Positions 1 to 30,546 of a DNA stretch of 30,546 nucleotides are shown piece after piece. The notes under the pieces are model-generated. The model was not told the origin of the DNA. It worked only from the letters and a program-made list of their open reading frames with translations, and searched no databases. The position numbers and the translations under genes were made by a program. This stretch comes from a virus. Location of the stretch: positions 1 to 30,546 of the IMG/VR virus record IMGVR_UViG_3300023174_006079; one strand, given 5' to 3'. Each line of letters starts with the position of its first letter. The first letter of the stretch is position 1.

Positions 1-1169
<1,169 letters not shown>

Positions 1170-1253
1170 AGAAGCTCCGTTCCTAAAAACTTAACGTACC
1201 TATATCTCTCAGAACATCACAGAGACAATAATAGGAGACAGGTACATACTACC

Positions 1254-1290
1254 AAATAAATAAAATCTTTACTTGGATATTTTATTATTT
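1254..1290. terminator. AT-only inverted repeat, possible terminator
   Basis: An AT-rich inverted repeat (AAATAAATAAAAT at 1254-1266 and ATTTTATTATTT at 1279-1290, with one unpaired base) overlaps the end of the metallophosphoesterase gene. It could be a weak terminator for minus-strand transcription. It has no G/C core, so the call is weak. The rest of 1170-1284 holds nothing recognisable beyond the leader of the collagen-like gene. Confidence 0.25.
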
Positions 1291-2478
1291 ATTGGCTGGA
1301 ATTACGCTAACATCAAGCCTTGGATCGTGATCTTTACCTACGACCATGGTCAATATACCAGGGTTAGATTCTAGGCCACGTCGGTCTCTAAACCATGCGG
1401 AGCCTGGGTCAACCGTGGGGCATTGCGCCCAAAATCTCCCGCCAACGTCCATAGATCTAAAGTTGTGGAAGTGTCCTGATAACCAAACATCACACCCGCC
1501 GAGAGCAGTTTGACCTGCTGCCTGCTCTGATAGATACTTGGTAACGTCTCTTCCACTTTGGTGTCCGTGAAATAGTCCGATCATCGTTCCACATACTTCT
1601 ACCGCAAGTGTTTGATGATCTTTTGCAGGAAACCTAAACTCTACATGTGATAACGCGCTACTTTCCGCGCAAATTGACTGTGCCACGTTTGCGATGTGAG
1701 TGTTCCATCCCTCAGATGGATCAAGCGCAACTTGACGACTAACCTCGTCGTGATTTCCGTTTACTACGGCAACTACAACGCGATCTACCAACGGGGCAAA
1801 CGCCTTGATTTGTGCCATAAGCAGACCTATACCTACGCGTATCTGTTCGGTAAGACCCATATCCGAGGCAGAGTGACTTTGTAGACGCCCACCTTGAGAA
1901 ACGTTCCCTTCAACGTGATCTCCTAGGAGTGCGATAACAACAGTGCCTATATCTCTTCCAACTTTTCTCAGGTCATGTAAACGATGAACCGCACCTTCAG
2001 TTGCTGTTTGAATACGCTCTACAGTCTCCTTGGTGCCCTCTCCGTTAGCTTTCTTACCTAGTTGCTGGTCGCTAGGCGCAAAAATAAAGGCAAGGTCTCC
2101 TGTTGTCACGGGAGGCTTCTTGCCGGGCTTCCAATTTTGCATACTCTTCATTAGATCTTTTACGTCTAGGTCTAACTCTGTTTGAGACGATATTGGAACG
2201 ATGTTAATTCTTTGTGATTCTAAAAGCTCGCCGTCGTATCTTTGCCAACGCGATTTTCTTACCGACGTAATCGCCCAGTGCTCCGGGTTAAGATCAAATT
2301 CTATTAGTAACTCTCTTGCATCAGGAATATCTGAGATAGGTCGCGGTATCGAGATTACGTAACCGCCGTCATCTCCTACGTCCATACGCGGACGCCATGC
2401 TTCATCGGGTGCGCTGTTCTTAGTCTTAAAGTCAGAGCCTGAGCGCCCTGGAACCGAGAGCTTATCAAATAGCGTCAT
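1285..2478 (-). CDS. Calcineurin-like metallophosphoesterase
   Basis: This 397-residue protein has the signature of the calcineurin-like (SbcD/Mre11-type) phosphoesterase fold. It shows SDQQLGK near residue 137, a D-x-Q variant of the usual D-x-H. Then come GDHVEGN near 186, NGNHDE near 240, HGH near 304 and GHFHN near 337. These supply the two-metal ligands. Related enzymes in actinophages are annotated as phosphoesterases or putative DNA-processing nucleases; the substrate here is unknown. The roughly 130-residue N-terminal extension is not recognised. The start ATG overlaps the stop of the upstream HTH gene as TAATG, so the two are probably translated together and may act in one process. 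No ATPase (SbcC-like) partner is in the window. Confidence 0.88.
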   Translation of the reverse strand: MTLFDKLSVPGRSGSDFKTKNSAPDEAWRPRMDVGDDGGYVISIPRPISDIPDARELLIEFDLNPEHWAITSVRKSRWQRYDGELLESQRINIVPISSQTELDLDVKDLMKSMQNWKPGKKPPVTTGDLAFIFAPSDQQLGKKANGEGTKETVERIQTATEGAVHRLHDLRKVGRDIGTVVIALLGDHVEGNVSQGGRLQSHSASDMGLTEQIRVGIGLLMAQIKAFAPLVDRVVVAVVNGNHDEVSRQVALDPSEGWNTHIANVAQSICAESSALSHVEFRFPAKDHQTLAVEVCGTMIGLFHGHQSGRDVTKYLSEQAAGQTALGGCDVWLSGHFHNFRSMDVGGRFWAQCPTVDPGSAWFRDRRGLESNPGILTMVVGKDHDPRLDVSVIPANK

Positions 2479-2756
2479 TATGCGCTAATCTTAGGATTAG
2501 ATCCAAAGCACCGACATGCACCGCGGCGATGTTTTGTCACCGCAGAGTCTCCAACGTCTAAGCCTTCTTCTCGCAGAGCAGCGGCAATGGTTGTGTTAGG
2601 AAGACGACCTGGAGCTCCGTAAGGTACCTCAAGCACCTCGGCAAGTTTTGCCTTATCTTCCTTTGAAAGTTGTTCACCTGTCAGAAGGCTTCCGATCTTA
2701 CACGGCAGTCCTGCACCGATTCCTGAGGATTGAGATAAGCGTTCTGCAAGTGACAT
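2478..2756 (-). CDS. Small HTH DNA-binding protein
   Basis: A 92-residue protein starting at ATG 2756, with GGAG seven bases upstream. A longer form from an upstream TTG is possible, but that TTG overlaps the Shine-Dalgarno sequence. The C-terminal half reads as a helix-turn-helix: LPNTTIAAALREEG, a turn at LDVG, then DSAVTKHRRGACRC as recognition helix with a basic, cysteine-containing end. Proteins of this size and shape beside metallophosphoesterase genes are frequent in actinophages, generally as HTH proteins of unknown role; that comparison is from memory. It is stop-start coupled (TAATG) to the metallophosphoesterase. Inverted CTTAA/TTAAG boxes upstream make autoregulation possible. Confidence 0.75.
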   Translation of the reverse strand: MSLAERLSQSSGIGAGLPCKIGSLLTGEQLSKEDKAKLAEVLEVPYGAPGRLPNTTIAAALREEGLDVGDSAVTKHRRGACRCFGSNPKISA

Positions 2757-2988
2757 AGTACTCTCCAAGTTATTGTCTACATGCTACTTAACGGCATCTC
2801 CAGTTAAGTGAACCATAAGCCGCGGGCTAACGGTTAGGAAAATTGTAACAAGAAGTAAGCAAAAGTACTGCTTATTAAGCAAATAAAAAGTTAAATTAAA
2901 AGTATTCTTAACTGTGCTTTTAAGTGTACTTACTACAGGAATACAGTACAGAAGAGGGTAAAACTAGCGGTGAAGAAAACTGCTTCTA
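2757..2988. promoter_or_regulatory. Leader region with inverted CTTAA/TTAAG boxes
   Basis: An AT-rich spacer between two minus-strand genes. It contains ACTTAAC (2786-2792), ten bases, then GTTAAGT (2803-2809), a perfect inverted pair 30-53 bases upstream of the HTH gene start. A second inverted pair is CTTAA (2907-2911) and TTAAG (2920-2924). A separate hairpin pairs AGTAAGCA (2854-2861) with TGCTTATT (2869-2876). The paired boxes look like operator sites and the HTH protein next door is an obvious candidate to bind them; that link is inference. No coding frame is evident. Confidence 0.4.
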
Positions 2989-3363
2989 TTAAGCGGTTGG
3001 AGCTTTCTTTTTACGGGTCTTTGTCATCTTAGGCTCAACTGGAGCGGGACCCTGGTGCATTTCAGGAAGAGAAAGTAGTTGAAGCAATACGTCCTTTATA
3101 AACTTAACCTCTACCGCTGTCTCTTTGGCAAGGGCTCCTTGGGCGTTCATCTGGTCCTTCATGGAGTTTCCGCCATTTTCCCAGAGTTGATATTCAACAC
3201 GGTCCATACGCTCGGACATCGTTCTTCCCTGCTCATCGACTCCGATGGCCGACTCTACGCGGTGGATAATCTTGTAGATCTTGTAGATGAAGGCTAGGAG
3301 AAATAAGCCTCCAGTTATAATTCCAACTATAGCGCCTACCTGCATCGATACTTGACTTAACAA
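2989..3363 (-). CDS. Small single-pass membrane protein
   Basis: A 124-residue protein with one hydrophobic segment at about residues 9-29 (VGAIVGIITGGLFLLAFIYK), followed by a soluble, probably helical region and a lysine-rich tail (KTRKKK). The TTG at 3363 is preceded by AAGGG eight bases upstream. The first ATG, six codons later, has no obvious ribosome site, so TTG is preferred though not certain. One N-terminal membrane helix with a charged coiled domain is common among phage lysis accessory proteins and DUF2746-like actinophage proteins. Nothing identifies it as a holin, and the endolysin is over 4 kb away on the other strand. Confidence 0.65.
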   Translation of the reverse strand: MLSQVSMQVGAIVGIITGGLFLLAFIYKIYKIIHRVESAIGVDEQGRTMSERMDRVEYQLWENGGNSMKDQMNAQGALAKETAVEVKFIKDVLLQLLSLPEMHQGPAPVEPKMTKTRKKKAPTA

Positions 3364-3449
3364 GGTAGTTGCCCTTCGGTTGGGTATTAAAGATATATCA
3401 AATTATATATTAAGGATTAAGATATTAGTTGTTTCGGTTGTTTACTTCT

Positions 3450-3463
3450 AGGGCACATGCCCT
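3450..3463. promoter_or_regulatory. Palindrome between divergent genes
   Basis: AGGGCA, two bases, TGCCCT forms a near-perfect 14-bp palindrome midway between the divergent genes starting at 3363 and 3591. It could be an operator or a short hairpin. Nothing else supports a function. Confidence 0.3.
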
Positions 3464-3537
3464 TTATAGTCGCCAAGTAACAAAGATTTTAGATAAGTGA
3501 TATGATAGCTCTTCTCTATAAATTAAGAGCGTTTATA

Positions 3538-3543
3538 TATAAT
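3538..3543 (+). promoter_or_regulatory. -10 box for the primase-helicase gene
   Basis: A consensus TATAAT lies 47 bases before the primase-helicase ATG. Another -10-like TATGAT (3501-3506) is followed by a hairpin pairing GCTCTT (3508-3513) with AAGAGC (3525-3530). No clear -35 box is seen for either. The gene has a leader and a weak AGGG ribosome site. Confidence 0.45.
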
Positions 3544-3590
3544 TTGATTGGAGCTAACGACGCATAGATGCTAAAGCAGGGTAATCAAAT

Positions 3591-6212
3591 ATGAGCGCAT
3601 GGGAATCAGCTGAGGGACGTTTAGGTCCTGCTGCAAATTGGTATGCAACTCATAATTGGTCAATACTTCCTTGCTATGGAATCGTCGGAGGACGTTGCAC
3701 TTGTGGCGGCGCACACGTTGAGCCAAAAGATGTAGGCAAGCACCCATCGCTTCCAGAGTGGAACAAGTTTGCAACTACAGACGCTGCAACTGTTGACTCC
3801 TGGTGGCAACGCGATCCAAACATGAACATCGGTGTCATGTGTCGTTCAAGTGGATTTTTTGTAATTGATATTGATCCGCGCTCAGGTGGGCCGGATTCAT
3901 TTGAAAAGTTTGAAGCTTTAGTAGAAGGATTCCTGCCTCCAACAGTTGAGGCAATCACAGGTGAGTACACAATCGCTGGTGGAAAGGTAATGCGAGGACG
4001 TCACCTATTTTATAAGTGTGAAGAGTCTGAGCAGCTTGTTGGAAATCTTAAGAAAGCAAATCTTCCGGGCGTTGATATTAAACACAACGGATACGTTCTC
4101 ATTACTCCGTCACGACACTTCTCTGGAGTTTGTTACGAGTGGGCACCAGGTCACGCGCCGTGGGAAATTGAAATGGCAACCGCACCCGAAGAGCTATTAC
4201 AGTCTCTTCGTAAAAAGAATAGTCGACGCGGTGGCACAAATCTTGGCGAAGGCGACTGGAGTTTCCTAGAGGATCTAGACTTTGCTGGCGAGCGTATCGA
4301 CGTCGAGCGTTTGCTTGAAGAAGGAATTGAAGAAGGCTCACGCGCAATTGATATCTACGCGATGACGTGCGCCTTAGCAAATAAATTCCCTGTCAATACA
4401 GAAGCTGGAAAGCTTGCTGTTGAAACTATGATGATTCGCTTTAACGCTGAAAAGGTGCGTCCGCCGCTTGAGCTTGAAGGTCAAGGCGGACTTTTAATGC
4501 ACGTACGTCGAGCTATACAGTTTGTTATTGACAATCCAAAATCAGAGCGTATGTGGCCAGGATTACAAGAGTGGGCTAACAAGTCTCAAGATGAAACACG
4601 CTCTAAGCCTGCAAAGCAACAGGAAATTAGAACAACTGAAAATTATTCACCGCAGGATACGTATAACGCACCAGGAACTATCGGCGGATCGATTACACAG
4701 TCTATCTCAGACGGTGATTCAATCTCCGAGGCATCAAGTCTTTTAAAGATGGATGTGCCTAAGGACGTTGACGCGGTTAACGAGAACGACGGCGGAGAAC
4801 CTGGTAAGCGTACACTTACAGATACAGGAAACGGTCGTCGTCTTGTAGATGCGTTTGGTCCTGCAATTCGTTACACGCCAGGACTTGGTTGGTTTCACTG
4901 GGACGGCGGATACTGGAAGCCTGACGTTGAAAATCTTGAACTACAGGAGTTAACAAAGAAGCTTGCGCCGGTTATTGCATCCGAGGTTGTCAACTACGAA
5001 GACGCGGACAAGCAGTCAGAGTTAATGAAGTGGGCACTACAGGCAAAGTCAAACTCGCGCATCGCAGGTTGCATTGAAAACGCAACGTCCGATCCTCGCG
5101 TACAGGTTGAGGTTAACGCCTGGGATTCAGACGAAACATTACTTGGTGTTGCAAACGGAGTTATTGATCTTCGCACAGGAGAGTTACTTAAGGGACGTCC
5201 TGATTTATTTATTACTCGCCGCGCACCTGTTGCGTATACTCCAGGAATGCGCAACGTTAAGTGGGAACAGTTCTTAGATTTTGCAACAGGCGGAGATAAA
5301 GAGCTGCAGGATTGGATTCAACGTGCAGCTGGATACTCTTTAACTGGTCTGCGTACATACGATGTTATGTTTTTAATTTACGGACCTGCAGGTTCAGGTA
5401 AGAACACGCTTGTTGAAGCTTTAGTAAAGTGCATGGGCACACAGCAATATGCTTGGCCTTTAGACTCTTCTATTCTTGCACAAGGAGACGGCCAGGCAAA
5501 CGGATCAGATCTTTATCACTGGGCTGAGTTGCGTGGACGTAGACTTGTATGGGTTGACGAATTGCCAGAATCTGAACGCTTGAAGGAAAACTCAGTTAAG
5601 AAGTTAACTGGTTCAAGTGAAATCTCTGCGCGTTCACCTGGTGAAAAACCATTTACGTTCTCGTCTCGTGCAAAATTATGGGTAACAACTAATCACCGTC
5701 CAATCATTAACGATGATGCGATGTGGCGTCGTATTCGTCCCGTGCCTCTTACAAACGTCCCCGAAAATCCAGACCCAGATCTAAAACATTACATCTTTGA
5801 CCCAGAAGGAGCGCTACCAGCTGTCCTTTCTTGGGCAGTTGAGGGAGCAATTAAACTGCTTGGCTCCTCAGCAAGAGATGCTCTTGGAACCTGTAAAGTT
5901 GTAACCGAGGCATCTGAAATGTATCGAAAGAACGAAGACCGTATCGGTATTTTCTTAAATGAAGAGACAAAAGAGTCTGAAGGAACGGTCGTTCCTGTTA
6001 AGGCTTTGTACTCTGTGTATCGCGCTTGGAGTGAAGAGCGCGGCGAAAGACCAATGACACAGATCGCATTCCAGCGTAAGATATCTGATCGTGGAATGAC
6101 TGTAGTCGGTCTTGGCTCAAAAGCTGAAATTCAAGGTCGCATACTTGTTCCGCGCGCTGTGCAAACTGGCGAGGTCGATTGGGGTCTCGCTTCTCGATAC
6201 TCTCGCGGTTAG
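3591..6212 (+). CDS. Prim-Pol primase / SF3 helicase fusion
   Basis: An 873-residue replication protein. The N-terminal domain (about 10-200) is a bifunctional primase/polymerase of the archaeo-eukaryotic type. It has CTCGGAH and GKHPSLPEW near 36-57, then the catalytic metal site DIDPRSGG at about 93-100, then HNGYVL and SRH further on. A polar linker (about 310-400) joins it to a D5/P4-type helicase domain: Walker A GPAGSGKNT near 597, Walker B RLVWVDELPES near 650, WVTTNHRP near 697 and an arginine pair MWRRIRP near 711. The C-terminal 100 residues resemble the P4-family tail. It should unwind DNA and prime synthesis at the replication fork. It is followed after eight bases by the secreted nuclease gene. 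Confidence 0.92.
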   Translation: MSAWESAEGRLGPAANWYATHNWSILPCYGIVGGRCTCGGAHVEPKDVGKHPSLPEWNKFATTDAATVDSWWQRDPNMNIGVMCRSSGFFVIDIDPRSGGPDSFEKFEALVEGFLPPTVEAITGEYTIAGGKVMRGRHLFYKCEESEQLVGNLKKANLPGVDIKHNGYVLITPSRHFSGVCYEWAPGHAPWEIEMATAPEELLQSLRKKNSRRGGTNLGEGDWSFLEDLDFAGERIDVERLLEEGIEEGSRAIDIYAMTCALANKFPVNTEAGKLAVETMMIRFNAEKVRPPLELEGQGGLLMHVRRAIQFVIDNPKSERMWPGLQEWANKSQDETRSKPAKQQEIRTTENYSPQDTYNAPGTIGGSITQSISDGDSISEASSLLKMDVPKDVDAVNENDGGEPGKRTLTDTGNGRRLVDAFGPAIRYTPGLGWFHWDGGYWKPDVENLELQELTKKLAPVIASEVVNYEDADKQSELMKWALQAKSNSRIAGCIENATSDPRVQVEVNAWDSDETLLGVANGVIDLRTGELLKGRPDLFITRRAPVAYTPGMRNVKWEQFLDFATGGDKELQDWIQRAAGYSLTGLRTYDVMFLIYGPAGSGKNTLVEALVKCMGTQQYAWPLDSSILAQGDGQANGSDLYHWAELRGRRLVWVDELPESERLKENSVKKLTGSSEISARSPGEKPFTFSSRAKLWVTTNHRPIINDDAMWRRIRPVPLTNVPENPDPDLKHYIFDPEGALPAVLSWAVEGAIKLLGSSARDALGTCKVVTEASEMYRKNEDRIGIFLNEETKESEGTVVPVKALYSVYRAWSEERGERPMTQIAFQRKISDRGMTVVGLGSKAEIQGRILVPRAVQTGEVDWGLASRYSRG

Positions 6213-6220
6213 GAATTACT

Positions 6221-6886
6221 ATGCGCAAGCATAACACAACAAAAGGCGTCATGCCAATCGTACTTTTTATTATAGTAGCAAGCTCAACAGGAGCGTTTGC
6301 GGCAGATAAGCCAACAACGTTTGCAACAGTAGACGCTGGAATTAAAGCGCTAAAGGTTGCACCTGATGTTCGTGAAGGATACGCGCGCTCACAATTTAAG
6401 CACTGGTCAGATCTCGATAAGAACGGCTGCAATACGCGCAACGACGTGATTATTCACGAGGCACTTGTAAAGCCTAAGATTGACACAGGATGTAAGATCG
6501 TCAAAGACACAGGTAAGTGGTACTCTGCTTATGACGGATTGACCGTTACAAATTTTTCTGGTCTAGACGTTGATCATATGGTTCCTCTGGCCGAAGCTTG
6601 GGACTCAGGCGCCAATAAGTGGGACGCGGCAAAGCGTGAACAATACGCAAACGACATGGGCGATGAGAACGCGTTGATTGCTGTCACCGCAGCGACTAAC
6701 CGCTCTAAGTCAGATCAGGATCCAGCAGAATGGCTTCCTGCAAAGGACGTTTGCACATACATTAAGAATTGGGTTCATGTAAAACTACGTTGGTCACTTA
6801 CAGTTGATGACAAAGAGCTCAAGGCAATTAAGGACGCAAACGCAAAGTGCCCTAAAACTAAGATCTCTGTTGTTATAGTAAAATAA
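6221..6886 (+). CDS. Secreted HNH nuclease (DUF1524/GmrSD-C type)
   Basis: A 221-residue protein starting at ATG 6221, with AGGA six bases upstream; the frame extends further up, but that part has no ribosome site and overlaps the primase gene. Residues 1-27 are a Sec signal peptide: basic start, hydrophobic core PIVLFIIVASSTG, cleavage after AFA. The mature part has the DUF1524 HNH signature DVDHMVPLAEAW (Asp118-His119) and later NALIAVTAATNRSKSDQDP with Asn160. Cys70, Cys91 and Cys178 could form disulfides, fitting an exported enzyme. The family includes exported actinobacterial nucleases and the C-terminal nuclease of the GmrSD restriction enzymes. In a phage it might degrade extracellular or released DNA; that role is inferred. 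Confidence 0.85.
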   Translation: MRKHNTTKGVMPIVLFIIVASSTGAFAADKPTTFATVDAGIKALKVAPDVREGYARSQFKHWSDLDKNGCNTRNDVIIHEALVKPKIDTGCKIVKDTGKWYSAYDGLTVTNFSGLDVDHMVPLAEAWDSGANKWDAAKREQYANDMGDENALIAVTAATNRSKSDQDPAEWLPAKDVCTYIKNWVHVKLRWSLTVDDKELKAIKDANAKCPKTKISVVIVK

Positions 6887-6892
6887 TAGATT

Positions 6893-7678
6893 ATGTCTGC
6901 TGTATACGCTCTCGTGTCATCTGGTGAACCAGACATAGTTCGCTATGTCGGAAGAACTAAACACGCTTCCCCAGAAAAAAGACTAGCTTCACATAGAGGC
7001 CATATGAAAGCTGGAGGTACAACTCACGTCTATAATTGGATGAGAAGCGTCTACGCCTCTGGGCATCAAGTCCTAGCGCATGTTATAGAGTCAGATTTGA
7101 CATGGGAAGAAGCTGGCGAGCGTGAAATGCACTATATTAAGTTTTATCGAGATAGCGGATATAACTTAACAAATATATCTTTAGGTGGCGACGGTGGGGC
7201 GGCTATGTCTCAAGAGACAAAGGACCTAATGAGCAGAAACAGAAAAGGAAAATCTCCTAGCCCGCAGGCACACGCTGCAGCTAAACTTGCCAATATTGGC
7301 CGTGCAAAAACTGAAGAAGAAAAAGCAAAGGTCAGTGCTGCAAATAAAGGAAGAGTGAAAACACCAGAGGTTCGCAAAAGATTGTCAGAAATAGCAAAAG
7401 CAAGACCAAGAAGACCGCACACGCAAGAAACAAAAGATAAAATAAGTAAAGCAAAAATGGGCAATGTTATATCAAAAGAAGCACGAGAAAAGATATCTAA
7501 AGCTAGCAGAGATAGAATAGTCACGTTACAGACGCGCGAGAAGCTTTCTAAAGCTGGCAAAAATCGTAAACATTCTCAAGAGACTAGAGAAAAAATGAGT
7601 AGGTCATCAACAGCAGCTCATTTGCATAGAAAGAACTTAAAGTTAAATTCATTAAAACAAGAAAAAGAGGACATATAA
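6893..7678 (+). CDS. GIY-YIG homing endonuclease with NUMOD3 repeats
   Basis: A 261-residue, strongly basic protein. Residues 1-100 are a GIY-YIG nuclease domain: VYALVSS at 4-10, RYVGRT at 17-22, KRLASHR with the conserved arginine, and a WEEAGERE helix with the glutamate. From about residue 102 there are seven tandem NUMOD3-like DNA-binding motifs of the form Q/E-ETR/KEKMSKA...K/R. This is the standard layout of a free-standing phage homing endonuclease. The gene is A-rich and has no recognisable ribosome site, unlike its neighbours, which fits mobility. Its stop overlaps the start of the endolysin gene as TAATG, so the endolysin would now be translated behind it. Confidence 0.92.
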   Translation: MSAVYALVSSGEPDIVRYVGRTKHASPEKRLASHRGHMKAGGTTHVYNWMRSVYASGHQVLAHVIESDLTWEEAGEREMHYIKFYRDSGYNLTNISLGGDGGAAMSQETKDLMSRNRKGKSPSPQAHAAAKLANIGRAKTEEEKAKVSAANKGRVKTPEVRKRLSEIAKARPRRPHTQETKDKISKAKMGNVISKEAREKISKASRDRIVTLQTREKLSKAGKNRKHSQETREKMSRSSTAAHLHRKNLKLNSLKQEKEDI

Positions 7679-8484
7679 TGGCTGGCACTTTTCCAAAACC
7701 TATAGCGAATCCGGCCCCACAAGGGACAGCCGCGCGATTAGTTCAAATAGCTGAGTCGTATGTAGGCTATGCAGAAGGACCGAAAGATAATGAAACTATA
7801 ATGGGCGCCTTTACGAAGGCTAACTTTCTACCTTGGTGTGGGTCTTTTTGCATGTTTGTTGCAAATGCTGCTGGCGTAAAGATTCCTAACACTGTTTCAA
7901 CAGTTGCAGGCGCAGATGCATTCAAGAAGCAAAAGCGCTGGTACGACAATGACGGAGTAAACACTCCAGAGCCTGGCGACATCGTTTATTTTGACTTCCC
8001 AGGAGACGGTGTAGACCGCATCTCGCACGTTGGAATTATCGTAAAGGATAACAAGGACGGCAGCATGACATGCCTAGAGGGTAACACCTCTGGCATTCCT
8101 AAGGGTGACCAGCGCAACGGCGGCGAAGTATGCAAAAAGATTCGCGCGTACAAGAAGAGCGCTAAGCAAGGATTGCCTATGGCAGTTGTTGGTTGGGGTC
8201 GTCCAGACTACGAAGGCTCAGCTGCTAACCCAGTTGCTCCTAAGGTAGTAAAGGAAAAAGACACGACAGGCAAGGTTTACCCTGGCGAGACAATTGATCC
8301 AGGCGAGGCAGGGATTCACGTTAAGACTGTTCAGGCAGCTCTTGGTATTAAGCCAGCCGACGGTCAATTCGGTCCAGTCACAAAGAAAGCTGTGATTGCG
8401 CACCAGAAGGCTAAGAAGCTACCTGTCACCGGTATCGTTGACGCAAAAACTTGGAAATCTATTACAGGATTGCCTGTAAAGTAG
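7678..8484 (+). CDS. Endolysin: CHAP peptidase plus peptidoglycan-binding domain
   Basis: A 268-residue, two-domain lysin without a signal peptide. Residues about 18-175 form a CHAP-type cysteine peptidase/amidase, with WCGSFCMF carrying Cys54 as likely nucleophile, ISHVGII with His117, and CLEGNTS with Glu134 and Asn136. After a short linker (about 180-200), residues 205-268 form a PG_binding_1 domain: GIHVKTVQAALG, DGQFGPVTKKAVIAHQ, VTGIVDAKTWKSI. It should cleave host peptidoglycan at lysis. Export therefore needs a holin; the small membrane protein at 26619-26915 is the best candidate. The ATG overlaps the stop of the homing endonuclease. A strong terminator follows. Confidence 0.93.
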   Translation: MAGTFPKPIANPAPQGTAARLVQIAESYVGYAEGPKDNETIMGAFTKANFLPWCGSFCMFVANAAGVKIPNTVSTVAGADAFKKQKRWYDNDGVNTPEPGDIVYFDFPGDGVDRISHVGIIVKDNKDGSMTCLEGNTSGIPKGDQRNGGEVCKKIRAYKKSAKQGLPMAVVGWGRPDYEGSAANPVAPKVVKEKDTTGKVYPGETIDPGEAGIHVKTVQAALGIKPADGQFGPVTKKAVIAHQKAKKLPVTGIVDAKTWKSITGLPVK

Positions 8485-8487
8485 ACC

Positions 8488-8541
8488 TTTTAGGTATATA
8501 GTAATACTAGTTTTTGGTGTCCCGGGAGAGAGCGCCTAAAA
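8488..8541 (+). other. Inverted repeat ahead of the terminator
   Basis: TTTTAGG (8488-8494) and CCTAAAA (8535-8541) can pair around a 40-base loop that includes the palindrome TCCCGGGA. It sits between the endolysin stop and the terminator hairpin and may shape the 3' end of the transcript. Confidence 0.25.
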
Positions 8542-8546
8542 CATAG

Positions 8547-8591
8547 AGAGCCGGATAGCGCGAGTAATCGCGCGTCCGGCTCTATCTTTTT
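8547..8591 (+). terminator. Strong intrinsic terminator after the endolysin
   Basis: AGAGCCGGA (8547-8555) pairs with TCCGGCTCT (8575-8583). Inside, GCGCGA (8558-8563) pairs with TCGCGC (8568-8573) around a GTAA loop. A run of Ts follows at 8587-8591. It ends the plus-strand unit 3591-8484. The same GAGTAATC apex occurs in the terminator at 28251-28287. Confidence 0.9.
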
Positions 8592-8595
8592 ATGA

Positions 8596-8601
8596 TACAT
8601 T
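8596..8601 (+). promoter_or_regulatory. Leaderless promoter -10 (TACATT)
   Basis: GATACATT ends six bases before ATG 8608. With transcription starting at the A of ATG, the message would have no leader. No Shine-Dalgarno is present. This spacing decides for ATG 8608 over the TTG two codons upstream. Confidence 0.65.
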
Positions 8602-8607
8602 TTGTCT

Positions 8608-9081
8608 ATGAGTAACGCAACTAAACGTAAGTGCGGAACGTGCACCAAATGCTGTGAAGGTTTTATTGTCGGACAGGCGCATGGGAAGGCTTTTTATCCT
8701 GGAAAACCTTGTCATTTTATAAGCATCGGTGATGGGTGCTCTTCTTATGTCGATAGGCCAGATGACCCTTGCAAGACATATAACTGTCTATGGTTAGAAG
8801 ACCCAGACCTTCCTGAGTGGATGAAGCCAGATAAAGTTAACGCAATTATTGATATGCGAATTGTAAAAGGAATCCCATACATTCATGTACTAGAGGCTGG
8901 TGCCGTTTTAAGTTCCAAGGTTCTTTCTTGGGTAATTCAATACGCACTATCTAACAATATGAACGTGTGTTGGGAAGTAGAACGTGGAAAAAACCTTTTG
9001 GGAACTCAAGAGTTTTTACAAGCAATGCAAAACAGAGTGGATGCCCCAGAGCCTAACTATTTGCCTCTTACGACGAAGTAG
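8608..9081 (+). CDS. CxxCxxCC zinc/iron-chelating protein (YkgJ-like)
   Basis: A 157-residue protein. The N-terminal half carries the YkgJ/UPF0153 (CxxCxxCC) pattern: Cys9, Cys12, Cys15, Cys16, then Cys35, Cys44 in CSSYVDRPDD, Cys55 and Cys60 in CKTYNCLW. The family is thought to bind zinc or an Fe-S cluster; its biochemical role is not established. The C-terminal half has no cysteine cluster and no recognised domain. It has its own leaderless promoter after the terminator. Its last 14 bases overlap the end of the convergent chaperone-like gene on the other strand. It could instead be a phage modulator of host metal or redox state; this is open. Confidence 0.8.
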   Translation: MSNATKRKCGTCTKCCEGFIVGQAHGKAFYPGKPCHFISIGDGCSSYVDRPDDPCKTYNCLWLEDPDLPEWMKPDKVNAIIDMRIVKGIPYIHVLEAGAVLSSKVLSWVIQYALSNNMNVCWEVERGKNLLGTQEFLQAMQNRVDAPEPNYLPLTTK

Positions 9082-9385
9082 CCTTCCATTCTTTCTTAAT
9101 GGAATCCCATTGAAACATAGTTCCTTCTCTTGGGTATGGAGTATTTCGTTGCTCTAGTTCATCTGAAGTTAGATTTCTTACAGCCCATGTTCTCTTCCAA
9201 ACTCCATTTACTTGAGTTGGAAATTCCTCAAAGCAAATTTCTAAATCAGAAGTAGCGGGTTGTACTGTATCTTCTACTTCCACCCAATTTTCTGGTAAAG
9301 AAGTTCCTTTTGTCCAACCAAGAAGTTGCAAATCACCATCGTGACGAGGATACTCATTTGTTTCTATGTTTAGGTAATAAGCCAT
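9068..9385 (-). CDS. Small tail-fibre-associated protein, likely assembly chaperone
   Basis: A 105-residue protein starting at ATG 9385 with AAGGA just upstream, overlapping the stop of the fibre gene. Its layout is typical of small proteins encoded directly behind phage fibre genes: a start describing a sequence tag (YYLNIETNEYPRHDGD), a LLGW...LPENWVEV segment, then VWKRTWAVRNLTSDELEQRN and a C-terminal MFQWDSIKKEWK. Such proteins are often tail-fibre assembly chaperones. Position eight bases after the beta-propeller fibre, same strand, supports this. The family name is not certain. Confidence 0.6.
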   Translation of the reverse strand: MAYYLNIETNEYPRHDGDLQLLGWTKGTSLPENWVEVEDTVQPATSDLEICFEEFPTQVNGVWKRTWAVRNLTSDELEQRNTPYPREGTMFQWDSIKKEWKATSS

Positions 9386-9393
9386 TTTTATCC

Positions 9394-11043
9394 TTAGATT
9401 GATGTTGTAGCAACGGACAATAATCCTGCTTCAATTGTTGAGTCGCCAGTGTTTGTAGTAATTGAGCGAGCACTACTCTGTGTCAAACTTTCACTAGCAT
9501 CGGTCATAGAACCAGAAGTTTCTGTGTAACTTGCTGTTGAATATACGTAAGATAAACCACCTACCGTATATGTTCCAGTTTTAGAACCGTCTAAAGGAAC
9601 CTTAATAAGGTAAGCATTATTAATGCTTCCATTTGTGTAGTTTCCTGTAATTATAAGAGATGTGCCAGAAACAGTGACATCGTTAACAGATGGAGATTGT
9701 GAGCTAGCAATAAATCGTCTTTGCCATTGAACAGTTCCCGAAGAATCCCATTTTATAATCATGACAGCATAAGGAGAAGTATTGGACTCTCCACCGACTC
9801 CGTAGACGTTTCCAGAAGAGTCAACCGCTAATCTATAGCCTGCTGCGCTTGAAGATGCATCGTAGATTCGTCGTTGCCACTGTAAAGAACCAGAAGAATT
9901 ATGTTTAGCAACATGAAATTGATATGTACCATTTTGATTAGAGGAACCAATTGAATGCACATTTTCAGAAGAATCAATTGCTACATCATAAACATAATGA
10001 TTTTTACTGTAATCGTAAAACTTTCTTGCCCAAGTAATAGTTCCAGAGTTGTTTATTTTTACTGTGTTCCAAGTACTGTGATAAACATAGTTACCTTTTG
10101 AAATAAGTGTCTGCGTTGGATAGTGACCAATGCAATGAGAGTTTCCAGAAGAGTCAGTGTCCATGGCAGTAAAGTAGTTGCCGCTTCCTTGGTCTCCACT
10201 AAATGCATAATAATAAGTCCATGCATGTGTGCCAGCGCTACTTATTTTTGTCAAACAATAGTCTTGGTCTTGAGTTCCAGTGTCTGTCATTCCACCAGAA
10301 AAGTATAGGTTATTAGAACTATCAGCATCTAGCGAGTAAAGATTAAACTGCTGAGGGGTTCCGCCACCATCTGTTGGTCCATTATAAAGTTTTTGCCAAA
10401 CTAAGTTTCCAGAAGAGTCTAACTTTGTTATTAAAGAGTGATTATAGTTGTAATTTTCATTTATAGGCATTTCTGTTGCCGCAATATATACATTTAAAGA
10501 AGAGTCTACCCAGACCGCTTTAGAGGAGTTGGTACGTCTATTGGGACCGCTTGCATAGTGTGCAATTTGCTTTTGCCAGATAAGGGCTCCATCGGCAGAG
10601 TGTTTTGTTACATAACCATACTTTTGACTGCTATCTGAACCATAACGATGTCCAACGGTGTATATATTTCCAGAAGAATCCGTATTTATATTTATGGAAG
10701 TCATATCGTAAGTGTATGAAAGACGAGCCATGAAATCTGGAGCAACAGGTGTAGTACTCAATGAAGCCGAGCTTGTTGCTGTTTCACCTGTACTTGAAGT
10801 TGCACGGACGGTGAACGTATACGCTGTTCCGTTAGTTAAACCTGTGACAGTAATAGGTGAGGTGCCTGTTGCGGTAATGTTCCCTGGGCTTGAGATAGCG
10901 GTGTACGTTACCGAGCCTTTGCCAATGTAACTAGACGCGGTAAATGTAACTGTTGCCTGTGCGGTTCCTGCGGTAGCTGAAACACTTGTAGGAGCTGTTG
11001 GCGTTCCGCCAGAGCGTGATGATTGTGTTCCTAGAATAGGCAT
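9394..11043 (-). CDS. Fibre/adhesin: MPILG anchor, FN3 domain, seven-bladed beta-propeller
   Basis: A 549-residue protein. Residues 1-15 are the MPILG anchor shared with seven other genes here, and about 16-103 form a fibronectin-III-like domain (APTSVSATAG, GSVTYTAISSPG, TVTGLTNGTAYTF). The rest is seven SBBP-like beta-propeller repeats. Each has a DSSGNxYxxG strand (such as DSSGNIYTVG, DSSNNLYFSGG, DSSGNVYGVGG) followed by a KxDSSGxxxWQR strand; the last repeat is degenerate. Seven repeats fit one closed propeller. A short C-terminal segment (TASYTETSGSMTDASESL) follows. It probably binds a surface sugar or protein of the host. It has a leaderless promoter (TAGAAT at 11055-11050), sits 14 bases behind the serine recombinase and is followed by a putative chaperone. 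Confidence 0.85.
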   Translation of the reverse strand: MPILGTQSSRSGGTPTAPTSVSATAGTAQATVTFTASSYIGKGSVTYTAISSPGNITATGTSPITVTGLTNGTAYTFTVRATSSTGETATSSASLSTTPVAPDFMARLSYTYDMTSININTDSSGNIYTVGHRYGSDSSQKYGYVTKHSADGALIWQKQIAHYASGPNRRTNSSKAVWVDSSLNVYIAATEMPINENYNYNHSLITKLDSSGNLVWQKLYNGPTDGGGTPQQFNLYSLDADSSNNLYFSGGMTDTGTQDQDYCLTKISSAGTHAWTYYYAFSGDQGSGNYFTAMDTDSSGNSHCIGHYPTQTLISKGNYVYHSTWNTVKINNSGTITWARKFYDYSKNHYVYDVAIDSSENVHSIGSSNQNGTYQFHVAKHNSSGSLQWQRRIYDASSSAAGYRLAVDSSGNVYGVGGESNTSPYAVMIIKWDSSGTVQWQRRFIASSQSPSVNDVTVSGTSLIITGNYTNGSINNAYLIKVPLDGSKTGTYTVGGLSYVYSTASYTETSGSMTDASESLTQSSARSITTNTGDSTIEAGLLSVATTSI

Positions 11044-11060
11044 TTAGTTATTCTATCCTA
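10997..11060 (-). repeat. 64-base inverted repeat, copy 1
   Basis: Read on the minus strand, the 64 bases from 11060 to 10997 match 22245-22308 on the plus strand at 61 positions by eye. The match begins exactly at the upstream gene's TAG stop, covers the leaderless promoter (25 identical bases) and continues into the MPILG and FN3 coding region. Beyond it the FN3 regions are still similar, at lower identity. Confidence 0.85.
11050..11055 (-). promoter_or_regulatory. Leaderless promoter -10 (TAGAAT)
   Basis: GATAGAAT ends six bases before the ATG at 11043. It lies directly after the recombinase stop codon, inside the 64-base inverted repeat. Confidence 0.65.
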
Positions 11061-11729
11061 CTTTGATTCTTCTGATTGTTGATCTAATACATATTTAATA
11101 CTAGAAGCAGACCATTTCCCGCCGTAGGCAGCTGGTATACTCTCCGCGTTGAGCTTTCTGGCTATACCGTTCATCGATTCGCCAGCTTCTCTTTCAGTGT
11201 ATATACGATTTAATACTGCTTCCGGTATTCTTTTCTTAGGGCCGAGATCTACACCCCAAACTTTTCCTTGGGAGCGTCTGTCAGAGTGAACGTCCTTCTG
11301 GCGTTCGGAGATGATAGATCTTTCCATCTCTGCAAGAGCAGACATAATAGTAACAACAAACCGAGATTGATATGAAGAAGTATCTAAATTAAGATCAAGA
11401 AGAACTAGTCGCCAGCCATATTTTTGCGAGTGGTCAATGATGGATAGGAAGTCCTGCGTCGAGCGAGATAGGCGGTCTAGGCGGGTAACAAACAAAGCGT
11501 CTGCTTCTCCAGAAGCTAAACGATTAAGCGTCTTCTTTAGCGCTGGTCTTCCAGATATAGACTTGCCAGATCTACCTTCTTCTCTAACAAGCTCTGTTAA
11601 AGTGTAACCTGCAAGCTCGGCTGCCTGCCTTAATGCGCGTTCTTGTACATCTAAAGAAACACCATCTTGCACCTGCATAGATGTAGACACTCTAGCGTAA
11701 AGAAGAGCTACTTTACCATCAAGTTCCAT
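11058..11729 (-). CDS. Small serine recombinase (resolvase/invertase family)
   Basis: A 223-residue protein. The N-terminal domain (about 7-140) is a serine recombinase catalytic domain: ALLYARVSTSMQVQDG with Ser15 as nucleophile and Arg13, GRSGKSISGRPALKKTLNRL, and the arginine-rich DRLSRSTQDF. A long helix with ALAEMERSIISERQ follows. The C-terminal 70 residues (GPKKRIPEAVLNRIY...GIARKLNAESIP...WSASSIKYVL) resemble the start of the recombinase domain of large serine integrases, with an HTH. At 223 residues it is invertase-sized, not a phage integrase. It is leaderless (TATGAT at 11741-11736). It lies between two fibre-type genes and ends at an inverted repeat shared with another fibre gene, so a role in fibre variation is plausible but unproven. 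Confidence 0.88.
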   Translation of the reverse strand: MELDGKVALLYARVSTSMQVQDGVSLDVQERALRQAAELAGYTLTELVREEGRSGKSISGRPALKKTLNRLASGEADALFVTRLDRLSRSTQDFLSIIDHSQKYGWRLVLLDLNLDTSSYQSRFVVTIMSALAEMERSIISERQKDVHSDRRSQGKVWGVDLGPKKRIPEAVLNRIYTEREAGESMNGIARKLNAESIPAAYGGKWSASSIKYVLDQQSEESK

Positions 11730-11735
11730 TGAGAT

Positions 11736-11741
11736 ATCATA
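11736..11741 (-). promoter_or_regulatory. Leaderless promoter -10 (TATGAT)
   Basis: TATGAT is followed by six bases and then the recombinase ATG at 11729. No ribosome site is present. Confidence 0.65.
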
Positions 11742-11855
11742 CTACAAATGGCTAGAAATGTATAAAATACTGCATGTACATCTGTTGCAGACATAATACT
11801 TTGTCCGTTCTAATGTACAATTTTTATAGAAAAATATAAGAGTTTGAACTGCGTC

Positions 11856-11875
11856 AACCCTTAATTTTAACGGTT
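11856..11875. promoter_or_regulatory. 20-bp imperfect palindrome upstream of the recombinase
   Basis: AACC-C-TTAA-TT-TTAA-C-GGTT is symmetrical apart from a central C:C opposition and the central TT. It lies about 130 bases upstream of the recombinase start and just downstream of the collagen-like gene. A dyad of this size with a two-base centre could be a serine recombinase subsite or an operator. No second, inverted copy was found. Confidence 0.35.
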
Positions 11876-11917
11876 AATGCTTTTGAGGTGTATTCACGCG
11901 CTGTAAAGCGTTTGCTA

Positions 11918-14406
<2,489 letters not shown>

Positions 14407-14469
14407 ATTACCCCTACCCTAAAAACTAGTTAGGTACAATCTATCACGTCTCAGCTACTTCTTAGTAGG

Positions 14470-14494
14470 ACTTCTTGGTGCCTAAACAAGAAGT
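14470..14494. other. Hairpin between divergent genes
   Basis: ACTTCTTG (14470-14477) pairs perfectly with CAAGAAGT (14487-14494) around nine bases, then AT-rich sequence. It sits between the divergent starts at 14406 and 14560 and could be an operator or a weak terminator. Confidence 0.35.
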
Positions 14495-14527
14495 AAAATA
14501 ATTTAAGATTCAACTAACTAAAAGCTA

Positions 14528-14535
14528 TCACCGCA
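14528..14535 (+). repeat. TCACCGCA site, 12 bases before a -10 box
   Basis: An intergenic copy in the context CTATCACCGCAGGTTA. It ends 12 bases before TACTAT (14548-14553), the same spacing as the copy at 19489-19496. Confidence 0.8.
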
Positions 14536-14547
14536 GGTTATTTGAGA

Positions 14548-14553
14548 TACTAT
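14548..14553 (+). promoter_or_regulatory. Leaderless promoter -10 (TACTAT)
   Basis: GATACTAT ends six bases before ATG 14560. There is no Shine-Dalgarno. Confidence 0.65.
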
Positions 14554-14559
14554 TAGACA

Positions 14560-14826
14560 ATGGATTATCCTGAGGACCCAGAGTATGCTGACGATGATGT
14601 TCTACAACAGTACCTTGATGAAGAGGGTCTAGCCTTAGTACCTGTTGAATTCATGCGTGAATTGATGCTTCTTATGGAGGATCACATCGTCAACGTATGC
14701 GAAGTAGATAGAGACGCACTCAACGAGATAATGATACGCATGGAGGAGCTTCTAGGGGAAGAGGGTCTTATGGACCTATCCATGGAGGACATCATCGGCT
14801 GGGTAAATACGTTAAAGGACGCCTAG
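14560..14826 (+). CDS. Small acidic protein, unknown
   Basis: An 88-residue, very acidic, largely helical protein (MDYPEDPEYADDD at the start, then VEFMRELMLLMEDHI and IRMEELLGEEGLMDLSMEDI). There is no signal peptide or membrane segment. No family is recognised. Its net negative charge would suit a DNA mimic or protein-binding inhibitor, but nothing specific supports that. It is leaderless with a TCACCGCA site upstream. It is followed within ten bases by the promoter of the RNA candidate. Confidence 0.7.
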   Translation: MDYPEDPEYADDDVLQQYLDEEGLALVPVEFMRELMLLMEDHIVNVCEVDRDALNEIMIRMEELLGEEGLMDLSMEDIIGWVNTLKDA

Positions 14827-14835
14827 CCTTCCTGT

Positions 14836-14841
14836 TATAAT
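14836..14841 (+). promoter_or_regulatory. -10 box (TATAAT) for the RNA candidate
   Basis: A consensus TATAAT, with TTAAAG (14812-14817) 18 bases upstream as a possible -35. It would start transcription near 14848, directly before the hairpin-rich non-coding stretch. Confidence 0.55.
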
Positions 14842-14847
14842 TTAACT

Positions 14848-15078
14848 ATCGCCACTGGCCTGGAGCCGCTACTATTAACTTGTCACGACGAAAGTGAAGT
14901 CTAGCTAATCCCGCTACTGCGAATCGTCCTGGACATGACGTACAACTGTCATCCACTCCAACTTCAGAGTTGAGTGTCTAGCACTGGCTGGGTAGACATC
15001 GAGTGGGTAGTTGATAAGCGGGCTACCTTTAGGGTAGTATACAAAGCGCTGCCAGTGCTAGACTCGATTCTTTTTTAT
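14848..15078 (+). ncRNA. Hairpin-rich structured RNA candidate, unknown class
   Basis: There is no plausible coding frame here, yet the stretch is dense with complementary segments between a TATAAT and a T-run (15071-15076). The main stem is a perfect 13-bp pairing of GTCTAGCACTGGC (14976-14988) with GCCAGTGCTAGAC (15051-15063). Others are CACT-c-CAACT-TCAG-AGTTG-AGTG (14954-14976), ATGAC with GTCAT (14935-14939 and 14948-14952), TCAC with GTGA (14883-14897) and CTACC with GGTAG (15023-15037). Upstream copies of CACTGGC (14853-14859) and GTCTAGC (14899-14905) could pair with the same 3' strand, allowing alternative folds. CCGCTACT occurs twice (14866 and 14911). The next gene has its own leaderless promoter, so this is probably a separate transcript, not a leader. 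It is not recognised as tmRNA, RNase P RNA or tRNA. Confidence 0.65.
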
Positions 15079-15087
15079 TATTTATGA

Positions 15088-15093
15088 TACAGT
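15088..15093 (+). promoter_or_regulatory. Leaderless promoter -10 (TACAGT)
   Basis: GATACAGT ends six bases before ATG 15100, just after the T-run ending the RNA candidate. Confidence 0.65.
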
Positions 15094-15099
15094 TCATTC

Positions 15100-15450
15100 A
15101 TGACACCGGAGATCTTTGTTCGCCCTTGGGGCTTCTACGTAATTTTGCACACTGAGCAAAAGGTGCAGGTTAAACGAATACATGTTGAAAACGGAAGCCG
15201 TCTCAGCAAGCAATCTCACAAACACCGCGCAGAGCATTGGTACATCACGCAAGGATATGCAGAGGTAGAGCTATTTGATCAAATACTTCATCTTGGCCCA
15301 GGAGACTACGTGTCAATCGGAGTTGGAGAAGTTCACCGCGTAAAAGCCGAAGGCGAAGGCGACCTAGTCTTTATCGAGATTCAAACAGGTGAGTATCTTG
15401 GAGAAGATGACATCATTCGGTATGAAGATGACTTTGGACGTGTTGAGTAA
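15100..15450 (+). CDS. Cupin of the phosphomannose isomerase type II / ManC C-terminal family
   Basis: A 116-residue single cupin that matches the C-terminal isomerase half of bifunctional mannose-1-phosphate guanylyltransferase/phosphomannose isomerase: FVRPWGFY at 6-13, QVKRIHVENGSRLSKQSHKH, AEHWYITQG, and the typical end IEIQTGEYLGEDDIIRYEDDFGR. Metal ligands are His40, His42, Glu45 and His79. The nucleotidyltransferase half is absent. It may interconvert hexose phosphates or bind a sugar nucleotide. It is leaderless and its stop overlaps the next ATG as TAATG, tying it to the methyltransferase. Acting on phage or host glycans is a reasonable inference given the fibre genes around it. Confidence 0.85.
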   Translation: MTPEIFVRPWGFYVILHTEQKVQVKRIHVENGSRLSKQSHKHRAEHWYITQGYAEVELFDQILHLGPGDYVSIGVGEVHRVKAEGEGDLVFIEIQTGEYLGEDDIIRYEDDFGRVE

Positions 15451-16025
15451 TGGAGCAAGAACTTCCTACCTGGTTTAATCATGTTAAGCCAAACTTTGAA
15501 AACTACCTAACGTTTCCTAATGAAAACATCATACCTGTCCCGCTAAACGTATTGCAGATCGGCGCGTATAAGGGTGACACAACACAGTGGCTACTAGACA
15601 ATAAAAACATCAACAGGATAGTAGACGTTGACACCTGGGAAGGCTCAATCGAGCACCAAGGAACGTTTGACTTCAACCAGGTTGAGAGAGTCTACAACGA
15701 AAGATTCACCGCAGTTGAGAAGGTTGAGAAGCGCAAGGGTACGAGCGATAGATACTTTGCGACGCGCCCTGAAGGTGAAACATTCAACGTTATCTATATA
15801 GACGGAGATCACACCGCGCTACAGACGGCGATTGACTCGCTTAACGCGTGGAGGATCCTAGAGGTCGGCGGCATCATGATATTTGATGACTACGACTGGC
15901 ACATGTATCAAGGAACACCCTTGCACCCTAAGGACGGTATTGACTGCGTCCTAAGACTGTTTAGAGGGCGCTACAACCTTATCGTTACGAACTATCAGGT
16001 CTGGATTCGTAAGACGGCGGAGTAG
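15450..16025 (+). CDS. Class I SAM-dependent methyltransferase (Methyltransf_24-like)
   Basis: A 191-residue protein with a Rossmann methyltransferase core: LQIGAYKGDTTQWLL (about 35-49) as the SAM-binding loop, VDVDTWEGS near 58-66, VIYIDGDHTALQT near 113-125 and GGIMIFDDYDWH near 139-150. This set is typical of the family often found in glycan and surface-polymer gene clusters. The substrate is not visible. Coupling to the cupin gene (TAATG) suggests a shared sugar substrate. Confidence 0.8.
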   Translation: MEQELPTWFNHVKPNFENYLTFPNENIIPVPLNVLQIGAYKGDTTQWLLDNKNINRIVDVDTWEGSIEHQGTFDFNQVERVYNERFTAVEKVEKRKGTSDRYFATRPEGETFNVIYIDGDHTALQTAIDSLNAWRILEVGGIMIFDDYDWHMYQGTPLHPKDGIDCVLRLFRGRYNLIVTNYQVWIRKTAE

Positions 16026-16042
16026 ACTTTTAAGTTGTAAGA

Positions 16043-16048
16043 TAGAAT
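16043..16048 (+). promoter_or_regulatory. Leaderless promoter -10 (TAGAAT)
   Basis: GATAGAAT ends six bases before ATG 16055. Confidence 0.65.
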
Positions 16049-16054
16049 AAGAAC

Positions 16055-17116
16055 ATGCCTATCATCGGATCATCAGCAGGAGCTGCAAAGGGTGCGCCAG
16101 GTGCGCCTACCATCGGAACTGCAACAGACGGTGGTTCAGGCGCAATCTCTGTCACATTTACTGCCCCTGGCTTTTCTAAGCTACCAATTACTTCATACAC
16201 AGTAACTAGCTCATCAGGTGCAACTGCATCAGGTGCTAGCTCACCAATAGTCGTCACCGAGACAGTTGCTGGCACATACACATACAGCGTCACTGCTTCT
16301 CATGCTAACGGCAGCTCTTCATCATCTGGATCTTCTAACAGCGTTACTGTTTCATTCTCATATGCCTTATCTCAGACGTTTAACTCATCTGGTAACTTTA
16401 CAGTTCCAGCTGGTGCAACTAAGATGGCCGTTATTGCATCTGGCGGTGGTGGTAATGGTAATGGCGCTGGTGGTTCTTATGGAACAAATGGCGGTAATGG
16501 AGGGGCTGGAAGTTACTTTGGTGGATGGTATGACTACGCAGTAACTCCTGGAACTCAATATAACGTGACTGTAGGCGGATCAGGCGGTGGTGCGTCTTCC
16601 TTTGGCAATTTAATAAACTCTGTCAGCCCTGGCGGTTTTACAACAAACATAAACACAAACCTTGTTACTGCTGCGGGAGGTAACGGTGGTAATGGCGGTT
16701 CTGGGACAAATCCTCCAAATAGTTACCCTTATAACATTTACAATGGAAGGCCTGGAAATGCTGGAAATGCTTCAGGCGCTGCAATTACTGCTTTTAGTTC
16801 TGTGCCTGGATTGCCTTCTAGTTTTAGATACGCGGGTGGCGGTGGAGGCGGTGGTTCTGGTGGAGTATCTAATGATGAATTTGATGGCGGTGCCAATTCA
16901 TCAGGCGGTGGCGGTGGTGGAGCAGGTGCGCCGTACGGCGGAAACGGCGGCAATGGCGCTGGTGGAACGGCTAACGGACAACAAGGTGGAATTGCAAATG
17001 GACCTGGTGCAGGCGGCGGTGGTGGCGGAGGAGCCTCTTCATTTTGGTTAGGAATTAACGTTGGTGGTAATGGAAGAGCCGGCAGTGGTGGACAAGTTTT
17101 AGTTTATACAAAGTAA
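16055..17116 (+). CDS. Glycine-rich fibre/adhesin with MPIIG anchor and FN3-like domain
   Basis: A 353-residue member of the MPILG family. Residues 1-16 are the anchor MPIIGSSAGAAKGAPG; about 17-108 form an FN3-like domain that differs from most relatives and matches the partial gene at 30410. A conserved junction ([24 protein letters not shown]) leads into about 220 residues of glycine-rich sequence with GGNGG and GGGGGG runs, ending GGQVLVYTK. Glycine-rich tips of this kind are compared with the polyglycine-II sandwich of T-even adhesins such as S16 gp38; that comparison is from knowledge. Likely a receptor-binding fibre tip. It is leaderless. Confidence 0.82.
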   Translation: MPIIGSSAGAAKGAPGAPTIGTATDGGSGAISVTFTAPGFSKLPITSYTVTSSSGATASGASSPIVVTETVAGTYTYSVTASHANGSSSSSGSSNSVTVSFSYALSQTFNSSGNFTVPAGATKMAVIASGGGGNGNGAGGSYGTNGGNGGAGSYFGGWYDYAVTPGTQYNVTVGGSGGGASSFGNLINSVSPGGFTTNINTNLVTAAGGNGGNGGSGTNPPNSYPYNIYNGRPGNAGNASGAAITAFSSVPGLPSSFRYAGGGGGGGSGGVSNDEFDGGANSSGGGGGGAGAPYGGNGGNGAGGTANGQQGGIANGPGAGGGGGGGASSFWLGINVGGNGRAGSGGQVLVYTK

Positions 17117-17163
17117 CAACTAACTAGCAAGTTGATCTGCATTCTTTCTTTAATATAATATGA

Positions 17164-17169
17164 TACAGT
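17164..17169 (+). promoter_or_regulatory. -10 box (TACAGT), leadered gene
   Basis: GATACAGT lies 30 bases before ATG 17200. The leader carries AAAGGA seven bases before the ATG, so this gene is translated in the classical way. Confidence 0.5.
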
Positions 17170-17199
17170 TGTTTAGACCAACAACAAAAGGACGCTAGC

Positions 17200-17895
17200 A
17201 TGCCTCAAGAGATTACGTTTACCAATACCTTTGGTATTGATCTTTCTTTATACGAGCCGCAACCTGCTCGCACGATGATTCCAGACTGGTACAAAAATAC
17301 GGAGTCATACATCTCTGGAGAAAAGATTCCCTCAGGCGAAGGACAAACCTCTGCAACTATTAAGCGTTGCATGCCAGTGTTCGATGCGATCACCGCAGGT
17401 TATATTCTGACGACGTACGTTGACGTGTACGTATCTCAAAGAGAAGGTGCGCCTTGGTACGAGTGGCCGAGCGCTGGACCAATTCAATTTCACCCTATCG
17501 AGCAGGCGCCACTTCATCCGGCGGTAAATGGAGCACCTTTCCCTAAGTGGATTAACCCTTGGTCAATTCGCACACCTGAGAACTGGTCAATTCTTTTCAT
17601 GCCTCCTATGCATAGAGAGAATCAACCGTTCCAGATTCTTCCAGGTATCGTAGACACGGACCAATACTTCTCACCTACTAACTTCCCGTTTGTTCTTAAC
17701 GACGTTAAGTTTGAAGGCCTTATCCCCGCAGGAACGCCTATGGCACAGGTTATTCCTATCTGTCGTGATTCCTGGAAGGTAAAGGTTGGCGGTCCTGATG
17801 AGATAGAGGATCAGGCTGCAATTACCCAGCAACTACGCTCAAGCTTCTTTGATTCCTACAAACGCAAGTTTCGTCAGGATAAGAACTACTCATAG
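17200..17895 (+). CDS. Conserved-looking phage protein of unknown function
   Basis: A 231-residue soluble protein without signal peptide or membrane segment. Distinct blocks include IPDWYKNTESYI, TIKRCMPVFDAITAGYIL, APWYEWPS, KWINPWSIRTPENWSILFMPP and GIVDTDQYFSPTNFPF, ending with SWKVKVGG and a basic tail. The density of W, P and Y, and the length, recall phage hypothetical proteins (possibly the DUF6065 group), but the match could not be tested. It lies between a glycine-rich fibre and a chaperone-like gene, so a tail or fibre role is possible. Good ribosome site. Confidence 0.7.
   Translation: MPQEITFTNTFGIDLSLYEPQPARTMIPDWYKNTESYISGEKIPSGEGQTSATIKRCMPVFDAITAGYILTTYVDVYVSQREGAPWYEWPSAGPIQFHPIEQAPLHPAVNGAPFPKWINPWSIRTPENWSILFMPPMHRENQPFQILPGIVDTDQYFSPTNFPFVLNDVKFEGLIPAGTPMAQVIPICRDSWKVKVGGPDEIEDQAAITQQLRSSFFDSYKRKFRQDKNYS
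17390..17397 (+). repeat. TCACCGCA site within a gene, extended match
   Basis: A copy inside the unknown-function gene in the context GATCACCGCAGGTTAT. It matches the intergenic site at 14528 over 13 bases (ATCACCGCAGGTT plus the next A), although here it encodes Ile-Thr-Ala-Gly. Confidence 0.75.
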
Positions 17896-17909
17896 TCTAA
17901 AGTATAGTA

Positions 17910-17915
17910 TAGAAT
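17910..17915 (+). promoter_or_regulatory. -10 box (TAGAAT), leadered gene
   Basis: TATAGAAT lies about 38 bases before ATG 17953. The leader has AAAAGG as a weak, distant ribosome site. Confidence 0.5.
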
Positions 17916-17952
17916 AGGTCTAACAAGCCTAATCAGAAAAGGTAACTAACTC

Positions 17953-18279
17953 ATGGCAGAACAAAACTACGCATTTGTCGTTGACGGTATGGTGACAAAC
18001 ATCGCCGTGTTTGACGACCCTACTGAAGAGCTACTTACTCACTTCAAGGCTGAACTAAGCCTTGACCACATTGTATTTGCACACGATGAGCCTAAGGCTG
18101 CTATCGGTGGCACATGGGACGGTACAAAGTTTACCCTACCTGCGCCATACGCGTCATGGGTACTTAACGCAGACAACGACTGGGAGCCTCCAGTTGCAAT
18201 GCCTGTAACAGAAGGTAAGTACTACACATGGAACGAAGGCACAGTTTCATGGGACGAGCACGACGTTCCTACAGAATAA
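17953..18279 (+). CDS. Small tail-associated protein, likely fibre chaperone
   Basis: A 108-residue acidic protein. It opens with NYAFVVDGMVTNIAVFD and contains the pattern GGTWDGTKF-LPAPYASWVLNADNDW-PPVAMP followed by YYTWNEGTVSWDEHDV. This pattern is widespread in small proteins encoded next to phage fibre genes, thought to be fibre-assembly or tail accessory proteins. It is the second such gene in the window after 9068-9385, though the two are not obviously alike in sequence. A bidirectional terminator follows. Confidence 0.6.
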   Translation: MAEQNYAFVVDGMVTNIAVFDDPTEELLTHFKAELSLDHIVFAHDEPKAAIGGTWDGTKFTLPAPYASWVLNADNDWEPPVAMPVTEGKYYTWNEGTVSWDEHDVPTE

Positions 18280-18293
18280 ACTTAAACAAAATA

Positions 18294-18329
18294 AAAGACC
18301 GCGCCCGTTTGGACGCGGTCTTTATTTTT
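18294..18329. terminator. Bidirectional terminator between convergent genes
   Basis: AAAGACCGCG (18294-18303) pairs perfectly with CGCGGTCTTT (18314-18323) around ten bases. A T-rich tract follows on the plus strand and an A-rich tract precedes it, so it can end transcripts from both sides. Confidence 0.9.
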
Positions 18330-18335
18330 ACCTCT

Positions 18336-19430
18336 TTACGGTAGGCGACTACCAGAGATAGTTGTTTCCTGACCTGTCCCGAGGTCACGCAGGACAACCT
18401 TGATTTGATACTCTTCTGTAGGTGATAGCCAGTCAACGTTAACTACCTTGCCAACGCCATCTAAACCTATCGCACTTGTTGAGCCGTTCTTATCTACAAT
18501 CATTAACGTTGCCCAAGTTTTGGTCGGGTCAAAGTTTGGAACGTTAGGAACCAAAACGCTTGCAGAGCGGTGACCGTTTGTGCCTTCTGCCTGTGCAACA
18601 ACTACAGGAGCAGTTATCGTTATCTTATCGACAGCCGCGTCACGAACAGGCTCCGGGGTAACGATAGGAGCAACCGGTGTGGCAACTACAGTATTAGACG
18701 TAACCGTCTCGGCGCCTGTTGTATTGTTACGAACGGTGGTCTGAACTGTAACGTTAGAGTCCTGTGGGACCGACTTAATCTCAACGGTGTCACCGTTATT
18801 AGATACACCTACGCTTGAATAAGAGCGTCCGTCCGCGATTACTTGAACGGACACCGTCTTATTCTTATTTGGATCTGTTACAACAGGAGCCTTAACGGTA
18901 ACGGTGACAGAGTTATCGCTCTCTACTTTAAGCGCAGTTACGACGGGAGCCTTAGTATCTGCTATCGGATCACCTGTAGGTTCAGGATTAGGATTAGGAA
19001 CAACCTCGCCTGTTGTATCATGCGCAGGAGTTTCTACCTTGGTAGCGGAAACTTGAACGGAGACGATATCTCCTTGGTTGATTGCCTCAAGACGAATGAC
19101 TCCGTCAGTGTCGATGTACTTAACACCGCCGGACTCTGTAAGCTTTACAACAACACCTGTTGTAGACGTTGTTTCCTTCCAGGTAACGATCTTGTCAACT
19201 ACGCCACCTTGCAGGATTGCGTACTTGTCTCCAACGACCGGAGCATCTATGATCTCGTCGATAGAAACATTAAAGTACGAGTTGGCCTTAACCTGTGTTC
19301 TGTCTTCGTCCTCAAGACGTAATATCGTGCCGTTTATATCTGGGTTAAGTCCCCACCAGGCGCTTGCGCCTTGGGCAGGTAAAAGTGAAATCGCGAGCGC
19401 AAGTGGAATAGCTTTTTTAATATGTAACAT
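18336..19430 (-). CDS. Secreted multi-domain beta-sandwich protein
   Basis: A 364-residue protein from ATG 19430, with AAAGGA six bases upstream. Residues 1-24 are a signal peptide (HIKK, core AIPLALAISLLP, cleavage after ASA). A first domain (about 25-130) is unrecognised. A proline-rich linker (NPNPEPTGDP) leads to about two Ig/FN3-like beta domains with TAPVVTALKVESDNSVTVTV and TVQTTVRNNTTGAETVTSN, and then DKITITAPVVVAQ to the end (ETTISGSRLP). There is no sorting signal or membrane anchor. It would leave the host cytoplasm during infection, so adhesion, superinfection exclusion or decoration of the host surface are possible roles; none is shown. Confidence 0.8.
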   Translation of the reverse strand: MLHIKKAIPLALAISLLPAQGASAWWGLNPDINGTILRLEDEDRTQVKANSYFNVSIDEIIDAPVVGDKYAILQGGVVDKIVTWKETTSTTGVVVKLTESGGVKYIDTDGVIRLEAINQGDIVSVQVSATKVETPAHDTTGEVVPNPNPEPTGDPIADTKAPVVTALKVESDNSVTVTVKAPVVTDPNKNKTVSVQVIADGRSYSSVGVSNNGDTVEIKSVPQDSNVTVQTTVRNNTTGAETVTSNTVVATPVAPIVTPEPVRDAAVDKITITAPVVVAQAEGTNGHRSASVLVPNVPNFDPTKTWATLMIVDKNGSTSAIGLDGVGKVVNVDWLSPTEEYQIKVVLRDLGTGQETTISGSRLP

Positions 19431-19453
19431 CAGGGGTCCTTTCGTCCTTTGTC

Positions 19454-19459
19454 ATTATA
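19454..19459 (-). promoter_or_regulatory. -10 box (TATAAT) for the secreted protein gene
   Basis: Read on the minus strand, TATAAT at 19459-19454 is preceded 18 bases upstream by TTGCAC. It lies about 24 bases before ATG 19430. It is one of the few promoters in the window with a recognisable -35. Confidence 0.55.
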
Positions 19460-19488
19460 GATATAATAACAGGAAAAGTGCAAAACTA

Positions 19489-19496
19489 TCACCGCA
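19489..19496 (+). repeat. TCACCGCA site, 12 bases before a -10 box
   Basis: An intergenic copy in the context CTATCACCGCAGGTAA. It ends 12 bases before TAGAAT (19509-19514), the same geometry as at 14528. Confidence 0.8.
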
Positions 19497-19508
19497 GGTA
19501 AAACAAGA

Positions 19509-19514
19509 TAGAAT
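19509..19514 (+). promoter_or_regulatory. Leaderless promoter -10 (TAGAAT)
   Basis: GATAGAAT ends six bases before ATG 19521, which supports the very short gene starting there. Confidence 0.65.
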
Positions 19515-19520
19515 ACGACC

Positions 19521-19649
19521 ATGGAATTATCAAGAGAAGACATCGCTAAAGAGGTAGAGGATAAACTACTACCTTTGTTAGAAGTTCCTGGGTATATGAA
19601 CGCTAAGGGGACCCTTAGTATGGTGCTTGAAGTGATACGGGGTAAGTAA
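19521..19649 (+). CDS. Small protein of 42 residues, unknown
   Basis: A short frame running from the leaderless ATG to TAA 19647-19649, two bases before the next fibre ATG. The product starts MELSREDIAKEVEDKLLPLL and ends MVLEVIRGK. It is charged and probably two helices around a VPGYMNAKG turn. No family is recognised. Support comes from the promoter spacing (the same as in a dozen neighbours) and tight packing against the next gene, not from length. It might only serve to couple translation into the fibre gene. Confidence 0.6.
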   Translation: MELSREDIAKEVEDKLLPLLEVPGYMNAKGTLSMVLEVIRGK

Positions 19650-19651
19650 AT

Positions 19652-20791
19652 ATGCCAATTTTAGGATCATCTGCTAGTCAATCTGGTCGTGCGCCTGGTG
19701 CACCTACGTCTGTATCTGCAACCGCAGGTAACGGGCAATCAGTAGTTTCATTTACTGCACCTGCCTACACAGGTAAGGGTACAGTTTCATACACGGCAAC
19801 TTCTTCACCTGGTGGGTTTACTGCCTCTGGCGCATCTAGCCCATTGACTGTAACCGGTTTAACAAACGGCACAGCTTATACATTTACCGTAACAGCTTCA
19901 GCGGGTGGAGTTTCTGGTGTTGCGTCATCTGCTTCTGCAAGCATCACTCCTATTGCACCATATGCGCTATCTCAAACATTTAACGCATCAGGCACCTATA
20001 CAGTTCCTTCAGGGGCAACTAAGATCGCAGTGTTCGCTAGTGGTGGAGGCGGCGGTGGAGGTAAGTCTAATACCGCTCAGGCTGGTGGAGGCGGAGGTGG
20101 GTCAGGCGGAGGCGGAGGCTCATTTAAAGATTACGCTGTAACACCTGGACAGACATTTACTATTACAGTTGGCTCTGGTGGAGGTGGCGAGTCTGGCCAT
20201 AATGGGCAAAACCCATCACCAACTGATGGAGGAACAACTAGTTTTGACACCTTTATTACTGCCAATGGTGGTGGCACTCCACGAAACAGCGGAGGAGCTG
20301 CTGGCAACGCAACTGTAAATGTTGCTAATGGTGTTACTGCTGGTGGTGGTGGCGGAGCAGGTGGAACTACTATGTCTGAAGCGGTTCCTGGAGTTCTTTA
20401 TAACTCTGTAGGAGGAAACGGCGGTAGCGGCGCTGGGTCTATAGCACAAAATCTTTCAGGATTAGGTTCAACAACGCTGTCATTTGGTGGTGGCGGTGGT
20501 GCAGGTCAGTCTGGGTCTATCTGGTACTCGGGAGGAACTCAGCCAACAAGAAGTGGTGGCGGTGGAAACGGCGGTTCACCTAACGGTGGCGCTGGCGGAA
20601 CCTCAAACACAGTAGCAAACTCTACTAACTCTAATATCACTCCAGGAAATGGTGGCGGCGGAGGCGGTATTGGCGGCGGAGGCGGTGGTGCAGGTGGAGG
20701 CGCGTACGCGGGTGGGTCGGTAAACTACAATAGCGGTCCTAACTCTGGTGGTTCAGGTGGATCTGGAAGAGTTGTTGTCTACGTTCAATAA
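19652..20791 (+). CDS. Glycine-rich fibre/adhesin, MPILG family
   Basis: A 379-residue member of the MPILG family. Anchor [18 protein letters not shown]3-like domain at about 17-103 ([38 protein letters not shown]), junction YALSQTFNASGTYTVPSGATKIAVFASG, then about 245 residues of glycine-rich sequence ending GRVVVYVQ. Its first 110 residues are closest to the next gene (20830), suggesting a tandem duplication with later divergence of the tips. Probably a receptor-binding or adhesion protein. It starts two bases after the 42-residue gene. Confidence 0.82.
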   Translation: MPILGSSASQSGRAPGAPTSVSATAGNGQSVVSFTAPAYTGKGTVSYTATSSPGGFTASGASSPLTVTGLTNGTAYTFTVTASAGGVSGVASSASASITPIAPYALSQTFNASGTYTVPSGATKIAVFASGGGGGGGKSNTAQAGGGGGGSGGGGGSFKDYAVTPGQTFTITVGSGGGGESGHNGQNPSPTDGGTTSFDTFITANGGGTPRNSGGAAGNATVNVANGVTAGGGGGAGGTTMSEAVPGVLYNSVGGNGGSGAGSIAQNLSGLGSTTLSFGGGGGAGQSGSIWYSGGTQPTRSGGGGNGGSPNGGAGGTSNTVANSTNSNITPGNGGGGGGIGGGGGGAGGGAYAGGSVNYNSGPNSGGSGGSGRVVVYVQ

Positions 20792-20798
20792 AACTTTA

Positions 20799-20806
20799 TC
20801 ACCGCA
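20799..20806 (+). repeat. TCACCGCA site between tandem fibre genes
   Basis: A copy in the context TTATCACCGCAAGTTAAA, eight bases after the stop of one fibre and 31 bases before the start of the next. Confidence 0.8.
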
Positions 20807-20829
20807 AGTTAAATAACAAGGAGAAGTAA

Positions 20830-21930
20830 ATGCCGATTTTAGGTTCTAGTGCAAGCCAATCAGGTCGTGTGCCTGGGCAGCCTACGAGCGTATCTGCAAC
20901 TGTTGATAACGCTCAATCGGTAGTTTCTTTTACTGCACCTGCCTACACTGGTAAAGGTACTGTCTCTTACACAGTGACTAGCTCACCTGGTGGATTTACT
21001 GCATCTGGCGCGTCTAGCCCTATTACAGTAACTGGTTTATCTAATGGAACTTCTTACACGTTTACAGTTACAGCAACAAACGCGGGACTAGCTGGAAATG
21101 CGTCATCGGCATCTGCGTCTGTTACACCTGCAGCTCCAGAAGTACCTTATACTCTTTCACAGACCTTTAACTCATCTGGGACATATACAATACCTGCTGG
21201 TAAGACTAAAATTGCAGTGTTTATTGCGGGAGGAGGAGAACGAGGGTCTAATGGAGGAGGTTCTGATGGAAACAGTCTCACTAGTGGCGCGGGAGGACGA
21301 GGAGGCGATGGTGGAGCAATGTATGCTGTAAAAGACTACCCAGTAACTGCAGGGGCTGTTCATACAGTAACAGTAGGAGCGGCCAGAGTTCAAGATCCAA
21401 GCGTGGGTAATGCAAATTCGGGTTTTTCAGGCATAACAACTTTTAATAACACGAACGCTAGTCATACTTTTAATGCTAACTCATACCTAGTTGCATCTGC
21501 ATTTCCTAGTGGTGGCGCTGGTGGTGGCTCAGTAACAGGCGGAAATGAATACGCCCAAGCAGGCAACCCTGGTGGAAACGGCGGCGGAGGAAGTCTATCA
21601 ATGACACTTGCCTCTCTTGGTACTGTTAACTTTGTATCTGGCGGCGGTGGAGGAGGCGGAGGTTCTGGTGGGTATAGTTCAGGCCCAAACAACACTAGAG
21701 GCGGAGGCGCAGGCGGTCTTAGTGGCGCAGGCGGCACTAGCGGTGGAATAGGCGGAAGTGCAAGAGGAAACCTTGGCACTGCAAATAGTGGGAATCCTGC
21801 ATCTCCTGCTTCCGTTATGGGTGGTGGCGGTGGCGGTGGAGCAGGTGGTGGATATACCTCAGGTATGAATAGCAGTCCTGGTTCTATAGGCGTCGGACTA
21901 GCAGGACAGGTAGTTGTCTACGTTCAATGA
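20830..21930 (+). CDS. Glycine-rich fibre/adhesin, MPILG family
   Basis: A 366-residue member of the MPILG family with an AAGGAG ribosome site six bases before the ATG. Anchor [18 protein letters not shown]3-like domain, junction [24 protein letters not shown], glycine-rich tip from about residue 135, ending GQVVVYVQ. The tip differs from its tandem neighbour apart from the glycine pattern and the C-terminal strand. Its stop overlaps the thioredoxin start as ATGA. Confidence 0.82.
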
Positions 21931-22247
21931 TACAGGCAACAAACAAAAACTTTAACGAGCTACTAGAAAACGACCTGCCTGTACTTGTAGACTTTTGGGC
22001 GGAGTGGTGTGGGCCGTGTCGCATGCTGGCGCCTATTGTAGAAGAGATAAGCACAGAGTACAAGTACGTTTTTATCACCGCAAAGTTGAATAGCGACGAG
22101 AATCCTGAGATTGCATTTAAGCACGAGGTTAGATCAATTCCGACGATGATACTTTTTAAGGGTGGAATTGAGGTAGCAAGGATGACGGGTGCTAAGCCTA
22201 AGCCTGCAATAGTTGCTTGGTTACAAGATCACGTTGAGCTAGGTTAG
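21927..22247 (+). CDS. Thioredoxin
   Basis: A 106-residue thioredoxin with the active site WCGPC (Cys28 and Cys31), DFWAEW before it, cis-proline Pro72 in RSIPTMILF, and [13 protein letters not shown] after it. It is full length for the family. It probably reduces the class II ribonucleotide reductase encoded 1.4 kb downstream, whose C-terminal cysteine pair needs a thioredoxin-type donor. It is stop-start coupled (ATGA) to the preceding fibre gene and contains one TCACCGCA site. Its TAG stop starts the 64-base repeat shared with the recombinase gene end. Confidence 0.95.
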
Positions 22248-22308
22248 GATAGAATAACTAAATGCCTATACTTGGAACACAATCGTCACGCTCTGGCGGA
22301 ACGCCAAC
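22245..22308 (+). repeat. 64-base inverted repeat, copy 2
   Basis: Matches 11060-10997 on the minus strand at 61 of 64 positions by eye. It begins at the thioredoxin stop codon and covers the promoter, start codon and first 16 codons of the fibre gene. The two copies are in opposite orientation, about 11.2 kb apart. Confidence 0.85.
22250..22255 (+). promoter_or_regulatory. Leaderless promoter -10 (TAGAAT)
   Basis: GATAGAAT ends six bases before ATG 22262. It is identical to the promoter of the beta-propeller fibre gene at 11043. Confidence 0.65.
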
Positions 22309-23335
22309 TGCGCCTACTAGTGTTTCTGCAACTGCTGGTGACGCATCAGCGACGGTTACATTTACCGCGTCTAGTTACATCGGTAAAGGCTCGGTAACAT
22401 ATACCGCTATTTCTAGCCCAGGAAACTTTACCGCGACAGGCACTAGCCCAATTACCGTTACAGGCTTGACTAATGGGACTAGCTACACTTTCACCGTAAG
22501 AGCTACATCATCAACTGGTGAGACTGCAACTTCAAGTGCAAGTGGAAGTGTTACACCTGCAGTCCCTGTCTATGCGCTTGCCCAAACATTTACCACCTCG
22601 GGAACATATGTAGTCCCTGCTGGCAAAACACGTGTAGCTATTGTTGGTGTTGGAGCAGGTGGTGGAGGAGCTGGTGGAGCATCTGGTGGCGCTGCAAACG
22701 TTTCAGGATATGGCGGAGGCGGTGGTGGAGTTGCTATTATACGAGATATAGCAGTAACTGCTGGTGCTAACTACACGGTGACTATAGGTGGGCAAGGTAA
22801 TGGAGGAGGCTCTTCAATATCTGGAACTTATGGAAATGATGGAGGAGTAACCTCTTTTGGAAATTTAGTAACTTTTAATGGCGGACAAGGTGGACAATCA
22901 TACTATAGCGCTGGCGTAGGTGGGAACGTAACTTATAATACTGGCACTGCAGATGCTGCTGTAACTGGGGCAACTGGCGGTGGCTATGTTACTAATGGTG
23001 CAGGAACTGCTGGAGGAAACCAAGCAACAATAAATTCAAATATTGCTCAAATAAGCGCCTACTCTCAAGGCGGAGCAGGAGGCGGAGGAGGCTCCGCTAA
23101 CGGCACTGGTCAATATGCTGGAGGCGCTGGAGGAACTCCAAGAGGAGGAGCTGGAGGAGCTGGAGGAAAAGGTCAGGCAACGCCACTTCCTGGAGTTGAC
23201 GGAACCTCTGCTACATCATATGGCGGAGGTGGAGGTTGTGGAGGACATGGAGGTAAATGGTCTTCAAACATCTATGCAGCAGGTGGAGCAGGCGGTAATG
23301 GCTCTGGTGGGCAAATTTTAGTTTACGTTAAATAA
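22262..23335 (+). CDS. Glycine-rich fibre/adhesin, MPILG family
   Basis: A 357-residue member of the MPILG family. Its anchor and FN3-like domain (residues 1-104, starting MPILGTQSSRSGGTPTAP) are nearly the same as in the beta-propeller fibre at 9394-11043 and differ from the other glycine-rich members. After the junction YALAQTFTTSGTYVVPAGKTRVAI the glycine-rich tip follows, ending GGQILVYVK. So two proteins share one base and carry unrelated tips, which points to domain exchange at the end of the FN3 domain. Confidence 0.83.
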   Translation: MPILGTQSSRSGGTPTAPTSVSATAGDASATVTFTASSYIGKGSVTYTAISSPGNFTATGTSPITVTGLTNGTSYTFTVRATSSTGETATSSASGSVTPAVPVYALAQTFTTSGTYVVPAGKTRVAIVGVGAGGGGAGGASGGAANVSGYGGGGGGVAIIRDIAVTAGANYTVTIGGQGNGGGSSISGTYGNDGGVTSFGNLVTFNGGQGGQSYYSAGVGGNVTYNTGTADAAVTGATGGGYVTNGAGTAGGNQATINSNIAQISAYSQGGAGGGGGSANGTGQYAGGAGGTPRGGAGGAGGKGQATPLPGVDGTSATSYGGGGGCGGHGGKWSSNIYAAGGAGGNGSGGQILVYVK

Positions 23336-23337
23336 GA

Positions 23338-23343
23338 TACAGT
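23338..23343 (+). promoter_or_regulatory. Leaderless promoter -10 (TACAGT)
   Basis: GATACAGT begins one codon after the fibre stop and ends six bases before ATG 23350. Confidence 0.65.
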
Positions 23344-23349
23344 ATAAAT

Positions 23350-23577
23350 ATGAGCGACGTAATAATAGAAGTTGATTCTGAAGCAGATGTTCGGACGAGC
23401 GACGGAGATCACGACAAGTTTTCGCATTATGTTCACCGCGACCAGATGATGGAAGCCTTCGTAGAAGGCAAGCCTGCTGTAGCTTTATGTGGGAAAATAT
23501 GGGTACCAACGAGGGATGGAAAGAAATTCCCCGTATGCAAGACCTGTAAAGAAATCTTTGAAACACTAGATAAGTAA
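23350..23577 (+). CDS. DUF3039-type small zinc protein
   Basis: A 75-residue protein with FSHYVHRDQMMEAFVEG, then PAVALCGKIWVPTRDGKKFPVCKTCKEIF. This is the pattern of the actinobacterial DUF3039 family. His26, Cys47, Cys63 and Cys66 form a likely zinc site. The family's function is unknown; it is common in actinobacteria and their phages, which supports the host assignment. It is leaderless and precedes the ribonucleotide reductase gene. Confidence 0.8.
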   Translation: MSDVIIEVDSEADVRTSDGDHDKFSHYVHRDQMMEAFVEGKPAVALCGKIWVPTRDGKKFPVCKTCKEIFETLDK

Positions 23578-23598
23578 CACGTTTTGGTTGAAAGACAG

Positions 23599-23604
23599 TA
23601 TAAT
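23599..23604 (+). promoter_or_regulatory. -10 box (TATAAT) for the reductase gene
   Basis: CAGTATAAT lies 48 bases before the GTG start at 23652. No clear -35 is seen. The leader ends in a GGGGGG ribosome site. Confidence 0.5.
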
Positions 23605-23651
23605 TTGTCTTCTACTTTTAGATTAAAACACATATTTCACGGGGGGTAACG

Positions 23652-25691
23652 GTGAGCTTTTTCTCTTTCAAACTAAGCGATGATTTCGTACAAGGCTACA
23701 AAGAAAAGAAAGCTCCGTTTGGTTATACAGACGCAGCGGGTAACTCCGTTGGAGAGATTACCTTTCTTCGTACGTACTCTCGCTTAAAAGAGAACGGGCA
23801 CAAAGAAAATTGGGCCGAGGTCTGTGAACGTGTCATCAACGGCATGTACTCTATTCAAAAAGATCACTGCAAAAGACAGCGTCTTCCCTGGAACGATTCA
23901 CGCGCGCAGGCATCTGCCAAGGAGGCATTTGACAGACTGTTCAACCTAAAGTGGACGCCGCCTGGTCGTGGTCTTTGGGTTATGGGTACTCCCCTCGTTA
24001 ACGTACAAAAGAACTCTGCTGCATTGCAAAACTGCGCATTTGTTTCAACGCTTGAAATGACAAAGCAAAATCCTGCTAAGCCATTTGCGTTTCTTATGGA
24101 GGCGTCAATGCTTGGCGTCGGTGTAGGCTTTGACGATAAAGGTGCGGACAAGGATTTTGCAATTTATTCACCGCAAGGCGATGAAACATTCGTCATCCCA
24201 GATACGAGAGAAGGCTGGGTTGAATCACTCTCGCTTATCATCAATGCATACCTAAAGGCAGATCAAAAGAATCCTGTGTTTGATTATTCGCTAGTGCGTC
24301 CCGCGGGTGTTCCAATTAAGACATTTGGTGGAACCGCCGCAGGGCATGAGCCACTAGAGCGTTTGCACAACTACATCCGCAATATATTCGAAGGACGTAA
24401 AGGTGAAAAAGTTACTCGTGTGGATATTGCTGATCTCGGTAATCTTATCGGTGTGTGCGTCGTTAGCGGCAATGTTCGTAGATCGGCTGAGCTCTTAATC
24501 GGTCGCCTTGATGACGACACGTTTCTAAACCTTAAGAACGCGGAGCGTTTTCCAGAGCGTAACTCCTATGACCCGGCTGCACCGGGTTGGGGTTGGATGT
24601 CAAATAACTCTATCGAGACAACCGTAGGACAAAATCTAGGCAAGATCGTTGAAGGCATCTCCCGTAACGGCGAGCCGGGTGTAGTGTGGCTTGACGTATC
24701 GCGTAAGTATGGTCGTTTAGCAGATCCTGTAAACAACAAGGACTGGCGTGTTGTAGGGTACAATCCGTGTGCCGAGCAGAGTCTCGAGTCATACGAGTGT
24801 TGCACACTTGTTGAGACGTATCTAGGACGTCACGATTCACTTGAAGATTATAAGCGCACGTTGAAGTTTGCTTATCTATATGCTAAGACCGTAACGCTAC
24901 TTCCTACACACTGGGAGGAGACAAACGCAATCATGCAACGTAATCGCCGCATCGGAACCTCGATGTCAGGTGTTGCAAACTTTGCAGATAACGTTGGCCT
25001 TCCAACTCTTCGCGAGTGGATGGACGAAGGTTACAAGCACATCAAGGCGTACGACAATACTTATTCAGAGTGGCTTGGCATCCGCGAGTCAATTAAGATG
25101 ACAACCGTTAAGCCTTCAGGTACAGTTTCTATCTTAGCGGGAGAATCACCAGGAGTTCACTGGACACCAGGCGGAGAGTACTTTAACCGCGCAATTCGTT
25201 TCTCTAACGAGGATCCAATGCTTCCACTATTCAAGATGGCAAACTATAGAGTCGAGCCTGCGTCAGAGTCGCCAGACTCTACCAGCGTAGTGTTCTTCCC
25301 TATCAAGTCAAACGCTAAGCGCGCAGAGCGTGAGGTATCAATCTTTGAAAAGACAGCCATCGCCGCAACCGCGCAGCGTTACTGGTCAGATAACTCTGTA
25401 TCCGTAACCGTGTCGTTTGATCCTGAAAAGGAAGCAGAGCATGTAGGCACAGTCCTTCACATGTACGACGGACAGTTAAAGACCGTATCCTTCTTGCCTA
25501 TGGGTAACTTTACGTATCCGCAGATGCCATACACGCAGATTACCAAGGAAGAATACGAGGACGCAACAATGAAGTTGTTCCCTATTGACTTCACAGGAGT
25601 TTACGCAGGAATGGCTTCAGACGCAATCGGAGATGCATATTGCACAACCGACGCGTGTGAGGTAAAGCTTATCGTGGAAAACTTAAGATAA
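23652..25691 (+). CDS. nrdJ: Class II (B12-dependent) ribonucleoside-triphosphate reductase
   Basis: A 679-residue enzyme that reduces ribonucleoside triphosphates to dNTPs using adenosylcobalamin. It looks like the monomeric Lactobacillus-type RTPR. Cys128 (LQNCAFVST) fits the first redox cysteine. NPCAEQSLESYECCTLVE gives Cys373 and Glu375, with Cys384 eleven residues after Cys373, the same spacing as C408, E410 and C419 of the L. leichmannii enzyme. The C-terminal pair Cys664 and Cys669 (YCTTDACE) has the spacing of the shuttle cysteines C731 and C736. It is somewhat shorter than that enzyme. GTG start, preceded by GGGGGG. Thioredoxin is encoded upstream. It uses host cobalamin. Confidence 0.92.
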   Translation: MSFFSFKLSDDFVQGYKEKKAPFGYTDAAGNSVGEITFLRTYSRLKENGHKENWAEVCERVINGMYSIQKDHCKRQRLPWNDSRAQASAKEAFDRLFNLKWTPPGRGLWVMGTPLVNVQKNSAALQNCAFVSTLEMTKQNPAKPFAFLMEASMLGVGVGFDDKGADKDFAIYSPQGDETFVIPDTREGWVESLSLIINAYLKADQKNPVFDYSLVRPAGVPIKTFGGTAAGHEPLERLHNYIRNIFEGRKGEKVTRVDIADLGNLIGVCVVSGNVRRSAELLIGRLDDDTFLNLKNAERFPERNSYDPAAPGWGWMSNNSIETTVGQNLGKIVEGISRNGEPGVVWLDVSRKYGRLADPVNNKDWRVVGYNPCAEQSLESYECCTLVETYLGRHDSLEDYKRTLKFAYLYAKTVTLLPTHWEETNAIMQRNRRIGTSMSGVANFADNVGLPTLREWMDEGYKHIKAYDNTYSEWLGIRESIKMTTVKPSGTVSILAGESPGVHWTPGGEYFNRAIRFSNEDPMLPLFKMANYRVEPASESPDSTSVVFFPIKSNAKRAEREVSIFEKTAIAATAQRYWSDNSVSVTVSFDPEKEAEHVGTVLHMYDGQLKTVSFLPMGNFTYPQMPYTQITKEEYEDATMKLFPIDFTGVYAGMASDAIGDAYCTTDACEVKLIVENLR

Positions 25692-25870
25692 TGCCTGCGT
25701 ACGAATACCATTGCAAGAAGGGTCACTACAACCTTATAGAGCGTAGTATCAATGAACCTGAGGGTAAACCAACCTGCACCGCTCCTGATTGCTCTGAAGA
25801 GCTTAAGAGGCAATACAACGTACCCTCTGTAAGCTTCAAAGGAAACGGGTTTTACTCGACGTCCAAATAA
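25691..25870 (+). CDS. FmdB-like zinc ribbon protein, 59 residues
   Basis: A short gene whose ATG overlaps the reductase stop as TAATG. The product begins MPAYEYHCKKGHYNLIERSI and ends VPSVSFKGNGFYSTSK. Both ends match the FmdB/zf-FmdB pattern (MPxYEYxC at the start, a V-F-KGxGFY-T at the end). Zinc ligands are probably Cys8, His12, Cys29 and Cys34, so one usual CxxC cysteine is replaced by histidine. FmdB-type proteins are thought to be small regulators. It may act with the neighbouring WhiB proteins on transcription. Confidence 0.8.
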   Translation: MPAYEYHCKKGHYNLIERSINEPEGKPTCTAPDCSEELKRQYNVPSVSFKGNGFYSTSK

Positions 25871-25893
25871 CGCGTTTTTGGGATAGTTCAATA

Positions 25894-25899
25894 TAGAAT
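25894..25899 (+). promoter_or_regulatory. Leaderless promoter -10 (TAGAAT)
   Basis: TATAGAAT ends six bases before ATG 25906. Confidence 0.65.
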
Positions 25900-25905
25900 T
25901 ATCCT

Positions 25906-26208
25906 ATGACAAAACATAACCCGCAGCTTCGTAACCTGCGCCCGGTCTATGACGAGTGGGCTTGGCAGGAGGAGTCTAACTGTCGTGGCGAAGACTCAGA
26001 GGTATTCTTTTTAGATCCACAGGCGCGTGGTAAAAACAAGCGTGATAAAGAACGCGAAGCTAAAAAGATATGTAAAGGTTGTCCTGTAGTTCAACAATGC
26101 TTAGATCATGCACTTGCAATCCCAGAGTTCTTTGGTGTCTGGGGAGGAATGACAGCTGATGAACGAAACTTGATTCTTCGCAAGCAAGGACTAAGAATAA
26201 TTAAGTAA
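25906..26208 (+). CDS. WhiB-family transcriptional regulator, first copy
   Basis: A 100-residue WhiB-like protein. The four cluster-binding cysteines are Cys26, Cys56, Cys59 and Cys65 (NCRG, then CKGCPVVQQC), followed by the GVWGG turn at 77-81 and a basic tail (NLILRKQGLRIIK). WhiB proteins occur only in actinobacteria and their phages; they bind a 4Fe-4S cluster and act with the primary sigma factor. Phage copies can alter host transcription and superinfection, as for TM4 WhiB. It is leaderless. Confidence 0.93.
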   Translation: MTKHNPQLRNLRPVYDEWAWQEESNCRGEDSEVFFLDPQARGKNKRDKEREAKKICKGCPVVQQCLDHALAIPEFFGVWGGMTADERNLILRKQGLRIIK

Positions 26209-26252
26209 GTGTGAACTAATAACTTATAGTTTACAAGAGTAGCCATTTTGTA

Positions 26253-26258
26253 TATGGT
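26253..26258 (+). promoter_or_regulatory. Leaderless promoter -10 (TATGGT)
   Basis: TATGGT ends six bases before ATG 26265. It is the least canonical of the set. Confidence 0.5.
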
Positions 26259-26264
26259 CCGTCC

Positions 26265-26552
26265 ATGACACTAGACATACAACTATCTAGAAACTATCCA
26301 GTCTTTAAAGATCACGGAGTACCGATCTGCGCAACAACAGATCCTGAGATATTCTTTCCAGAAAAAGGAGCAAAGGGTCAATCTCTGTATATCGTCAACG
26401 CAGCGCGAAGAATATGTAACGCGTGTCCATATAAGAAGCCCTGCCTCGAGTGGGCAGTCGTACACGACGAGATGGGAATCTGGGGCGGGACAACCCAGAA
26501 AGAGCGACGTGTTCACCGCAGAAAGTTAAAAGTAACGAAGAGCAATAAGTGA
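26265..26552 (+). CDS. WhiB-family transcriptional regulator, second copy
   Basis: A 95-residue WhiB-like protein with Cys22, Cys51, Cys54 and Cys60 (ICNACPYKKPC), GIWGG at 71-75, then TTQKERRVHRRKLKV as the basic DNA-contacting tail. It is clearly different from the first copy outside the motifs, so this is not a recent duplication. The tail is more basic, suggesting different targets. It is leaderless; a TCACCGCA site falls at its 3' end. Confidence 0.93.
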   Translation: MTLDIQLSRNYPVFKDHGVPICATTDPEIFFPEKGAKGQSLYIVNAARRICNACPYKKPCLEWAVVHDEMGIWGGTTQKERRVHRRKLKVTKSNK

Positions 26553-26558
26553 TAGAAT
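26553..26558 (+). promoter_or_regulatory. -10 box (TAGAAT) overlapping the second whiB stop
   Basis: GATAGAAT starts within the TGA stop. A leader of about 55 bases follows, with a hairpin and an AGGGAG ribosome site before ATG 26619. Confidence 0.5.
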
Positions 26559-26575
26559 AATAAAGCTTTCTTGGG

Positions 26576-26602
26576 AGAGGTAAGCAAACCCTTACTACCT
26601 CT
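26576..26602 (+). promoter_or_regulatory. Hairpin in the leader of the holin-like gene
   Basis: AGAGGTA (26576-26582) pairs perfectly with TACCTCT (26596-26602) around 13 bases, just before the AGGGAG ribosome site. It could influence translation or message stability of the membrane protein. Confidence 0.4.
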
Positions 26603-26618
26603 ATCCTAGGGAGACTAA

Positions 26619-26915
26619 ATGGCAAAGAAGAATGACGTTATGGCAGCTGACGTAACTAAGGCAGGACCTGTCACAGCAATTGGAAACATCTTTATGCGTA
26701 TCGTTGCAGTATTCGCTGCATCTGGTCTAAGCGTTATCGGCGCGGGCGCAGTTGTAGGAATCAGCACCGCAAAGGCAGTAATCCTTGCAGGTACACTTGG
26801 AGTTGCAACAGTAGTTGAAAAACTAGCACGTGGATTCCTAAATGATGGCAAGCTTGACATCGACGAGATTAACTCGGCGTTTGCAGCAGTGGATAAGCGA
26901 GCGGCTGCAGAATAA
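26619..26915 (+). CDS. Holin-like small membrane protein
   Basis: A 98-residue protein. A short charged start (MAKKNDVMAADVTKAG) is followed by two hydrophobic helices: about 24-47 (IFMRIVAVFAASGLSVIGAGAVVG) and about 48-66 (ISTAKAVILAGTLGVATVV). A charged C-terminus (EKLARGFLNDGKLDIDEINSAF) follows. Size, two helices and charged ends fit actinophage holins or similar membrane proteins, but holins share little sequence and it is far from the endolysin. It has a classical ribosome site and a hairpin leader, unlike its leaderless neighbours, perhaps reflecting tighter control. Confidence 0.55.
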   Translation: MAKKNDVMAADVTKAGPVTAIGNIFMRIVAVFAASGLSVIGAGAVVGISTAKAVILAGTLGVATVVEKLARGFLNDGKLDIDEINSAFAAVDKRAAAE

Positions 26916-26931
26916 TACGTAGGCATACATA

Positions 26932-27075
26932 ATGTCTACACTTAATAATTCTTACGGCTTTATGAGTGATGACCAACGTATGCGGCAATGGACGTGCGCC
27001 ATCTGCAACAAGATATACGTTGTGTCATCGCTAGCAAGAGACTGTGAGGATATACACCTAGCTACTGGAAAGTAG
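26932..27075 (+). CDS. Small zinc-finger-like protein, 47 residues
   Basis: A short frame between the holin-like gene and the coiled-coil gene. The product begins MSTLNNSYGFMSDDQRMRQW and contains TCAICNKIYVVSSLARDCEDIH: Cys22, Cys25, Cys38 and His42 in a C-x2-C-x12-C-x3-H pattern, close to a classical zinc finger. A weak TAGGCA lies six bases before the ATG, so it may be leaderless. Tight packing and the metal pattern support a real gene. It adds to the run of small metal-binding proteins here. Confidence 0.6.
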   Translation: MSTLNNSYGFMSDDQRMRQWTCAICNKIYVVSSLARDCEDIHLATGK

Positions 27076-27097
27076 TTAGAAAACCTATAGGAGAATA

Positions 27098-28231
27098 ATG
27101 AAGTTAATTAAAAAAGTAGCAATGGCATCTGCTGTTGCGCTAGGTCTTGGAGTGTTTTCATCACTTCCGGCAAGCGCCGCGGACATGTCGCTATCAGTAA
27201 AGGTCGGAGCGGCTGTTGCAAGTTCGAACGCAACAACAGCTCTAGTACCAGCAGCAGTGACGGTACCAGCAGATAACACAATCGACGAAGCAGACGTAGT
27301 TCGTTTGGTTGCAACTGTAGACGCAGGTACATCAGTTTCATTCGTAGCAACAGGAGCTATCAAGCTCGTTGCAGCTCTAGACAATCCAGCGGCAGTACGT
27401 GTACGCTCGACTGACGGAGTTTCAGCAGTTGTTGTAGCAACAGGCACAGGTAACACTGCGACTGTTTACGCCTACACAACAAGCGTTGCTGCAGGTACAG
27501 TTACCGTTTCTAACGGTGGCGTTACCAACACAATTTACATGAAGGGCACAGCGGGAGCTGCTAACGCAATCTCCGTAGTTGCTCCTTCAGCTGTAGCCTC
27601 AGGCACAGTAGCAACATACACATTCACAGCGGTAGACGCTTTCGGTAACAAGGTTTCCGGCCTTGCGATTAACGCTACAGTTGCAGGTGCAACAGTTGCA
27701 TCAACTGGTCTTAACGTGGCAACAGTAACAACAGCAGTCGATACAGCAACAGTAGGTCTTGGAAACGCAGAGCTTAAGGTTCTTGCTCCAGCCGCTGGAT
27801 CTATCGTGGTAGTAGCAACAGCTTCAACAGCGGCTGCGGTGGCAGGTCTTACTGCTCCAGTATCAACAGTTGCAGCAACAACAACAATCAATGATCTTGC
27901 TGCAGAGGTTGCAAAGCTTAAGGCTGAGCTTGCTGCCGAGAAGGCTGGACGCGTTGCCGATAAGGCAGCAGCGGATAAAGCTGCGGTAGACGCAAAGGTT
28001 GCGGCAGATAAGTCTTTGGCTGATGCCAAGGCAGAGGCTGCAGCCGCTAAGGCTGCGGCAGACGCGGCAATGGCTAAGGTCGTTGCAGATAGCGCAGCTG
28101 CTAAGGCTGCAGCAGACAAGGCAGTGGCCGATCTTACAGCCGCAGTTGATAAGCTAACGAAGGACCTAGCTGCAATGAAGGCTAAGTTCAACGCTATGGC
28201 GAAGAAGTACAAGTTCGCTGCAATTAAGTAA
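27098..28231 (+). CDS. Secreted Ig-like / alanine-rich coiled-coil protein
   Basis: A 377-residue protein with AGGAG before the ATG. Residues 1-27 are a signal peptide (KLIKK, core VAMASAVALGLGVF, cleavage after ASA). About 28-250 is a threonine/valine/alanine-rich beta region, including an invasin/Ig-like segment (AVASGTVATYTFTAVDAFGN). About 265-360 is an alanine/lysine/aspartate coiled coil made of ADKAA and AKAAADAA repeats, ending in a basic stretch (KFNAMAKKYKFAAIK). It resembles bacterial surface or S-layer-type proteins more than virion proteins. It would be exported during infection. Host acquisition is possible but untested. A strong terminator follows, so it is probably expressed well. 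Confidence 0.8.
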   Translation: MKLIKKVAMASAVALGLGVFSSLPASAADMSLSVKVGAAVASSNATTALVPAAVTVPADNTIDEADVVRLVATVDAGTSVSFVATGAIKLVAALDNPAAVRVRSTDGVSAVVVATGTGNTATVYAYTTSVAAGTVTVSNGGVTNTIYMKGTAGAANAISVVAPSAVASGTVATYTFTAVDAFGNKVSGLAINATVAGATVASTGLNVATVTTAVDTATVGLGNAELKVLAPAAGSIVVVATASTAAAVAGLTAPVSTVAATTTINDLAAEVAKLKAELAAEKAGRVADKAAADKAAVDAKVAADKSLADAKAEAAAAKAAADAAMAKVVADSAAAKAAADKAVADLTAAVDKLTKDLAAMKAKFNAMAKKYKFAAIK

Positions 28232-28250
28232 ATAACAACTTAATACAGAT

Positions 28251-28287
28251 AAAGGGGCGGGTCCGAGTAATCGGGCCCGCTTTCCTT
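28251..28287 (+). terminator. Intrinsic terminator after the secreted coiled-coil gene
   Basis: GCGGGTCCGA (28257-28266) pairs with TCGGGCCCGC (28271-28280) with one wobble, around a GTAA loop, then TTTCCTT. An upstream AAAG can extend the stem with CTTT. Confidence 0.85.
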
Positions 28288-28313
28288 ATATAGACACAAG
28301 GATAAAAATGGGA

Positions 28314-28319
28314 TAGAAT
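28314..28319 (+). promoter_or_regulatory. Leaderless promoter -10 (TAGAAT)
   Basis: GATAGAAT ends seven bases before ATG 28327, downstream of the terminator. Confidence 0.6.
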
Positions 28320-28326
28320 ATGCGCT

Positions 28327-29376
28327 ATGCCTATTCTTGGATCACATGCGTCACAGAGTGGCCGCACACCTGGAGTGCCAACGTCTGTGTCTGCCACAGC
28401 TGGAGATGGACAAGCTGTTGTTTCTTTTACCGAGCCTACCTATAAAGGAAAAGGCACTGTTTCATATACAGTTACCTCAAGTCCTGGCGGTATCACTGCA
28501 ACAGGTTCTAGTTCACCAATTACCGTTACCGGGTTAACTAACGGTACAACATACACTTTTACTGTTGCAGCAAGTACTTCAGGAATTGCCAGTGCTGCTT
28601 CTTCAGCTAGCGCAGGTGTAGCTCCTACTCCACCAAATTATGTCTTATCTCAGACGTTTACTTCTGGAGGGACATACACAGTTCCTTCTGGTAAAAGCTA
28701 CCTTGCAGTAGTAGTAGCTAGTGGTGGAAGTGCAGGCGCGACGGGAGGTGCTGGAAATAACGTAAATGCTGCTAACTCTGGTGCAGGACTTGGTGGTGCT
28801 GGCGGAGCTGCAGGATGTATTGCTGGATTGACAGAATACGCAGTTACTCCTGGACAAACTTTTTCAGTGACCGTTGGAGCTGCAGCTGGTACTAGTATTT
28901 TTGGTTCAATATTACAAGCAACTGCCAATTCTCCAACTTCAAACATAGGAACTGCTGTTTTAGTTAACACTGCGGCAAATGCAGGGACTGGAGCTACTAG
29001 ACAGATTTACAGAGGAAGTAACGGAACATTTTTAGGAACTGCCGCAGATGCAACTAAAGGAAACATTGCGTCAGTAAACTTTGGCGGAACTGGTGGATTA
29101 AATACTATTAACGTTGGTGCTGGTGGCGGTGGAGGTGGCGCTGGATATCACATGATTGGGTCTTCCGGAGGAAATCCTGCAGGATCTAATGGTAATGGTG
29201 GTAGTGGCGGTTCTGGAAGTGGCTCTCAAGATGTTCCTGGATATGCAGGCAGTGCAGCAACTGGCTATTCTTCCGGTGGTGGCGGCGGCGGTGGAGGATC
29301 TGCGTACAATAACGCTAGTAACGGCGGTGCAGGTGGTGCAGGCACCCAAGGAATTGTCTACGTATATGTTAGATAA
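28327..29376 (+). CDS. Glycine-rich fibre/adhesin, MPILG family
   Basis: A 349-residue member of the MPILG family. Anchor MPILGSHASQSGRTPG, FN3-like domain about 17-104, junction YVLSQTFTSGGTYTVPSGKSYLAV, then a tip with a longer non-glycine middle (about 185-265, such as SIFGSILQATANSP) and two glycine-rich blocks, ending GIVYVYVR. It is the first of three family members in tandem at the right end. Likely a receptor-binding or adhesion protein. Confidence 0.82.
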   Translation: MPILGSHASQSGRTPGVPTSVSATAGDGQAVVSFTEPTYKGKGTVSYTVTSSPGGITATGSSSPITVTGLTNGTTYTFTVAASTSGIASAASSASAGVAPTPPNYVLSQTFTSGGTYTVPSGKSYLAVVVASGGSAGATGGAGNNVNAANSGAGLGGAGGAAGCIAGLTEYAVTPGQTFSVTVGAAAGTSIFGSILQATANSPTSNIGTAVLVNTAANAGTGATRQIYRGSNGTFLGTAADATKGNIASVNFGGTGGLNTINVGAGGGGGGAGYHMIGSSGGNPAGSNGNGGSGGSGSGSQDVPGYAGSAATGYSSGGGGGGGGSAYNNASNGGAGGAGTQGIVYVYVR

Positions 29377-29380
29377 ACTA

Positions 29381-29388
29381 TCACCGCA
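29381..29388 (+). repeat. TCACCGCA site between tandem fibre genes
   Basis: A copy in the context CTATCACCGCAAAGTATT, five bases after a fibre stop and 38 bases before the next fibre ATG. Confidence 0.8.
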
Positions 29389-29418
29389 AAGTATTAACAA
29401 ATAACAACAAGGAGAAAC

Positions 29419-30366
29419 ATGCCAATCTTGGGAACTGTATCATCTGGATACGTTGAACCAGTCTACACTCTTGTACAAACATATAATGCCAGTGACACTT
29501 TTACAGTGCCTGCAGGTGCGACTAAAATGGCAATAGTTGGTGTAGGTGCAGGTGGGGGTGGAGCAGCTGGAAATAGCTCTGTATGGAATACCACATACCA
29601 AGCCGGTGGCGGAGGTGGCGGAGGTGGTGGATTATTCTTAATAAGAGAAATATCTGTAACGCCATCGCAAACTTATACTGTAACAATTGGAACTGGAGGC
29701 TCTGGTGGTTATGTAAATCATAACCAAGACTGGAGAGGAAATAGCGGAAGTTCTGGTGGAGCTACAAGTTTTGGAAATATTTTAACTGTAAATGGTGGAG
29801 GTGGCGGAAGTAGAGGTGCTGTACCTGATTCAGTAACACCAAACGGTGGAGCTGGTGGAACTGTAGTTTATAACGTAGGAACAGCAGATGCTATTAGTAC
29901 TGGGGCAAGTGGTGGTGCTGGAGGACAAGTAGTTGAGAACTATACTACTGGTGTTACTAGCACTCCGCCAGGAGGCGCTGGCAGTTCTTCGTCTTCTATA
30001 GCTTCTAATGATCCGACGTTGCCTTCTTACTCTGGCGGTGGTGGCGGAGGTGGCGCAAGCCGTCCGCTTGGCGTACGCTACAATAATACATCTTACAATG
30101 GAGCTGGCGCAGGTGGCTCTGGTGGTTCTCCATATGGCGCGACTGGTGGGCAAGGTGGAAACATTCTTGGTGACGCTGGGCAGCTTGGCAACAGAGGCGC
30201 TAATGCTACTGGTAAAGGTGGAGGTGGCGGTGGCGGCGGAGGTTCATCTTATTCAGGAACTGACAATCAGCCAGCGCTAGCTTACTTCCCTGCACCTAGT
30301 ACCACTCAAGCAAAGGCAGTTGGAGGCTTTGGCTCGAGTGCACAGATTTTAGTTTACGTTAAGTAA
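29419..30366 (+). CDS. Glycine-rich fibre/adhesin, MPILG family, FN3 domain missing
   Basis: A 315-residue member of the MPILG family with AAGGAG before the ATG. The anchor is reduced to MPILGTVSSGYVEP and joins directly to the glycine-rich module (YTLVQTYNASDTFTVPAGATKMAI), so the FN3-like domain of the other members is absent. The tip ends SSAQILVYVK. This natural deletion marks the anchor and glycine-rich domains as independent modules and puts the boundary near residue 14. Probably still functional, since the frame is intact. Confidence 0.82.
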   Translation: MPILGTVSSGYVEPVYTLVQTYNASDTFTVPAGATKMAIVGVGAGGGGAAGNSSVWNTTYQAGGGGGGGGGLFLIREISVTPSQTYTVTIGTGGSGGYVNHNQDWRGNSGSSGGATSFGNILTVNGGGGGSRGAVPDSVTPNGGAGGTVVYNVGTADAISTGASGGAGGQVVENYTTGVTSTPPGGAGSSSSSIASNDPTLPSYSGGGGGGGASRPLGVRYNNTSYNGAGAGGSGGSPYGATGGQGGNILGDAGQLGNRGANATGKGGGGGGGGGSSYSGTDNQPALAYFPAPSTTQAKAVGGFGSSAQILVYVK

Positions 30367-30371
30367 AATTA

Positions 30372-30379
30372 TCACCGCA
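30372..30379 (+). repeat. TCACCGCA site between tandem fibre genes
   Basis: A copy in the context TTATCACCGCAGAGTGTA, six bases after a fibre stop and 38 bases before the next fibre ATG, the same geometry as at 29381. Confidence 0.8.
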
Positions 30380-30409
30380 GAGTGTAAGATTAACTAAACA
30401 AGGAGAAAA

Positions 30410-30546
30410 ATGCCAATTCTAGGAAGTAGTGCAGGAGCTGCAAAGGGTGCACCTGGTGTGCCTACTGTAGGAGCTGCTACATCTCTTACGTCTACTACTG
30501 CCAGTGTGACGTTCACAGCGCCTTCATTTAGTAAGTTGCCTATTAC
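30410..30546 (+). CDS. MPILG-family fibre/adhesin, start only
   Basis: The first 45 codons of an eighth family member, cut by the window edge; AAGGAG lies just before the ATG. Anchor [16 protein letters not shown] and the start of an FN3-like domain (SVTFTAPSFSKLPIT). It matches the gene at 16055 more than its tandem neighbours, including about 20 identical bases in the anchor. The tip is unknown. Confidence 0.8.
   Translation, partial: MPILGSSAGAAKGAPGVPTVGAATSLTSTTASVTFTAPSFSKLPI

Follow-up and report, generated by a model that had tools for sequence, protein, structure and literature searches.

A fibre-like protein of a putative freshwater actinobacterial phage with a predicted SBBP-type beta-propeller tip and a tip-linked small gene

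Does the open reading frame at 9394-11043 of a viral contig encode a phage fibre that ends in a seven-bladed SBBP-type beta-propeller, and what would such a propeller do at that position? The window, that is, the whole stretch of DNA analysed, is the complete IMG/VR virus record IMGVR_UViG_3300023174_006079 of 30,546 bases, which is itself a fragment. The reading frame and its parts are as follows.

9394-11043, minus strand: fibre gene, 549 aa; FN3 head, predicted seven-bladed propeller tip and C-terminal tail (ORF, Pfam, PHROG, AlphaFold2)
10735-11043, minus strand: N-terminal MPILG peptide and FN3 head, residues 1-103 (Pfam fn3 at 17-95)
9595-10734, minus strand: predicted seven-bladed SBBP-type beta-propeller, residues 104-483 (28 strands, CylK and virginiamycin B lyase fold matches, Pfam SBBP)
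9397-9594, minus strand: C-terminal tail, residues 484-549, Ser/Thr-rich, with DGSxTGTYT at its start (alignment of relatives, AlphaFold2)

An FN3-like domain followed by DSSGN/WQR-type repeats had been predicted from the sequence, and both Pfam and a shuffle control confirmed this layout. The fn3 match (residues 17-95) had an E-value of 1.1e-5 and 25.9 bits (cut-off 25). SBBP (PF06739) matched with an E-value of 2.6e-8 and 34.1 bits, above the curated cut-off of 20.5, under which the single repeats fall when scored separately (17.3-19.4). Residues 104-549 hold seven D[ST]S[GLNE]N pentads along with six W[QTA][KRY] triplets; 10,000 residue shuffles yielded means of 0.02 pentads and 0.26 triplets, with maxima of no more than 2 and 4, respectively. 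The seven repeats counted in the original prediction are thus real as pentads, but they mark only six blades (122, 180, 241, 297, 357, and 408). Blade 2 is marked twice, by an extra pentad at 209, and the degenerate blade seven (about 449-483) contains neither a pentad nor a triplet.

The structure of the fibre protein was predicted with AlphaFold2, the input being the protein aligned to ten relatives that share 29-38% identity. The model (mean pLDDT 79.8, pTM 0.77) displays 28 strands over residues 104-483, that is, seven times four. By our reading of the strand list, the strand at 104-109 would complete the last blade and close the ring. VIA-align placed residues 103-548 of the model on seven-bladed CylK (7ron) with Z 41.3 and rmsd 2.8 over 358 residues. 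CylK was also the first match of the model in Foldseek (E 1.1e-19) and was found by profile search (4.6e-30); virginiamycin B lyase was aligned with Z 31.6. The C-terminal domain of CylK is described by its authors as a seven-bladed propeller (PMC8916777, excerpt). The predicted structure is therefore a closed-looking ring, judged by its 28 strands and the CylK alignment across the whole range, and agrees with the seven blades expected for this protein. Among predicted viral structures (BFVD), the first match was a 'Beta-propeller repeat protein [uncultured Caudovirales phage]' (E 3.4e-24), followed by cyanophage structural proteins. The DGSxTGTYT motif that opens the C-terminal tail is conserved after the propeller in the alignment with relatives. 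The tail, folded as a monomer in the model, has short predicted strands and is a possible trimerisation or chaperone-binding end.

Several of the solved structures matched are enzymes: CylK, virginiamycin B lyase, polysaccharide lyases of PL24 and PL25, and glycoside hydrolases. Propellers are also among the depolymerase folds that DepoScope considers (PMC11326577, excerpt). This raises the alternative of an enzymatic tip, a depolymerase or lyase that would cut a host glycan and not merely bind it. CylK shares with the window protein SBBP-type seven blades, found by both profile and fold, but CylK is enzymatic and carries a Ca-binding domain at its N-terminus, whereas the window propeller lies behind an FN3 head in a phage fibre. 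Catalysis by CylK needs Arg105 from its other domain and Tyr473 (PMC8916777, excerpt), and the N-terminal Ca-binding domain is absent here. Moreover, the fold matches of the fibre model are spread over many unrelated functions, as with any propeller. We consider a catalytic tip unlikely.

Homology searches placed the protein among virion components. It matched PHROG 8510, virion structural protein (1.6e-13). A tblastn search against named phages gave relatives annotated as baseplate wedge subunit and virion structural protein (cyanophages) and, in Nitratiruptor phages, as phage tail fiber protein. None of these reached 60% identity; the Nitratiruptor matches, in NrS-2 and NrS-3, were weak (24-27%). 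At the nucleotide level, megablast of window positions 6001-30546 gave no match among named phages. Propeller relatives were found with profiles among the viral loci collected: 24 ORFs were reduced to 13 distinct proteins with complete ends and sufficient downstream sequence, the window protein included. A scan of viral contigs for the propeller only, with a single sequence, gave four pattern matches and no relative. The FN3 head was present in 12 of the 13 proteins, the protein from L298 showing none. The FN3-propeller join that had been proposed as a search target in other phages does recur, namely in 11 other distinct proteins and in 16 IMG/VR contigs besides the window. The N-termini of the joined proteins are of four kinds: MPILG/MRILG; YPGG/YKGG followed by a GxWT motif; MSPILTG; and that of L025. 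FN3-propeller units therefore sit behind several anchors.

Homologues occur in phage contigs and among proteins that bear virion or fibre annotations. No capsid or tail-tube gene was identified in the window fragment, and the virion location is thus assigned by homology only. A different origin could be considered, with the protein being a host-derived surface protein carried as cargo, or a capsid decoration, rather than a tail fibre. Bacterial proteins often carry FN3 domains of this type: of 592 stretches of genome contigs that matched the pattern, 492 encode relatives of the query (80 were kept), and PHROG 8510 is filed under head and packaging. However, none of 79 kept genome loci matched across the whole propeller, most of them matching over the FN3 head only. 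The head is also common to glycine-rich genes that match tail-fibre PHROGs, and the linkage to a putative chaperone gene described below fits a fibre. Cargo or decoration appears distinctly improbable to us.

The propeller had further been regarded as an unusual fold for a phage. This view was not supported, since propellers have already been described in phage receptor-binding proteins, namely phi11 gp45 (five blades), PRD1 P2, and phiKZ gp131C (excerpts of PMC6115969 and PMC4876445), and other phages, too, have propellers annotated or predicted to be of the SBBP type. The propeller fold is already known in phage adhesion and is itself not new. Our literature search, within the terms and the library used, listed no paper describing a phage fibre whose tip is an SBBP propeller. 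The likeness to phi11 gp45, PRD1 P2, and phiKZ gp131C is one of working principle, a propeller domain in a phage adhesion protein. In phi11 gp45, the domain layout is different and the propeller has five blades (GlcNAc cavity, trimer), as compared to the seven predicted here. None of the three proteins occurred among the sequence and fold matches listed, and we do not claim the window fibre as a member of their group.

The FN3 head links the fibre gene to others of the same window. Six further complete genes, at 16055, 19652, 20830, 22262, 28327, and 29419, open with MPI(L/I)G. The glycine-rich domain PF21722 scored above the cut-off in 19652, 22262, and 29419 and below it in 16055, in agreement with the expectation that related FN3-like heads carry glycine-rich tips elsewhere; gene 29419 gave no fn3 match. 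Counting a seventh extra gene, which starts at 30410 and is cut by the contig end (repeat 30407-30481), the 30 kb hold at least seven more MPI(L/I)G fibre-type genes, most of them with glycine-rich tips. The head shares 91% protein and 75% DNA identity with that of gene 22262, and 92% protein but 69% DNA identity with that of a gene in another contig (L010:5001-6086). In the latter comparison, codons differ at 64 of 95 identical positions, which is expected if the protein contacts of the head are constrained. A recent head swap was rejected as an explanation, since the heads alike in protein differ in most codons.

The surroundings of the fibre gene define a slot with the following borders.

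7678-8484, plus strand: endolysin, CHAP and peptidoglycan binding; conserved left border of the slot (Pfam CHAP, PG_binding_1; PHROG endolysin)
11058-11729, minus strand: small serine recombinase of the resolvase/invertase type, 223 aa, ending 14 bp upstream of the fibre gene (Pfam Resolvase 8.1e-36, Recombinase 4.6e-7)
11918-14053, minus strand: collagen-like fibre protein, upstream of the recombinase and past the right border of the slot (Pfam Collagen 3.1e-59; PHROG tail fiber protein 2e-89)

Two nuclease genes lie between the primase and the endolysin: one of the GmrSD_C/HNH type (6224-6886) and a GIY-YIG/NUMOD3 homing-type endonuclease (6893-7678). GIY-YIG is present in only some relatives.

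Corresponding slots were gathered as relatives of the primase and endolysin, 42 of which had an endolysin more than 70% identical. Removal of 8 repeat contigs and of 2 loci without the recombinase on the contig (L096, L105) left 32, or 33 with the window. Where the primase is on the contig, it is 83-99% identical to that of the window. A fibre gene occupies the slot in 31 of the 33 loci (none in L106 and L112). By fold or composition, these 31 tips, which include near copies such as L100/L101 and L183/L184 and hence are not independent, are of at least five kinds and comprise 15 glycine-rich tips, 4 SBBP propellers (window, L100, L101, L177), 4 propellers of a second type with STDGxTWT-type repeats (L103, L104, L180, L182), 3 Lcl_C-like tips under the Pfam cut-off, 4 short proteins of 210-217 aa, and 1 other (L102). 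Classes were counted in place of the 20 clusters obtained automatically, in which low-complexity masking had split the identical glycine-rich tips of L183 and L184. In forced alignment, the non-SBBP tips share 21-33% with the window tip, that is, they are unrelated to it. A model of the second propeller from L103 (pLDDT 75.7) retrieved propellers in a fold search, YCF48 being the first (E 9.8e-12). Two propellers without evident sequence kinship therefore use one slot. The slots with the second propeller (L104:12851-13684, L180, L182) extend over 5.7-7 kb and also hold ORFs that we take to be glycosyltransferase-like, kinase-like, and sulfotransferase-like. This variety suggests that the SBBP tip with its small helper gene is one of several interchangeable tips, which probably recognise different host surfaces.

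The G+C content of the tip and the small gene is 38%, as compared to 49.5% in the FN3 head, and the 1660-nt stretch of lowest G+C in the window is located at the tip and small gene (0.380 vs 0.433 outside the slot). Low G+C as proof of tip transfer was set aside, since third-position G+C is near equal (0.27 vs 0.32) and amino-acid make-up accounts for much of the difference.

The helper gene directly follows the fibre gene.

9068-9385, minus strand: small gene, 105 aa, following the fibre gene after 8 bp; its family tracks the propeller and is a putative chaperone of fibre assembly (family-tip linkage)

Its end is overlapped by a gene on the plus strand (8602-9081) for a cysteine-rich protein of 159 aa with no Pfam match, a relative of which (54%) lies on the other strand in L095.

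Every ORF of the viral loci was searched with a profile trained on three small proteins, those of the window, L101, and L177. Of the 94 distinct fibres that had enough sequence behind them, 13 were SBBP fibres, and 9 of these were directly followed by a family member, as compared to 2 of the 81 others (Fisher 3.4e-8). With the three training fibres removed, the counts were 6 of 10 and 2 of 81 (8.1e-6). The test ignores relatedness; the likeness among these fibres is only about 30-38%, and their anchors differ. Four of the 13 SBBP fibres (L012, L025, L031, L298) lack the small gene. A three-way count over 101 fibres gave 9 of 13 SBBP, none of 8 second-propeller, and 2 of 80 other fibres. In the reverse control, a profile of the second propeller's own small gene matched behind 5 of 8 such fibres, three of these matches being training members of the profile, and behind none of the 13 SBBP and 80 other fibres.

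One of the 12 family members, that of L006, is fused to a Phage_tail_APC domain (PF16778, 2.3e-19). The chaperone of phage Pam3 (gp25 type) combines a variable N-terminal domain, which binds the fibre tip, with a conserved C-terminal domain responsible for assembly (PMC9608196, excerpt). The L006 protein, with its tip-tracking N-terminus and Phage_tail_APC, matches this pattern, and the position of the small gene directly after the fibre gene is alike as well. The window's 105-aa protein differs from the Phage_tail_APC and Pam3 chaperones in having no detectable APC domain. It gave no Pfam match, a weak PHROG match (phrog_4998, 0.003) to a family of unknown function, and no tblastn match in named phages; a sequence search at E 0.1 gave no solved structure for the family. 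By its linkage to the tip, the protein may be called chaperone-like. Tip linkage, reverse control, and L006 fusion are what would be seen for a tip-specific assembly chaperone, and the flanking gene thus lends the support to a fibre role that was originally ascribed to it.

Taken with the slot, these data make it probable, in our view, that 9394-11043 encodes a fibre-like virion protein with an exchangeable receptor-binding propeller tip and a cognate chaperone, in a phage of freshwater actinobacteria. The N-terminal peptide and FN3 would form a conserved head attached to the virion, and the propeller would lie at the distal end and bind a ligand on the cell surface, probably a glycan. As the cognate assembly chaperone, the 105-aa protein would recognise the propeller end. 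Tip and chaperone gene would form an exchangeable unit, the slots of related phages offering glycine-rich, lectin-like, or second-propeller tips, each tending to bring its own small gene. Exchange may proceed by recombination across the conserved slot borders. A bolder version, which we hold to be rather doubtful, is a plug-in slot in which whole tip folds, including two unrelated propellers, are swapped with the tip-specific chaperone as a compatibility key, the bordering recombinase possibly aiding exchange or inversion.

The recombinase could also be given a direct role, that of switching the tip by inverting the fibre-chaperone segment. Gin and Cin invert such segments in Mu and P1. The recombinase matches PHROG 125, DNA invertase, and adjoins the slot in 33 of 33 loci, all of which were selected for having a recombinase and an endolysin. 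In L104, the module of fibre and chaperone genes (13801-16515) runs in the opposite direction to its counterparts in L180 and L182 with both flanks co-linear, and L260 has the same reversed order. However, likeness between the inverted copies is only about 65-77%, which makes the inversion an old one. Clear crossover sites were not found: the best inverted pair in L104, a degenerate match of 31 nt, lies inside a terminator-like hairpin, and no convincing inverted sites flank the fibre gene in the window. Distant relatives and Actinomycetia phage DSL-LC01 (OQ999401, Dishui Lake, 129 kb) carry the same recombinase beside the primase without any fibre, and it looks like a core resolvase. In DSL-LC01, the primase is 78% identical over the matched 67% and is adjoined by the recombinase, with no fibre between them, unlike in the window. 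Tip switching by inversion is very unlikely in our estimate; the recombinase probably belongs to the core genes. Recombinase types about 30% apart have similar last codons and a similar spacer, and this conserved end may serve as a border for tip exchange in the favoured reading.

The lake phage DSL-LC01, assigned to Actinomycetia, is the nearest named relative by primase, followed by actinobacterial phages. Two small ORFs (25906-26208 and 26265-26552) resemble what we take to be WhiB proteins. The window probably belongs to a large phage of freshwater actinobacteria. To our knowledge, host recognition by phages of these abundant bacteria is almost unstudied. With one head, comparable tips, and a small gene that predicts the tip, both tip binding and chaperone control of assembly become directly testable; it is the link between tip and small gene that deserves such tests. 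The occurrence of two unrelated propellers in one position, presumably for the same job, adds to this interest. In Nanopelagicales phage isolates, a variable island is reported to extend over a tail fibre and collagen-like proteins (PMC10202952, excerpt), which agrees with a variable host-recognition region.

A short motif is located between the recombinase and the fibre gene.

11049-11057, minus strand: GATAGAATA, ending 5 nt before the fibre ATG and repeated at other fibre genes

It is present in most slot loci. Within the window, it also precedes the start codons of genes 16055, 22262, and 28327 by a few bases, without a ribosome-binding site. Since these three other fibre genes share it, the motif is better read as a promoter element, a possible -10 element of a leaderless fibre transcript. 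Genes 20830 and 29419, the second genes of tandem pairs, have the ribosome-binding site AAGGAGA in its place.
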